DNA from: Gammaproteobacteria bacterium
Lineage (GTDB): Bacteria; Pseudomonadota; Gammaproteobacteria; VBWC01
Assembly: GCA_023266115.1 (NCBI GenBank)
Contig: JAHFRU010000017.1
Location: 1 to 55,430, forward strand
Length of the DNA stretch: 55,430 nucleotides
Reading direction: 5' to 3'
Part shown: positions 1 to 55,430 of the stretch, one piece after another
Layout: every line of letters begins with the position of its first letter
Position numbering within the stretch: position 1 is the stretch's first letter
Notes under the pieces: generated by a model
The model's database searches: none
What the model saw: only the letters and a program-made list of their open reading frames with translations
What the model was told of the DNA's origin: nothing
Position numbers and translations under genes: made by a program

Positions 1-111
1 GCGTGGCTTGAAAAGTGTCGACGACTGTGGAAAAACTGCGAGCGAAAACTGAACACCAGCGTGCAGATGGTCGTGCTTGCGTTTCTCAGCTTAATCTTGA
101 AAAGATCGTGA
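1..111 (+). mobile_element. C-terminal fragment of an IS5-like transposase, cut by the window edge
   Basis: Frame 1 is open from the first base to a TGA at 109-111 and encodes 36 residues. It contains AWLEKCRRLWKNCERKLN, a tail typical of IS5-group DDE transposases, followed by a hydrophobic helix ending in LILKRS. The stop is followed almost at once by GAACAGGCTCT. Its complement, AGAGCCTGTTC, resembles the terminal inverted repeat of such elements, so the element probably ends near position 121. The rest lies outside the window. The family call is from recall of the motif; the subgroup is uncertain. Confidence 0.72.
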
Positions 112-179
112 ACAGGCTCTGAACGCGACGGCCGGCGGGCGCCCTCATTGGGGCGCAAACCGGTGCCGATATATAGGGT

Positions 180-758
180 GTGAAAGACACGGTATCGTAC
201 AAGTACTGGCACCATCCGTTGAACCGCGATCTGCTGACGCTCCGCCAGGTATATGACAGCATGTCGCGCGCCGGCGCCGGCCAGAACGAGATCCCCCTGA
301 TGATCCAGCTGGTGGAGAACCCGCGATATAAATTTCCTGGCTTCACGCTTTTTCATGGTGCGGTCGATCTCGAGCAGCACGATTACATCCATATCATTCT
401 CGGGCGCGGCATGCTGGAGCTCGACGAGGCCTTCACGATTGGATTTACGATGGGCAGCACCAAGAAGGTTACGGATACCGAAGAGCAGTTGTTCGCGCTG
501 ATTGCGCAGTATCTGTATCCGACGGTCTACCAGTTCGGCGAGCGCGAGATCGAGGTATTCAGGGACGCGGTGCGGCTTGGTTACGTATCGGATTGCCAGC
601 CGCTGGATGAAATTGATTTCCGACAGTACCTTGATATGCCGCTGCGAGTCGTGCGGGAGCGCATTGGTGTTGAAGCCAATCTGCTGCGCGCCTATTACGA
701 GATCGAAAAGAATCGCTATCCGGACGCGCCCGCAAGCCGACGGCTGCTCGACGCCTGA
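180..758 (+). CDS. Coq4-like protein (ubiquinone-biosynthesis Coq4 family relative)
   Basis: A 192-residue soluble protein without signal peptide or membrane segment. Residues 67-83 show HDYIH, then eleven residues, then Glu. This fits the HDxxH(x11)E metal-binding signature of Coq4, the scaffold and decarboxylase-like component of ubiquinone biosynthesis. The surrounding GRGM and GFTMGST segments suggest a bacterial side branch rather than canonical Coq4, so a direct quinone role is inference. The start is a GTG at 180 with only a weak AGGG upstream; a later ATG at 261 would remove the N-terminal 27 residues. A SAM-dependent methyltransferase follows 120 bp downstream on the same strand, which fits a quinone- or secondary-metabolite-type pair. 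An IS end lies about 60 bp upstream and may have displaced the native promoter. Confidence 0.65.
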   Translation: MKDTVSYKYWHHPLNRDLLTLRQVYDSMSRAGAGQNEIPLMIQLVENPRYKFPGFTLFHGAVDLEQHDYIHIILGRGMLELDEAFTIGFTMGSTKKVTDTEEQLFALIAQYLYPTVYQFGEREIEVFRDAVRLGYVSDCQPLDEIDFRQYLDMPLRVVRERIGVEANLLRAYYEIEKNRYPDAPASRRLLDA

Positions 759-878
759 GGCGGTACGGGGTCCGTCCGGTGGCAGGAATTCATGTCTGGC
801 GGTCTGGACAAACTTTCGTTCATCCTTCATATTGACCACGATTTTCAGGCTTTTCCGCGTATTCAAGGGGTTTTACGA

Positions 879-1919
879 ATGTCATCATGGGATAAAAACA
901 AGGGTGATGCAGGCGGCTGGGGTTTGCCCGAAGGTATGGACCCGATGCGGGTCATGCAGGTGGCGTCGGCGTACTGGCAGTCGTGCGCGCTGCACGCGGC
1001 CAACCGCCTCGACATATTCAATCGTCTCGATGGCGCGAGAAAGGATATGGACACGCTGACGAAGGAAACCGGCGCTGACCGGCGTTGCCTGGGTGCGCTG
1101 CTGAGTGCGCTGGTGTCGATGGACTTTCTCGATCGCGACGGCGACGTGTTTATGAACAATGAATTCAGCAAGACCTTCCTGACGACGTCCAGCAAGCTTT
1201 ACCAGGGCGGCATCGTCTATATGTTTGAAAACTGGTACGAGGCGTGGGGCGGATTGTATGACACGGTCACGACCGGCAAGCCGTCGGCGTTGATGCATCA
1301 GGAATACTCCGATCAGGAGACGCGCGATTACATGATGGGCATGCATAACCGTGCGCTGTCGCAGGCGGACGTGTTGACCGGCATGATCGATCTGACCGGC
1401 AAGAAGCAGCTGATGGACGTCGGCTGCGGGCCGGCCACCTTCGCTGTGAAGTTCTGCGAACGCTATGACGGACTAAATGCCGTGGCGATGGACCGTGCAC
1501 AGAACCTGAAGATTGCCAGACAGATAGTTGACCAATACGGCATGCAAAGCCGCGTCAGGCTGGTGCCGGGCGATTACAACCAGGACAGCCTGGGGGCCGG
1601 TAACGACGCGATGCTGTTGTCGTCGATGACCAATCAGGAGTCGCCGGAGAATATCCGGAAGCTGCTGAAGAAATGCCACGCCTCGATGAACAAGGGCGGC
1701 GTGATCCTGATTCAGGAGCAGTTGCTGCACGCCGACAAAAAGGGGCCGATGCTGGCGGCGCTGATCGGTGTCAACCAGATCATCAATACCGTCGGCGGAT
1801 CGTCGTATTCGACGGCCGAGATGGAAGACATATTGCGTGACGTCGGCTTCGTCGATGTCGAGTCACGCCAGATGGCGCCGCCGAGCCCGTTTATCATGGT
1901 AACGGGGTACAAACGCTAG
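879..1919 (+). CDS. SAM-dependent O-methyltransferase (Methyltransf_2 type)
   Basis: A 346-residue class I methyltransferase. An N-terminal helical dimerisation and winged-helix region (about residues 15-110) precedes a Rossmann domain. The SAM-binding motif I is LMDVGCGPATFA near residue 175, with an acidic motif II about 22 residues later. The architecture is that of plant-type O-methyltransferases and hydroxyneurosporene methyltransferases. The start was placed at ATG 879 because AAGGGG lies 8 bp upstream; the frame extends 29 codons further upstream but has no comparable ribosome site. The methyl acceptor cannot be read from the sequence. It may act with the Coq4-like protein encoded just upstream. 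Confidence 0.85.
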   Translation: MSSWDKNKGDAGGWGLPEGMDPMRVMQVASAYWQSCALHAANRLDIFNRLDGARKDMDTLTKETGADRRCLGALLSALVSMDFLDRDGDVFMNNEFSKTFLTTSSKLYQGGIVYMFENWYEAWGGLYDTVTTGKPSALMHQEYSDQETRDYMMGMHNRALSQADVLTGMIDLTGKKQLMDVGCGPATFAVKFCERYDGLNAVAMDRAQNLKIARQIVDQYGMQSRVRLVPGDYNQDSLGAGNDAMLLSSMTNQESPENIRKLLKKCHASMNKGGVILIQEQLLHADKKGPMLAALIGVNQIINTVGGSSYSTAEMEDILRDVGFVDVESRQMAPPSPFIMVTGYKR

Positions 1920-1924
1920 CGCAA

Positions 1925-2276
1925 TTTTCTGTCGACACGGTGTCTCGGTGGCTGCGGCGTGACGCCGGCGTATGTTGCATGAGAGTCAGGCGCCGGTCAG
2001 CATGCCGGTCATGCGGCGTGGCTCCCGTTTCGCGAGCAGCTGCGGGTAACCGCGCTGTATTGTGTTCGCGTCCTTTTTTCGCTGTTCGAAATCGTCGAGC
2101 CTGGCTCGCAGCCCCTTCATTTTCTCATTGTCGAGCAGTGGCCGGAATGCCGGTTTTTCGTCGGCGCTGTCCATGCGTGCGTGCCTGGGCGGTGTCGGCA
2201 TGCTACGCGCGGGCCGTGGTCAGTGGTCCTCGATTTTCTGTCGACAGTGTTGGTCTGGCTCAGGGTTTTCTGTCGA
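1925..2276. repeat. Three direct copies of TTTTCTGTCGA
   Basis: The 11-mer TTTTCTGTCGA occurs exactly at 1925-1935, 2234-2244 and 2266-2276. The last two are 32 bp apart, about three helical turns, and lie upstream of the NnrU-type gene. A regulator-binding site is possible but unsupported beyond the repetition. Confidence 0.4.
1986..2201 (-). CDS. Small charged protein of unknown function
   Basis: Up to 71 residues; an internal ATG at 2174 would give 62. The translation is rich in Arg, Lys, Asp and Glu, with a predicted amphipathic helix around LRARLDDFEQRKKDAN, and has no signal peptide or membrane segment. The composition is more protein-like than the overlapping frames, which are rich in Arg, Ser and Cys. 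No clear ribosome-binding site was seen and no family was recognised. It lies alone on the minus strand, convergent with the methyltransferase gene. It could be a spurious frame. Confidence 0.42.
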   Translation of the reverse strand: MPTPPRHARMDSADEKPAFRPLLDNEKMKGLRARLDDFEQRKKDANTIQRGYPQLLAKREPRRMTGMLTGA

Positions 2277-2639
2277 TGCACAGAGACTTTTTCGGTCATT
2301 GTTCATAGTCGTCTTCGCGAAATACAGGCGTTACCTCGCTGCTCGCGTAATGCGCGGCGGATCGACGGCACGGCAATTCGCGGGCCTGTTGGTGGTCGCG
2401 TGTCATGAATCCTTTGCCAGAAAAGGGGCGTTCTTGCCGCGTATATGTGACCAGAACGCCGTTGCGTCCGGCGGCAGTCACCGTGGGAAGAAAAGCGGGC
2501 GCGACGTGCAGGACGGCGGTGTACTATTAGCGGTGCCGTGCGTAGTGATCGTATTGGGGTAAGTCGGTGCATGGAATGCCGGCGGTGGGGAATTCTTGTG
2601 CAAGCGACGGACGTGTTAGCGCGAAAGGGGAGGGCTGGT
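2202..2639. other. Gene-free stretch upstream of the NnrU-type gene
   Basis: About 440 bp with only low-quality overlapping frames. It contains two of the TTTTCTGTCGA copies and presumably the promoter of the downstream gene. No recognisable promoter hexamers, tRNA or IS ends were seen. Confidence 0.5.
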
Positions 2640-3197
2640 ATGGGCTGGCTGATTTCGGGGATGGTGTTATTGTTCGGCATTCATGTACTGCCGCACTTTC
2701 AGACGTTACGCGGTCAACTGGTCGAACGGTTCGGGCTGTGGCCGTATAAGGGCTTGTTCGCACTGGTATCGCTGGGCGGTCTCGCGCTGATCGTCTACGG
2801 GTTTCCACGCGCTGACGTCATCCCGCTGTGGAGTCCGCCGTCCTGGAGCAGCATCGCCGCGTTGGCGGCAATGCCGGTGGTGTTTATATTGATTGTAGCT
2901 GCCTATGTGCCGAACAATATCCGGCGCTTTATGCGTCATCCAATGCTGACGGGTGTACTGTTGTGGGCGGTCGCGCATTTATTGACCAGCGGTGATCAGG
3001 CATCGGTGACGCTGTTCGGTGGATTTGCGGTTTATTCGCTGTTCGCCATGTGGTCCGGCAACCGGCGTGGCGCACGGCTCTCGGATCGGGTGGTTACATT
3101 TGGGTATGACGCGGTAGTAGTCATCGCCGGGCTGGTCGGCTACGCCGTGGTTTTGTACGCGCATGCCGAGTTGTTCGGCGCCGCGGCGGTTCGCTGA
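2640..3197 (+). CDS. NnrU-family integral membrane protein
   Basis: A 185-residue protein with about five to six hydrophobic segments. It starts MGWLISGMVLLFGIHVLPHF and includes the FMRHPMLTGVLLWAVAHL segment characteristic of the NnrU family (PF07298). Relatives are linked to nitrite/NO reductase clusters and to isoprenoid or heme-like methyltransferase membrane folds; the biochemical role is not settled. ATG 2640 was chosen because AGGGGAGGG sits 6-14 bp upstream; the frame is open 34 codons further upstream without a better site. No denitrification gene is visible nearby, so the family name should not be read as function here. Confidence 0.82.
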   Translation: MGWLISGMVLLFGIHVLPHFQTLRGQLVERFGLWPYKGLFALVSLGGLALIVYGFPRADVIPLWSPPSWSSIAALAAMPVVFILIVAAYVPNNIRRFMRHPMLTGVLLWAVAHLLTSGDQASVTLFGGFAVYSLFAMWSGNRRGARLSDRVVTFGYDAVVVIAGLVGYAVVLYAHAELFGAAAVR

Positions 3198-3263
3198 TCT
3201 ATCGTTGACTTGTCGGGTCGCATGCACAGGCCCGGTTCCGGGTGAACATCAGGGGACGTGGTG

Positions 3264-3527
3264 ATGTCGGCAGCACGGCGCGGGTTTGTGGCTTTGATCA
3301 TGGCGTGGGGCTCGCGGCTTCGTTATCCGCAGCTGATGGCGCTGACATCGACGTTGTTCGTTCTGGATATTCTGGTGCCGGATTTCGTGCCGTTCGCCGA
3401 CGAGATTCTTCTGGGACTGCTTACACTGCTAATCGGTACGCGAAAAAAGCGGCCGGTCATTCCCGATCCGACGCCCGGAAATGTTATTGATGGCGAGGTT
3501 GTCGAGCGACGCGACGCCCGCAAATGA
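3264..3527 (+). CDS. Small DUF6116-like membrane-associated protein
   Basis: An 87-residue protein with a hydrophobic core running from ALTSTLFVLDILVPDF to ADEILLGLLTLLIGT, then a basic tail. The pattern of two membrane-skirting helices joined by VPDFVPFADE matches what I recall of DUF6116 proteins of Xanthomonadales and relatives; the function is unknown. ATG 3264 lies 7 bp after AGGGGA, so it is preferred over the GTG at 3258. Its stop overlaps the next start (ATGA at 3524), suggesting translational coupling with the acetyltransferase. Confidence 0.65.
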   Translation: MSAARRGFVALIMAWGSRLRYPQLMALTSTLFVLDILVPDFVPFADEILLGLLTLLIGTRKKRPVIPDPTPGNVIDGEVVERRDARK

Positions 3528-3985
3528 GTAATGAAACGCGGATAGCTGGTCAGGCGGCGTTATCCGATATGGTTGTCAGGCCGGTGAGTTTTCATGAGGC
3601 GCTGGCTCCGATACGCGAGATTCGTGAGCAGGTCTTCGTTCATGAGCAGCATGTCCCGCTCGAAATGGAGTGGGACGGACTGGATGACACGGCGGACCAC
3701 GTGGTCGCACACATGGACGGCCGCGCGGTTGGTACCGCGCGTTTGCTGCCCGATGGCAGGGTCGGCCGCATGGCCGTGCTCGGCCCGTGGCGCAACCGGG
3801 GCGTCGGGCGTGCGCTGATGGAGGAGATCATGCGGCTCGCCCACGCACGCGCCTTCCCCGTCGTGCATCTCGACGCGCAGGTTCATGCGATAGCGTTTTA
3901 TCAGAGATTCGGCTTTAGCGTGTGCAGCGATGTCTTTCTGGACGCCGGGATTCCGCACCGCCGCATGCGGCGCCCGATGGTCTAG
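3524..3985 (+). CDS. GNAT-family N-acetyltransferase
   Basis: A 153-residue GNAT protein of the ElaA/YjcF-like type. The acetyl-CoA-binding motif A is visible as GRMAVLGPWRNRGVGRALM (RxxGxG/A), followed by a VVHLDAQ strand and FYQRFGF, the usual motif B. The N-terminal part contains the VFVHEQHVPLEMEWDGLD segment typical of this subgroup. The substrate is unknown. The start overlaps the stop of the preceding small membrane-protein gene by four bases, so the two are probably translated together. Confidence 0.88.
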   Translation: MSNETRIAGQAALSDMVVRPVSFHEALAPIREIREQVFVHEQHVPLEMEWDGLDDTADHVVAHMDGRAVGTARLLPDGRVGRMAVLGPWRNRGVGRALMEEIMRLAHARAFPVVHLDAQVHAIAFYQRFGFSVCSDVFLDAGIPHRRMRRPMV

Positions 3986-4081
3986 CGGCGTGGGGCGCAG
4001 GATCGCGCCACGGGGGACGCGGCTGGTACTATCGATCGGCAACCCTGTTGCGCTATCTGCTGATAAAGGAGTCAGTGACCG

Positions 4082-5053
4082 ATGAAACGGGCGACGTTGT
4101 ACCACCGGGATACTGGCAAGACTGTTACCGGTGCCGAGGAACTGATCGGCGAATGGCGCCGTGACTCCCGGACGCTGATCGTCCTGGACCTCGAAAACAA
4201 CCCTGCCGACGCCGAGCGGGCGTTATTGATCGAGAATTTCGGGTTGCACCCGCTGGCGGTGCAGGACGCGCAGCGGGATCGTCATCCGCCCAAGCTTGAA
4301 GTTTTCGACGACCATACGTTTATCTTGCTGAAAGGGCTAGGCAGTGCACCGGAAGGTATCGAGTTCTCGACGATACAGCTGGCGCTGTTTATCGGTGAGC
4401 GATTCCTGGTCACGCGCCATTCCGGTCCGTCGCCAAGCGTGGACAGGTTATTCGAGGAAATTGGTGCCACTCCGGAGCTGTTTGCACGCGGTGCGGATGC
4501 GCTCGCAGTGCGTCTGGCGCGCATTCTGGTCGGTCGATATCTGTCGTTATTGCTCGCACTGGAGCCGCGGCTCGAACACATCGAAGCAGAGATCGTGGCG
4601 AATCCACACGACAGTGTCCTGGCCGAGTTGCTCGGTTACAAGACCGAGCTGAAGAAGTACCGCCGTGTGTTTCTTTACCATGAACACATATTCGGGGAGT
4701 TGCGTTCCGGGAAATTCCCGGGGATTTCGGCGGAGCGTCATCACGAGCTTAACGATGTATACGAGCATCAGGAGCGCGCGGTGAGCCTGGCCGGGTTGTA
4801 TTACGAGCTTGCGTCGGATCCGGTCGACGGCTATATCTCGCTGGCCTCGCACCGCCTGAACCAGATAATGAAAGTGTTAACAATTGTAACAGTGGTGTTC
4901 GTGCCTCTTGGCTTTCTGGCCGGTATCTATGGCATGAACTTCGACAACATGCCGGAACTGCACTCGGAAAGCGGTTACTACATCATTATCGGCGTCATGG
5001 CGCTGATTGCGGTGACCCTGCTGGCGGTCTTCAAGATAAGGCGGTGGCTGTGA
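4082..5053 (+). CDS. corA: CorA-family divalent metal transporter
   Basis: A 323-residue CorA/ZntB-superfamily channel. A long cytoplasmic N-terminal domain (about residues 1-255) ends in a helical stalk. Two C-terminal membrane helices follow, with the signature YGMNF between them (GMN near residue 291) and a periplasmic loop NMPELHSESG. The C-terminus ends in a basic KIRRW. The size and GMN motif fit Mg2+/Co2+ or Zn2+ transport; the ion cannot be decided. The start at 4082 follows AAAGGAG with a 10-bp gap. It is the last gene of a plus-strand run and is followed by decayed sequence. Confidence 0.9.
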   Translation: MKRATLYHRDTGKTVTGAEELIGEWRRDSRTLIVLDLENNPADAERALLIENFGLHPLAVQDAQRDRHPPKLEVFDDHTFILLKGLGSAPEGIEFSTIQLALFIGERFLVTRHSGPSPSVDRLFEEIGATPELFARGADALAVRLARILVGRYLSLLLALEPRLEHIEAEIVANPHDSVLAELLGYKTELKKYRRVFLYHEHIFGELRSGKFPGISAERHHELNDVYEHQERAVSLAGLYYELASDPVDGYISLASHRLNQIMKVLTIVTVVFVPLGFLAGIYGMNFDNMPELHSESGYYIIIGVMALIAVTLLAVFKIRRWL

Positions 5054-5199
5054 TCCGGAAAATTCCGTACTGCGCCATATTTCTGTGATTTCTGTCGGCG
5101 GCACGGGCGATGGCTCCTTAGCATTCAATCGTCCGTTATGGCGGGCAGGAGATATCCGGCACGCGGTACGCCTTGCCGGGCGCCGTGTTTCCCGGGATG

Positions 5200-5440
5200 G
5201 ACGAGACACCGGTCAACGCGCTCAGGCTGTTGCGGGCAGCGGTGATTATCGTCGTCGCGATCCGGCTGTCCATGGATATTCGGCGGGCAATGCAACAGGT
5301 CTGGTTCGTGGGATTTGGCGACAGCAGCCTGAATTTCGAGCTGGTTGTCTGGCCGAGAAGCGCCTGCGCGCGGTGCAGGCAACGTACGACGAAAGCCTCA
5401 CGTTGCTCAAAAAGGCCAGCTCGATCTCCACGTCATAAAA
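5200..5440 (+). pseudogene. Decayed C-terminal fragment of an MscS mechanosensitive channel
   Basis: The sequence at 5302-5352 encodes WFVGFGDSSLNFELVVW, nearly the consensus of the MscS beta-domain (FGDSSLxFELxxW). After that Trp the matching sequence changes frame. A second frame gives AEKRLRAVQ, and a third frame at 5417-5440 gives QLDLHVIK, the usual MscS C-terminus. No start, pore helix or membrane segment remains. At least two frameshifts and the loss of the N-terminal two thirds make it non-functional. It fills most of the 420-bp gap between corA and msrA. Confidence 0.7.
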
Positions 5441-5473
5441 ATCGGGCAGCGCATCAGGCGACAGCGTTCGTCG

Positions 5474-6103
5474 TCAGCCGGACTTTCCCCATAACTCTTC
5501 CAGTCGCGCATCGCGTCCGCAACTGTGACGGTAAAAGCTGTAACGCAGCGGATTCTTGTTGTGATAATCCTGATGGTAGTCCTCGGCCGCATAGAATTCC
5601 GTGGCCGACACGATTTCTGTCACGATCGCTTCCTTGAACGGTTTGGCGCTAGCCAGCTTTGCTTTCGATGCCTCGGCAAGCTGCTTCTGGTTTTCATCAT
5701 GATAAAAAATCGCCGTTCGATACTGACGCCCGACGTCGCAGAACTGGCGGTTTGCCGTGGTGGGATCAATGCTGTGCCAGAATATTTCCAGCAACCGTTC
5801 GTAGCTGATCTTGTCGGGGTCGTAGGTGATCTGCACCGCCTCGGCATGCCCGGTGCTGCCCGCGGACACCTGTTTGTACGTGGGATTCGTTTCGGCGCCG
5901 CCCGTGTAACCGGAGACAGTCTCGATAACTCCGGATACCTTGTCGAAGTCGGATTCGACGCACCAGAAACAGCCCCCGGCGAACGTCGCTTTTTGGTTAT
6001 GACCAAACGTCATTTGAATCTCATCGGTGCCTTGTGTCGCGATGGACAGGCCGGTCAGCAACATTCCGGCCAGAATCAGTGTCGTTGCGTGGCGTAGCCT
6101 CAT
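5474..6103 (-). CDS. msrA: Peptide-methionine (S)-S-oxide reductase MsrA, exported
   Basis: A 209-residue MsrA preceded by a Sec-type signal sequence (residues 1-25, hydrophobic LILAGMLLTGLSIA). The catalytic motif is GGCFWC near residue 45, followed by VSGYTGG and, further on, FYAAEDYHQDY, which provides conserved substrate-binding residues. It reduces the S-epimer of methionine sulfoxide in proteins, here probably in the periplasm. It lies 11 bp downstream of msrB on the same strand, so the two form one operon repairing both epimers. Confidence 0.95.
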   Translation of the reverse strand: MRLRHATTLILAGMLLTGLSIATQGTDEIQMTFGHNQKATFAGGCFWCVESDFDKVSGVIETVSGYTGGAETNPTYKQVSAGSTGHAEAVQITYDPDKISYERLLEIFWHSIDPTTANRQFCDVGRQYRTAIFYHDENQKQLAEASKAKLASAKPFKEAIVTEIVSATEFYAAEDYHQDYHNKNPLRYSFYRHSCGRDARLEELWGKSG

Positions 6104-6114
6104 GATATTTCCCC

Positions 6115-6612
6115 CTATCCGTTGGCCGTGGGGACGAACTTCAGTGCCAGTCCGTTATTACACCAGCGCTGCCCGGTCGGTTTGGGGCCGTCATTAAACA
6201 CGTGGCCTTGATGTCCGCCGCAGCGGGCGCAGTGGTATTCCTTGCGCGGATAGATCATTTTGAAGTCCAGTCTGGTTTCGACGCGGCCTGGCAGCGTCGT
6301 AAAAAAGCTTGGCCAGCCGGTGCCGCTGTCAAATTTCATTTCCGCGGCGAACAGCTCCAGGTCACAGCCGGCGCAGACATAGGTACCGGCGCGCTTTTCG
6401 TCATTGAGTGGGCTGCTGAACGAACGCTCGGTGCCTTCGTCGCGCAAAATGTCATATTGCTGCGGCGTCAGCAGCTTTTTCCATTCGGCGTTGGAATGGA
6501 CTATTTTGTCTATGGTCGTCGTCATGTTCGGCGATTCTCCAAATGTGCGGCTCGCGATAAACGTAACGGGTAAAAGCCCCAGGGCATTGATCAAAAAGCG
6601 ACGTCGATTCAT
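6115..6612 (-). CDS. msrB: Peptide-methionine (R)-S-oxide reductase MsrB with Tat-like signal
   Basis: A 165-residue MsrB. The N-terminus MNRRRFLINALGLLP contains a twin-arginine motif followed by a hydrophobic stretch, indicating Tat export. The zinc-site cysteine pairs are CAGC near residue 80 and CARC near residue 128. The MsrB core GTGWPSF is present. The catalytic Cys is in GQRWCNNGLALKF, where the family more often reads RYCINSA, a mild divergence. It is the first gene of the msrB-msrA operon. Folded export by Tat would suit a zinc protein, while MsrA uses a Sec-like signal. Confidence 0.93.
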   Translation of the reverse strand: MNRRRFLINALGLLPVTFIASRTFGESPNMTTTIDKIVHSNAEWKKLLTPQQYDILRDEGTERSFSSPLNDEKRAGTYVCAGCDLELFAAEMKFDSGTGWPSFFTTLPGRVETRLDFKMIYPRKEYHCARCGGHQGHVFNDGPKPTGQRWCNNGLALKFVPTANG

Positions 6613-6971
6613 CCTATACCCCTTCGGCGGTGGTCCGCCATGGCAGACTATTGTTCAGATAACGTCCGTTTGTCGGTCTCGTAGCACCCGCCTTACAGCT
6701 CGTGTAATCACGCTCGCCGCGCGGACGCGAACAACCGACAGGCATATTATTCAAGACCCGCGCCAGCCCCGGCATTTTCATGGCCGCCGTGACGGGTCGA
6801 GGATAAAGCCGTTATTGACGCGTACCAGCGGATTCATAAAGAAAATTCGGCTGGCGTCGACATAGTGTACGCCTGTCCCGACAGGCGTCGGGGCCGGCTC
6901 TGGACGCGATAGAAAACGTAGACGAAGCAGGGTCAAGGGTACTAAAGAGGCATCAGCGGAGCAGGGATATC
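6613..6971. other. Divergent intergenic region with a protein-like remnant
   Basis: This 359-bp region separates msrB (-) from the tandem-receiver gene (+). On the minus strand, 6780-6965 is open and reads like a protein tail (FFMNPLVRVNNGFILDPS). A one-base shift then gives ENAGAGAGLE and a TAA at 6747-6749. No start codon was found for it, so it is probably a gene remnant. A further 55-codon minus-strand frame runs from an ATG near 6783 to just before msrB. Promoters of both flanking genes should lie here. Confidence 0.4.
6870..6887. repeat. Perfect 8-bp inverted repeat upstream of the tandem-receiver gene
   Basis: CGCCTGTC at 6870-6877 and GACAGGCG at 6880-6887 are perfect complements separated by two bases. 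The position, about 85 bp before the downstream start, would suit an operator for a dimeric regulator. It may equally be incidental. Confidence 0.4.
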
Positions 6972-7826
6972 ATGACGCATCAGCCGGCATATTCATTACT
7001 GTTGGTGGACGATAACGAGATGAACCGCGACATGGTGTCGCGCAGTCTCGTCAGGTCCGGGTATCTGGTCGCCACGGCCGCCGGTGGTCCGGCTGCACTC
7101 GAGATGATGGGCGTCGAGGGCTTTGATCTGGTGTTGCTTGATCTGATGATGCCCGAGATGGACGGCTACCGGGTATTGGAGATCATGCGCGAATCCGAGC
7201 GCCTGCGTACGATGCCGGTCATGGTCGTCAGTGCCGTCAGCGGCCGGCAGAGTATGGCAAAGTGTCTCGCGCTTGGCGCGTGTGATTACGTCGTCAAGCC
7301 ATCGGAAATGGATGTGCTGAAGGCGCGCATATGGCGCTCACTGGAGTATCGCCGCTATGCTCGCCCGCAGGAAGAGAGTGCGTCGGAACCGGAGCCCGTC
7401 GGCGGGAGGGTGCTGCTGGTCGAAGACAACGACGCGAATCTCGACATCCTGAAGCGCCGTCTGGTGCAGTGGAGTTGTGTGGTCGATTGCGCGGGCGACG
7501 GCCTGGAGGCAATCGAGCGTATCGCCGGTAGTGCCGGCGGCTACGATCTGATCCTGCTGGATATCGCGATGCCCAGAATGGACGGGTTCGAGGTGTTGCG
7601 CTTCATCAAGTCGAGCCCGAGATACAACCATATTTCCGTTATTATGGTTTCGGCGCTGGACGACTCGGGCACCATCATGCGTGCCCTGGAGATGGGCGCC
7701 GACGACTTCGTCAGGAAACCATTCAACGCTGTGGAACTCAATATTCGCGTGCAAAGCTGCATACGCGCAAAAAAGCTCCGCGATCAGTGCGCCGCGTGGC
7801 GTGAGCGTCTCAAGGGCCTTTCCTGA
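6972..7826 (+). CDS. Tandem-receiver (REC-REC) response regulator without output domain
   Basis: A 284-residue protein made of two CheY-like receiver domains. REC1 spans about residues 7-125 (acidic DDN, phospho-acceptor Asp in LVLLDLMMP, Lys in VVKP). REC2 spans about 142-265 (EDND, Asp in LILLDIAMP, Lys in VRKP). No DNA-binding or enzymatic domain follows, so it probably signals by protein contact or phosphotransfer. It is a paralogue of the product of 12986-13879. Its C-terminus is about 11 residues shorter than the paralogue and stops right where an IS481-type remnant begins, so a truncated tail is possible. The partner kinase is unknown; a GAF histidine kinase is encoded at 44680-45888. 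Confidence 0.9.
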   Translation: MTHQPAYSLLLVDDNEMNRDMVSRSLVRSGYLVATAAGGPAALEMMGVEGFDLVLLDLMMPEMDGYRVLEIMRESERLRTMPVMVVSAVSGRQSMAKCLALGACDYVVKPSEMDVLKARIWRSLEYRRYARPQEESASEPEPVGGRVLLVEDNDANLDILKRRLVQWSCVVDCAGDGLEAIERIAGSAGGYDLILLDIAMPRMDGFEVLRFIKSSPRYNHISVIMVSALDDSGTIMRALEMGADDFVRKPFNAVELNIRVQSCIRAKKLRDQCAAWRERLKGLS

Positions 7827-8774
7827 CGCGTATGAGCGGTCGGTGACATAGGTAACAAAATCGTCCGGAGACATGGGTTCCACCTTATGGCGCTTTAGTC
7901 TGCCATATTCATCTTCAATCCGCATGTGTCGCTCATGCAGTCGGCCAAGCTTTAAGGGGCCGAAGTAGACGTTCCAAACCCCATCATCAATCTCTTCGAG
8001 CCCTACGTATTCCCCGGCGCACACGATCGAGACATTCACCCAGTCAGAGTTCCAGCGAATACCGCCGTTGGCGCTGACATAGCGCACTTCGAAGCGATCC
8101 GGGTATTCCAGTGCTGGAAGCCTGTTCGGCATCTCGCGGGTGGACGGGACATAGATCGAACCGGGTGTCTCCTGATCAAGCGCTTCATGCGGCCGCTCCT
8201 CGTTGAACTCGACCCGGAATCGGTTGAACTTCCTCTGCTGGCTGCCGGTAAACGTCGGCTGTTGTAACGCCGTTGTCAGGCTGTCCTGTGCCTCTGGCGC
8301 CCACCTCGCATCGTAGGGCTCGCCCGACAACCGGTTTTCCAGTGCCCGTTGCATCTTGTCAATATCGGCGCGATCGATAACTGCCAGTGCGTCGGCGCTT
8401 GCTTTTGTTTCGCCTGATTCCTGTGTAGCGACTTGCGGCTCGCCTGCCGGTTGATGGGGCGTCGACAGGGGCTCGTCGGGGGCAGGCGCTGACGTGTCAG
8501 CGCCTGCCCGATCGGACCGATCCAGTTTCAGACCACGTATTTCAAGATCCCGCAGCCGGTTACCGGTATCGGCTTCAAGGCGCGCAATTTCCGCGGTCAG
8601 TTGTACCAGTGCCGCTGCGATTTGCGCCGCATCGGACGCGGGGTCGAAGCGGTTGAATAATGCCTGTTGCGCGCCCTGGTCTGGCCGCGGCGTCGTGGTA
8701 TCGCCGGCATTGACGAAGATCAGCGTGCCTATGAGTGCTCCGGTAATTACAATAGCGCTTGCGTACCGGGCCAT
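7338..8774 (-). pseudogene. Membrane-anchored coiled-coil protein fused in frame to an IS481 transposase remnant
   Basis: The frame is open for 478 codons but is a chimera. Residues 1-178 are host-like: an N-terminal membrane anchor (ASAIVITGALIGTLIFV), a short helix, a Pro/Glu-rich linker and ENRLSGEPYDARWAPEAQDS. Residues 180-315 match the C-terminal part of IS481-type transposases. Residues 317-478 are simply the antisense of the second receiver domain of the neighbouring regulator gene and carry no protein character. The start at 8774 has AGGAGA about 7 bp upstream, so the 5' end is real. The host gene has lost its 3' half; its function is unknown. Automated annotation would probably call the whole frame a transposase. 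Confidence 0.72.
7830..8237 (-). mobile_element. IS481-family transposase C-terminal remnant
   Basis: The translated segment includes FNEERPHEALDQETP, NGGIRWNSDWVNVS, EEIDDGVWNVYFGPLKLGR and VEPMSPDDFVTYVTD. This is the order of motifs at the C-terminus of IS481-type integrase-core transposases, including the last catalytic-region helix (NEERPHEAL). The first two DDE residues and the N-terminal helix-turn-helix are gone, and no terminal inverted repeats were recognised. The element is a fossil of roughly 400 bp. It sits directly beyond the stop codon of the tandem-receiver gene and has replaced the 3' half of a membrane-protein gene. Confidence 0.8.
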
Positions 8775-8879
8775 GACGTCTCTCCTGTTGCTGGCGCTAT
8801 GGGCCGGGAGTCACGCCGCCCACGCTGCTGTCCGTTAGTTTTCGTCAAGGCGGTAGGCGATGACGCGGGATTTGTTGGC

Positions 8880-9317
8880 TCAGGCAGTGGATGCTGAGGG
8901 CGGCACAGCGCACCAGAAGTAATAATGCGCGCCGTCGTAGTCTGACATCGCTGCGTAGCTGAAGGTCTTGTAGCCGGTGCCGGTTGCCGACCGGTGCTGA
9001 ATGAAACCGGCCGTACCATAGGTGCTTTGTGCATGCAGATCGCACCAGAAAGACGATGTCGTCGCCTTGTATGCGCGGACATAGGCGTTGCTGATACCGC
9101 CACTGACGGCGTCACGAACCACGGGGCATTCAACCGTCAACGAACCCGTGGTGGAATCGTTGGCGATTTCGCCGCCGCCGTAGGTGCCGACCCCCGGGGA
9201 TTTCTGGCACATCGTGCCGGGGTAGACCTTGCCGTCCTCGGCAACGGCCGTCTGGGTGGCCAGTCCGCCGGCGGCTGTGGCCATCGCCAGGAGAATTCTC
9301 ATGTGGCGTTTTTTCAT
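8880..9317 (-). CDS. Small secreted Cys-containing protein of unknown function
   Basis: A 145-residue protein with a clear signal peptide: KKRH, then the hydrophobic ILLAMATAAGGLATQ, with cleavage probably after AVA at about residue 26. The mature part is rich in Ser, Thr, Gly and Tyr. It has four cysteines in MCQKSP, VECPV, FWCDL and FWCAV, which could form two disulfides. A ribosome site AAGGAG precedes ATG 9317. No named family was recognised; it resembles secreted beta-rich hypothetical proteins found widely in gammaproteobacteria. It is on the same strand as, and 105 bp upstream of, the broken membrane-protein gene. Confidence 0.72.
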   Translation of the reverse strand: MKKRHMRILLAMATAAGGLATQTAVAEDGKVYPGTMCQKSPGVGTYGGGEIANDSTTGSLTVECPVVRDAVSGGISNAYVRAYKATTSSFWCDLHAQSTYGTAGFIQHRSATGTGYKTFSYAAMSDYDGAHYYFWCAVPPSASTA

Positions 9318-9786
9318 CGCGGTCTCCTTTTCATTTTGGAGAACACCCGATGAATCATCGCGGGTTTGCCGCGCCAGCGAAATGCGGGAAGTCTCCCCCG
9401 GGTCGTGACAAATTACCCGGCGGGCCGTGGCCAGCGCCTCGGGAAAAACCGTCGGAAAGACTTACAGGTGGTGGGACGCATGCCGAAGTTCGGGATGCTC
9501 CGGTCGCGGCGGACGCGGTAAAACTTATTCAGGACAGGCGATTGCCGGTATAATCGATGGCGCGCGACGGTTTGGCATGAAATCTGCTGTTTATCCGCAT
9601 CAATCAGCATTCGGTCGAACATTGGCTGTGCCAGGTATGGCGCGATAACTGTTAGTGCCAGGGTATCCCGTTGTGCGCCGTCATCTTATATTGAAGCGTC
9701 AGGCGGATACGGCGCGACTCGCGCGGTATACGGAGCACGGTCGTGGCGGGATCGCTAACGCAGGGGAATGGGTGAAGGATCAGAGA
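9318..9786. other. Divergent intergenic region
   Basis: This 469-bp region lies between the minus-strand secreted protein and the plus-strand Calx-beta gene. It must hold both promoters. The frame of the downstream gene is open back to 9655, but the good ribosome site (GAAGGA at 9774-9779) argues for the later start. No repeats or RNA genes were seen. Confidence 0.45.
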
Positions 9787-12786
9787 ATGTCAGGTGCTTG
9801 GATGTTGACTGTCGGTCGCCGGATCCGCGCGCGTAATCGTTGGTTGCGCAGGTGCCAGCTTGCCGTGCTTGCCGTAAGTTGCCTGGGCAGTGCTTTCGCT
9901 GCATCGGCGGCCAGCTTCAGCCAGACGGTCTGGAGCGGCGGCGCGTCGACCGCTGCTGCCACTCACGGCGCGAATCAAACCGGCTGGACACAGTTCCGCG
10001 ACAAGAACAGCGATCTGCTGGTTATCAATAACGGTGGTGATCTCGGTATCGCCGGCATGTCGGTATTCGTGGAACATACGACCAGCACCGATTTCGCCGT
10101 CGCGCCCGGCATGGTGTTCCATACCAGCGACGCGGACTTCAATGCGGGCACGTTGAATAATGTGGAAGTCAGCGGCGGCAGTGTCCGGCTGGCCCCGGGC
10201 CAAACCACCGGGATTTACACATCGGCGGTGATCGATACCGGCGCGCATCTTGGTTATAAACGCCTTTTTTTTACGATCTCGCGGCCCGCGGGCACGAGAA
10301 TCACCCGGCAAGGTGAAGTCGATTCCTTCATGATGCTGGGCATACGCACATCGGCCGACGGTGTTGCGTGGAGTCCGTGGGTGGGTTATGCGAATTCGTT
10401 CTTCCTGTTGACCGAGGGCAACAAGCGCTATTTCCAGTATAAAGCCCAGCTCGATACCGTGGATCCGGCCGTCACACCATTATTGCAGGACGTGACGATC
10501 ACATTCCTGAACTATCCAGCGGCGACCGATATCGATGTGATTTGCACGACCGGGACGCCATGTGACGGCCATGTGCAACTGGCGGCGAGTTCTAACAGCG
10601 GTATATACGAGTCATCGATCATCGACCTTGTCCGGCCGCGCCAGTTACTCACCATCGATTTTGATCGCGTCGTACCGGGCGGGGCGAGCGCGAACCTGCT
10701 GGTGCGTGCCGGCAGTGCCGTCAATCCGCAGTTTGAGGCGGGCAAGTGGACCGACTGGTTACCGGTAGCGGCGAGTGGCAGCAGTATCGCGTCACTCGGT
10801 ACCTACCAGTATGTGCAGTACAAGGTCGAATTGGCGCGCAATAGCGGTGCGACCCCGACGCTGGATCGTGTGCGGGTCAACTACGTAGGTGATCCGGTCG
10901 CGGGCGCACAGGTGTCGTTGATCTCGTCAAGTTTCGATACCGGGTTTTCAGATGCGTATATCGGCGCGATCGAGTGGGTGGAGTCATTGGCGCAGAATAC
11001 AGAAGTCAGACTGCAGATCGCCACGGCGGCCGATCAGGCGACGCTGGAAAACCCGGCCGTGGTGTTTGTCGGGCCGGACGGTACCGGAGCCACCTGGTGG
11101 AATTCATCGAACAGCCCGTCCAATGGCGGCTGTTTCAAGCCGGGCAATGCGACGGTCGCGGCCTGCAGTGTCATGCCCGCCAATCTGCGGGACGGCGTGA
11201 ACGATCGCTGGTTCGCGTACAAGGTGACGCTGGTGGCCAACAACAACGCTAACCCTGTCGCGCCGACGGTGTCGAGTGTCGTCGTGCAATATGACAACGG
11301 TGTGCCCGCCGGCGTCGTTGTTTCACCGACGTCCGGGCTGGTAACGTCCGAGAGTGGCGGTACCGCTGTATTCGGTATCGTGCTCAATGCCGCGCCGGTA
11401 ACTCCGGTAACGGTCAGCTTGGCAGCGAACAAGCCGCACGAGGTCAGGTTGTCGACAAGTTCCGTGACCTTCACCGGCGCGAACTGGACCACCGTACAAT
11501 TCGTCACCGTGACCGGCAAGGATGACGATGACCTGGACGGCGATCAGACCGTGACCATCAATACCGCGATAGCCGGTGGCAGCGATGCCGCGTTTATCGG
11601 GTTGGATGTCGCCGATGTCGTGGTCATCAATACCGATAACGATACTCTGACGGCAACCATCGTAGCGACCGACGTGAATGCGTCCGAGACCGGACAAGAT
11701 TCCGCGACGTTTACCATATCGCTGAACAGTGTCGCCGCGTCGCCGGTCCAGGTCGGATATGTGCTGAGTGGCTCGGCCGTCGCGGGCACCGACTACATCG
11801 CAACGCCGGCGTCTCCGGTGACGATATCCACTGGCGCAGCCAGTGCGACCATTACCGTCACGCCGATCGACGATCTCGCTATCGAGGGCGCCGAGTCCGT
11901 TATTGCGCTGCTGACGGTTGGCAACGGCTACGTCATCGGTGCCCCGAACAGTGCGACGATTACGCTTTTTGACGATGAAGAAACCCCGCTGGCGACGGTT
12001 ACGGTGACCGCCGGCAGCACCGATGTGCGCGAATCCGACCTGCAGCCGGGGTTGTTCACCATCAGTCGCAGCGGAGTCCTTGGCGCGCCGCTCGCGGTCT
12101 TCTATACGGTTTCTGGAACGGCGACGCCCGGCGCGGACTATATCGCCATGTCGGGCGTCGCCGTGATACCGGGCAGCATGTCCAATGTAGTGCTGTCGGT
12201 GATGCCGCTGGACGATACGCTGGCCGATCCGGCCGAGACCGTCGTGTTGACGCTAGGCGAGGACGCGAACTATCTGGTCGGTACCCCGGCCAGCGCGACG
12301 GTTACCGTCACCGACAACGATGATTCCTCCATCCCGGTCGTCACCATCACGGCGACGGCGTCCACCGCCAGCGAATCCGGGCCGCAACTGGGCGCGTTCA
12401 CCATCAGCCGCACTGGCAGTACCGACGCGTCGCTTGCCGTATTCTTCTCCGTCGGCGGTTCGGCGACATCGATTACCGATTACCAGGCCCTGGGTGGCAG
12501 CGTGATTATTCCGGCAGGCAGCGGTTCGGTTGTGTTGAGTCTGGTGCCGCTGGCCGACACTAACGCCGAGAGCGACGAAACCGTGATGCTGACCCTGGTC
12601 GCTGGTCCCGGTTACGCGATTGGCGCGACAGCCAGCGCGACGGTCACCATTGCTGACACCGGGACAGCTTCCGCCGCCGGTGGCGGCGGTGCCGTTGGCC
12701 CCGCGGATGTGTTTCTGCTCTGGCTATGTGGTGCATTGGCCAGTCGCCGCCGATTCAATCGCCGTCGCAATCCGTGCCGGGATTGA
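9787..12786 (+). CDS. Large secreted Calx-beta surface protein with C-terminal sorting signal
   Basis: A 999-residue secreted protein. Basic residues (RRIRARNRWLRR) precede a hydrophobic signal segment (LAVLAVSCLGSAFAASA). Residues about 40-500 are beta-rich and unassigned. About 508-620 form a beta-sandwich with a Calx-beta-like end (VTGKDDDDLDGDQ). Three Calx-beta repeats follow from about 623, 735 and 851, each with a GTDY/GADY/ITDY turn and a (D)DDxxAExxE acidic loop that binds Ca2+ in known members. The C-terminus has GGGG, a hydrophobic helix and a basic RRRFNRRR tail, the layout of GlyGly-CTERM-like sorting signals. The protein is probably surface-anchored and adhesive. The start at 9787 is set by GAAGGA 7 bp upstream. 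Confidence 0.87.
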   Translation: MSGAWMLTVGRRIRARNRWLRRCQLAVLAVSCLGSAFAASAASFSQTVWSGGASTAAATHGANQTGWTQFRDKNSDLLVINNGGDLGIAGMSVFVEHTTSTDFAVAPGMVFHTSDADFNAGTLNNVEVSGGSVRLAPGQTTGIYTSAVIDTGAHLGYKRLFFTISRPAGTRITRQGEVDSFMMLGIRTSADGVAWSPWVGYANSFFLLTEGNKRYFQYKAQLDTVDPAVTPLLQDVTITFLNYPAATDIDVICTTGTPCDGHVQLAASSNSGIYESSIIDLVRPRQLLTIDFDRVVPGGASANLLVRAGSAVNPQFEAGKWTDWLPVAASGSSIASLGTYQYVQYKVELARNSGATPTLDRVRVNYVGDPVAGAQVSLISSSFDTGFSDAYIGAIEWVESLAQNTEVRLQIATAADQATLENPAVVFVGPDGTGATWWNSSNSPSNGGCFKPGNATVAACSVMPANLRDGVNDRWFAYKVTLVANNNANPVAPTVSSVVVQYDNGVPAGVVVSPTSGLVTSESGGTAVFGIVLNAAPVTPVTVSLAANKPHEVRLSTSSVTFTGANWTTVQFVTVTGKDDDDLDGDQTVTINTAIAGGSDAAFIGLDVADVVVINTDNDTLTATIVATDVNASETGQDSATFTISLNSVAASPVQVGYVLSGSAVAGTDYIATPASPVTISTGAASATITVTPIDDLAIEGAESVIALLTVGNGYVIGAPNSATITLFDDEETPLATVTVTAGSTDVRESDLQPGLFTISRSGVLGAPLAVFYTVSGTATPGADYIAMSGVAVIPGSMSNVVLSVMPLDDTLADPAETVVLTLGEDANYLVGTPASATVTVTDNDDSSIPVVTITATASTASESGPQLGAFTISRTGSTDASLAVFFSVGGSATSITDYQALGGSVIIPAGSGSVVLSLVPLADTNAESDETVMLTLVAGPGYAIGATASATVTIADTGTASAAGGGGAVGPADVFLLWLCGALASRRRFNRRRNPCRD

Positions 12787-12985
12787 AGCGCAGCGTTGGC
12801 GCGCCGGCACTGGAGTCCTGCCTCATATTAAAGCACCCGCCACGGGTCCTTGCCTGGGTCGGAGCGGTAAAGAACCCCCGAACACGGTCGACACAGTAAA
12901 CCGCAATCATCCGTAAGATATCGCCGCACGAACCCGCCATACAGCGCCGTGCGGAATAATTCCTGTGCCGGACTGCGAGTTACAT

Positions 12986-13879
12986 ATGTCACCAATGGAT
13001 ACGTCACGCTACTCGGTGCTTGTGGTCGACGATGACGAGCAAAACCGTGACCTGTTGACGCGCAGCCTGGAAAAGGCTGGCTACCTGGTCGGCACGGCGA
13101 ACGATGGCCAGCAGGTGCTTGATCGTCTCGGCGTTGAGCATTTCGATCTGGTTTTGCTCGACTTCATGATGCCGCGCCTGGATGGGTTACAGGTCATCGA
13201 GGCGATGATGCGGTCGGACAGAACCCGCGAGATTCCGGTAATCGTTGTCACCGCCGTCGGTGATCGGGCGCTGCTGGCGAAATGCGTTCAGGCAGGTGCC
13301 TGCGATTACGTAACAAAACCGCTCGAGATGGCAATCCTGAAATCCCGTATCAGCCAGGTGCTGGAGAGTCGCCGCTACATGGCGCGCGACAGCCTGCGGG
13401 AACACCGCAATCAGCCGGTGACGGGAAAAATCCTGATCGTCGAGGATAACGAGTTTAATCGGGATATTCTCACGCGGCGCGTACAGAAATGGGGTTGCGA
13501 CGTCGACGGGGCCCTTGATGGCGAGGAGGCGGTGCGTCTATTGTCCGCGGGTGCATCGGTCTACGATCTCGTCATGCTTGATATCAGCATGCCCGGGAAA
13601 GACGGCTTTGATGTGCTGCAGTTTATTCGCTCACGGGAAGACTTGAGCCGAATTCCGGTAATCATGGTGTCGGCGATCGCCGATGCGAAAACAGTGTTGG
13701 GAGCGTTGAAGAAGGGCGCAATAGATTTTGTCACGAAACCCTTTAATGCGGTCGAGCTGGGAGTGCGCGTGCAGAATGCATTGCGCTTGAAAAAGATGCG
13801 TGATCGTATCGGCGTTCAGGAAAGCCGTCTGACGCCGGATTCCCCGCTGGAAGCGTTGATAGCGCGCCGCAAGCCGTAA
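12986..13879 (+). CDS. Tandem-receiver (REC-REC) response regulator, paralogue of 6972-7826
   Basis: A protein of about 297 residues with two receiver domains and no output domain. REC1 has VVDDDEQNRD, phospho-acceptor Asp in LVLLDFMMP and Lys in VTKP. REC2 has IVEDNEFNRD, Asp in LVMLDISMP and Lys in VTKPFNAVEL. It closely resembles the product of 6972-7826 along its whole length, including the linker after REC1 (LESRRYMAR versus LEYRRYARP), so the pair arose by duplication. The start is uncertain: ATG 12986, ATG 12995 and GTG 12965 are all in frame and none has a strong ribosome site. It may be a phosphate relay or sink for a hybrid or orphan kinase. Confidence 0.88.
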   Translation: MSPMDTSRYSVLVVDDDEQNRDLLTRSLEKAGYLVGTANDGQQVLDRLGVEHFDLVLLDFMMPRLDGLQVIEAMMRSDRTREIPVIVVTAVGDRALLAKCVQAGACDYVTKPLEMAILKSRISQVLESRRYMARDSLREHRNQPVTGKILIVEDNEFNRDILTRRVQKWGCDVDGALDGEEAVRLLSAGASVYDLVMLDISMPGKDGFDVLQFIRSREDLSRIPVIMVSAIADAKTVLGALKKGAIDFVTKPFNAVELGVRVQNALRLKKMRDRIGVQESRLTPDSPLEALIARRKP

Positions 13880-13984
13880 CGCGCGTTCGCATTGCGCGTT
13901 TTCCACGGAAACTGATATAACAGCCGTGGCGCCGGGCGGATGCCTCGTCGCGGTGGTGGCCTGTTTCCGGACGACTATCCGTAC

Positions 13985-14875
13985 ATGGCAAAAATTCAAT
14001 TGATGGCGCTGCGCCACTCGGCATTCTACAGTCCGTACCTGATGACGATCGCGGGCGGGTATCTGCAAGACGAGGGTCTCGAACCGCAATACGCGGCCGC
14101 GTCGCGTGACCGCTCTGTCGCGGAAGGGTTCGCCTCCGGTATCTGCCACGTGGCGCAGTCGGCAGTGGCAACGTCGTTTGCCGGACTCGACGACGGGGCG
14201 ACACCGGACATCGTTCATTTTGCACAGATCAATAGCCGCGACGGGTTTTTCATCGTCGCGCGCCGGCCGGACCCGGAATTTTCGTGGAGCAGGCTCGCCA
14301 GTGCGGACGTCCTGGTGGATCATTTCTTTCAGCCGCTGGCGATGCTCAGGTACGGGCTGCATCGTCAGGGCATTGATTATGAATCGCTCCGCGCAATCGA
14401 TGCCGGCGGCGTCGATGAAATGGTACAGGCGTTCCGCGCCGGCATCGGCGGGTACGTTCATTTGCAAGGGCCGGCGGCGCAACAGCTGGAACATGATGGT
14501 GTCGGCCACGTGGTGGCTGCGGTCGGCGATGCGGTTGGCGAGGTTGCCTTCAGCAGCCTCTGCGCCCGGCGCGCGTGGTTGAGCACGGACATGGCGGGTG
14601 CGTTCATGCGCGCCTACCGTCGTGCCCTGGCCTGCGTGTTGACCGTGTCGCCCGCGGATATCGCCGTGCAACTGCAGCGGGCAGGATTCTTTGTCGACGT
14701 CGATCGGCTGGTGTTAACGGAGACGATCCGTGCCTACCGGAATCTGGGTTGCTGGCGGGCGGACCCCGAGATTTCCCGCGGCGCCTACGATAATTTGCTG
14801 GACGTGTTTTCGTTCAATCGCATGATCGAAACCCGTCATCCCTATCATAGTGCGATCGTCGCGCCGCCAGCCTGA
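13985..14875 (+). CDS. NMT1/THI5-like substrate-binding-domain protein lacking a signal peptide
   Basis: A 296-residue protein with the type-2 periplasmic-binding fold of NMT1/THI5-like and ABC nitrate/sulfonate-binding proteins. The opening KIQLMALRHSAFYSPYLMTIAGGYLQDEGL (split: residues 3-17, then the GGYLQDEGLEP helix) is the classical start of the fold. It continues with AASRDRSVAEGFASG and a hinge region QINSRDGFFIVARRP. No N-terminal hydrophobic segment precedes the fold, so it may be cytoplasmic or lipid-independent. No ABC permease or ATPase genes lie nearby. The start ATG 13985 is where the fold begins; the frame is open 15 codons upstream. Confidence 0.75.
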   Translation: MAKIQLMALRHSAFYSPYLMTIAGGYLQDEGLEPQYAAASRDRSVAEGFASGICHVAQSAVATSFAGLDDGATPDIVHFAQINSRDGFFIVARRPDPEFSWSRLASADVLVDHFFQPLAMLRYGLHRQGIDYESLRAIDAGGVDEMVQAFRAGIGGYVHLQGPAAQQLEHDGVGHVVAAVGDAVGEVAFSSLCARRAWLSTDMAGAFMRAYRRALACVLTVSPADIAVQLQRAGFFVDVDRLVLTETIRAYRNLGCWRADPEISRGAYDNLLDVFSFNRMIETRHPYHSAIVAPPA

Positions 14876-14918
14876 CCGGGAGGGCCGTTGCTGCGTGGCG
14901 TCCGGCGATGGTGAACGA

Positions 14919-15693
14919 TTATTCGGGATTGATGACGCAGCGGCCGGACGGACAGGATATCTGCGGCGTGAAATCCGGATACGATTTCCGGTTCCTGGAG
15001 TGGATACGGATCAGGTGATTATCGGTGCCGCGGACCGGCGGCAGCGCATAGTCGAATGGATGATCCCAGTTTACCTGGCCGGGCCCGGAAATGGCGACCC
15101 CCTGTCCGGCGTCAAACGGAAAGAACTGCTTCAGATGCGCGAACTCCATACCGGCGCCGTGTGCCGACGGTTTGTGCCGTTCGTTATGCACCGCGGGACG
15201 CTTGCGCACGATCAGGGACAGTTCATACGTGTCCATGATCGCGGCCTTCCGGCAATCGAAACCGGCCATGATCACGTTGTAACAGAGTAGCGGGATGCTC
15301 CACGAGCTGAGGTGACCCGAAATCATCACCTCGCGCGGATGGGTCGGTACGATAATCGCCAGCACGCCGGATATCTTGTCCAGGAACAGCCCGATATTGC
15401 GCTGATGCTCGAGTACGTGAGCACCAGATCAGATCAAATCGTCTGTCCAGCGCCACCTCCATGAAGTCGCCGACATAGTCGGCGTGTTTCAGTATGTCGA
15501 CTGAATAGACCTGTTTCCCGAACAGCGCGAGGAACCGTTTGTGCTCGCCTGCGCCGGCACCGATATCCAGAACGTTGGTGAAATCATGGCGGCTGACGAC
15601 GCGCAACAGGCCGTGCAACCGCCAGTCGATGTGAAAATCGCTGGTGACATTGCCCGCGGCGTCAACTTGATCGGTTCCGGTCTCTCCGGTCAT
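14919..15693 (-). pseudogene. Frameshifted class I SAM-dependent methyltransferase
   Basis: The N-terminal half (15693 down to about 15422) encodes a Rossmann methyltransferase start with motif I VLDIGAGAGEHKRFLA, then FGKQVYSVDI and FDLIWCS. The continuing motif, HVLEHQRNIGLFLDKISG, lies in another frame and leads into LAIIVPTHPREV and on to a stop at 14919-14921. The break is near 15418-15422, where two bases appear to be missing. Joined, the product would be about 258 residues, normal for this class. It is either a recent pseudogene or a sequencing error. The substrate is unknown. Confidence 0.75.
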
Positions 15694-15894
15694 GGGTCAG
15701 GGCGGAAACAGGCGCTCCGCCGGGCGGCATAATGCGTGAATTTGCGCTACCATGCGGCGACAGTTTATGTGTCGGCTGCCCATGGTGTAAAATCAGCCGG
15801 CAAGGTTACGGTGCATCGTGTGGTTCGCATAGATGCTGCAGTTCTTCTGCGGGGCGGATAGTGATCGTTCTTCAGTGTTGTAGAGGATAAGGAC

Positions 15895-16356
15895 ATGAAA
15901 CGCGTAATGTGGGTTTTCCTCGGGGTATTCGTGCTGGCGGTTTTGGTGGGTTGCGCATCCAATCTGTCCGGTGAGTCGTACTCCCGTGACGAGGCGCGCA
16001 TGGTGCAACAGGTCAAGATAGGCGTGGTTGAATTCGTGCGGCCGGTGGTTATCGAAGGTACCAAAACACCGATAGGCGCCGGCGCCGGTGCCATCGTTGG
16101 CGGCATTGCCGGCAGTGGAGTAGGCGGCGGCAAGGGCAGCAGCATCGCCGGTGTCGTGGGCGCTGTCGTTGGCGGCTTGGCCGGTGCCGCGACCGAAGAA
16201 CAGGTAACCAAGCGTCAGGGCGTCGAAGTCACTGTGCGCTTCGAGGACGGCAAGGTACTGGCCATCGTTCAGGAGGCGACGGAAAACGAATCTTTCGCCG
16301 TCGGTGACCGCGTGCGCGTGCTGACGGTCAAGGGCAATACGCGCGTCAGTCACTAG
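15895..16356 (+). CDS. slyB: SlyB-type outer-membrane lipoprotein (glycine-zipper 2TM)
   Basis: A 153-residue lipoprotein. The signal sequence ends in the lipobox LVGC, placing the lipidated Cys near residue 20. Residues about 60-95 form two glycine-zipper helices (GAGAGAIVGGIAG and IAGVVGAVVGGLAGA) as in the SlyB/Pcp and RcsF-associated 2TM families. The C-terminal beta domain contains GVEVTVRFEDGKVLAIVQ and GDRVRVL and ends in RVSH, as in SlyB. SlyB supports outer-membrane integrity under stress in enterobacteria. A ribosome site AAGGA lies 5 bp before the start. The gene is followed by a convergent terminator region. Confidence 0.85.
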   Translation: MKRVMWVFLGVFVLAVLVGCASNLSGESYSRDEARMVQQVKIGVVEFVRPVVIEGTKTPIGAGAGAIVGGIAGSGVGGGKGSSIAGVVGAVVGGLAGAATEEQVTKRQGVEVTVRFEDGKVLAIVQEATENESFAVGDRVRVLTVKGNTRVSH

Positions 16357-16438
16357 CCGGCTGTGGAAAAGCAGCCTGCGCGCGGTGCACGGATGCGACG
16401 CCATTTTCCGGTCAAGTGCCATTTGTTGGAAAAATACT

Positions 16439-16501
16439 GCCAGGTAAAAACGACTTTTTTGCCTGGCGTGTTGAAAAACACCATGGTCAGATTTTTTCAA
16501 C
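16439..16501. terminator. Two successive A/T-flanked hairpins between convergent genes
   Basis: GCCAGG (16439-16444) pairs with CCTGGC (16462-16467), with A-runs and T-runs inside the arms. Next, GTTGAAAAA (16470-16478) pairs with TTTTTTCAAC (16492-16501). Both lie between slyB (+) and srkA (-), and the A/T content on both strands fits bidirectional intrinsic termination. Confidence 0.6.
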
Positions 16502-16507
16502 ATGCGT

Positions 16508-17554
16508 TTAGTCCCAGACGAGCGGCGGCTCGTCCATCAGGGCCGCCTGCTCGCGCAACGTCAATATGTGTTCTTCCCAGTAGCGGCCGGTGCCGAACCA
16601 TGGAAAGGCCAGCGGAAATGCCGGATCGTTCCAGCGGCGCGCGATCCACGCGGCATAGTGCATCATACGCAGCGTTCTGAGCGGTTCGATCAGGTTTAAT
16701 TCCCGCGGGTCGAATTCGCGGAAGTCCGTGTAGCCGGCCAGCACGTCCCCCAGTCGCGCGTTCATGTAATCCCGATCGCCCGACAGGAACATCCACAGGT
16801 CCTGCACCGGCGGTCCCATGCGCGCATCGTCCAGATCGACGATGTGCGGTCCATCGTCCCTCCACAGGATATTGCCCGGGTGGCAGTCGCCGTGCAGCCG
16901 GATACAGGCGACGTTGTGCGCCCGTGCATAGCAGTGGCGGATACGTTCGATCAGTTCCTTCGCCAACGTGCCGTATGCCGCTTCCAGATCTGCGGGTACC
17001 AGTCCGTGCTGCAGGATGTAACGGTACGAGTCGACGCCGAAATGCTCGATGTCGAGCGTCGGGCGGAAGCGGAATTTTTTTGTCTCGCTGACGGTGTGTA
17101 TCCGGCCCAGGTACCGGCCGAGTTGTTCCAGATGCGCCGGATTGTCGAGGTCGGGGGAGCGACCGCCGCGGCGCGGAAACAGTGCGAAACGGAATGCGTT
17201 GTGGTGGTGCAGGGTTTCACCGTTTGCGGTTGCCAGCGGTGCCACTACCGGTATTTCCTGATCCAGCAGTTCCCGGGCGAAGCTGTGTTCCTCGCGAATC
17301 GCATCGTCGGACCAGCGACCCGGCCGGTAGAATTTTGCGATCAGCGGCGGCTGGTCTTCGATACCCACCTGATAGACGCGGTTTTCGTAGCTGTTGAGCG
17401 CGAGAAACCGGCCGTCGCACAGATAGCCGAGGCTGTCGACCGCATCAAGGATATCGTCCGGACCGAGCGATGCGTAGGCGCGGTTTTCCTCGTCCAGCAA
17501 CGGCGTGACGTCAGGCGCCCCTGTTTCATTCCCGCCGGGAGTTGGTACGGACAT
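16508..17554 (-). CDS. srkA: Stress response kinase SrkA (YihE-like)
   Basis: A 348-residue aminoglycoside-phosphotransferase-fold kinase. The N-lobe carries NSYENRVYQVG and PPLIAKFYRPGRWS (ATP-site Lys). The catalytic loop is RLHGDCHPGNILW, followed by the Mg-binding HIVDLDDARMGP. WMFLSGDRDYMN and the helical C-terminus are typical of SrkA, which in E. coli counters stress-induced and MazEF-linked death by phosphorylating targets. The usual length is about 328 residues; the N-terminal 25 residues here are extra. The start was set at ATG 17554 (MSVPTP) rather than eight codons upstream, but neither has a strong ribosome site. Confidence 0.92.
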   Translation of the reverse strand: MSVPTPGGNETGAPDVTPLLDEENRAYASLGPDDILDAVDSLGYLCDGRFLALNSYENRVYQVGIEDQPPLIAKFYRPGRWSDDAIREEHSFARELLDQEIPVVAPLATANGETLHHHNAFRFALFPRRGGRSPDLDNPAHLEQLGRYLGRIHTVSETKKFRFRPTLDIEHFGVDSYRYILQHGLVPADLEAAYGTLAKELIERIRHCYARAHNVACIRLHGDCHPGNILWRDDGPHIVDLDDARMGPPVQDLWMFLSGDRDYMNARLGDVLAGYTDFREFDPRELNLIEPLRTLRMMHYAAWIARRWNDPAFPLAFPWFGTGRYWEEHILTLREQAALMDEPPLVWD

Positions 17555-17568
17555 GCGCGCTATAGTAA

Positions 17569-17787
17569 CGCAAAGCAAGGACGGGGGCCGGATGCCTGAC
17601 CGATCGAACCGCCGGTCGCCTGACGCGGCAAGCGCAGGACAGCTATCGGAAGGCGTTCAATAGTGCATGGGACGAATATTGGCGCGGTACGGTCGCGAGT
17701 CCGTCCCGCGTTGCGTGGCAAGCCGTCAAGTGGCTGACAAACACACCGGGAAACGGCGGGTCGGATGGAACCAGCCGGTGTCCCTAG
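17569..17787 (+). other. Protein-like open frame without a usable start codon
   Basis: Between divergent and convergent minus-strand genes, a 72-codon plus frame ends at TAG 17785-17787. It reads naturally in part (DSYRKAFNSAWDEYWRG, then VAWQAVKWLTNTPG), with an amphipathic Trp-rich helix character. It contains no ATG, GTG or TTG, only CTG. It may be the tail of a deleted gene or chance. Confidence 0.25.
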
Positions 17788-18266
17788 TAGCGACCGTGCG
17801 TTTTGCTGATGTAGTTGCTGAGTTGCTGGCTTTCCTGGTTCATGCGCATCAAATTGGCGTGCGTGATGCGGAACAGCGCCCGCATGACCGTGTAGACCAG
17901 ATGCGGATCCGACTCCAGCAGCGACTCGAAATCCGCCGGTTTCAGTGAATAGACCACGGAATCGCCGATCGAACGCAGCGTCGCCTTGCGGGCGGTGCGA
18001 TCGACGAATGCGCGGGTGCCGGCACATTCGCCGACTTTCATGCGGTAGACAACGACGTCCTGTTCCTCGACCCGGCTCAGTACCGCCAGTTCCCCCTTGG
18101 CCAGCAGGAAAAGGGCGTTATCGTTTTCGCCTTCCCCGACCAGCTGCTGGTTATCGTTCAGGTGCTGTACCCGCATGATGCCGGCCAGCGTCCGGCATTC
18201 CTTGTCATTGAGCTCCTCACCTAGTGACGATGAGCGGATTATCTTGGCGTCGGGTTGGTCGCTCAT
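17784..18266 (-). CDS. Cyclic-nucleotide-binding (CNB) domain protein
   Basis: A 160-residue protein almost entirely made of one CNB/cupin-like domain (about residues 15-135). GEGENDNALFLLAKGELAVLS is the family's glycine-rich beta-roll (split as GEGENDNALFLL and AKGELAVLS), and KVGECAGTRAFVDRTARKAT corresponds to the phosphate-binding cassette. The cassette has GTRAF and RTARKA instead of the canonical GE(L/I)AL...RxA, so cyclic-nucleotide binding is uncertain. There is no DNA-binding domain, unlike Crp. It may act through protein contacts, for example as a stand-alone regulatory subunit. The start at 18266 is an ATG. Confidence 0.85.
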   Translation of the reverse strand: MSDQPDAKIIRSSSLGEELNDKECRTLAGIMRVQHLNDNQQLVGEGENDNALFLLAKGELAVLSRVEEQDVVVYRMKVGECAGTRAFVDRTARKATLRSIGDSVVYSLKPADFESLLESDPHLVYTVMRALFRITHANLMRMNQESQQLSNYISKTHGRY

Positions 18267-18443
18267 GGCGGACTTCTCCTTGCACGGTTATGCGGTTGGA
18301 CCGCCATATAATAATGGAATTGATGAAAAATTGTAGTGCCGGATCGCGCGGATGGGCTGCCCGCTTCGCTACGGGCTCCCCCAATCACACTCCGGAATTT
18401 ATATGGCCGGTGTCGGTCAGTCGGACGACTGACGTACCGAGGG

Positions 18444-19190
18444 CTAGCCGGGTTTGCTGTCGGTCAGCCGGGCCAGATAGGCGCGGATGCGTTTGGCGTT
18501 CGCGCCGACATCGCTGCGGCCGACGCGGGATGTCGACCGGACGTCGACGCGTGTGCCATCGACCTGCGCGGTCAGGCGGATGACGATATCGTCCTTGAAT
18601 CCGAACCAGAACGTTGTGTCCGTCGCCTCAATGCGCCCGGCGGAGTCGTCCGCGCTGACGATTTCCCAACCCATGGAACGCGCGACCGCCAGTGCGTGGT
18701 CGAAGGTATCCTCGGGCGATCCGCTGAATAAAACCGGACGGATATCCGGATAGGCATCGCGCTGCTGTGCGGCCGTGCCCGTCACCCGCGCTGGAACGGG
18801 GTTGGAGCCGTCGCCGCGCAGCGGCAGCACGGCAGTGAACGCCGGCGGGTTGTCCAGGTCCGTCGAGATGTCGTGGATCGGTGGCACGGTGCGGGCGGTA
18901 TACAGCGCGCCCAATGGAACAGCGGCCGCAACGAATGCCGGTATCATCGTCAGCAAGGCGAGGCCGAATCCCCGCCTCCGGTTGCCTGGCCGCGTCGCGT
19001 ACGCGCCCCAGCACAGCACAGGCAGCGCCGCCAATGCGGCGATAGTGCCGGAACGCAATAACGCAAAGCCGGTGCCGAAGGGCCACCACGCCAGACGCGA
19101 GCCGATGCCGGCGGTAACGATGATCGCCGCCCCGGCAATGGCGAGAACGGTGCCGATAATGACAATGCGTGACAGCGGTTGGGTAGACAT
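18444..19190 (-). CDS. DUF1499 membrane protein
   Basis: A 248-residue protein with three N-terminal membrane helices (about residues 8-30, 40-62 and 75-97), followed by a soluble DUF1499 domain starting at about residue 103 (HDISTDLDNPPAF). The domain continues with DIRPVLFSGSPEDTFDHAL, an amphipathic GWEIVSADD and DIVIRLTAQVDGTRVDVRS. DUF1499 is common in proteobacteria and plastids and has no settled function; it probably faces the periplasm here. The gene stands alone on the minus strand, divergent from the next membrane-protein gene. Confidence 0.85.
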   Translation of the reverse strand: MSTQPLSRIVIIGTVLAIAGAAIIVTAGIGSRLAWWPFGTGFALLRSGTIAALAALPVLCWGAYATRPGNRRRGFGLALLTMIPAFVAAAVPLGALYTARTVPPIHDISTDLDNPPAFTAVLPLRGDGSNPVPARVTGTAAQQRDAYPDIRPVLFSGSPEDTFDHALAVARSMGWEIVSADDSAGRIEATDTTFWFGFKDDIVIRLTAQVDGTRVDVRSTSRVGRSDVGANAKRIRAYLARLTDSKPG

Positions 19191-19362
19191 GTGCCCGGAT
19201 TAACGGTTGATTGTATGACGCCAGCGTACGCCGAAAACCTTGCGAGATCGACACTGCCGGAGAAGCGTCGCGCTACGCGCTCGTGGCCGCTTTTTACGAA
19301 GGTTTACATTTCTGGACGGGATCGCGCTGTTTTGTTCGCGCGGTTTTCGTCATAGTAAGCCC

Positions 19363-20061
19363 ATGGAAGACATGACACCTGCAAGTGCGGTGGTACCGGC
19401 GCGGCGCTTCAGCAGCGTACAGATGCTGGGTCTCGTGATGCTGGCGGTGTTACTGACCGCGGCGCTGACGCTGGTGCTGGGTGCATGGTATGTGTTCCCG
19501 CGTGAGTTTGCGCCGGTGACGCTTGATCACCGAGAACAGCAGGTGCTGAATGCCAAGCTCGATCGCCTGGATGTGTTGACGGCCGGTGATAGCACCGCGT
19601 CGCGTGATCGATCCGCCGCGGACGCGGCTGGCGCACTGGAGCCGGAGCGGTACAGCGAAGCGGGCGCGAGCCGGAGTGTGCGTTTGACCGAGAAAGAGTT
19701 AAACGCCTTGTTGGCCCGCAATACTGACCTCTCCCGCAGGCTTGCTATCGACCTGTCGGACGGCATGGTCAGCGCAAAAATGCTGGTGCCTGTGGACCCC
19801 GGTTTCCCGGTGTTCGGCGGCAAGATGCTGCGAATCAGTGCCGGGCTGGCGCTCGACTATCGGCAGGCCCGGCCGGTGGTCATGCTCAAGGGTGTCAGCC
19901 TGATGGGAGTGCCGTTGCCGAACGCATGGCTGGGCGGGTTGAAGAACGTCAATCTTGTGCAGGAATTCGGCGGCATGGAAGGGTTCTGGAAAGCGCTCGC
20001 GGATGGCATCGAGCATATCCGTGTCGAGGATGGCCAGCTCGTGCTGCAGCTGCGTGAGTAG
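19363..20061 (+). CDS. Single-pass membrane protein of unknown function
   Basis: A 232-residue protein with one N-terminal membrane helix (MLGLVMLAVLLTAALTLVLG, residues about 20-40) and a long extracytoplasmic part. The latter has an LTEKELNALLARN segment followed by beta-strand-rich sequence (SAKMLVPVDPGFPVFGGKML and PVVMLKGVSLMGVPLP). This layout resembles membrane-anchored proteins that bind lipid or membrane, such as DUF2140-like proteins, but no family can be named with certainty. ATG 19363 is chosen because the membrane helix follows it; the frame is open 41 codons upstream without a ribosome site. It is the first of three same-strand small envelope genes. Confidence 0.72.
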   Translation: MEDMTPASAVVPARRFSSVQMLGLVMLAVLLTAALTLVLGAWYVFPREFAPVTLDHREQQVLNAKLDRLDVLTAGDSTASRDRSAADAAGALEPERYSEAGASRSVRLTEKELNALLARNTDLSRRLAIDLSDGMVSAKMLVPVDPGFPVFGGKMLRISAGLALDYRQARPVVMLKGVSLMGVPLPNAWLGGLKNVNLVQEFGGMEGFWKALADGIEHIRVEDGQLVLQLRE

Positions 20062-20166
20062 TGGCGAACGTCGCGTAGTCCGTCTCTCCGTTATTTTTCG
20101 TTTCCTTGCGACAGGCTTCCCGGTACAATCCGATCACGTTTATGACTATTTCAGGAGATTGTTACC

Positions 20167-20559
20167 GTGTCGATCAAACCGCGTGCGATGGTTGTCCCCG
20201 CTGTGTTGTTGCTGGCGTGCTTTGGCACGGGTGTGTCCGCTGAAGAGGCGGTCAAAAAGACTGTTGCCGACCTCTACGCCGACAAGGCAGCGCTCGCCGG
20301 CAAGCAGGTGCAGGTGAGCGGCAAGGTGGTCAAGGTCAACACCGGCATCATGAATCGTAACTTTCTTCATCTGCAGGACGGTACCGGTGGTGAGGGTAGC
20401 AATGATCTGACGATTACCACGCGCCAAACGGCCAAAGTGGGCGATGAAGTTGTGGTAACCGGCAAGGTCTCGACCGATGTCGATTTCGGCGCGGGTTATG
20501 TCTATCCGCTATTAATGGAAGAGGCGGCGGTGACTGGCTCGGCCCCGGGCGCCCGGTAG
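20167..20559 (+). CDS. Periplasmic OB-fold protein (NrfJ-like)
   Basis: A 130-residue protein. The signal peptide spans about residues 1-25 (MVVPAVLLLACFGTGVSAEE). The mature domain carries LAGKQVQVSGKVVKVN, then NRNFLHLQDGTGG and GDEVVVTGKVSTD, the pattern of small periplasmic OB-fold domains related to NrfJ and to nucleic-acid-binding OB folds. In similar proteins it accompanies c-type cytochrome maturation or redox systems, but no such link is visible here. GTG 20167 is supported by AGGAG 9 bp upstream. Confidence 0.78.
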   Translation: MSIKPRAMVVPAVLLLACFGTGVSAEEAVKKTVADLYADKAALAGKQVQVSGKVVKVNTGIMNRNFLHLQDGTGGEGSNDLTITTRQTAKVGDEVVVTGKVSTDVDFGAGYVYPLLMEEAAVTGSAPGAR

Positions 20560-20598
20560 GGCGCCGGTATTGCTGTGATGTTGCGAAGGAGTGCCTAC

Positions 20599-21129
20599 AT
20601 GAAGTTCCGACTGGTTGTGTTGACCCTGTTGCTGATGATGATGGCGCCGGCGCATGCGCTGACGTATGAGCTGGAGCTGGGCCAGCGGGAACTGCAATTG
20701 GGCCTCGAGCAGCTTTTCCCGGTTAACCGCACCGATACACTGGTCTCGGTATTCCTGCGCGATCCGAAGATTATGCTGAAAAACGGCAGCGACCGTATCG
20801 GCTTGCGGGCCGAATTGGTATCCGAACTCGCCGGCGGCCTGACCGCGACCGGCAATGTATCGATAGACGGCAAGCTGCGCTACGAGCCAAAAACCGGTGC
20901 GTTCCATCTCGAGCAGACGCGTATCAACGATCTGCGCGTCGAGGGTGTGCCGGGTTTTTACACGGACCAGATACGCCAGTCCATCGAGCCCGTTGTCCGC
21001 GAGCTGCTGTCGAATAATCCCATCTATGTGCTCGACAGCAGCGACAAGGCGACGATGTTATCGAAGCAGCAGGTGAAGTCAGTCAAGGTTCGTAACGGCA
21101 AGGTGTTTGTCGAGTTGGCGGCGTTCTAG
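20599..21129 (+). CDS. DUF1439-like periplasmic protein (YceB-like)
   Basis: A 176-residue protein with a cleavable signal peptide (VLTLLLMMMAPAHA, cleavage at about residue 20) and no lipobox Cys. The mature sequence has the DUF1439/YceB pattern: an N-terminal LELGQRELQLGLEQLFP helix, alternating strands around ISIDGKLRYEPKTGAF-like sequence, and a C-terminal LSNNPIYVLD followed by VKSVKVRNGKVFVEL. YceB is a tubular lipid-binding-like fold of unknown role; this copy is soluble rather than lipidated. The start is set by AAGGAG about 9 bp upstream. It closes a three-gene run of envelope proteins. Confidence 0.75.
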   Translation: MKFRLVVLTLLLMMMAPAHALTYELELGQRELQLGLEQLFPVNRTDTLVSVFLRDPKIMLKNGSDRIGLRAELVSELAGGLTATGNVSIDGKLRYEPKTGAFHLEQTRINDLRVEGVPGFYTDQIRQSIEPVVRELLSNNPIYVLDSSDKATMLSKQQVKSVKVRNGKVFVELAAF

Positions 21130-21528
21130 CCGACGCGAAACGACAGGCGGATAACTCGTTCGCCGCGGCTGGCAGGCATGTACCTCCGGAGCATGCTGCG
21201 ACAACGTGGCTTTGTGTGTCGTGCTCCGCCGGTCGTCATGGCGGCGCAAGCGAGGCGGGTCCCTTCGCAGTTCCTCGATGACCACGGTCTCAATGTGATA
21301 CCACCGCTTCAGGGTTGTGCGTCGTGCCGTCGTCGGGTACACGGCGGCGTTGTGCCCGTGATTGGCCGCGCGGGTCGGCACGGAATCCGTGCGGTATCTC
21401 GAACACCCTGCGATCAGGAAACGACGGCGCCTTTTTAAGTGTTAAACTTTGTCCGGACGAATCTCTCGCCGAACAGCGGAGAGTTTGTCAGGAACCGGAT
21501 TGATTGTTGTCACCAACGAGTGCCGCCC
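21130..21528. other. Gene-free stretch before the MazG-like gene
   Basis: This 399-bp stretch has only incoherent short frames. The downstream frame is open from 21439, but the fold begins at ATG 21529. An A/T-richer patch near 21434-21455 may hold its promoter. Nothing else was recognised. Confidence 0.4.
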
Positions 21529-21879
21529 ATGAGCGATTATTTCGGTGATCTTGAGTCCCGCCTGCGGGAGTTTGCCGACGTACGCGATTGGGGCACTTTT
21601 CATTCGCCCAAGAATCTGTCAATGGCATTGATAGTCGAGGCGGCGGAGTTGGTCGAACACTTTCAATGGTTGACCGAAGAACAAAGCGCCAGTCTTCCGG
21701 CTGACAAACGCCGCGAGATCGGGCATGAGCTGGCGGATATTCTGATTTACCTGGTCAGAATCGCTGACCGGATGGATATCGACCTGCCGCAGGCGGTGGA
21801 CGAGAAGATCCGCATCAACGGAAGCCGGTACCCGGCTGACCAGGTGCGCGGTCAGTCGAAAAAGTATTCTGACTATTGA
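21529..21879 (+). CDS. MazG-like nucleotide pyrophosphohydrolase
   Basis: A 116-residue all-alpha NTP pyrophosphohydrolase of the short MazG-like/dCTPase (RS21-C6) type. The metal-binding signature is split over two helices, EAAELVEHF near residue 39 and ELADILIYL near residue 69, fitting ExxE...ExxD. FADVRDWGTFHSPKNLSMAL is the usual N-terminal segment. It would hydrolyse non-canonical (d)NTPs to monophosphate plus PPi and so clean the nucleotide pool. It precedes rlmJ by 46 bp on the same strand. Confidence 0.9.
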   Translation: MSDYFGDLESRLREFADVRDWGTFHSPKNLSMALIVEAAELVEHFQWLTEEQSASLPADKRREIGHELADILIYLVRIADRMDIDLPQAVDEKIRINGSRYPADQVRGQSKKYSDY

Positions 21880-21925
21880 TGCCATGCTGCCTGTTTGCCT
21901 CTGGCCCTGAAAATAATACGCTGAC

Positions 21926-22777
21926 ATGTTGAGTTATCGCCACGGCTTCCACGCCGGAAATTTCGCGGACGTGCACAAGCACACCGTGCTGACGCTGCTG
22001 ATCGAGGCATTGCAGCGCAAGGACAAGGGGTTCTGTTACATCGATACGCACGCCGGTGCCGGCCGCTATGATCTGCGAGGTGAGTTCGCCGGCAAGCTGC
22101 GCGAACATGAGCACGGCATCGGCCGTTTGTGGCAGGCCGGTGATGTGCCGCCGGAGCTGGCGCCGTATCTGGCCGCCGTGCGTGCCGCGAATCCGTCGGC
22201 CGGCAAGGAGTCCATGCGTTACTATCCGGGATCGCCGTTGATCGTGCGCAGTATGCTGCGCGCGCAGGACCGTATGGTATTGATGGAACTGCACAACACG
22301 GAGGCGCCGGTACTCGCACAGCTGTTCGCCGGTGACCGGCAGGTGGTTGTGCATCATCAGGACGGCTATCAAGGGTTGAAGGCATATGTGCCGCTGCAGG
22401 AGCGGCGCGGCCTGGTGTTCATAGACCCGGCCTACGAACTCCCCGATGAATTCGAGAGCGTCGTTGCCGGCATCCAGGAGACCCACCGGCGCTGGCCGAC
22501 CGGTATGATAGCGCTCTGGTATCCGATACAGTTGCGCACCATGGTAACGCGCTTGCATAGGCTGCTGCGCGAGACCCGCATCCGCAAGATGCTGTTATGT
22601 GAGCTGCTGGTGCAGCCGGACGATGTGCCGAAGCGGCTTAACGGTTCCGGCATGATCATCATCAATCCGCCGTGGCAGCTTGATGCAACGCTGGCAACGC
22701 TGCTGCGCTGGCTGGACCATGCACTGGTTGTCGTGCCGCACCTGCGGCCGCGCATCGAGTGGCTGGTGTCGGAGTAA
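21926..22777 (+). CDS. rlmJ: 23S rRNA (adenine2030-N6)-methyltransferase RlmJ
   Basis: A 283-residue protein with the conserved opening LSYRHGFHAGNFADVHKH, the SAM motif YIDTHAGAGRYDL (about residue 40) and a catalytic NPPW near residue 251. GLVFIDPAYEL supplies the central acidic strand. The length matches E. coli RlmJ (280). It methylates A2030 of 23S rRNA in the cytoplasm. It is preceded by the MazG-like gene and may be co-transcribed with it. Confidence 0.95.
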   Translation: MLSYRHGFHAGNFADVHKHTVLTLLIEALQRKDKGFCYIDTHAGAGRYDLRGEFAGKLREHEHGIGRLWQAGDVPPELAPYLAAVRAANPSAGKESMRYYPGSPLIVRSMLRAQDRMVLMELHNTEAPVLAQLFAGDRQVVVHHQDGYQGLKAYVPLQERRGLVFIDPAYELPDEFESVVAGIQETHRRWPTGMIALWYPIQLRTMVTRLHRLLRETRIRKMLLCELLVQPDDVPKRLNGSGMIIINPPWQLDATLATLLRWLDHALVVVPHLRPRIEWLVSE

Positions 22778-22843
22778 AGCGACGCGCATCGCGGTAGTGT
22801 GGGTTCGATGTTTGTTCAAGTGCCCCGTAAAAGTTCCGCCGAA

Positions 22844-22870
22844 CGATAAAATTAATTTATTATTTGATCG
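22844..22870. promoter_or_regulatory. AT-rich block upstream of the LuxR-type gene
   Basis: An AT-rich run (containing TAAAAT at 22847-22852 and TTTATTATTTGAT) stands out in GC-rich surroundings about 100-125 bp before GTG 22969. A promoter or nucleoid-protein site is plausible, but no matching -35 hexamer was found. Confidence 0.35.
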
Positions 22871-22968
22871 GTAGCAAGTTGCGGCAGGATTGCCTAGTCT
22901 TGTGCGCGCATGGTTGACTGACAACAACACCCCGATGTTTCGCGGCTGGTCTCAAGGAGGGGCCTCTC

Positions 22969-24096
22969 GTGAAGTCCCCGTCGAGTCTTGCGTACATTCG
23001 GCAGCTATGCTGCCTCGGTCTGGATAGCGAGCTCACTATTCCCGTGCTGTTACGGGAACTCCGCGCGATTGTTCCGTACCAGTGCGCCGTTTTTTGCTGG
23101 ATTGGCGCGAACGGCGAGTTGCGAAATCTTTATTCCGAGCCGCTGGATTTTTACGAATCGTTGCGCGATGAACATCATGCGGCCTGTATTCCCGGCAGCG
23201 CAGGTACGCCGGCGAAAGGCCTGTTGCGCGTGGATATACGGCCGGGTATCTATGCCGAGGAGGATCTCGTCGTTAATGCCGGCGCCTTCCTGTCGGCAAT
23301 TTCGTGGCCGGTCATCGCCGAAAGGCTGCACCTCGGTCCGGTCATTGCCGCGGTGGCGGGCCACCGCGGTATCGCAAAGGGCGCATTGTTTCTGGTGCGT
23401 GCCGCCGGGCAGCCGGGTTTCACCGCGTGCGACAGGCAACTGATCGAGGGGATTTCGCCGGATTTGTCGGCGGCGCTGACCCGGCGTCACACGAGCCGGC
23501 CGAATTACAGCGATAGCGGTGCGGAGGGGATGATCATCAGCGATAGCGACGGGTCTATCCGGCATCTGTGCGCGAAAGCGCGCCACCTGCTTATCCTGTC
23601 CTGCCATTCCAATCTGACACTGTGCGAGACGAAACCGGACCAGATTCGATTGTCAAACACTGCGTTGAGGTGTTTGTTGCAACGACATTCGCGCAACCAC
23701 GATCAGCCGCCAGACATCGATACACCGCTGTTGCAGGAGAATCGCTGGGGACAGTTCCTGTTCCGTTCGTTCCGCCTTGAGGTTGCGCAGGCCAATCATG
23801 AGCCGATGATTGGTATCATGGTGCGACATCAGGTGCCGTTACCGCTCAAATTACTGGCAGCCATGAAAAACGCGCCGTTGTCCGGCAAGCAAAAGGAGGT
23901 TTGTTTGATGCTCTCCGACGGATTATCGCATGGCGAAATCGCCGGCCAGCTGAGCATCAGCATTCATACGGCGATTGATCACGTTCGCAAGATCTACCAG
24001 AAAATGAACGTGCACAGCCGCGACGAGCTGCTGGACATCTTTCTCGAAAATCGCATCAGAGGTGTATCGTTTCCGGCGGGGCTGGAACGGCACTGA
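22969..24096 (+). CDS. LuxR-type (HTH) transcriptional regulator
   Basis: A 375-residue protein. The C-terminal 60 residues are a LuxR/FixJ helix-turn-helix (LSGKQKEVCLMLSDGLSHGE, then IAGQLSISIHTAIDHVRKIYQKMNV in two pieces). The N-terminal 300 residues resemble a GAF/PAS-like sensor with no recognised ligand motif and no phospho-acceptor Asp, so it is not a classical response regulator. GTG 22969 is preceded by AAGGAGG, a strong ribosome site. It lies 362 bp upstream of the unknown-protein/LodA/LodB gene set on the same strand and is a natural candidate for its regulator, which is inference from position only. Confidence 0.87.
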   Translation: MKSPSSLAYIRQLCCLGLDSELTIPVLLRELRAIVPYQCAVFCWIGANGELRNLYSEPLDFYESLRDEHHAACIPGSAGTPAKGLLRVDIRPGIYAEEDLVVNAGAFLSAISWPVIAERLHLGPVIAAVAGHRGIAKGALFLVRAAGQPGFTACDRQLIEGISPDLSAALTRRHTSRPNYSDSGAEGMIISDSDGSIRHLCAKARHLLILSCHSNLTLCETKPDQIRLSNTALRCLLQRHSRNHDQPPDIDTPLLQENRWGQFLFRSFRLEVAQANHEPMIGIMVRHQVPLPLKLLAAMKNAPLSGKQKEVCLMLSDGLSHGEIAGQLSISIHTAIDHVRKIYQKMNVHSRDELLDIFLENRIRGVSFPAGLERH

Positions 24097-24186
24097 CCGA
24101 TTGGTGCCGCGTTCAGTGCTGCGTCATTTTGTTCATTGCAGTGGTTCGAAGACAAAATCCGATACCACGAAAATTCACCCGGCATA

Positions 24187-24204
24187 ACCCCCTGTCCGGG
24201 GGGT
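24187..24204. repeat. C/G-tract inverted repeat
   Basis: ACCCCC at 24187-24192 faces GGGGGGT at 24198-24204 across a five-base loop. It lies in the gap between the LuxR-type gene and the 978-residue protein gene. It could end transcription of the LuxR-type gene or be a G-rich structure; there is no following T-run. Confidence 0.35.
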
Positions 24205-24303
24205 ACCGCGGCAGAGTTATTTTCGTTATAAAGCCGGTTGCGTGGTTACGCTACGAATGCAGCGCGACGCGGTGAATGAGGTTATCGGTTCACGCCTTCA
24301 TGC

Positions 24304-24338
24304 AAAATATTATCGCCCCAGGGGGCGAGTGATATTTT
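24304..24338. promoter_or_regulatory. Long imperfect hairpin/operator-like inverted repeat
   Basis: AAAATAT (24304-24310) and TCGCCCC (24313-24319) pair with GGGGCGA (24322-24328) and ATATTTT (24332-24338). This gives 14 paired bases per arm, with an internal 2/3-base bulge and a two-base loop. It ends 120 bp before the first gene of the LodA-type set. The near-perfect dyad suits a dimeric regulator such as the adjacent LuxR-type protein, or a structured leader. Confidence 0.55.
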
Positions 24339-24458
24339 CCGCCGAGTGATTTCGGGCTATCCGGTTTTCCGGTCCACGGCAGATTCTGGTGTCAGGCCAG
24401 CGAACGCATCGCCCCAGGCAATGCCCGCTGATCCCGGTGAGATTATCGGAGAGCATAC

Positions 24459-27395
24459 ATGGAAGAATTATTCAGATTTTTACTGGCGCGTCCGGCGGAT
24501 CGTATCGATACGAAGAAGGATACCGTCCGGGTCCGGCCATCAGGTGACTATCGGGCGCAGTTGAACGAAGCGCGGGCATCCGGGAATCCGCGTGTGGCGT
24601 CGTTACGCATCGCCACCGAGTTTCGTGCCGGCGGCCGCGAGATCAGATCGATCGATAATCTCAAGTACGGCGAACTTCTGAACGAATTGTCGAAGCAATT
24701 GCGGGGCGTGGACGACATGCCGCTTGACGGTCTGAACAAGCTTGTTACGAAGCTGTTCGACGTCGACGCCGAACAGCTGGTGACCAATACCAGTTACACG
24801 CGCGATCTGCAGCATCTGGGTGACGTGATTGTGACTTCCGCGATCCTCGGGCAGGATGGCATCGTCACTTTGGAGGGCGCGGCCCGTTTGTTACGCGTGA
24901 TGGCAGTCATCGACGCCGTGGCGGCGGGTGATGTCTCGCTGGCCGCGAACGGTAGACTTGCCGATGTACTGGCGACGAGCCTGCTATTGCCTGAGGATAT
25001 CTTCCCTATTCCGGTACAGCGCGCGACCGGTAACCCGGCGGCGGACGATGCGGCGGGGTCCGGCACCGGAACGCTGGACACCAGCGAATTACGGCGGCGC
25101 CGCGATGCGGTATATGCGACCTACACGATGCTGACGCGCCTCGACCCGGATCACATCGATATTCCCGACAAACAAGACGCCTTCGAGGCGCGCGCGATGG
25201 AATATTCACCGGCCGCCGCGGTACCGCCGGTCGCTCCGACGATGTATCGGGAGGCGGCAGGCATCGGGATGCGTGCTGAAGCGCTGCACGTACTGCCGGC
25301 AAGCGAAGCAGGAGCGTTCAATCTTGCCGCCACCGCGCGCGTGGTACTGAAACCGGAGGTGACCGCGGCGTTCGGTACCAGTGAGCGCGGGGTGCTCGCG
25401 CAACGCAACCTCGATCTCACCCGCGTAACCGTGCCGACAGCACTGGACCGCTTGTCGGTGGAACTTGCCGACGTCGAAATGAAACTGGCCGAGGCCACCG
25501 CGGCGCCGACGACGATGGTGCAGCGGCTCGGCAGCCAGTATTACGTCGGTGAAGTGCTGGCGCCCCTGCACGGCTTTCCCAAGCACGCCGCTGTTCCGAC
25601 CACGCACGGCAGCATCACGCCGGCGGGGATCGGTGATCTGCTGGTCGTCAAGCAGTTCCTGAAGCGCTATGAGGCGCGTGAGCTAGCTCATATCGAGAAC
25701 ATCCTGAAGGGTGAGTACAAGGAGCGCATCCATCGTCGCTCGCGCACCACCGAGGAGACCATCACGGTCGAGACGGAGGTAAAGAAAGAAGAGGAGCGCG
25801 ATCAGCAGACGACGGAGCGTTTCGAGCTGAAGACCGAGGCCAGCGAGATCGTCAAGCAGGACCAGAGCCTCAAGCTTGGCCTGGCAGTGACCGCGAAATA
25901 CGGCCCGATGGTCGAGATCAAGGCGACGGCCGATTTCGCCATGAATCAATCGAAGGAAGAATCAAAGAAGGTCGCGACCAGCTACAGCAAGGACGTCACC
26001 AGCCGCGCCTCCAGCAAGGTGTTCGAGCGCCGCCGCGAGGAGCGCATCCTGAAGACCATCGAGGTGTTCGAGGAAAAGAACACCCATGGCGTCGACAACA
26101 AGGCCGGCGGCGGCCACGTCATCGGGCAGTACCAGTGGGTCGACAAGGTCTACGAGGCGCAGGTGTACAACTACGGCAAGCGCTTGCTGTTCGACATTAT
26201 GTTGCCTGAGCCGGCGGCGTTCTTGCTCTATGCGATGGGCAAACAGCCGAAGGCCGGCGCCGATCTCGTCAAGCCATGGCCGTTCACGCTGACACCAGCG
26301 GACATTACCGAGTGGAACTACAGCTATTACGTGAAGCAGTACGAGGCGGCCGGGGTGAATCCGCCGCCGCCGCCGTACGCGACGGTATCAAAGGCGCTCG
26401 ACGGCAAGGGCACTGAAAACGATGGTACGACAAAAGCGTTCGAAGTGCCGTTGCCTGATGGCTACAGCGCGATCACCGGCAATGTCGGCGTCTGGTACAA
26501 CCGCTGGAGCGGCGGCACCGTGGACATGGTGGTCGGCAAGGTCATGCATCGTTTTAGCGACAATGGCGGCTGGAGTTTCTCGCTGGCCTCGGAAACCGGC
26601 ATGGTCGCGGTCGCGCTCAAGACTTACAAGGCCGAGGTATTCGCAGCGGCAGTGGAAATCTATTGTCAGCGATCCGAGCGCGCGCTGACGGACTGGAAGC
26701 TGAAGACACACACGTCGATCATGCAGGCCTACCAGAAGTTGTTGCGCGATTACGAAGACAAGCTCGCCGCGCTCGAAGTACAGGCGGCACAGCAATTCCA
26801 GGGCCGCAATCCGGTCGAGAACGAACGCCTGATTCGCGCCGAGCTGAAGAAGGGCTCGATCTCGGTGTTCACCGCGCAGCACTACGACATGTTCGGCGCG
26901 ATTGTCTCCAGCCCGCAAGGCTATCCGCAGGCGGATCTGCCGGAGGCCTATGCCGAGGGCAAGTACATCCGTTTCTTCGAGCAGGCGTTCGAATGGGAGC
27001 AGATGATGTATTTCTTCTATCCCTATTTCTGGGGCCGCAAGAGCAACTGGGTCAACCGCTCGCTGTTGCAGGACGTCGATCCGATGTTCGCCGATTTCAT
27101 CAAGGCCGGTGCGGCGCGCGCGGTATTGCCGGTGCGGCCGGGCTTCGAAAAGGCGATGGCGCATTTCATGGATACCGGACAGATATGGGACGGCGGCGAT
27201 TTGCCGCCGATCACCAGTCCGTTGTATGTCAGCATCATCGAAGAGATCCGCGAGCGCGACAAGGCGCCGGGCGACGAAGTAGCGCAGGGCGATCCGTGGG
27301 ATGTCCATCTGCCCACCACGCTGGTGAAGCTGCGCGACGAGGCGACGCTGCCGGAATGGCACAAGAACGCGCAGGGCGAGTGGGTGCCGGTCTAG
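24459..27395 (+). CDS. 978-residue protein of unknown family preceding a LodA/LodB pair
   Basis: A large protein without signal peptide, lipobox or obvious membrane segment. Residues 1-190 are mixed alpha/beta. About 410-480 form a highly charged coiled-coil-like stretch rich in Glu, Lys, Arg and Thr (RSRTTEETITVETEV, then KKEEERDQQTTERFEL). About 480-560 alternate short strands and charged helices (VTAKYGPMVEIKATADFAM). YNYGKRLLFDIMLPEPAAF lies near residue 575. About 655-735 are beta-rich, and 760-978 are again helical (NPVENERLIRAELKKGS). No catalytic motif was recognised. ATG 24459 follows GGAGAG. The gap to the oxidase gene is 30 bp, so it is likely one transcript. Candidate roles are a scaffold, carrier or secretion partner for the oxidase. 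All are inference. Confidence 0.8.
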   Translation: MEELFRFLLARPADRIDTKKDTVRVRPSGDYRAQLNEARASGNPRVASLRIATEFRAGGREIRSIDNLKYGELLNELSKQLRGVDDMPLDGLNKLVTKLFDVDAEQLVTNTSYTRDLQHLGDVIVTSAILGQDGIVTLEGAARLLRVMAVIDAVAAGDVSLAANGRLADVLATSLLLPEDIFPIPVQRATGNPAADDAAGSGTGTLDTSELRRRRDAVYATYTMLTRLDPDHIDIPDKQDAFEARAMEYSPAAAVPPVAPTMYREAAGIGMRAEALHVLPASEAGAFNLAATARVVLKPEVTAAFGTSERGVLAQRNLDLTRVTVPTALDRLSVELADVEMKLAEATAAPTTMVQRLGSQYYVGEVLAPLHGFPKHAAVPTTHGSITPAGIGDLLVVKQFLKRYEARELAHIENILKGEYKERIHRRSRTTEETITVETEVKKEEERDQQTTERFELKTEASEIVKQDQSLKLGLAVTAKYGPMVEIKATADFAMNQSKEESKKVATSYSKDVTSRASSKVFERRREERILKTIEVFEEKNTHGVDNKAGGGHVIGQYQWVDKVYEAQVYNYGKRLLFDIMLPEPAAFLLYAMGKQPKAGADLVKPWPFTLTPADITEWNYSYYVKQYEAAGVNPPPPPYATVSKALDGKGTENDGTTKAFEVPLPDGYSAITGNVGVWYNRWSGGTVDMVVGKVMHRFSDNGGWSFSLASETGMVAVALKTYKAEVFAAAVEIYCQRSERALTDWKLKTHTSIMQAYQKLLRDYEDKLAALEVQAAQQFQGRNPVENERLIRAELKKGSISVFTAQHYDMFGAIVSSPQGYPQADLPEAYAEGKYIRFFEQAFEWEQMMYFFYPYFWGRKSNWVNRSLLQDVDPMFADFIKAGAARAVLPVRPGFEKAMAHFMDTGQIWDGGDLPPITSPLYVSIIEEIRERDKAPGDEVAQGDPWDVHLPTTLVKLRDEATLPEWHKNAQGEWVPV

Positions 27396-27425
27396 CCGGC
27401 GGGAACCGGTTTCAGGAACTGTCCG

Positions 27426-29204
27426 GTGGCGCTACCGCCCATTTATAAAATCCATCCGGCGATCGGCATTGCCCGCCTCGGCAACGCCGATCGCAATGCG
27501 TTTTTCATCGGTCCCGAATTTCCGGGCCGGCCGGCAACCGGCGATGCGACTATCGGCACCACAGTTCCCGATTTCAAATCGGGTGGCAAGATCAAGCCGC
27601 AGGCCGCGCGTTTCCGTGTCTGGGAATATGTCGACAAGGGTGGCAAGTACGAGGCCAGCCGCGAAATCAATCTCGATGAAAAAGACTGCGTAGCGATCAA
27701 CTGGACGGTCCATCTCGCCAACCGCAAGTCGTCGTTTTTCAATTTCGACGGCATGATGGGCGAGGAGCGTGCGCACCCGGCCGGCAATCGCCGCAACAAC
27801 GGCTTCGTCGCCGACCGGCGCCGCCTCGAAATTGATCCGCTGCCGCGGGCCATCAGCGGCAAGAGCAAGCCGCCGGTGAAATTCAGTAAGGGAAGCAGCA
27901 GCACTCCGGCCAATGAGTTATGGCCGAATCCGGCGCCGTCGCCGCCGATCGAGTACCTCGGTGAACTGCGCACTGACGCGCAGGGACGTTTGATTGTCAT
28001 CGGGGGACAGGGACTGTCGAGCTCGGTCGGCGGCGCGCCGCTGGTGCATTACGCCAACAACGATAACTGGTTTGACGATGTCTCCGATGGCCCGGTCAAG
28101 GCATCGATAGTGTTGCGCGACAAGGCCAACAAGCAGCACACCATTCCGGTAACCGGCGCCTGGGTATTGTGCGGCCCGCCGGATTTCGCGCCGACGCTCG
28201 CCAGCGTCGTCACGTTGTACGACGTGTTGTACCACATGGCGGCAGTGGAGTTGACGCTGCCAGCCAACGAGGCGTTATACACCACAGTGCTGAAATCGCT
28301 CGGCGACATCAACAAGGAATTCAAGGCCGCCGGTGCGGCGAAGCTGGCGGCGTATAAGCCATCGTATAACGACGAGATATACCCGTTCCTGCGCCGCGGG
28401 CTGGAGCAGGTGTTCGTGTTCGAGATGCTGAAATACTTTCATAGCAGCGTCAAAAAAATAAGTCTGGGCGATTCGAGCGCGGCGGCACAGGCGGCCCGAC
28501 AGGCGGTTTTCGACCGGCTGCATACGCCCGGCCTGGCGGGTACCGGTGGCGCCAAGAACATGCCGAAGCTGCAGGGTGACGAACCGTACAAACCGGCGCA
28601 CACGCATCGCATGGTCAGCGTCACGCCGACGCAGTTTGCGTTGCTGGAGCAATGGGTAAAAGGAAATTTCGTCGACGCGTCGGGCGTGTTACCGGCACCG
28701 CCGCCGCCGGCCGTTGTCACGCCGCACGGTCTGGATCGTGCAGCGCTGGAGAATTGCGTCGGCGCCGCGTTCTATCCGGGTATCGAGGTGAGCTGGCAGG
28801 TCCGCAACAAGGCGTTGTTCAGCGAGCCATTCCGGATTAACCACACGGCGCTGTCGCAGTATCTGGGTGACGCCACGCCGATACGCGCCGGGCATTTTTC
28901 GCGGCAGATGGCCGTGCCGTGGCAGGCCGATTTTCTCGAATGCCGGCTTGATGGCGGCAACGGCTGGTGGCCGGCGCAGCGCCCCGATATCGCGTATCAG
29001 ACCAAGGCCGATTACGACGCCAGTCCGAAGAAAAGCGTCAACTGGGATCGTGCTTCCACCGGGGGCGTGACCGCAAACTGGCCGTCGGGCGGAGTCGCTC
29101 CGGTTAAAAAGGAAATGGTCGAACACTGGTACAAGTTCGGCATCCTGCGCGAGGGACCGCCGTATTATCATCTCGAGCTGGAACGCGAGCCGACGATTCC
29201 GTGA
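27426..29204 (+). CDS. LodA/GoxA-like CTQ-dependent amino-acid oxidase
   Basis: A 592-residue quinoprotein of the LodA/GoxA family, whose members oxidise lysine or glycine with release of NH3 and H2O2 using cysteine tryptophylquinone. Family marks are the opening IYKIHPAIGIARLGN, the VWEYVDKGGKY region, ALENCVGAAFYPGIEVSW with Cys444, and GGNGWWPAQRPD with Trp514/515. Cys444 and one of these Trp residues are the likely CTQ pair. DFLECRLDG and the HWYKFGILR tail also fit. No signal peptide is present, as in characterised LodA. The start is GTG 27426 with AGGA upstream. The gene lies between the 978-residue protein gene and a LodB-like maturase gene. Substrate specificity cannot be read. Confidence 0.9.
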   Translation: MALPPIYKIHPAIGIARLGNADRNAFFIGPEFPGRPATGDATIGTTVPDFKSGGKIKPQAARFRVWEYVDKGGKYEASREINLDEKDCVAINWTVHLANRKSSFFNFDGMMGEERAHPAGNRRNNGFVADRRRLEIDPLPRAISGKSKPPVKFSKGSSSTPANELWPNPAPSPPIEYLGELRTDAQGRLIVIGGQGLSSSVGGAPLVHYANNDNWFDDVSDGPVKASIVLRDKANKQHTIPVTGAWVLCGPPDFAPTLASVVTLYDVLYHMAAVELTLPANEALYTTVLKSLGDINKEFKAAGAAKLAAYKPSYNDEIYPFLRRGLEQVFVFEMLKYFHSSVKKISLGDSSAAAQAARQAVFDRLHTPGLAGTGGAKNMPKLQGDEPYKPAHTHRMVSVTPTQFALLEQWVKGNFVDASGVLPAPPPPAVVTPHGLDRAALENCVGAAFYPGIEVSWQVRNKALFSEPFRINHTALSQYLGDATPIRAGHFSRQMAVPWQADFLECRLDGGNGWWPAQRPDIAYQTKADYDASPKKSVNWDRASTGGVTANWPSGGVAPVKKEMVEHWYKFGILREGPPYYHLELEREPTIP

Positions 29205-29247
29205 AATAGCATTCCGGTCGTTGCCAAACTGTTGCGATCGCTGACCG

Positions 29248-30366
29248 ATGGAACACAATTCAACACGGTTCGACGTAGCGATAATCGGCGGCGGTCCAGC
29301 GGGCGTGGCGGCGGCGCTGACGGCGATCGCGGCAGGAATGACGGTCGCCATTATCAGTCCGCAACGCAGCCACCGTTCACCGAATGTCGAGCTGCTTTCC
29401 GGGCGCACCTGTTCGTTGTTACATGAGCTTGGTGTGTTCAGCCTTTTGCCTGATCAAGGCGCGGTTGAATGTTCCGGCATCTGGTCCAGCTGGGATGGCG
29501 GCAGTCCGGTAGAGCGGTTGGCGCCGTTCATGCCGCGCGGCGCCGGCTGGGTCGTTGATCGTACGGTGTTCGATGATGCGATGCTGGCGGTTGCGAAAGC
29601 GCGTGGCGCGCAACGGTTTGCCGGTCTGGCGAACGCAGTCGAATTTCATGACGACGGTGACTGGCGCGTTGCGGTCCAGACCGAGGCAGGGCGGTTGGGT
29701 CTGCGGTCACGGCTGCTGGTACTGGCGACGGGGCGCGGCGCGCGCCTGCGACAGTCGCTCGGCGCAATCCACCGGTGCGAGGATGATCTGGTGGCGTTCC
29801 AGTTATGGGACGAGACATTGGCCTCGGTTGCGGCGAGGGACCACATGCTGACACTCGCTGCGGCGGAGCGCGGCTGGTGGTACGCGCTGCCGCATCCGGC
29901 CGGCGGAACATTTACCGGTTACTGCACGTCGTCCGTGCACGCCCGCGAGGTCCATGCGTCTGACCTGCGGCAATGGCCGGCCTGGCATGCCGATACGCCA
30001 GTGCCGACGTCGGCGTCAGCCGCGCCTGTCGTTAGCCGCCGGTGGCGCGGCCGTTCCGCAAGTGTCGGCTGGTTACAACCCGGTGCCGGTCACCAGTGGG
30101 CCGCGGTTGGCGATGCGGCCTGCGCGGTCGATCCGCTGAGCGGCCAGGGGGTCGCGTTCGCACTGGAGTCGGGTATGCAGGCCATGCGTCTTTATGCGGC
30201 CGTGCGTTTGCTATCCGCCAACTGGCAGCCGGAGTATCTGCGCTGGCTGCAGGAGGTTCGTGACGAACATTTTCAGCAACGCCGGCAACACTACCTCGCC
30301 AGCGCAATACCGGCACCGTTCTGGCAACAGCGCCGCGCCGGTTCCCTGGCGCCAGACGGTGGCTGA
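29248..30366 (+). CDS. LodB/GoxB-like FAD-dependent maturase
   Basis: A 372-residue flavoprotein. The N-terminal dinucleotide motif is VAIIGGGPAGVAAALTA (residues about 10-26), and the second FAD motif GDAACAVDPLSGQGVAFALE lies near residue 290. It belongs to the tryptophan-halogenase/LodB-type branch. LodB and GoxB are needed to build the CTQ cofactor of the adjacent oxidase. It starts 43 bp after the oxidase stop on the same strand. The conserved pairing of the two genes makes the maturase role likely here, though it is inferred from family and position. Confidence 0.87.
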   Translation: MEHNSTRFDVAIIGGGPAGVAAALTAIAAGMTVAIISPQRSHRSPNVELLSGRTCSLLHELGVFSLLPDQGAVECSGIWSSWDGGSPVERLAPFMPRGAGWVVDRTVFDDAMLAVAKARGAQRFAGLANAVEFHDDGDWRVAVQTEAGRLGLRSRLLVLATGRGARLRQSLGAIHRCEDDLVAFQLWDETLASVAARDHMLTLAAAERGWWYALPHPAGGTFTGYCTSSVHAREVHASDLRQWPAWHADTPVPTSASAAPVVSRRWRGRSASVGWLQPGAGHQWAAVGDAACAVDPLSGQGVAFALESGMQAMRLYAAVRLLSANWQPEYLRWLQEVRDEHFQQRRQHYLASAIPAPFWQQRRAGSLAPDGG

Positions 30367-30508
30367 TCGATCGCCGGCAACTATTTTTCGTGTCCTCCTG
30401 AGTCAGGTCAGTTTTGGACATTTCTGTTTTATCGATTGTTCTCTAGTTTAGCGTCCGGAAGTACGTCGTTCGTTTAGCCGCCGTGTATTCGCGACAAGGA
30501 GAACCATC

Positions 30509-32542
30509 ATGCAGGTACAAGGGACAGGTGATTGCGGTTACGTGCAGCCGTCGGAAAAAAAAGCTGTCGCGCGGCATGCGCTGTCGATAATCGTTCTTGC
30601 GGGCGCGCTGGTGCCGGCGGCGTTTGCCGGGCCAGGTGATCTGGACCCGACGTTCGGGGTCGGCGGCAAGGCGGTCAGTGATTTTTCCGCGGCGGGAGCG
30701 GATATTGATTCGGCCAACGGCGTTGCCATCCAGACAGATGGAAAAATTCTCGTCGCTGGCTATACCTATGATTCCGGTGCGATCCCGACGCAGCATTTTA
30801 TGGTCACCCGTTATAACACCGACGGCAGCCTGGACGCCGGTTTTGGCGTCGGCGGACTGGTGCAAAGCGACTTTGGGTTTCCCGGCGTGTTTTATGATGT
30901 CGCGGTGCGGGGCGATGGCAAGATCGTTGCGGCCGGGACCATTCAGACTACGCCGCTAACGACCGGTGCGCGGTTTATTGTGGCCCGCTACCACAGTAAT
31001 GGTACGCAGGATCTGTCATTCGGGTCCGGCGGTTTCGTCGTTACCTCCGCCGGGAGCAGTGGCACCGGGGGCTCGGCCGTAGTGATACAGCCCGACAGCA
31101 AGATCGTGGTGGCTGGCACTACCGGGCTGGCGCTAAACGGTCTGAACTTCGCGCTGGCGCGCTACAATCCCGACGGGTCGCTCGATGCCTCGTTTGATGG
31201 CGACGGCATTGTTACCACCGACATCGGCGGCAGTGGTGACGCGGTGCACGATCTGGCGCTGCAGGGTGACGGCAAGATCGTCGCGGTTGGCGGCAGTTTT
31301 GATCTGGCGCACTTTCCGAACATGGTTCTCTCTGCGGTCCGCTACAACACCGATGGCAGTCTTGACACTACGTTTGATGGCGACGGTAAGGTCACGACGA
31401 CGCTCGGCAGCACCACTGATGCCGCCAATGTCGTCGCGATCCAGGCCGACGGCAGGATCGTCGTCGCCGGTTCGCGGATCAACGCAGGAAACGGCGCGCC
31501 CGACATGGTGGTGTTGCGTTACCTGACCACCGGTGGTCTCGACACCTCGTTCGGCGGTACCGGTATCGTGATCACGCCGTTCCCCTACTTGGGTAGCGCC
31601 GCGAACGGCGTTGTGATCCAGAGCAGCGGCAAGATCGTCGCCGGCGGCGTCGCTCCCGGATCGGGATCGGGCAACGATTTCGCGCTCGCGCGTTACAACA
31701 GCGACGGCACGCTGGACACGACGTTTGGCACGCTTGGGCTGGTGACCACGCCGGTCGCACTTGACCGAGACGATTTCGGTAATGCTTTGGCATTGCAGGC
31801 GGACGGCAAGCTGGTGTTGGCCGGGTCTAGCAAGACCTTCAGCGGCGATACGGACGTGGCGCTGGCGCGTTACAGCGGCGAGACTGTGGTGACCAACCGC
31901 CCGCCGGTCGCGAATTCGGGGCCAGACCAGGTGATGATGTGCCGCTCCTCGGCCGGCGCGGCGGTCATGCTGAACGGTGCGGGCTCCTCCGATCCGGATG
32001 GCGATACGCTGAGCTATGCGTGGACCGGTCAGTTTGCCGAAGGCGGTGGCGCGGTTGCCGGTGTCGGTCCGGTGGTGACACTGCCGCTCGGACAATCGAT
32101 CGTCTCGTTGGTCGTCAACGATGGGCAGGTCGATTCCGCAGCGGACGACGTGCTGATTAAGGTCAACGTCGCGGTCAGCGGTCTGAAGCCGCCGCTGGAC
32201 ATGCTGGTACCGGCCGGCGGAACAGTCATATTTCCCGACAAGGCGTTCAAGCAGGGCCGCACGCTTCCGCTGAAGCTCGAGCTGTCTTGCGGCGGCATGC
32301 CGCTGGTGGATGTGGTGAACAAGCCGCGGATCGTCCGGCTGGAACGTATGGGCAGCCCGCTCGATATCGACACGCTGGATCTGGATGCCGGCGCGGCGAA
32401 CGACAATGGTCTGGTGTTCCGTCTGTCGGACAGCCAGTGGATCTACAACCTCAGCAGTCGCGACCTGTTGACCGGGACCTATGTCGTGACCATCCGCCTG
32501 CCGGACGGTACCGACCATCAGGCCGGGTTTGTCCTGAAGTAG
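30509..32542 (+). CDS. Secreted delta-60-repeat protein with PKD-like and PxKF C-terminal domains
   Basis: A 677-residue exported protein. The signal segment is at about residues 25-41 (SIIVLAGALVPAAFAG) after an unusual 20-residue polar leader. About eight delta-60 repeats follow (each around 55 residues, with GDLDPTFG-, DGSLDxxF- and DGKIVxAG-type motifs), probably a beta-propeller. A PKD-like domain begins near residue 470 (NRPPVANSGPDQ, then SSDPDGDTLSYAW). The last 120 residues have FKQGRTLPLKLELSCGG and NDNGLVFRLSDSQWIYNLS, the PxKF-type pattern. AAGGAG precedes ATG 30509 by 8 bp. The protein is likely cell-surface or secreted; the function is unknown. Confidence 0.87.
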   Translation: MQVQGTGDCGYVQPSEKKAVARHALSIIVLAGALVPAAFAGPGDLDPTFGVGGKAVSDFSAAGADIDSANGVAIQTDGKILVAGYTYDSGAIPTQHFMVTRYNTDGSLDAGFGVGGLVQSDFGFPGVFYDVAVRGDGKIVAAGTIQTTPLTTGARFIVARYHSNGTQDLSFGSGGFVVTSAGSSGTGGSAVVIQPDSKIVVAGTTGLALNGLNFALARYNPDGSLDASFDGDGIVTTDIGGSGDAVHDLALQGDGKIVAVGGSFDLAHFPNMVLSAVRYNTDGSLDTTFDGDGKVTTTLGSTTDAANVVAIQADGRIVVAGSRINAGNGAPDMVVLRYLTTGGLDTSFGGTGIVITPFPYLGSAANGVVIQSSGKIVAGGVAPGSGSGNDFALARYNSDGTLDTTFGTLGLVTTPVALDRDDFGNALALQADGKLVLAGSSKTFSGDTDVALARYSGETVVTNRPPVANSGPDQVMMCRSSAGAAVMLNGAGSSDPDGDTLSYAWTGQFAEGGGAVAGVGPVVTLPLGQSIVSLVVNDGQVDSAADDVLIKVNVAVSGLKPPLDMLVPAGGTVIFPDKAFKQGRTLPLKLELSCGGMPLVDVVNKPRIVRLERMGSPLDIDTLDLDAGAANDNGLVFRLSDSQWIYNLSSRDLLTGTYVVTIRLPDGTDHQAGFVLK

Positions 32543-32677
32543 ACGTTCGACCGCCAGGCAACGGGCCGGGAGATCTGCTCCCGGCCCGGTATTTATATCG
32601 CAGGATGCCGCGACAGGCGCCGGGAATTTCGGTACATTGCGCCTTCCGATGTTGCGACTGGTTGTACTTGCCTGCCG

Positions 32678-34576
32678 ATGCCTATCCTGACGCTGACCGA
32701 CGTATCGCTGGCCTATGGCCACCACCCGTTACTTGCGCACGTGAATTTTCAGATCGAGCCGGGCGAGCGCGTCTGCCTGGTCGGGCGTAACGGCACCGGC
32801 AAGTCGACGTTGTTCCGGGTGATCAGCGGCGAGGCCGTGCCGGACGACGGCGAGGTCTGGTATCGTGACACGCTGCGTATCTCGCATCTGGAACAGGACG
32901 TGCCGGCCGACGCCGCGAGCACGATCTACGATGTCGTCGCGTCCGGACTCGGCGAGCTCGGCGGCCTGCTGCGCGATTATCATCACGCCATACATGACGC
33001 GGCGGCGATGTCGGTATCGCTCGACCGACTGGCCGAGCTGCAACAGCGTATCGAGGTGAACGACGGCTGGAACCTGCAACAGAAGGTCGACACCGTGCTG
33101 AGCCGCTTGTCGCTGGAAGCCGACAAGCGCCTGGCGGATTGCTCCGGCGGTATCCGGCGGCGGGTTATGCTGGCGCAGGCGCTGGTCAGCGAGCCGGATC
33201 TGGTACTGCTCGACGAGCCGACGAACCATATGGACATCGCGGCGATCCTCTGGCTGGAAGAGTTCCTGCGCGGTTTCAACGGTGCGTTGATGTTCATCAC
33301 GCATGACCGGACGTTTTTAAAGAATCTCGCGACGCGCATCATCGAGCTGGATCGCGGCCGGTTGACATCGTTTCCCGGCGACTACGACTTTTACCTGCGC
33401 AAGAAGCAGGAGATGCTCGAGATCGAGGAGCGCGAGCACGCCAAGTTCGACAAGAGACTCGCCGCAGAAGAGGCGTGGATACGCCAGGGCGTCAAGGCAA
33501 GGCGCACGCGTAACGAAGGGCGCGTGCGGGCGTTGCTGGCGCTGCGCACCGAACGCCGTCGCCGGATAGCCACGGCCGGCAGTGTCAGTCTCGATCTCGA
33601 CAGCGGCTCGCTTTCAGGCAAGCTGGTCGCCGACCTGCGCCACGTGAGTTTCGGTTATGGCAAGCAGCGCATCATCGACGATTTTTCTACGCGCATCATG
33701 CGCGGCGATCGCATCGGCATCATCGGGCCGAACGGTTCGGGCAAGAGCACGCTGCTGAAGCTGATCCTCAACGCGCTGGCGCCGGATCGCGGCGAGGTTG
33801 TCATGGGCACGCGGCTGAAGACGGCCTATTTCGATCAGTACCGTTCCGATCTTGATCTCGACAAGACCGTGCGCGAGAACATCAGCCCGGGCAGCGACTA
33901 CGTCGACGTGCGCGGCCGGCCGCGCCATGTCGTCGGTTACCTGAGGGATTTTCTGTTTCCGCCGGAGCGTATCGACTCGCCGGTCAAGGCGCTGTCGGGC
34001 GGCGAGCGCAACCGCTTGCTGCTGGCGCAGCTGTTCACGCAGCCGGCCAACATGCTGGTGCTCGACGAGCCGACCAACGATCTGGACGTCGATACACTGG
34101 AACTGCTCGAGGAGCTGTTGATGGAATACGACGGCACGCTGCTGCTGGTCAGCCATGACCGGACGTTTCTCGACAACGTCGTCACCAGCACCATTGTATT
34201 CGAGGGTGACGGCAAGGTGAGCGAATACGTCGGCGGCTACGACGACTGGCTGCGGCAGCGCGCGGCAGGCGGCAAGCCGGCAACGGTGGAGCGCCATGAT
34301 GCGGCCGTAGCGCAACCGTCGGCGAAGACTAGTGCAGCGAAGCGCGCGGGCGCATCAAAGCTAAGCTATAGCGAAAAGCTCGAGCTCGCATCGTTGCCGC
34401 AACGCATTGAGGCGCTGGAGGCCGAGCAAGGCGAGCTCGAGCAGCAGGTAGGTCGTAGTGAGTTCTACCAGCAGGACAAGGACCGCATCACCGCAACGCT
34501 GGCGCGCATCCAGCAAGTACAGCAGGAGTTGGCCGCGGCCTACGGGCGCTGGGAATTGCTCGATGAAAAAGGGTAG
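32678..34576 (+). CDS. uup: ABC-F family ATPase Uup
   Basis: A 632-residue soluble ABC-F protein with two ATPase domains. Walker A1 is GRNGTGKST (residues 36-44) and Walker A2 is GPNGSGKST (near 352). Signature motifs are CSGGIRRR and LSGGERNR, with LLDEPTNHMD and VLDEPTNDLD as Walker B. The C-terminal 90 residues form the Uup-type coiled coil (ALEAEQGELEQQVGRSEFY). Uup binds branched DNA and ribosomes, suppresses transposon precise excision and helps ribosome assembly. The start MPILTLTDVSLAYG has no obvious ribosome site. Its 3' end overlaps the next gene by 14 bp. Confidence 0.95.
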   Translation: MPILTLTDVSLAYGHHPLLAHVNFQIEPGERVCLVGRNGTGKSTLFRVISGEAVPDDGEVWYRDTLRISHLEQDVPADAASTIYDVVASGLGELGGLLRDYHHAIHDAAAMSVSLDRLAELQQRIEVNDGWNLQQKVDTVLSRLSLEADKRLADCSGGIRRRVMLAQALVSEPDLVLLDEPTNHMDIAAILWLEEFLRGFNGALMFITHDRTFLKNLATRIIELDRGRLTSFPGDYDFYLRKKQEMLEIEEREHAKFDKRLAAEEAWIRQGVKARRTRNEGRVRALLALRTERRRRIATAGSVSLDLDSGSLSGKLVADLRHVSFGYGKQRIIDDFSTRIMRGDRIGIIGPNGSGKSTLLKLILNALAPDRGEVVMGTRLKTAYFDQYRSDLDLDKTVRENISPGSDYVDVRGRPRHVVGYLRDFLFPPERIDSPVKALSGGERNRLLLAQLFTQPANMLVLDEPTNDLDVDTLELLEELLMEYDGTLLLVSHDRTFLDNVVTSTIVFEGDGKVSEYVGGYDDWLRQRAAGGKPATVERHDAAVAQPSAKTSAAKRAGASKLSYSEKLELASLPQRIEALEAEQGELEQQVGRSEFYQQDKDRITATLARIQQVQQELAAAYGRWELLDEKG

Positions 34577-34856
34577 CGAGCGAACGGCTGAACGCGACGG
34601 CGGCTGGCACGTCTACATCGTCCGCTGCGCCGACGGCACGCTCTACACCGGCATCGCCACCGACGTTGCCCGCCGCGTCGAGGAGCACAACAACAACCAG
34701 CTTGCCGCAAAATATACTCGCGCGCGCCGTCCGGTGAGTCTGGTTTTTAAGCAGCCCTGCGAATCACGCTCGGACGCCGCGCGCCGCGAGGCGGAGATCA
34801 AGCAGCTCCGCCGGATAGACAAGGAGGCGTTGGTGTCCGGTTGCATGGGAAGTTGA
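34563..34856 (+). CDS. GIY-YIG nuclease-superfamily protein (YhbQ-like)
   Basis: A 97-residue protein with the GIY-YIG core: WHVYIVRCADGTLYTGIATD supplies the Tyr-Ile-Val and Tyr-Thr-Gly strands, RRVEEHNNN the Arg/His helix, and REAEIKQL the metal-site Glu. The YhbQ/YazA subfamily is widespread; DNA nuclease activity is reported for some members, but the cellular role is unclear. ATG 34563 overlaps the end of uup by 14 bp in another frame, indicating coupled translation. Confidence 0.9.
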   Translation: MKKGSERTAERDGGWHVYIVRCADGTLYTGIATDVARRVEEHNNNQLAAKYTRARRPVSLVFKQPCESRSDAARREAEIKQLRRIDKEALVSGCMGS

Positions 34857-34879
34857 TCCGTTCGGTTTAAAAAAAAAAT

Positions 34880-34919
34880 GTAGCCCGGATGGAATGAAAT
34901 GGAATCCGGGGATTTATTC
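34880..34919 (+). repeat. REP-like repeat, left copy flanking the RAYT
   Basis: This 40-bp element begins GTAGCCCGGATGGAAT and contains the dyad CCCGGAT...ATCCGGG. Its reverse complement recurs at 35475-35514 with 38 of 40 bases identical. The pair encloses the REP-associated transposase gene, the standard layout of a RAYT unit. Confidence 0.82.
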
Positions 34920-34948
34920 CTCGAACTCATCCGAGATACCATCAACCG

Positions 34949-35405
34949 ATGGTGCTCTATCGCCACAACCGCCTGTCCGGCGGCACGTACTTCTTTACCG
35001 TTACGCTCGCTGACCGGCGGATACGGTTGCTGGTGGATCATGCCGATCTTTTGCGTGAAGCGTTCCGTCAGGTTCGTAGTGCAACTCCATTTGAAACGAA
35101 AGCAATTGTTGTATTGCCGGACCATATCCACACGATATGGACCTTGCCCGAAGGTGACAGCGATTACCCGGCGCGCTGGCGTGCGATCAAAAGCCGCTTT
35201 ACCCGTGCCGTAAAGGCGCGCGGCATTCCGTTAAGCAAAGCTGCGAATGGAGGACATGCCCTGTGGCAACGCCGGTACTGGGAGCATACGGTGCGCGATG
35301 CATGCTGACATGCAGCGGCATGTCGATTACATTCATTACAACCCGGTGAAGCATGGTATCGTCGATCGGGTTGCGGAGTGGCCATATTCATTGTTTCACC
35401 GGTAA
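34949..35405 (+). pseudogene. REP-associated tyrosine transposase (RAYT), frameshifted
   Basis: The first frame (34949-35308) opens with HNRLSGGTYFFTVTL, typical of Y1/RAYT transposases. It carries VVLPDHIHTIWTLPEGD (the HUH metal-binding His pair) and WRAIKSRFTRAV, then stops after HTVRDAC. The remaining family motif, HADMQRHVDYIHYNPVKHG, followed by VAEWPYSLFHR, lies one base out of frame (35301-35405). The frameshift maps to about 35296-35304, around a GCATGC palindrome. Joined, the protein would be about 152 residues, near full length. Such transposases mobilise REP elements in trans. It may be a recent pseudogene. Confidence 0.85.
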
Positions 35406-35474
35406 GTTAGACGCGGAATGCTGGATCGGGATTGGGGAGCAGGCAAGGTTGATACATTGATGGGTGAGTTTGGA

Positions 35475-35514
35475 GAATGAATCCCCGGATTCCATTTCAT
35501 TTCATCCGGGCTAC
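35475..35514 (-). repeat. REP-like repeat, right copy (inverted)
   Basis: This is the reverse complement of 34880-34919 with two mismatches. It ends CATCCGGGCTAC and has the same internal CCCGGAT/ATCCGGG dyad. With the left copy it bounds a 635-bp unit. Confidence 0.82.
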
Positions 35515-35609
35515 GTGCCACGTGCCGGTGTCTGGTGGAGCAGAGCGTTAACGTATGACAACGAACCCTGGAGCCCGTGTTATCTAGGCTACGTGTGCTG
35601 GATGCAGGC

Positions 35610-35645
35610 AAAAAAAAGGGGCGGATCATCCGCCCCCTTTTTTTT
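35610..35645. terminator. Bidirectional intrinsic terminator after rhlE
   Basis: GGGGCGGA (35618-35625) pairs perfectly with TCCGCCCC (35629-35636). The hairpin is preceded by eight A and followed by eight or more T, so it works on both strands. It sits 10 bp beyond the rhlE stop and also insulates the RAYT unit. Confidence 0.92.
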
Positions 35646-35654
35646 GTTACTTTC

Positions 35655-37028
35655 CTAACCGGCCGTGCTGCGTGAACGCGTTGACGGGCGGCGGGGGCGT
35701 TGCCCCGGTTTGTTGTTGGTGCGGTAGCTGACATTCGGCCCATTGCCGTTCGAGCCGCTGTTCCCGTGGCTGTTGCCATGGCTCTCCGAGCGACCGTTCG
35801 CCGACTTGCCGAAACTTCGGCCGCGGCTGCTGCCATTGCCTTTTCTGCCGCGGAAGGCGGGTTTGTTACCGCCGTTGCCGCGCGGTTCCGGCAGTTTCGG
35901 TTCCAGGCCGGCGATGATTTCGCGGTTCATCTTGTTGCCGGTCAGGCGTTCGATGCCGGCGAGCTTGGACCAGTCGTCCGGGCCTACCAGCGAGATCGCG
36001 ATACCGGTTGCGCCGGCGCGACCGGTGCGGCCGATGCGGTGGATGTAGTCTTCGGCGACCATCGGCAGATCAAAGTTGATCACGTGGCTGATGCCCTTGA
36101 TGTCCAGCCCGCGTGCCGCGACGTCGGTTGCGACCAGCAGCCGGAACTTGCCGTGCCGCATGCTGTCGACGGTACGCTTGCGCGCGCCCTGGCTCATGTC
36201 GCCGTGCAGTGCCGCGCTGGCATGGCCCTTGGTTGCCAGCGTCTTCGCCAGTTTGTCCGCGCCGCGCTTGGTTGAGGTAAAGATCACCGCCTGTGAAAGT
36301 TCGTCACGCGTTAATACGTGTGCCAGCAGACTGTGTTTGTGGTGGATGTCGTCGGCCTGATGGATCTGCTGCGTGATCGACGCATGTTGATCCTTGTTCG
36401 CGGCCAGTTGTATCTGCGCCGGGTTGTTCAGCAGTTTGCGCGATATCTCCAGCACCTTGCCTTCGAGCGTCGCCGAGAACAATAGCGTCTGGCGCTCTGT
36501 CGGGGTTGCGGTGGCAATGGTTTTGACGGCATCGATGAAGCCCATGTCGAGCATCCGGTCGGCCTCGTCCAGCACCAGTACCTCGATGCGTGAGAAGTTC
36601 ACCAGCCCCTGTTCCATATGGTCCATCAGACGACCCGGTGTGGCGACGAGGATGTCGAGCGGGCGACGCAGCATTTGAATCTGCGGGCCGTACGCCATGC
36701 CGCCGACGATGCTGCCGGATGTCATGCGGCAAAAGCGACTGAGCTGCCGGATGTTGTCGCTTACCTGCATGGCGAGTTCGCGGGTGGGCGCAAGTATCAG
36801 CGCGCGCGGGCCGTTGCCTTTGACGGTGGCAGGGTTCATCAGGCGCTGCAGTATCGGCAGCACGAACGCGGCGGTCTTGCCGGTGCCGGTCTGCGCCGAG
36901 GCCATCAGATCCCGTCCAGCCATGACCAGCGGAATCGCCTGGCGCTGTATGTCGGTCGGCGACGTGAAGCCGGTCGCCTCGATCGCTTGTAAAAGTTTTG
37001 CATTCAGTTTCAGTTCGGTAAATGACAC
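35655..37028 (-). CDS. rhlE: DEAD-box RNA helicase RhlE
   Basis: A 457-residue DEAD-box helicase. The Q-motif region is GFTSPTDIQRQAIP. Motif I is AQTGTGKT (residues about 44-51), motif Ia is PTRELAMQV, motif II is DEAD, motif III is SAT and motif VI is HRIGRTGRAG. A Gly/Arg/Asn-rich basic tail of about 85 residues (GNGSSRGRSFGKSANGR and similar) is typical of RhlE and binds RNA. The start is GTG 37028: GGAG lies 8 bp upstream and SFTEL matches the usual RhlE beginning. Codons further upstream do not resemble the family. RhlE acts in ribosome maturation and RNA decay. Confidence 0.94.
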   Translation of the reverse strand: MSFTELKLNAKLLQAIEATGFTSPTDIQRQAIPLVMAGRDLMASAQTGTGKTAAFVLPILQRLMNPATVKGNGPRALILAPTRELAMQVSDNIRQLSRFCRMTSGSIVGGMAYGPQIQMLRRPLDILVATPGRLMDHMEQGLVNFSRIEVLVLDEADRMLDMGFIDAVKTIATATPTERQTLLFSATLEGKVLEISRKLLNNPAQIQLAANKDQHASITQQIHQADDIHHKHSLLAHVLTRDELSQAVIFTSTKRGADKLAKTLATKGHASAALHGDMSQGARKRTVDSMRHGKFRLLVATDVAARGLDIKGISHVINFDLPMVAEDYIHRIGRTGRAGATGIAISLVGPDDWSKLAGIERLTGNKMNREIIAGLEPKLPEPRGNGGNKPAFRGRKGNGSSRGRSFGKSANGRSESHGNSHGNSGSNGNGPNVSYRTNNKPGQRPRRPSTRSRSTAG

Positions 37029-37362
37029 AATAAAAACTCCATCCGCCGCAAAACGGCAGACATTAAGTTGAATAACCACGAACGTCAGAAGATGATATGG
37101 AAAGATAATCGTCGTCTGGTTCAGTCCGGCGCGCATCCGTTACCGGTGCCGCCGCACGTTGCTAACCAGACAACCAGTGATCGTAAAACACGGGGAAGGT
37201 CAGAAACGCTGCATCGCTCATTGATGAGCGAACCGGCATTCTACGGGTAAGCCATGAAAAAAGCGAGTTTTTTTAACAGGGGCGGTGGCAAAGGAGGCGA
37301 ATTGGACCATGCGTCGGGGTTGTTGACAGTCAGTGGGGCTCTATTAGTAGAGTGTGGCGGCC
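37029..37362. other. Divergent region between rhlE and the HIT gene
   Basis: About 330 bp. It holds a perfect inverted repeat, TCGCTCA (37214-37220) and TGAGCGA (37225-37231), with loop TTGA. An A6-GCGAG-T7 mini-hairpin lies near 37257-37274, and a TTGACA at 37322-37327 upstream of the HIT gene could be a -35 box. A long leader would suit rhlE, as known for cold-induced helicases. Confidence 0.45.
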
Positions 37363-37785
37363 ATGTTTGAGCTTCATCCTCAGCTGTATAAGGACTGCCG
37401 GCCGGCCGGGCGGTTCGGGCTGTGCCGGTTGCTGTTGATGCTGGATGCGAACTACCCGTGGTTTATCCTGGTGCCGGCACGCCGAGAGGTGACCGAGATC
37501 TACCAGCTTACGGAATCGGACCAGCTGCAACTGGCCCGGGAGTCCGCCAGCCTCGCCAGCGCGATCGCGCGCGGATTCGACGCGCACAAGATCAATATCG
37601 CGGCGCTCGGCAACGTTGTGCCGCAGCTGCATATCCATCATATCGTGCGGTATCGTAACGACCCGTCATGGCCGGCGCCGGTCTGGGGCAAGGTGCCGGC
37701 GCTGGCGTATTCCGACGAGAAACTCGCCGGCGTATTTGCGATACTGCAGCGGCATTCGCCCGACGGGTGCGTACTGGAGGTTTGA
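37363..37785 (+). CDS. HIT-family nucleotide hydrolase
   Basis: A 140-residue histidine-triad protein. The catalytic triad region reads NVVPQLHIHHIVRY (H-phi-H-phi-H variant), preceded by NIAALG. The N-terminal LLMLDANYPWFILVPARREVTEIYQL (in two parts: LLMLDANYPW and FILVPARREV) is typical of the short proteobacterial HIT group. HIT proteins hydrolyse nucleotide-phosphoramidates or dinucleotides. The start ATG 37363 is preferred over GTG 37354; the ribosome site is weak and the TTGACA-like box lies about 35 bp upstream, so the mRNA may be nearly leaderless. Confidence 0.88.
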   Translation: MFELHPQLYKDCRPAGRFGLCRLLLMLDANYPWFILVPARREVTEIYQLTESDQLQLARESASLASAIARGFDAHKINIAALGNVVPQLHIHHIVRYRNDPSWPAPVWGKVPALAYSDEKLAGVFAILQRHSPDGCVLEV

Positions 37786-37851
37786 CAGGCGCGTTGAGGC
37801 GCCGGTGAGCCCGTAACACGTTTTTGCATCGGCATAATTCCGGAGGTGAGC

Positions 37852-38607
37852 GTGGGTCGAGCGTTATTCGTGATATTGATTTTGGCGTTGGGGCTGGGTG
37901 GATGCGCGGTGACGCCATCCGGCAAGGTCAGTGCGCCGCTCTATTTCACCGAGCAGCCGTTGCATGACGGTCTGACGGTGTCGTCCGACGAGGGCTGGTG
38001 GCGGATATCGTTCTCCATCGACCGGCCGGACCCGGCCCGGACGCAGTGGCCTCTCGATCTGCTGATCGCTCATCAGGTGATAGCTCCGGTGCTGGTGGCG
38101 TATGAGCAGCACCTGATCGCCTGGCGGTTTCATCGGCGTGCCGCGAATGACGAGACCGGCCATCGTTTCAGCTTCATCTTCTATGCGCATCGCGACATCG
38201 CCGACAAGGTCTATGCCGAAGTACAGAAAAGTCCGATGCTGCTGGTGTTGAAGCAGGCGAGGCGGGTAACCGGTGATTCGTATTCCGATACGTCGCAGAT
38301 CGCCAGGCCGCTGATTGACGATACCAGTGATCCGTCCTGGTCACCGGATATCAAGGCCGCGTGGCCGATCTATATCAACGGTGTCAGCCAGATGTGGCTG
38401 ACGCTGATCGACATCCACGCGCGCCAGCTCGCTGCAGGGGCGCAGGAACGGTCGCTTGAGCAGCTGGAGGCACTGTACGCTCGCATTAACGACCAGATTA
38501 CCGCGAGCTGGCGCGAGGAGGGTCAGCACGCGTTATTGCATCATCTCAACGCGATGTTTGGCTATGAGCCCGTGCTGATCCATGATGTTCAGGAAAAGCG
38601 CTTTTAG
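37852..38607 (+). CDS. Lipoprotein of unknown function
   Basis: A 251-residue protein with a short lipoprotein signal (ALFVILILALGLGGC; lipobox LGGC, Cys at about residue 18). The mature sequence is mixed alpha/beta with LDLLIAHQVIAPVLVAYEQH and RFSFIFYAHRDIADKVY, and a helical C-terminus (LEQLEALYARINDQITASW). No family was recognised. The GTG at 37852 has GGAGG five bases upstream; a GTG at 37846 is also in frame but too close to that site. It follows the HIT gene by 66 bp on the same strand. Confidence 0.72.
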   Translation: MGRALFVILILALGLGGCAVTPSGKVSAPLYFTEQPLHDGLTVSSDEGWWRISFSIDRPDPARTQWPLDLLIAHQVIAPVLVAYEQHLIAWRFHRRAANDETGHRFSFIFYAHRDIADKVYAEVQKSPMLLVLKQARRVTGDSYSDTSQIARPLIDDTSDPSWSPDIKAAWPIYINGVSQMWLTLIDIHARQLAAGAQERSLEQLEALYARINDQITASWREEGQHALLHHLNAMFGYEPVLIHDVQEKRF

Positions 38608-38992
38608 CTGCACGGTCCGGTCGACGGCGAGTATGTTTGCCGGTGTGCTTGAGTTGGCCGACGCGTCACAGACCGGCTGGTATCGCACCGCTGCGATCCC
38701 CGCGCGACTGATCGGTCGGCCGCTGGCCGTGCGGGCCGGGGTGTAGCTGAATGTTGCAACATCGGCAAACCGCCGGAACCAGGTTCAGTACCGCCGACAA
38801 TCTCCACCGAGCAGTTTCGCCGGCGTTATCCGCCCGGTGTCCAAGCAGCGCTGACGGCAGCGATGGCGCGAAAGATCTGACGTCCGGTCACTCATGCAAT
38901 AGTTTTATTCGCCGATACATTATAGGTAGAATATCTTTTCGTAACGGACTGAATTTCAGCCTGATTGCGACGCGGGACGCGAGGATGTTTGG
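38608..38992. other. Gene-free stretch before the HNH gene
   Basis: This 385-bp stretch has only short incoherent frames. An AT-rich patch at about 38900-38942, with TACATTATAGGTAGAATAT, is a likely promoter for the HNH gene. No RNA gene or mobile element was recognised. Confidence 0.42.
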
Positions 38993-39562
38993 ATGGCAAT
39001 ACCGCTGATATTGCGACTGGATGTCACCGGCAAGCCGGTCAAGTGGATTCCGTGGCAGGAAGCGGCCTGTTTGTATTCGCGTGATATGGTCGCGTGGACC
39101 GCGGGCGAGCACACCTTCCAGCTGCACGGCGGATACTCGCGCCTTTCCGGTTTCCAGACCCTGCTCGATATCAACTCCATCATAGCGGTACGTGGCGAAT
39201 ACCAGCGTCACTACGCGGAAGTAATTCCGCCGCTGAATAATCGCGAGCTGTTTCGTCGCGACGGCCACACCTGTTTGTACTGCGGTCGCCAGTTTACGGA
39301 TATGGCATTGACGCGCGATCACGTGAATCCGCTGTCGCGCGGTGGCCGCGACATCTGGGTGAACGTCGCAACGGCCTGCAAGCGGTGCAACGCACACAAG
39401 GGCCGCAACACGCCAGAGGAAGCGCATATGCCGTTGCTGGCCGTTCCCTATGTGCCCAATCTCGCGGAATATCTGGTGTTACGCAACCGGCGTATCCTGG
39501 CCGACCAGATGGAGTTTCTAAAGACGCAGTTCAAGGATGTACGTCAGCTCTGGACGGCGTAA
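38993..39562 (+). CDS. HNH endonuclease-domain protein
   Basis: A 189-residue protein of the compact HNH_5-like group. Two zinc knuckles, CLYCGRQF near residue 96 and CKRCNAHKG near 127, frame the catalytic LTRDHVNPLSRGGRDIWVN segment (HVNP and Asn). The N-terminal 85 residues (RLDVTGKPVKWIPWQEAACLY split by GKPV) are conserved in this type. These stand-alone proteins are common in gammaproteobacteria outside mobile elements; their substrate is unknown. GAGGA about 10 bp upstream supports ATG 38993. Confidence 0.88.
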   Translation: MAIPLILRLDVTGKPVKWIPWQEAACLYSRDMVAWTAGEHTFQLHGGYSRLSGFQTLLDINSIIAVRGEYQRHYAEVIPPLNNRELFRRDGHTCLYCGRQFTDMALTRDHVNPLSRGGRDIWVNVATACKRCNAHKGRNTPEEAHMPLLAVPYVPNLAEYLVLRNRRILADQMEFLKTQFKDVRQLWTA

Positions 39563-39849
39563 TTTTCCGTGACGCAATAAGTCCCGTTTGTCCTTCCAAT
39601 TCTATAAAGCCGTTTCGCCCGCCACGCTTCTTGAATACAGCCTATCAACCAGGCCGTGTGCTTTCTGTCGCGTATAAACACATTAGAGACATAGCGGTTT
39701 ACGAGGATACGAGCAGGTCCGGCTTCGTAACAGTTGTTTGCAGTTCTTTAAGCAGGGTTTAAGGCGACGGCTGGTTTGACGCCGTATGATGGTTGCGTGT
39801 TTGCAACTTCGTTATGTTCTGTTCTGTTCGTCACAAGGAGGACATCGTT

Positions 39850-40239
39850 ATGAATATATTTTATAAAGTCGGAATGTTGTTGTTTGGCGCCCTGTTCGCC
39901 GGGTCTGTTGCGTTGGCCGATACGCCGCCATCACTGAAGGTTCCGGATACGCACTCGATTATGAGCAAGGGCAACCTGACGCTTTACCGCGTACAGGTTG
40001 AAGGTCTTGAGTTTGGACGCAACAACGAAGAGATCGATGCCGAGGTATTTGTGACCCTCGACAGCAAGCCGGACATGGTGTTCACGCTGCGCCTGCACGG
40101 CGATTCGCCGCCGGTGAATACCGTCATCGCCAACACATTGCGCGAGGCCTATCTCAGCAAGACGCCGGTGACGATCTATCACCAGATCACCCCGGGCCGC
40201 AAAAACGTCAAGATCCACATGGTGCAATTCGACCGGTAA
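39850..40239 (+). CDS. Small secreted protein of unknown function
   Basis: A 129-residue protein with a signal peptide (VGMLLFGALFAGSVALA, cleavage at about residue 24 before DTPPS). The mature part is beta-rich (LTLYRVQVEGLEFG, then EVFVTLDSKPDMVFTLRLH and VKIHMVQFD) and could be a small immunoglobulin-like or lipocalin-like fold. No family was recognised. AAGGAGG lies about 10 bp before ATG 39850, which settles the start; the frame is open 19 codons further upstream. It stands alone and is followed by an intrinsic terminator. Confidence 0.72.
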   Translation: MNIFYKVGMLLFGALFAGSVALADTPPSLKVPDTHSIMSKGNLTLYRVQVEGLEFGRNNEEIDAEVFVTLDSKPDMVFTLRLHGDSPPVNTVIANTLREAYLSKTPVTIYHQITPGRKNVKIHMVQFDR

Positions 40240-40253
40240 TCCGACGGTCGGTA

Positions 40254-40271
40254 GCGGGCATGGAAGCCCGC
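40254..40271. repeat. GCGGGC/GCCCGC hairpin after the small secreted protein
   Basis: GCGGGC (40254-40259) pairs with GCCCGC (40266-40271) across six bases, 14 bp after the stop codon at 40237-40239. There is no T-run directly after it, so it may protect the mRNA 3' end ahead of the downstream terminator. Confidence 0.45.
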
Positions 40272-40280
40272 ACATGGGGA

Positions 40281-40317
40281 TAGGGGTCAAAGCCGGCGGC
40301 CCTGCCCCCTTTTTTTT
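40281..40317 (+). terminator. Probable intrinsic terminator
   Basis: AGGGGTCA (40282-40289) pairs imperfectly with TGCCCCCT (40303-40310), followed by a run of eight T to 40317. It lies 40-80 bp after the stop codon of the small secreted protein. Confidence 0.65.
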
Positions 40318-41059
40318 GTTCTACCTGATCGCCAGGTATTTTTGTGGCGGCTATTTTCTCATTGCGTTTTGATCGGCACGTTGTCAGCCGTACACGCCGT
40401 GATGCGCGTGAAGGATGAGCGAACCGGCACAGGAGATCCCACGGCTACGCCAGGGCGCCCCGGCCGAGCGATGCGCGATCGTTGACGGCATGGGCGCCAC
40501 GCAGGTTGATAGCCGCGTTATCGATTTCTCATAAAGGGCGCTCGCTTCGCGCCGCCATAACCAAGTAGTTCTTGAGACGCCTTCGTCGCTGCGGCTGGAT
40601 TCGCGAAAACACCACCCGCCGCCACGGCGTCGGCAGGGCGCATGCCGGTCGTCGCGGACTACGGGCGGCGGCTTGTAGAGAGGCGGTAAGTGGTATGAAG
40701 GAGTACGCTGTGTAGCCCGCGCCGGTGCCGGGTGGGCGCGACGAAGGTCAGGAGCGTGGCCGGGGGCCTGTCGCAGACCAAAACTGTAAAAGCGCTCGAC
40801 GGGGCGGACGTGCTCAGGTGAATTTTGCTGCCGGTGCCGGGAAAAGAGGCCGCCTGCGCGAGTGCCGAGCGTGCTTTGACTGTGGTCGGGCGCGTCGATT
40901 TCTTTGGTGGTTTCTGGGATAATACCGGCCTGTTGGCTGGTGCGGCCAACGCCAATGAAACCTGTATAAACTACCTTTTTTTTCAAGACACCACGACGGT
41001 ATACGCGCGCGCATCGTGGTTGTGGGTCGCGAATCAGGTCATCAAGTTACAGACCGAAT
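40318..41059. other. Gene-free stretch upstream of the glucan synthase gene
   Basis: About 740 bp. Several frames are open on the minus strand (40384-40986), but their translations are Arg/Ser/Pro-rich and mutually overlapping, with no ribosome site, signal or domain. A decayed gene or repeat is possible. The promoter of the downstream gene should lie in the A/T-richer 40960-41050 part. Confidence 0.4.
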
Positions 41060-43687
41060 ATGAACAGATCTAACATAGTGCTCGCATTCCTTATCGTTGT
41101 AGTGACGACGAGTCTGTGGGCCTATTTCAATCAACCGCAGTCCGAGCCGGCCTGGCCGAAGATCATCCAGGGATTTTCGTTCATGCCGATGCGCGCTCAC
41201 CATGACCCCGTTGCGGGGTTGCTTCCCAATGCCGCCGAGATAGAAGAGGACCTGATGCTGCTTTCCGGCAAGGCGCACGCGGTGCGCACGTATACCGTTG
41301 AGCAGGCGTTTGGAGAAATACCGCGATTGGCTCAAAAGTATCAACTGAATGTTGCGCTGGGTGGCTGGATCAGCGCCGATCTTGCCAGGAATGCACGGGA
41401 AGTGGAGACGCTGATCGCTGTTGCGCGCGCGAACCCGCGCAACGTGGTGCGGGTGATTGTCGGTAACGAGGTGATCTTGCGCAACGATATCCCGATGGAG
41501 CAGGTCATTCAGTACCTGGACCAGGTACGAGATGCCGTTGAGGCACCGGTGAGCACCGCCGAACCGTGGCACATATGGCTGAAATATCCTGAGCTCGTGG
41601 ACCATGTCGACTATATTGCGGTCCATATGCTGCCTTACTGGGAAGGCGTCGATGTGGAATCGGCAGGTGATTACGTTGTCCGGCGCATGAACGAGCTGAA
41701 AATGGCTTTCCCGGACAAGCCGATTGTCATCGCCGAAGTGGGTTGGCCAAGCAATGGTCGCACCCGTCAGGCCGCGGTAGCGTCGGTCGCCAACGAAGCG
41801 ACCTTTCTGCGCCGTTTTCTCGACCGCGCCCATCAAGAGAATTACGTTTACTACATCATGGAGGCCTTCGATCAGCAGTGGAAGCAGCAAACGGAAGGGT
41901 CGGTGGGCGCGTACTGGGGGGTCTATAATGTCGACCGCAATCTGAAGTTCGAGATGTCCAGTCCGGTTATCACGATCCCCGAATGGCGAACGCTCGCGGG
42001 GTTGTCGGCGATAATCGCTGCAACGATATTCACCTTTCTTTTGCTTGACAGCCGCAGCCTCGATAATCGAGGACGCGCATTTTTGGCGGCGGTGGCAACC
42101 GCAGCGGCGACTTCAGCGGTCTGGATCTGTTACGAATACACGCGGCAGTACCCCACAGTGACGATGATTGTCGTCGGCATTGTCATGGCGTTCGGCATGA
42201 TCGGGGTCGTCGCGTTCTTGCTTATCGAGGCACATGAATGGGCTGAGGCGCTGTGGGTAAAGAACAGACGCCGCAACCTGGTGCCGGTGGTATGCGCGGA
42301 TCATCAAATGCCGATGGTGTCGGTGCATGTGCCGGCGTACAACGAGCCGTCGGAGATGCTGATCAAGACGCTGGACGCGCTGGCGCGGATTAATTACCCG
42401 CGTTTTGAAGTGATCGTGATAGATAACAACACGAAGGACCCGAACGTTTGGCAGCCCGTAGAACAACATTGCCGGTTTCTCGGGCCGCGCTTCCGGTTCT
42501 TCCACGAGGATACCCTCGCCGGCTTCAAGGCCGGCGCGCTGAATTACGCGCTGCGGCGCACCGATCCACGCGCAGAGGTGGTGGCGGTCATTGACAGCGA
42601 TTATGTTGTCGAAAGCGACTGGTTGCGTGAGCTTGCCACGCAGTTTGTCCATCCAAAGATTTCGATTGTTCAGGCGCCACAGGACTATCGCGATGGTGAA
42701 GACAGCCTTTTCAAGGAAATGGCGTACGCCGAATACCGGGGATTTTTCCACATCGGCATGGTGACGCGCAATGAACGCAATGCCATCATCCAGCACGGCA
42801 CCATGACGATGGTGCGCCGCTCGATACTGGAGAGCATCGGTGGATGGGGCGAGTGGTGTATTACCGAGGACGCCGAACTCGGTCTGCGTATATTCGCCGC
42901 CGGTCATGACGCGATCTATGTACCGCAGAGCTATGGCAGGGGCCTTATTCCGGATTCCTTTGGCGATTACAAGAAGCAGCGCTTTCGCTGGGCTTATGGA
43001 TCGATTCAGATCATGCGCCGGCACGCCCGCGCGTTGTTTGGTGCCGGCGCGCTGACCGCGGGTCAGCGTTATCACTTCCTGGCGGGCTGGTTTCCGTGGC
43101 TCGCGGACGGCCTGAACCTGATTTTTACGGTGGGGGCGATCGCGTGGTCGCTGGCCATGATCATCGCGCCGGACAAGGTTGATCCGCCGCTGATTCTTTT
43201 TACCTTGCTGCCGCTGACGTTGTTTTTGTTTCGTGGCATCAAGCTGGTTTATCTGTACCGGATGTCGCGGATCGTGGCGACGACGCGCCAGACGATCGGC
43301 GCGGCGCTTGCCGGTCTGTCGCTGTCCCATACGATCGCTAAAGCGTCGCTGCAGGGAATGTTCACGAGTAACAAGCCGTTTTTCCGCACGCCGAAGCTCG
43401 CGTCGGGGCCGACATTCTTTCGTGCGCTTGCTACCGCCTGGGACGAAATGTTTCTGATGATGGTGCTGTGGGCGGTGCTGGGCGGCGTGGTCTATCGCCA
43501 CGGTTGGGGTGCCCTCGATCTCGAGTTGTGGGTCGCGACGCTGACGGTGCAGTCGGTGCCATACGCCGCTGCGGTGGTGATGTCGCTGATCAGCAGTCTG
43601 GCACGCAGCCGCCGTCAACCGGTGACCCCGTCGACGGACGTGGCCCCGGCGGACGATACGTCGGAGGATCTGAGGAAGGCCGCCTGA
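41060..43687 (+). CDS. ndvB: NdvB-like GH17-GT2 beta-glucan synthase
   Basis: An 875-residue membrane protein. An N-terminal anchor (VLAFLIVVVTTSLWAYF) precedes a glycoside hydrolase 17-like domain (about residues 35-310) with the acid/base VIVGNEV and nucleophile VIAEVGWPSNG. Two membrane helices follow, then a GT2 domain (about 420-660) with VSVHVPAYNEP, DSDY (DxD), TEDAELGLR and QRFRW (QxxRW), then further membrane helices. This architecture matches NdvB of Pseudomonas and Bradyrhizobium, which make beta-(1,3)/(1,6)-glucans linked to osmoadaptation, symbiosis and biofilm tolerance. The product here is inferred to be a beta-1,3-type glucan. It is transcribed alone. Confidence 0.88.
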   Translation: MNRSNIVLAFLIVVVTTSLWAYFNQPQSEPAWPKIIQGFSFMPMRAHHDPVAGLLPNAAEIEEDLMLLSGKAHAVRTYTVEQAFGEIPRLAQKYQLNVALGGWISADLARNAREVETLIAVARANPRNVVRVIVGNEVILRNDIPMEQVIQYLDQVRDAVEAPVSTAEPWHIWLKYPELVDHVDYIAVHMLPYWEGVDVESAGDYVVRRMNELKMAFPDKPIVIAEVGWPSNGRTRQAAVASVANEATFLRRFLDRAHQENYVYYIMEAFDQQWKQQTEGSVGAYWGVYNVDRNLKFEMSSPVITIPEWRTLAGLSAIIAATIFTFLLLDSRSLDNRGRAFLAAVATAAATSAVWICYEYTRQYPTVTMIVVGIVMAFGMIGVVAFLLIEAHEWAEALWVKNRRRNLVPVVCADHQMPMVSVHVPAYNEPSEMLIKTLDALARINYPRFEVIVIDNNTKDPNVWQPVEQHCRFLGPRFRFFHEDTLAGFKAGALNYALRRTDPRAEVVAVIDSDYVVESDWLRELATQFVHPKISIVQAPQDYRDGEDSLFKEMAYAEYRGFFHIGMVTRNERNAIIQHGTMTMVRRSILESIGGWGEWCITEDAELGLRIFAAGHDAIYVPQSYGRGLIPDSFGDYKKQRFRWAYGSIQIMRRHARALFGAGALTAGQRYHFLAGWFPWLADGLNLIFTVGAIAWSLAMIIAPDKVDPPLILFTLLPLTLFLFRGIKLVYLYRMSRIVATTRQTIGAALAGLSLSHTIAKASLQGMFTSNKPFFRTPKLASGPTFFRALATAWDEMFLMMVLWAVLGGVVYRHGWGALDLELWVATLTVQSVPYAAAVVMSLISSLARSRRQPVTPSTDVAPADDTSEDLRKAA

Positions 43688-43733
43688 ATCGATCGGGCCT
43701 GCGTTGACGGCGTGTCGGAGCCGCCAGCGTTTG

Positions 43734-44510
43734 TCAGGCAGGCCGGATCTGGTGTAGCGCGAATATGGCGTCCTGCGGATCCATGCATTGCGCGACGACG
43801 TCGCCACCGGGGACTTCCATTGGACCATTCAGCACGCGGCCGCCGTTTGCCGCGACGCGTGTCAGCGCCGCATCGAGGCTGTCGACCGTGGTGTAATACA
43901 ACCAGGCGGATGGCCCCGGCATATCAGCGGGTTTGGCGATAATGCCGCCGAGAGTGCGCCCACCGGTGCCAAACATCTGATAGGTTCCCTGCTGTTCGGT
44001 CTGGATGGCGTCGGTTCTGTTCCAGTCGAACAATTCATGATAGAAATTCCATGCCGCATCCGGGTCCGTCGTGACCAACTCATGCCAGATCATGCGGCCG
44101 CGCTGCGGCGCGGTATTCGCCGGTGGCGCGTCGGCCAGCGGGGTGTAGAGCGCAATACCGGCCCCTTGCGGATCGTTGATGACAGAGAATCGGCCGACCT
44201 CTGGAATATCGGTCGCCGGGAACAGTAATGACGCGCCCAGTTGTTGTGCCTGGTCGGTGGAGGCATCGACATCGTTAACACAGACGTATCCCAGCCAGTG
44301 TGGCAACGCGCCCTGTTTGCGCGCCCCTTTTGGCAGCGTGATCATCCCGCCGATGACGTCATCGTCCGCGATCAGCAGCGTATACGGCACCGCACCGCCT
44401 TCCCAAACGTCGGTACGCCAGCCAATCACGTTGCGATAGAATTTCTCGGCACGAGCGCTGTTCTGCGTCAGCAGTTCGAACCAGAGAAACTGATTATTCA
44501 AGTCAGCCAT
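43734..44510 (-). CDS. Two-domain VOC (glyoxalase-fold) protein
   Basis: A 258-residue protein made of two vicinal-oxygen-chelate modules. The first begins FLWFELLTQNSARAEKFYRN (residues about 8-125) and the second MIWHELVTTDPDAAWNFYHE (about 138-255). This CFP32-like arrangement is common in bacteria; substrates are mostly unknown and metal ligands are only partly conserved. It is convergent with the glucan synthase gene, 46 bp apart, with no clear terminator between them. Confidence 0.88.
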   Translation of the reverse strand: MADLNNQFLWFELLTQNSARAEKFYRNVIGWRTDVWEGGAVPYTLLIADDDVIGGMITLPKGARKQGALPHWLGYVCVNDVDASTDQAQQLGASLLFPATDIPEVGRFSVINDPQGAGIALYTPLADAPPANTAPQRGRMIWHELVTTDPDAAWNFYHELFDWNRTDAIQTEQQGTYQMFGTGGRTLGGIIAKPADMPGPSAWLYYTTVDSLDAALTRVAANGGRVLNGPMEVPGGDVVAQCMDPQDAIFALHQIRPA

Positions 44511-44679
44511 GACCGGTTCCCGTAATGAGTATGAACGTTGCTGTTTTTCCCGGGGCCAGACTTTTATATCAGGAGTATCCTGCGGCGTCGAGTCGTCCGT
44601 TTGTCAAACGGTACTGAGAGGCCGCCTAGTACCCGAGGCGGAACGGGCGCGCCGGGGAATAACGGCGTGTTATATACGA

Positions 44680-45888
44680 TCAGGACGCGGCCATGGGAAG
44701 GGTAAAATAGAACACCGTTTGCTTGTTCGGCACGGAGTCGAAACCGATGGTGCCCCCGTGCAGCTCGACGAGCTGTTTGCATATATGCAGCCCGAGTCCG
44801 GTGCCCGGCAGTTTCTGATTTTCTGCCGTATTTATCTGGCTGAATTTCCGGAAGATGTCCTTGCGCCGGGTCAGGGGTATGCCCGGCCCGTGATCGGTGA
44901 CGCTGATCCGTGCATTCCCTGCCGCGACGACGACTGATATCTGGATTGTGTCATCCAGATGCGTGAACTTGGCCGCGTTAGACACCAGATTGCTCATCAC
45001 CTGTAATAACCGCTGCTCGTCGCCCGACACGATGACGCGCGTGTCTTCCGTGTCATCGGATATTTCTGCCCGGCACCGGCATTGATCCAGATAGGCCTGG
45101 TTCAGCTCGATCGCCTGTCGCGCCAGCGCCGTGATATCCAGCGGTTTCCTGACGAGAGGAAACCGTCCGGATGCCAGTCGCGTCACGTCCAGAACATCGT
45201 TGACCAGACATAGCAGGCGTGCGGAATTGCGATAGGATACTTCGACCATTTGCGCGGCGTCAGCATCCAGATTGACGCCGATCGAATGATGCAACAAGCT
45301 GAGAGCGCCGTTGATAGACGTCAGCGGCGTGCGCAACTCATGATTCACCATTGATATGAAGTCGTCCTTGGCACGGTCGAGATGTTGCAGCTCCGCGATT
45401 TTCAGGCGCAGTTTGAGCTGACTGACCACCTGGCGTGCAAGTGAGGTCAACGCCAACCGCTGTTGCGGGGAAATGGAGCGAGGTTTGTTATCGATAACAC
45501 ATAATGTGCCGACCCGGATATCCTCCTGGAGGATCAGCGGGGCGCCCGCATAGAACTTGACGTGGGGCTCGCCCGCGACAAGGGGGTTATTGCTAAATCG
45601 CGCGTCCTTGTCGGAATCCTCGATTACGAAGAGGTCGTCGTTCAGGATGGCGTGTGCGCAGAATGCCTGTTCGCGTGGTGTTTCTCTGGCGTTCAGGCCG
45701 AAATGGGATTTGAACCACTGTCGGTCTGGATCAATCAGGCTGACCAGCGCGATCGGGGTGTCGCAGATCTGCGCGGCCAGGTAGGTCAGGTCGTCATAGG
45801 CCTGTTCCTCTACCGTGTCGAGTATCTCGAGCTCGGTTAGCCAACGCAGGCGTTCGGCCTCGTTCTCCGGTAAAGGTGCACTTTTCAT
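44680..45888 (-). CDS. GAF-domain sensor histidine kinase
   Basis: A 402-residue cytoplasmic kinase with no membrane segment. A GAF domain (about residues 22-160) contains QWFKSHFGLNARETPREQAFC in two pieces, CAHAILND and PLILQEDIRVGTLCVID. The HisKA H-box is FISMVNHELRTPLTS (His near 187). The ATPase domain has the N-box NLVSNAAKFT, G1 DHGPGIP and G2 GTGLGLHICKQL. The start of the GAF module resembles those of light- or redox-responsive soluble kinases, but no cofactor Cys can be assigned. No response regulator is adjacent; the REC-REC proteins at 6972 and 12986 are possible partners in principle. Confidence 0.92.
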   Translation of the reverse strand: MKSAPLPENEAERLRWLTELEILDTVEEQAYDDLTYLAAQICDTPIALVSLIDPDRQWFKSHFGLNARETPREQAFCAHAILNDDLFVIEDSDKDARFSNNPLVAGEPHVKFYAGAPLILQEDIRVGTLCVIDNKPRSISPQQRLALTSLARQVVSQLKLRLKIAELQHLDRAKDDFISMVNHELRTPLTSINGALSLLHHSIGVNLDADAAQMVEVSYRNSARLLCLVNDVLDVTRLASGRFPLVRKPLDITALARQAIELNQAYLDQCRCRAEISDDTEDTRVIVSGDEQRLLQVMSNLVSNAAKFTHLDDTIQISVVVAAGNARISVTDHGPGIPLTRRKDIFRKFSQINTAENQKLPGTGLGLHICKQLVELHGGTIGFDSVPNKQTVFYFTLPMAAS

Positions 45889-46123
45889 GGCGTCAGGGCT
45901 CGTGTTAATCGCTGCGGTCGTTGCCGACCGGACAGGTCCGGTAATGTTTGTCTATCAATTGTCATCGGATATTAGGCTTTCGCGTCAGGAATTGGCGCAG
46001 TAGCACGTCGGAGCGCTGAAATTTTACATTTCTTTGCAATTCGGGTGTCGTCGTGGAGTAGTTTTTATGTTCGTATTGGGCTTTGGCCTTGTTTGCAATT
46101 CCCGGCACGACTGGCGGACTGAA
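45889..46123. promoter_or_regulatory. Upstream region of the histidine kinase gene
   Basis: An A/T-richer divergent gap that must contain the kinase promoter on the minus strand. No convincing hexamers were found. The plus strand leads into a possible very small membrane protein at 46124. Confidence 0.3.
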
Positions 46124-46264
46124 ATGAAATCGGTAGCAAAAAACCTGCAGCGTTTGTCACGCTGGTCCCTGGAAGTCAGCATGGCGCTGGCCGTGTTGCT
46201 CGCTGCAGTGGTAGCGGCGGGGTGGGTGGCGTTGCAAACACTGATATTTCTAACAGCATTCTGA
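46124..46264 (+). CDS. Possible 46-residue single-pass membrane protein
   Basis: A short frame encoding a basic/amphipathic N-terminus (MKSVAKNLQRLSRW) and one strongly hydrophobic helix (ALAVLLAAVVAAGWVALQTL). The charge pattern fits a small inner-membrane protein. The frame is open back to 46034, but the inner ATG looks like the natural start. The ribosome site is weak (GGACTGAA) and no homologue is recognised, so it may not be expressed. Confidence 0.33.
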   Translation: MKSVAKNLQRLSRWSLEVSMALAVLLAAVVAAGWVALQTLIFLTAF

Positions 46265-46365
46265 CCGTTGCCGGGCTTTGCGCAAAAATGCCGGTTCGAT
46301 CGATGCGCCGGGACAATACACTGTCCAACACAGTGTTGTTTGGTAGCTTCGCCGTGGCTCCTTGC

Positions 46366-46677
46366 TTAGTGTACGGACTGTAACAAGTATTGCGTGGCGG
46401 CCGCGACATCGTCATCGCCAAGCACGCGTTTGTAGCCTCCCTTGGGAGGCATGTTGTTCAGGCCGTTGATCGCGTTCGACGTCAGTTCTTCGTCGCCCTT
46501 GGGCAGACGTTTCTTCCAGTCTTTTTTCTCGCCGAATCGTGGTGCATCGAGCATCCCCTTGTTATGGCATAGTGCACAATAACTGTCGTATATCTCCCGG
46601 CCATCCGCGGCGGACGCATATCCGCCACTCAGTGCCGGTGCCAAAACAATTAATATTGCCATCATGGTTACGCGCAT
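46366..46677 (-). CDS. c5-type monohaem cytochrome c, copy 1
   Basis: A 103-residue exported cytochrome. The signal peptide (MAILIVLAPALSGGYASA) is followed by the haem motif CALCH near residue 34 and a distal-ligand Met in NMPPKGGYKR near residue 76. ExxxNAINGLNNMPPKGG and the following DDDVAAATQYLLQS helix are typical of cytochrome c5. The second Cys pair found in many c5 proteins is absent. It is probably a periplasmic electron carrier. It lies 115 bp downstream of a close paralogue on the same strand, suggesting a tandem duplication. Confidence 0.92.
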   Translation of the reverse strand: MRVTMMAILIVLAPALSGGYASAADGREIYDSYCALCHNKGMLDAPRFGEKKDWKKRLPKGDEELTSNAINGLNNMPPKGGYKRVLGDDDVAAATQYLLQSVH

Positions 46678-46792
46678 ATAGGTTGCTACATCTTCCGTTA
46701 TCGCCAGCCCTGACTGTCTATATATCGCAAACCTCGCAGCGGTCGCAACCGCTGGCGGTTAATACGCCTGTTCATGCGCTGCGCCCGACCTG

Positions 46793-47113
46793 TTACTTGA
46801 CGGAACTCAACAAATGGGTGGTTGCTGCCCTGACATCTTCATCACTTAGTCCGCCATTGCCGCCCTTCGCCGGCATCTTGTTAAAGCCGTTGATGGCATG
46901 CTCGATCAGGGCAGGTTCCCCCTGCGACAGCCTTTCACGCCATTCCCTTTTTTCGCCGTAACGTGGGGCACCCATCATGTCGTTGTTATGGCACATCGCG
47001 CAGTAGAGCTCATATACGCGCGTGCCATCATCCTGCGCGAATACCCACGAGGACGCGCTCAGGACTGTCCCGAGCGAAAAAGCAGCGACGGTTTTCCACC
47101 ATACCTTGTTCAT
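46793..47113 (-). CDS. c5-type monohaem cytochrome c, copy 2
   Basis: A 106-residue exported cytochrome with signal peptide (VAAFSLGTVLSASSWVFA), haem motif CAMCH near residue 38 and a Met ligand in NKMPAKGGNGGLSDEDV near residue 80. It shares GAPRYGEKREW with the GEKKDW region of copy 1, so the two are paralogues. The c5 disulfide Cys pair is missing here too. Both genes are on the minus strand with this one first; they may form one transcript. No oxidase or reductase gene is adjacent to show the electron partner. Confidence 0.92.
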   Translation of the reverse strand: MNKVWWKTVAAFSLGTVLSASSWVFAQDDGTRVYELYCAMCHNNDMMGAPRYGEKREWRERLSQGEPALIEHAINGFNKMPAKGGNGGLSDEDVRAATTHLLSSVK

Positions 47114-47368
47114 ACGTACTATCCTGTTATCACTAAATATGTCGCGAATGGTGACATTAGCGACGCCGTACTGGCAACCTTTATGTCGGGTGATCTCGGG
47201 ATGGTTATCGGCGACTTGTCCGAATCCGACTTCTGCCCGGTGTCTTCATTACTCCGCAATACAAGATATATTACAACTGCGCATTTCGCGGGCGGAGCCG
47301 TAGATATCCGGGGAGACCGATGCGGGCCGCGCTTCTTTACGTGACCCGGCGAACGGGCAAACCGGCCA

Positions 47369-47893
47369 TCATCGCGCCGGCGAGGGTCTTTTTACAGTTT
47401 TCTTGTGCGCCAGCGTAAACCAGTCCTCGCTCGTCACTTCGTGAAAGTAATCCGCTTCGTCCGTGAGCAGGCGCGATGTCGTGGCCAGCACCGCTGCGAT
47501 CTCGACCCTGACGCCTTCGGATTTCAGATGGCGGACCAGTTCGACGTAATCGGAGTCTCCCGACATGATGATAATCGTATCCACCTTGCTTGCCAGCTGC
47601 GTGGCGGTGATCGTCAGCGGGATATCCGCACTTTTGTGACAGGGGCGGACCGAGCCGTGGAAGTGCCGGTAGAGGCGCTCCTCGAGCTTGGAAGAAATCT
47701 GTCTGCCTTCGCGAAAATATATCAGCCGGTTCAATCCGCGATTACCGAGCAGACGCGGTACCAGCAGGTCGAAGTTCAGCATGGTTTGAGTGTCGCCCGT
47801 TTTTTCGTGAATGCTGCGTTCCAGATTGTTGCCGTCCACCAGTATCGCGACCGACTGGCTGATTGTGACGGACTCGGGGCGGTATTCAGACAT
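47369..47893 (-). CDS. NYN-domain (LabA/DUF88-like) protein
   Basis: A 174-residue PIN-like NYN domain. The first acidic strand is VAILVDGNNLERS, the central one is IIIMSGDSDYVELVRHLKSEG, and the last acidic residues lie in LLTDEADYFHEV. These give the Asp cluster that binds metal in NYN RNases. LabA/DUF88 members are implicated in RNA processing and, in cyanobacteria, circadian output. It stands alone, divergent from the Kef antiporter gene. Confidence 0.9.
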   Translation of the reverse strand: MSEYRPESVTISQSVAILVDGNNLERSIHEKTGDTQTMLNFDLLVPRLLGNRGLNRLIYFREGRQISSKLEERLYRHFHGSVRPCHKSADIPLTITATQLASKVDTIIIMSGDSDYVELVRHLKSEGVRVEIAAVLATTSRLLTDEADYFHEVTSEDWFTLAHKKTVKRPSPAR

Positions 47894-48112
47894 GCTTGCG
47901 GTACCTTGCTGGAGGTTGGATGCTGCTTGCCCAGCATGCTACACCGATTGCGCAGACGGTGGAATTGGTTCTGCAGAAACACGGGGTAACAGGTTCGGGT
48001 TCCTATTGTTGTATAAAAAAGCGTTCGGGCTTGCTATTGCTGCCATTGACAATAATGATAAGCCTGACGGGATTGTTGCGGGTCGGGGACGTTCAGCAGG
48101 GTTGCCAGGGAT

Positions 48113-49903
48113 ATGACATCGATACTTGAGCAGGCGGCGATTTTTCTCGCAGCGGCCGTGGCCATCGTACCGCTTTTCAAGAAGCTTGGTTTTGGTTCCA
48201 TCATCGGCTATCTCGCGGCGGGCCTGGTGATCGGCCCGTGGGGGCTGGCGTTGGTGACCGACGTGGAAGCTATCCGGCATGTCGCCGAGCTCGGCGTCGT
48301 GCTGTTGCTGTTTGTTATCGGGCTGGAGTTGCAGCCGCGCCGGCTATGGACACTGCGCAAGCCGATTTTTGGTCTGGGCGGCGCGCAGATGGTGCTGACG
48401 GCGGTGGTGCTGGCCGCCGTCGGCTGGTGGTTCGGGCTGGCGCCGACCACGGCCCTGATCGTCGGGTTTGGCCTGTCAATGTCCTCAACGGCGTTTGCGC
48501 TGCAGACACTGATCGAGAAGGGCCAGCATACGACGCAACATGGGCGCGCGGCATTCGCGATATTGCTATTCCAGGATGTGGCGGTGCTGCCGTTGCTGGC
48601 GATTATCCCGCTATTGGGCGCGGGACTGTCGAGCGCCAGCGTCAATGACAATATTTTTGGTTTTCTGACCGCATCGCTGGTTATCGGCGGGGTGGTTGTC
48701 GTTGGCCATTTTCTGTTGCAGCCGTTTTTTCGGGCGGTGGCCTACCTGAAGAGTCTCGAGTTGTTCACTGCTGCGGCACTGCTGGTTGTTGTCGGCACCG
48801 CACTGCTGATGGATTCAGTGGGGCTGTCGATGGCGCTGGGCAGTTTTCTTGCCGGGGTGCTGCTCGCGGACACCGAATTTCGTCACGAGCTGCAGGTCAA
48901 TATCGAGCCGTTCAAAGGCCTGTTGCTTGGATTGTTCTTTATCGCCGTGGGTATGAGCGTGGATATCGGCGTGGTGATCGAGGCGCCGGTCACGATATTC
49001 GGTCTCGCCATGTGTTTGATTGCGATCAAGGCGATTGTTCTGTATGTCCTTGGGCGCGTCTACGGGCTCGGTAACCGCTCCGCCGCCAATCTCGCGATCT
49101 CGATCTCGCAAGGAGGCGAGTTTGCCTTCGTGCTGTTCGGCGCCGCGGTCTCGTCCGCGGTACTGGACCGGAATCTGGGTGACCTGCTGGTCATGATCGT
49201 TACCATTTCCATGGCCTTTACGCCGCTGTTATTTTTGTTGTCGGAGCAGCTCGGCAGGTTGTCGGGGCCAGCGCCGGAACGGCCCTTCGATCAAATCGAT
49301 GAGCACGGCAACCGCGTGCTCATCGCCGGATTCGGCCGGTTTGGCCAGCTGGTGGCACGTGTGCTCACCGTGCGCAATATTCCGTTCACGGCGCTCGATC
49401 GTAACTACGAAAATGTCGACTTCGTGCGGCGTTTCGGCAGCAAGGTCTACTACGGTGATCCGTCGCGTATGGATCTGCTGCGGGCAGCCGGTATCGAAAC
49501 AGCCGAGGTATTTGTCATTGCAGTTAATGATGCGGCCGAGTCGATACGGATTGCCGAGACTATCAAGCGTCATTTCCCCCATATCAGGATATTCGCACGC
49601 GCCCACAACCGGAAAAGTGTTTATCAGTTGAGTGATGTCGGGGTGGACTATGTGGTCCGGGAGGTTTTCCACTCCAGCATGGAGATGTCGCTGCATTTAT
49701 TACAGGCATTGAATATCCCGTCGACCGAGGCGGAGCAGGCTGTGGCGCTGTTCCGAAAACACGACGAGGCGTTGCTCCAGCGGCAACAGCAGTTCTATCA
49801 TGATGAAGATCAATTGATCGCGTCGGCCCGGCAATCGCAGATCGAGCTCGAGGATCTTTTCTTGCAGGACAAGAAGATTATGCCGGTCGACAATCCACCG
49901 TAA
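48113..49903 (+). CDS. Kef-type CPA2 cation:proton antiporter with TrkA-N domain
   Basis: A 596-residue transporter. About twelve hydrophobic segments (residues 5-380) carry the CPA2 motifs GYLAAGLVIGPWGL, LFVIGLELQPRRLW and LLFQDVAVLPLLAI. A cytosolic RCK/TrkA-N domain starts at about residue 397 (RVLIAGFGRFGQLVARVL) and includes DRNYENVDFVRRFGSKVYYGD. The last 70 residues are a charged helix (FRKHDEALLQRQQQFYHDED). This is the KefB/KefC layout, glutathione-gated K+ efflux during electrophile stress. The KefF/KefG accessory flavoprotein is not next to it. It is probably co-transcribed with the CDGSH gene, which starts 35 bp after the stop. Confidence 0.92.
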   Translation: MTSILEQAAIFLAAAVAIVPLFKKLGFGSIIGYLAAGLVIGPWGLALVTDVEAIRHVAELGVVLLLFVIGLELQPRRLWTLRKPIFGLGGAQMVLTAVVLAAVGWWFGLAPTTALIVGFGLSMSSTAFALQTLIEKGQHTTQHGRAAFAILLFQDVAVLPLLAIIPLLGAGLSSASVNDNIFGFLTASLVIGGVVVVGHFLLQPFFRAVAYLKSLELFTAAALLVVVGTALLMDSVGLSMALGSFLAGVLLADTEFRHELQVNIEPFKGLLLGLFFIAVGMSVDIGVVIEAPVTIFGLAMCLIAIKAIVLYVLGRVYGLGNRSAANLAISISQGGEFAFVLFGAAVSSAVLDRNLGDLLVMIVTISMAFTPLLFLLSEQLGRLSGPAPERPFDQIDEHGNRVLIAGFGRFGQLVARVLTVRNIPFTALDRNYENVDFVRRFGSKVYYGDPSRMDLLRAAGIETAEVFVIAVNDAAESIRIAETIKRHFPHIRIFARAHNRKSVYQLSDVGVDYVVREVFHSSMEMSLHLLQALNIPSTEAEQAVALFRKHDEALLQRQQQFYHDEDQLIASARQSQIELEDLFLQDKKIMPVDNPP

Positions 49904-49937
49904 GGCGTTGCCACTGCGGCGCCGGGAGGTCGTAATC

Positions 49938-50576
49938 ATGGCCAAACCTCAAGCCTATCCGGGCAAGGAAATTTCGGTAGTTTTTGATGGCCGGCGATGC
50001 GTCCACTCGCGCAACTGCGTGCTCGGGTTGCCGCAGGTGTTTCGCGCCAACGTATCCGGTCCCTGGATAGTCCCGGATAACGCGCCGGCCGAGATGCTCG
50101 CTGCGCTGGTTCGCACCTGCCCGTCAGGCGCGCTGTCCTATCAGCGCCATGACAGCGGCACGCAGGAGGCGGCACCGATGGTGAACGTGATCCGGGTGCT
50201 GGAGAACGGGCCGCTCGCCTGCCACGCCGATTTGCATATCGGTGATCTCGAGCCGGTTTATCGCGCCACGCTGTGCCGCTGCGGCGCATCGGGCAATAAG
50301 CCGTTTTGTGACGGCAGCCACCGGGAAGCGGGATTCACTGCCAGTGGCGAGCCGCCGACCCGGGAGTCCGGGCCACTCGCGGCGCGAGACGGTGTGTTGA
50401 CGGTTTCTCCTGTGCGCGACGGGCCGTTGATGGTCGAGGGAAATATCGATATCTGCGCCGGCACCGGGCGCGCGGTTGTACGTGCCCAAAACGCGGCGCT
50501 GTGCCGGTGCGGGGCCTCATCGAACAAACCCTTTTGCGACGGATCGCACGTGGCGGCGAAGTTTCGTGCCGATTGA
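49938..50576 (+). CDS. Iron-sulfur protein: Fer4-like domain plus two CDGSH domains
   Basis: A 212-residue protein. The N-terminal part (about residues 15-70) has the mono-cluster ferredoxin-like pattern RRCVHSRNCVLGLPQVF, then VRTCPSGAL. Two CDGSH-type clusters follow: LCRCGASGNKPFCDGSH near residue 113 and LCRCGASSNKPFCDGSH near residue 190. Each supplies the three-Cys one-His 2Fe-2S ligand set, and the DGPL(M/A) strands that precede them match the family. The combination occurs in many bacterial annotations as CDGSH iron-sulfur protein; its redox partner is unknown. ATG 49938 follows GGGAGG by 8 bp. Confidence 0.92.
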   Translation: MAKPQAYPGKEISVVFDGRRCVHSRNCVLGLPQVFRANVSGPWIVPDNAPAEMLAALVRTCPSGALSYQRHDSGTQEAAPMVNVIRVLENGPLACHADLHIGDLEPVYRATLCRCGASGNKPFCDGSHREAGFTASGEPPTRESGPLAARDGVLTVSPVRDGPLMVEGNIDICAGTGRAVVRAQNAALCRCGASSNKPFCDGSHVAAKFRAD

Positions 50577-50624
50577 CCGAAATACCGTTGGCGAGAATCG
50601 GTGCACCGGCGGCGATTGTCCCGG

Positions 50625-50630
50625 TATAAT
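50625..50630 (+). promoter_or_regulatory. Perfect TATAAT -10 box upstream of rimO
   Basis: TATAAT at 50625-50630 lies 39 bp before the rimO ATG. A TTGTCC at 50617-50622 is too close to be its -35. A good -35 was not found, so an extended -10 or activator-dependent promoter is possible. Confidence 0.45.
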
Positions 50631-50669
50631 GCGCCAGTTTTTCAGCGACCGGCCAGGGCATTCAATTTC

Positions 50670-51989
50670 ATGTCGACACCACGGGTAGGATTCGTCAGCC
50701 TCGGATGTCCGAAGGCGCTGGTGGATTCCGAGCAGATACTGACGCAATTGCGCGCAGAGGGTTACGCGGTCGTACCGACCTATCACGAGGCGGATCTCGT
50801 GGTGGTTAACACCTGCGGATTCGTCGACGCCGCAATCGAGGAATCGCTCGACGCTATTGGCGAGGCGATTGCGGAGAACGGCAGGGTGATCGTGACCGGC
50901 TGCCTGGGTGCCAAGGGCGATATCGTCAGGCGCCGTTACCCCGGGCTGCTGGCAGTCACCGGGCCGCATGCGGCGCAGGAGGTGATGCACGCGGTGCATG
51001 CGCATCTGCCGAAACCGCACGATCCGTTTGCGGACCTTGTGCCGCCGCAGGGTATTCGGCTGACGCCGCGCCACTATGCCTACCTGAAAATATCCGAGGG
51101 CTGCAATCATCGCTGCACGTTCTGTATTATCCCGAGCTTGCGCGGCGATCTGGTCAGCCGCCCGATCGGGCAGGTGATGCTGGAGGCAGAGCGGCTGGTG
51201 AATGCCGGTGTCAGGGAGCTGGTAGTCATCTCGCAGGATACCAGTGCCTATGGCGTCGATCGAAAGTTTGCGGCAGAGGTCTGGAACGGGCGGCCACTCG
51301 GAACGCACATGACGGGCCTTGCCGGGGCGCTGGGTGAACTTGGTGTCTGGGTGCGCCTGATGTACGTCTATCCGTATCCGCATGTCGATGACGTACTGCC
51401 GTTGATGGCGGATGGCAAGCTATTGCCGTACCTGGATGTGCCGTTGCAACACGCGAGTCATCGTATCCTCAGGCAGATGAAGCGCCCGGCGAATACCGAG
51501 GATACGTTGCGACGCCTCGAGCGATGGCGCGCTGTCTGCCCGGAGATCACGATCCGCAGCACGTTTATCGTCGGCTTTCCGGGTGAGACGGACGAGGACT
51601 TCGCGACGTTACTGGAATTTATGCGCGAGGCGCAACTGGACCGCGTCGGCTGTTTCAAATACTCGCCGGTCGAAGGGGCCACCGCGAACGGTCTTGCGGG
51701 GGCCGTCGACGAGGAGATTAAACAGGAGCGTTTCGAGCGGTTTATGGAGCTGCAGTCCGCAATCAGCCGCGAGAAACTTCAGCACAAGATCGGTACTGAA
51801 ATAGTCGCGCTGGTGGATACCATCGACGATGAGGGCCTCGTGGTGGCACGTTCCAGCGCGGATGCGCCGGACATAGACGGTGTGGTGATTGCCGACAGCG
51901 GCGAACACGATGTTGCCGCGGGTGATTTCGTTCGTATCACGATTACCGCATCCGATGAGCACGACCTGTACGGCGATATGATCGGCTGA
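50670..51989 (+). CDS. rimO: Ribosomal protein S12 methylthiotransferase RimO
   Basis: A 439-residue radical-SAM methylthiotransferase. The UPF0004 domain holds [20 protein letters not shown] and GCLGA, whose Cys residues bind the auxiliary cluster. The radical-SAM motif is CNHRCTFC near residue 147. ISQDTSAYG and LDVPLQHAS follow, and a C-terminal TRAM domain starts near residue 370 ([11 protein letters not shown]). It adds a methylthio group to Asp88 of S12. The start was placed at ATG 50670 ([12 protein letters not shown]); the frame is open 23 codons upstream without family match. It is convergent with the next gene, 11 bp apart. Confidence 0.95.
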
Positions 51990-52000
51990 GGGCGGCGATG

Positions 52001-53443
52001 CTACTCCGACGTATGCGCGGGTAACGACGTGGTCGGTGATTCCACCTGAAAGGTTTTCAGATCAAACAGTGTACCTCGCGCCGGGACCAGCGGTTGGACG
52101 CCAAATTTCGCTTTTAACGTTGATTCCAGGCTGGCAAGCGCCGTTTCTTCGCCGTGTACCAGCGCAATCCTGGGCCTGTTTTTAAACCCGCCATACCAGT
52201 TCAACAGGCCCGCCTGGTCGGCGTGTGCCGACAGGCCGCCTACGGTGTGAATCGTGGCGGCGACCCTGATTTCTTCGCCCCACAAGCGGATATGCCTGGC
52301 GCCATCGACCATTGCACGCCCGGGCGTACCGGCAGCCTGATAGCCGATAATAATGACATGACAGTTGTCGCGCCAGAGATTGTGTTTCAGATGATGTTTG
52401 ATCCGTCCGCCGTCGCACATGCCGCTCCCTGCAATGATGATGGCGCCCGACTGGATGCGGTTGATGCTCATCGACTGCCTGGCCGTGCGGCTGATATGCA
52501 GGTTCGGCGGCGTCAGCGGCAGCGTGCCGGCGCTGCGCACGGCTTGTGTTTCCGCGTCATGCAGGTCGGTATGGCGGTTGTAGATTTCCGTGGCCTCGAT
52601 CGCCAGCGGGCTGTCGAGGAACAGTGTCCAGCGATCCAGACCCCATGCAGAAAAATACTTGGTAAACAGGTACAGCAGTTCCTGGGTCCTGCCGATGGTG
52701 AACGCGGGAATCAGAATATTGCCTTTGCTGCGCGTGGCTTCATTCAGCACGTCACCAAGTTCTTTGAGCGTGTCGTCCCAGGATCGGTGTAAACGATTGC
52801 CGTAGGTGCTCTCCATTACCACCATGTCTGCCTCGTCCACGGTGGCCGGGTTGCGCAAAATTGGCGAGCCGTGGTGGCCGAGATCACCGCTGAAAACGAT
52901 TTTCCTGAATGCGCCTGGCTCATTCAGTTGCATTTCGACGATGCTGGACCCGAGGATATGCCCGGCATCCCGCAAACAGATGCGTACGCCGGGCAGTATT
53001 TCGCGTTCGTCGTCGTAGGATATGGGCTTGAAACGGCGTAACGTGTAGCCGGCGTCGCTCATGGTGTAGAGCGGTTCGATCCCGGAAGCGCCGCGGCGGC
53101 GGCGTTTGCGGTTCTCCCATTCGGCCTCTTTTTCATTGATGAAGCCGGCGTCGCGCAGCATGATTCGGCATAGATCGCGGGTCGCGTTGTGCGTATATAC
53201 GGGCCCTTTGAAACCGGCCTTGATGAGCAGCGGCAGGCGACCGGAGTGGTCGAGATGCGCGTGCGTCAGAACGACGGCATCAATAGTGGACGGTTCAAAC
53301 GGAAACGCTTCCCGGTTGCGTGTTTCGTCGGCCGGCCGTCCCTGGATCAGACCGCAATCGACCAGCAATCGATGCCGTCCGACCCGTACCAGATGGCATG
53401 ACCCCGTAACTTCGCGTGCGGCGCCCCAGAATTGTAGCTGCAT
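52001..53443 (-). CDS. Beta-CASP metallo-beta-lactamase RNase
   Basis: A 480-residue metallo-beta-lactamase-fold protein of the CPSF73/Ysh1-like bacterial group. The zinc motif is LTHAHLDHSGRLP near residue 60, with further ligands in AGHILGSS and FSGDLGHHG. The beta-CASP insert runs from about residue 215 (MESTYGNRLH) and includes PAFTIGRTQELLY and SGMCDGGRIKHH. The C-terminal RMMBL motif is GGLSAHADQAGLLNW. Relatives are 5'-3' exonucleases or endonucleases acting on RNA. The gene stands alone, convergent with rimO. The -10/-35 region lies beyond 53443. Confidence 0.92.
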   Translation of the reverse strand: MQLQFWGAAREVTGSCHLVRVGRHRLLVDCGLIQGRPADETRNREAFPFEPSTIDAVVLTHAHLDHSGRLPLLIKAGFKGPVYTHNATRDLCRIMLRDAGFINEKEAEWENRKRRRRGASGIEPLYTMSDAGYTLRRFKPISYDDEREILPGVRICLRDAGHILGSSIVEMQLNEPGAFRKIVFSGDLGHHGSPILRNPATVDEADMVVMESTYGNRLHRSWDDTLKELGDVLNEATRSKGNILIPAFTIGRTQELLYLFTKYFSAWGLDRWTLFLDSPLAIEATEIYNRHTDLHDAETQAVRSAGTLPLTPPNLHISRTARQSMSINRIQSGAIIIAGSGMCDGGRIKHHLKHNLWRDNCHVIIIGYQAAGTPGRAMVDGARHIRLWGEEIRVAATIHTVGGLSAHADQAGLLNWYGGFKNRPRIALVHGEETALASLESTLKAKFGVQPLVPARGTLFDLKTFQVESPTTSLPAHTSE

Positions 53444-53666
53444 TGTTGTATTCTATTTCGCTATAAGATCAGTATAGCGCGATACCCGTTCACATCGCTA
53501 ACCGTCTTCGGTGATGCCGGTCCCCGCGCGAGCGGTGAAAGTGTTTTTCATATGCTGAACATCAGCTGAACGGCCGGACGATTCAGTTGTGTCCAAAACA
53601 ATATGCATCAGCTGTTGTCTGATTAGTATGGGGTGTGCTTGCGGGGCGTGTACGATGTGGCCGGCC

Positions 53667-53690
53667 TTCAGGCAACGGTGAATGCCTGAA
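53667..53690. repeat. Perfect 7-bp hairpin
   Basis: TTCAGGC (53667-53673) pairs with GCCTGAA (53684-53690) over a ten-base loop. It is upstream of the promoter-like pair, so it is more likely a protein-binding dyad than a leader structure. Confidence 0.45.
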
Positions 53691-53755
53691 AAGTTGATAC
53701 CTGACCGGTCTGGAAGTTGAAAATACAGTGTCTTATGCCGGAAACGAGTCATGTT

Positions 53756-53785
53756 TTGTCGGGGATGGTGAATCGACGGTATAAT
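53756..53785 (+). promoter_or_regulatory. Sigma70-like promoter of the PstS-like gene
   Basis: TTGTCG (53756-53761) and TATAAT (53780-53785) are separated by 18 bp. Transcription would start near 53792, leaving a leader of about 113 bases before ATG 53905. Confidence 0.55.
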
Positions 53786-53904
53786 CGCGATCATTTTTGT
53801 GCGGCGACGTCAGCGGTCATGAATTGCGCAATCGGTATCTGTGCCGGCGGTAGCTGATCCTATGAAACCTGGCATCGGGAACCGTGTAGTAACGAGGTGT
53901 CATA

Positions 53905-54345
53905 ATGGTTGACGCAAGAAAGCTGGTATTGGTGGTTTCATTGTTGATGTTCGCCGGTGGCGTCGTCGCCGGCGAGTTGGTGATGATCGTCAACAAGGCC
54001 AACCCGATGACAAATATCAGCGCAGAGCTTTTGAAGAATTTCTATACCGGCGAAGAAATCACCTGGCCCGGCGGCGAACGGGTCGCGCTGGTCGAATTGA
54101 AGGATGACAATCCGCTGACCGCCTACTTTTCCGATACGATTCTGCATATGAGTTTGCAGAGAAAGTCGAAGTTGTGGGCGGTCAAGGCGTTTGGCAGTGA
54201 CGTGCGGTCGCCTTACAAGTACTCCTCCGAAGCCGCGGTCGTCGGATTTGTATCATCCAATTCGAATGCGATCGGCTATGTGTCGCCGCGGAGTGTCGAT
54301 CACACCGTCAAGACGATAGCCATCGACGGCAAGAGCGAATTTTAG
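53905..54345 (+). CDS. Small PstS-like periplasmic phosphate-binding-fold protein
   Basis: A 146-residue exported protein. The signal peptide (LVLVVSLLMFAGGVVAG) ends before ELVMIVN. The mature part has ISAELLKNFYTGEEITWPGGERV, in pieces ISAELLKNFYTGE and WPGGERV, and then SNSNAIGYVSPRSVD. This corresponds to one lobe of the type-2 binding fold seen in short phosphate ABC transporter substrate-binding-like proteins. It lacks a second lobe and has no transporter partner genes, so it may not transport phosphate. GAGG precedes ATG 53905 by 8 bp. A promoter-like pair lies about 120 bp upstream. Confidence 0.83.
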   Translation: MVDARKLVLVVSLLMFAGGVVAGELVMIVNKANPMTNISAELLKNFYTGEEITWPGGERVALVELKDDNPLTAYFSDTILHMSLQRKSKLWAVKAFGSDVRSPYKYSSEAAVVGFVSSNSNAIGYVSPRSVDHTVKTIAIDGKSEF

Positions 54346-54404
54346 CGGCGTGTTGCAGGTGCCTGGCGCCGGCTGCGCAACGAGACTACCGGATAACATT
54401 CTTG

Positions 54405-54770
54405 ATGATCCGCTCAATGCATCATGTCAGTCTGGTTGTTGCAGATACTTCCTGCTCGCTGCGGTTTTATCGTGATCTGCTCGGCTTGTTACCGGTGCCG
54501 CGGCCTGATCTGGGATTTCCGGGCGCTTGGCTTGCAGTCAACGGACAGCAGATACATCTGCTGGAAGCGACAAATGTCGACCCGGTCGATAGCCGTCCCG
54601 AGCGGCTGGGTCGCGACAGGCACGTCGCGTTTCTAGTTGACGATCTACCGGAAATTACCGGCCGATTGCATGGTGCGGGCGTGACGGTGACACACAGTCG
54701 TTCGGGACGTAACGCAATTTTCTGCCGGGACCCCGACGGAAACGGCATCGAATTGATCGAGTCGGACTAG
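54405..54770 (+). CDS. Single-domain VOC (glyoxalase-fold) protein
   Basis: A 121-residue VOC protein with the standard order of motifs: MHHVSLVVADTSCSLRFYRD (His ligand, first strand and helix), GAWLAVNGQQIHLLE (Glu/His site), RHVAFLVDDLPEI (second His) and FCRDPDGNGIELIE (terminal Glu). The apparent metal ligands are present, so it may be an active dioxygenase or isomerase-like enzyme; the substrate is unknown. ATG 54405 is preferred over TTG 54402. It follows the PstS-like gene by 59 bp. Confidence 0.9.
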   Translation: MIRSMHHVSLVVADTSCSLRFYRDLLGLLPVPRPDLGFPGAWLAVNGQQIHLLEATNVDPVDSRPERLGRDRHVAFLVDDLPEITGRLHGAGVTVTHSRSGRNAIFCRDPDGNGIELIESD

Positions 54771-54864
54771 TATTCAACGGCGAATGGATATACCGGCAGC
54801 CCGTCATCAACGTTTCGCGTGCAAAGTCCCTGCGACCGTGTTCGCACTTGCTGCAACATAAAAA

Positions 54865-54890
54865 GACGGCGGCGAGGATTCGCCGCCGTC
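54865..54890 (-). terminator. Intrinsic terminator of the CBS-domain gene
   Basis: GACGGCGGCGA (54865-54875) pairs perfectly with TCGCCGCCGTC (54880-54890) over a four-base loop. On the minus strand the hairpin is followed by a T-run (AAAAA on the plus strand at about 54860-54864), so it ends transcription of the CBS gene. Confidence 0.88.
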
Positions 54891-54914
54891 GGGGGTAACG
54901 CGCGGATGGCGCGT

Positions 54915-55310
54915 TTAGTGGGCGGGTCGGACCGCCTCAAGAACCTCGCCGGCCAGAACGTGGTTCCATCTGGCCAGGTCATCGACCGAAAGAAAGCCTG
55001 CCAGGGTCTTGTCGCGAGTTAATATCACCAGGCGCCGCACATGGTTCGACTCCATCAGTTTCGCGGCATCGGAGATGTTTTGATCGTTGAAGCAGAACAG
55101 GATATCGGTCGACATGATATCCTTGACCCTGGTTTTCGCCGGGTCGCGCTCGTCCCCGACCACACGGCAACAGATGTCACGATCAGTAATCAATCCGATG
55201 ACATGGCCTTTTTCGAGTACCGACATGGAGCCGATGTTGCAGTCGCGCATTCTGGCGGCCGCGTCCCTGACGAGCAGTTCCGGTGTAGCCGATTCAACTC
55301 CGGGTGTCAT
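54915..55310 (-). CDS. Two-CBS-domain protein, N-terminus possibly cut by an IS
   Basis: A 131-residue protein made of a CBS pair. CBS1 has TPELLVRDAAARMRDCNIGS and VIGLITDRDICCRVV. CBS2 has VKDIMSTDILFCFNDQNISD and LAGFLSVDDLARWNH. Such proteins sense adenosyl ligands and regulate partners. Relatives usually begin with a few residues such as M-x-V-x-D-(I/V) before MTPG. Here the sequence before MTPG is the end of an IS30-like element, so the native first codons and promoter are probably lost. ATG 55310 and TTG 55322 are possible starts; neither has a clear ribosome site. Expression may depend on the IS transcript. Confidence 0.85.
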   Translation of the reverse strand: MTPGVESATPELLVRDAAARMRDCNIGSMSVLEKGHVIGLITDRDICCRVVGDERDPAKTRVKDIMSTDILFCFNDQNISDAAKLMESNHVRRLVILTRDKTLAGFLSVDDLARWNHVLAGEVLEAVRPAH

Positions 55311-55318
55311 GCTTGGGT

Positions 55319-55430
55319 TCAAGGAGTCGTCGCAACACCGGTTTGTTGAGCCAAGTATAGTAGTTTATCGAGCGCCTCGGCAGGCGTCCTCCATCCGAGT
55401 GTTTTACGGGGTCTGCTGTTGAGGGCCAGA
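55319..55430 (-). mobile_element. IS30-like transposase C-terminal fragment, cut by the window edge
   Basis: The minus-strand frame entering at the edge encodes 36 residues, including LNSRPRKTLGWRTPAEALDK, the hallmark end of IS30-family transposases, then QQTGVATTP and a TGA at 55319-55321. Only nine bases separate this stop from the downstream ATG of the CBS gene, leaving little room for a normal terminal inverted repeat. The 3' end may therefore be truncated or overlap the CBS gene. Most of the element lies outside the window. Confidence 0.85.

What the first reader, a model, noticed from the sequence alone, without database searches (positions are those of the whole stretch)
25680..26220. 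Charged coiled-coil-like core in the 978-residue protein
Residues about 410-560 change from ordinary composition to runs of Glu, Lys, Arg and Thr followed by short amphipathic strands, then the conserved-looking YNYGKRLLFDIMLPEPAAF. This suggests an assembly-forming or tubular domain rather than an enzyme.
Basis: partly seen in the sequence, partly recalled or inferred. Interest (0 to 1): 0.55.

Follow-up and report, generated by a model that had tools for sequence, protein, structure and literature searches.

The report
Undescribed partner of interchangeable effector genes
The charged stretch is a conserved part of a large, undescribed and probably mobile protein found in scattered bacteria and one archaeon, which often sits beside a different effector-like gene in different lineages and may help deploy that effector against other cells.

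Summary
Residues 410-560 of the 978-residue protein (24459-27395 +) are strongly E/K/R/T-enriched, and the following motif is conserved in distant relatives. "Coiled coil" is not supported for the first charged arm (406-469). Across the family, residues 468-495 look like an amphipathic beta-hairpin, followed by an amphipathic helix (495-543).

The protein belongs to a patchy family (Pseudomonadota, Actinomycetota, Bacteroidota, Cyanobacteriota, a haloarchaeon; plasmids, prophage-like contigs) without a credible match in Pfam, NCBIfam, PHROGs or the PDB. The core (about 384-978) is conserved; residues 1-383 vary.

In 22 of 30 loci a same-strand ORF of at least 200 aa follows within 100 bp. Neighbours differ: LodA-type oxidase with flavoprotein (here), patatin, SIR2 (605 bp away), PhoD phosphatase, protein-arginine deiminase, tail-collar proteins; one locus has a toxin-like gene with spare cassettes. 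About half of the loci have no recognised neighbour domain.

Best reading: shared structural component of an effector-deploying conflict system, possibly pore- or translocon-forming. The genetic pattern is shown; the mechanism is inferred. AlphaFold (pLDDT 51-53) did not settle the stem; the jelly roll (638-739) was the only clearly modelled core domain.

The parts
24459..27395 (+). 978-aa protein of an undescribed, patchily distributed family (variable N-terminal part, charged stem, jelly roll, C-terminal part)
   Evidence: ORF; no known family; relatives; alignments
24468..24494 (+). N-terminal motif LFRFLLARP (residues 4-12), recognisable as (L/V)F(R/K)FxxLRxP in many but not all members although the rest of the N-terminal part varies
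   Evidence: N-termini listed
24459..25607 (+). variable N-terminal part, residues 1-383; residues 20-180 modelled as mostly helical with moderate confidence
   Evidence: a separate ORF in L069
25674..25865 (+). charged E/K/R/T arm, residues 406-469 (the finding)
   Evidence: composition; conserved, no helical periodicity
25860..25943 (+). predicted amphipathic beta-hairpin, residues 468-495, with Y-G-P turn at 481-483
   Evidence: sequence pattern only
25941..26087 (+). amphipathic helical arm, residues 495-543
26166..26222 (+). conserved motif YNYGKRLLFDIMLPEPAAF, residues 570-588
26370..26675 (+). jelly-roll domain, residues 638-739 (generic fold)
26676..26798 (+). long helix, residues 740-780
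26964..27149 (+). conserved C-terminal signature YIRFFEQAFEWE...YPYFWGR...VRPGFE, residues 836-897
27426..29204 (+). LodA-type (cysteine-tryptophylquinone) oxidase-like protein, 592 aa, 30 bp downstream
29248..30366 (+). GoxB/LodB/QhpG-like flavoprotein, presumed maturase of the oxidase
22969..24096 (+). LuxR-type regulator upstream; membership of the unit not shown
   Evidence: a 375-aa ORF with the same start of sequence is upstream in L001

Best explanation
The charged segment is the stem of the conserved core of an undescribed protein that serves as the common structural component of a mobile effector-deploying system. Shown: the core is shared, and the adjacent gene is of different kinds in different lineages, several of them effector- or toxin-like. 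Inferred: the protein assembles into an oligomer and uses the charged arms and the amphipathic beta-hairpin (468-495) to reach or cross a membrane; the jelly roll binds a surface or helps assembly; the variable N-terminal part binds the partner or the target. In this window the effector would be a LodA-type oxidase that makes hydrogen peroxide, matured by the GoxB-like flavoprotein. No signal peptide is evident by eye in the core protein or the partners listed (no predictor was run), so release by cell lysis or by an unidentified route is assumed.
For: Same core, different neighbour: LodA + flavoprotein (window, L001, L002), patatin (L007, L035; upstream in L008 and L044, and by likeness in L050), SIR2_2 (L011, 605 bp away), PhoD (L067) and PAD at E 9e-45 (L068), Exo_endo_phos as second gene (L003), Collar (L032, L034, and by likeness L038). 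The next same-strand ORF of at least 200 aa is within 100 bp in 22 of 30 loci. In the tree the window's nine-row set (95% SH-aLRT) holds LodA, PAD, PhoD, HDY-type, 1007-aa and 746-aa partners and one locus (L045) without a partner. LodA_N occurs in 4 of 16 genomes that carry the gene, once each, and in 3 of these 4 it is the neighbour. L050 has a 744-aa protein with a weak Tox-MPTase4 match at its end, two short genes that begin with its linker, one with an ADP-ribosyltransferase domain, and a Tox-MPTase4 gene above cut-off. Patchy: 0.4-2.1% of genomes in six draws, query genomes included; on plasmids and prophage-like contigs. Hairpin pattern.
Against: No experiment or solved relative. AlphaFold confidence in the stem is 25-51 by block of ten, so the hairpin rests on sequence pattern. 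It is only weakly hydrophobic, looks poorly kept by eye in the collar subfamily, L003, L010 and L033, and stronger 12-residue strand patterns exist elsewhere in the core (881-898). 14 of 30 loci have no neighbour with a recognised domain, and several calls are marginal (Exo_endo_phos 25.8 against 24.5 bits; PhoD 28.5 against 27) or below cut-off (Het-C, PT-TG, Ntox4). Collar and Mur-ligase neighbours are not obvious effectors. Patatin is common (49 matches in 16 genomes), so single adjacencies can be chance. Eight of 30 loci fail the 100-bp/200-aa rule (L009, L011, L012, L013, L039, L042, L045, L046), and the L033 ORF that passes was not kept by the gene caller. No control with random genes was run. 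No export system was looked for apart from contractile-particle markers.
Confidence: 0.4

Rival explanations
1. An intracellular anti-phage (abortive-infection) system: the core is a sensor or scaffold that activates an interchangeable effector (SIR2 NADase, patatin phospholipase, others).
For: SIR2_2 and patatin neighbours; gene carried by prophage-like contigs and plasmids; L010 lies on a plasmid stretch with an N-6 DNA methylase, a restriction specificity subunit and VapC; no signal peptide evident by eye.
Against: PADLOC models: none for the window protein, one weak match in 26 members (LeoBC, 5e-4). LodA with maturase, PAD, tail-collar proteins and toxin cassettes are not usual defence effectors (recalled).
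Confidence: 0.2
2. A tail-fibre/spike or cargo adaptor of contractile injection particles (eCIS, tailocins, prophages).
For: Phage Tail Collar protein downstream in L032 and L034 and, by likeness, L038; an eCIS_core gene about 2.3 kb from the L032 copy; eCIS_core in 2 of 12 genomes with the gene against 0 of 14 control genomes; holin and lysin genes near L042 and L043; sheath- and tube-like reading frames near L049/L050 (recalled resemblance).
Against: No eCIS_core or sheath match in the window's genome; Phage_sheath_1 in 3 of 12 genomes, much as in the controls, 3 of 14. No PHROG match; no match in 50,697 phage records.
Confidence: 0.15
3. A secretion or folding accessory specific to the LodA-type oxidase.
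For: Adjacent in three LodA loci.
Against: 12 of 16 genomes with the core gene have no LodA_N match and a 13th has one about 100 kb away. LodA is described as a two-gene operon with lodB (abstract of PMC3948610 in the listing; passages of PMC4417212).
Confidence: 0.1
4. A plain structural protein with no conflict role; its neighbours are there by chance at mobile hot spots.
For: Charged composition; patchy distribution; patatin common in genomes; no random-gene control was run.
Against: Gaps of -41 to 86 bp in 22 of 30 loci; LodA and the flavoprotein kept beside the core in L002, where the core is 46.7% identical.
Confidence: 0.15

Closest known systems
Polymorphic toxin systems (Zhang et al. 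2012, PMC3482391; passages read)
   Same: Diverse toxin domains and spare cassettes at L050; possibly also L008, L013 and L066, whose neighbours share weakly similar N-terminal parts (20-21% identity) but not their ends
   Different: Here the conserved protein is a separate gene with no recognised trafficking domain, and several partners are whole enzymes
Binary (AB-type) pore-forming toxins (recalled, not compared)
   Same: Idea of one pore/translocation protein plus a separate enzyme; amphipathic hairpin in a charged stem; jelly-roll domain
   Different: No sequence match to a solved structure; partners mostly unrelated to each other
LodA/LodB and GoxA/GoxB quinoprotein oxidase operons (PMC4417212, passages read)
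   Same: 27426-29204 and 29248-30366 match LodA/GoxA and GoxB/LodB; the cysteine at chain position 516 of 3weu is matched
   Different: Scores below the LodA and GoxA equivalog cut-offs, so substrate unknown; preceded by the 978-aa gene
Extracellular contractile injection systems
   Same: Tail-collar neighbours and one eCIS_core gene near L032
   Different: No eCIS_core or sheath match in the window's genome

Membership tests
Classical coiled coil | Helical hydrophobic periodicity in the charged arm | tested here: not met
   406-469: helical moment p = 0.73; 495-543 does show it
Classical coiled coil | Confident long-helix structure | tested here: inconclusive
   helices predicted at block pLDDT 25-51
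Beta-pore-forming or binary-toxin translocon | Membrane-length amphipathic beta-hairpin in a charged/polar stem | tested here: inconclusive
   best 26-residue strand-type window of the core, but no structural confirmation
Beta-pore-forming or binary-toxin translocon | Match to a solved member | tested here: inconclusive
   no sequence match; fold searches tested in effect only the jelly roll
Beta-pore-forming or binary-toxin translocon | Oligomeric pore formation | not testable with these tools
   needs experiment
Polymorphic toxin system | Toxin with exchangeable C-terminal cassettes at the locus | tested here: inconclusive
   seen at L050; neighbours in the window scanned with Pfam showed none
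Polymorphic toxin system | Known trafficking or pre-toxin domain in the 978-aa protein | tested here: not met
   no Pfam or NCBIfam match
eCIS | eCIS_core (PF13699) and sheath (PF04984) genes in the genome | tested here: not met
   none in G000; 2 of 12 and 3 of 12 genomes with the gene
Known anti-phage defence system | Match to a PADLOC model | tested here: not met
   none for the window protein; 1 of 26 members, weak
LodA-type quinoprotein oxidase (gene 27426-29204) | LodA_N and LodA_C domains and the cofactor cysteine | tested here: met
   E 1e-60 and 1.5e-33; Cys aligned; that chain position 516 is the cofactor cysteine is recalled
LodA-type quinoprotein oxidase (gene 27426-29204) | Cofactor tryptophan | not tested
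   the alignment ends before it
LodA or GoxA proper (gene 27426-29204) | Equivalog score | tested here: not met
   232 of 600 and 207 of 750 bits

The most novel reading that the evidence does not exclude
A previously unrecognised effector-delivery (translocon-like) protein shared by bacteria and archaea: one conserved pore or needle component, paired in different lineages with different whole-protein effectors (oxidase, arginine deiminase, phospholipase, phosphatase, NADase, polymorphic toxin), working without any known secretion machine.
Probability: 0.25. Interest if true: 0.88.

Novelty: new variant of a known kind. Interest (0 to 1): 0.62.

Why it matters
If right, an unannotated family links several 'orphan' enzymes (LodA-like oxidases, bacterial arginine deiminases, patatins) to one deployment device, and gives a simple test of what those enzymes are for. 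It would also add a carrier to the list of known toxin-trafficking routes.

Tried and rejected
Known families: Pfam, NCBIfam, PHROGs and PDB sequence searches of the window protein, Pfam on nine further members, NCBIfam and PADLOC on 26 members, and profile searches of the PDB gave nothing credible (best Pfam: FAD-depend_C, E 0.18, below cut-off; NCBIfam: one of 26 members at E 0.0096; best PDB profile match E 0.29). Phage records: none. Viral contigs: relatives on 4 contigs over six completed scans (8 and 79 found none).

Structure: two AlphaFold jobs with 8 sequences each (mean pLDDT 53.0 and 51.4). In the core only the jelly roll with the following helix was clear, and its matches (FlhE, BcsB, furin-type P domains, GOLD domains, viral coats; Z up to 9.4) are generic. 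The viral-library search gave 53 matches at E up to 0.001, several of them tail proteins, with low TM-scores; I drew nothing from it. No enzyme or toxin was inferred from these searches, and absence of a fold match is not evidence.

eCIS as a general explanation was set aside. Papers: eight searches listed nothing whose title or abstract start describes this family; they cover only open-licence PubMed Central papers, and the family has no name to search for. Passages were read of PMC4417212, PMC3482391 and PMC12419801; other papers were seen only as search listings.

Recalled leads left untested: a caspase-like look of the HDY partner family, and DISARM-like genes beside L011.

Full report
WHAT IS THERE. 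The finding lies in an ORF of 978 codons, 24459-27395 (+). The composition change is real: E+K+R+T is 0.66 in residues 417-466, a value reached by 0 of 1000 shuffles and highest among 39 ORFs of at least 150 aa called in the window. The motif YNYGKRLLFDIMLPEPAAF is at residues 570-588.

WHAT FAMILY. The window protein has no credible match in Pfam, NCBIfam, PHROGs or PDB sequences; nor have nine further members in Pfam, nor 26 members in NCBIfam (one at E 0.0096), nor profiles against the PDB (best E 0.29). Relatives were found as three genome contigs (79%, 47% and 35% identity), fifteen plasmid records from Pseudomonadota, Actinomycetota, Bacteroidota, Cyanobacteriota and the haloarchaeon Natronorubrum, and four viral or prophage-like contigs. 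It is patchy: 3 of 143 relatives, 6 of 398 of the phylum, 1 of 244 of the cyanobacterial draw, that one being the query genome itself, 3 of 385, 6 of 369 and 4 of 292. These draws overlap, and each count includes the genome the draw was centred on. No phage record matched. The window's genome has one copy.

ANATOMY. In 26 family sequences the core is filled in nearly all rows, while the residues before position 375 number from 143 to 560 in 12 relatives. Many members still begin with a motif like (L/V)FRFxxLRxP. In one genome (L069) the N-terminal part and the core are separate ORFs. For strand-type amphipathicity, 468-493 and 470-495 rank first and second of 572 windows of 26 residues (31 rows), and 470-495 beats 2000 of 2000 shuffles (26 rows); the turn is Y-G-P. 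With 12-residue windows, stretches at 881-898 are stronger and 515-526 equals it, so the pattern is not unique. Residues 500-543 are helical-amphipathic (p 0.0035), and 406-469 show neither pattern (helix p 0.73, strand p 0.40). The most hydrophobic 19-residue stretch is borderline for a membrane helix (1.63, residues 144-162, in the variable part). AlphaFold with eight sequences gave a confident jelly roll (638-739) and the following helix (740-780) in both models, and a moderately confident helical N-terminal part in the full-length one; the stem was at 25-51. The jelly roll is of a generic type.

NEIGHBOURS. Downstream here are a LodA-type oxidase (LodA_N E 1e-60, LodA_C 1.5e-33; below equivalog cut-offs) and a GoxB/LodB/QhpG-like flavoprotein. 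The cysteine at chain position 516 of solved LodA (3weu) is matched; that this is the cofactor cysteine is recalled. The tryptophan was not tested. L001 and L002 have the same order of genes, with LodA_N confirmed there. LodA_N was found in 4 of 16 genomes, once each, and 3 of these are next to this gene; all 16 genomes were chosen for carrying the core gene. Elsewhere the near genes differ: patatin (L007, L035; upstream in L008, L044 and, by likeness, L050), SIR2_2 (L011), Exo_endo_phos as second gene (L003), Collar (L032, L034; L038 by 47% identity), a Mur ligase-like gene (L036), PhoD (L067) and PAD (L068). Weaker leads below cut-off are Het-C (L037), PT-TG (L066) and Ntox4 (L009). A partner family without Pfam match ('HDY') recurs in L005, L011, L036 and L065. 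By this count 16 of 30 loci have a recognised domain in a near gene: 12 by direct Pfam scan, L001 and L002 through, and L038 and L050 by likeness only. The window and L001, and L008, L044 and L050, are close relatives, so the independent number is smaller. The other 14 have none, and not every near gene of theirs was scanned (L033 and the gene next to L039 were not). In 22 of 30 loci the next same-strand ORF of at least 200 aa lies within 100 bp; the L033 ORF among these was not kept by the gene caller, and for L007 the distance was taken from the short gene that holds the end of the core. L009 and L012 fail only by the script's choice of ORF: their annotated next genes begin 62 bp after and at the stop of the core gene.

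POLYMORPHIC TOXIN LINK. In L050, like a Chryseobacterium plasmid locus (L008), the second gene after this one encodes 744 aa, with a weak Tox-MPTase4 match at its end (E 5e-4, below cut-off). Further on, two short genes begin with the same linker (EVFGFGEEVADNAL), one of them with an ADP-ribosyltransferase domain (E 2e-8), and another short gene has Tox-MPTase4 above cut-off. A protein next to the L008 copy aligns with residues 43-557 of the 744-aa protein (21% identity) but not with its end; L013 and L066 have neighbours alike over about 500 N-terminal residues (20% identity) but not at their ends.

TREE. In a 31-row tree the window's copy groups with L001 and L002 (99%), then within a nine-row set (95%) whose partners are LodA, a 1007-aa protein plus Exo_endo_phos, HDY, PAD, PhoD and a 746-aa unknown, with one locus (L045) without a partner. 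Partners thus change within one clade. It is a quick tree with 11 of 28 inner branches under 80% support.

HOW IT MAY WORK. Shown: a conserved core protein genetically tied to varied, often effector-like genes on patchy and partly mobile loci. Inferred: it assembles, the stem with its hairpin contacts or crosses a membrane, and the partner is delivered or activated. In the window the product would be a peroxide-making oxidase; such enzymes are described as antimicrobial through hydrogen peroxide (abstract starts in the listings). The chief rivals are an intracellular defence scaffold, a part of tail-like particles, and a LodA-specific accessory.

CONTROLS AND LIMITS. Patatin is common (49 matches in 16 genomes, each having at least one), and in only one of those genomes (G473) does a match lie beside the core gene, so single adjacencies are weak evidence. 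eCIS_core is absent from the window's genome, present in 2 of 12 genomes with the gene and 0 of 14 controls; sheath in 3 of 12 and 3 of 14. No matched control of random genes was run for effector-type neighbours. Absence of signal peptides was judged by eye only. Gene calls in unannotated loci came from a simple script. The paper searches listed nothing that describes this family.

Noticed in passing
30509-32542 (+): 677-aa protein with delta-60/DUF5122 repeats, a weak PKD match and a weak match to the 'rightmost' PxKF domain, just after the oxidase genes; a 688-aa ORF is in the same place in L001.
   Followed up: no
L050 14308-21346: Polymorphic-toxin-like gene followed by short genes, two of them sharing its linker, with ADP-ribosyltransferase and Tox-MPTase4 domains.
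   Followed up: partly
L005 11029-12114; L011 6357-7436; L036 11289-13667; L065 6139-7878: Recurrent partner family without Pfam match (shared FSH...GP.L..S/T stretch), downstream of the core gene or, in L011, upstream.
   Followed up: partly
L069 8870-11866 (-): N-terminal part (218 aa) and core (777 aa) are two ORFs, so the two may be separable modules, or the gene is broken.
   Followed up: no
L066 8837-11839 (-): Copy split into three ORFs, apparently broken, beside a divergent gene with a weak pre-toxin match.
   Followed up: no
L034 6605-13461 and L038 6270-12449: Two collar-type loci share a sigma-factor-like gene (32% identity) and small paralogous proteins (up to 78% identity between the two genomes) beside the core gene.
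   Followed up: no
L007 10692-10907: In the haloarchaeal copy the last part of the core lies in another frame as a short annotated gene.
   Followed up: no
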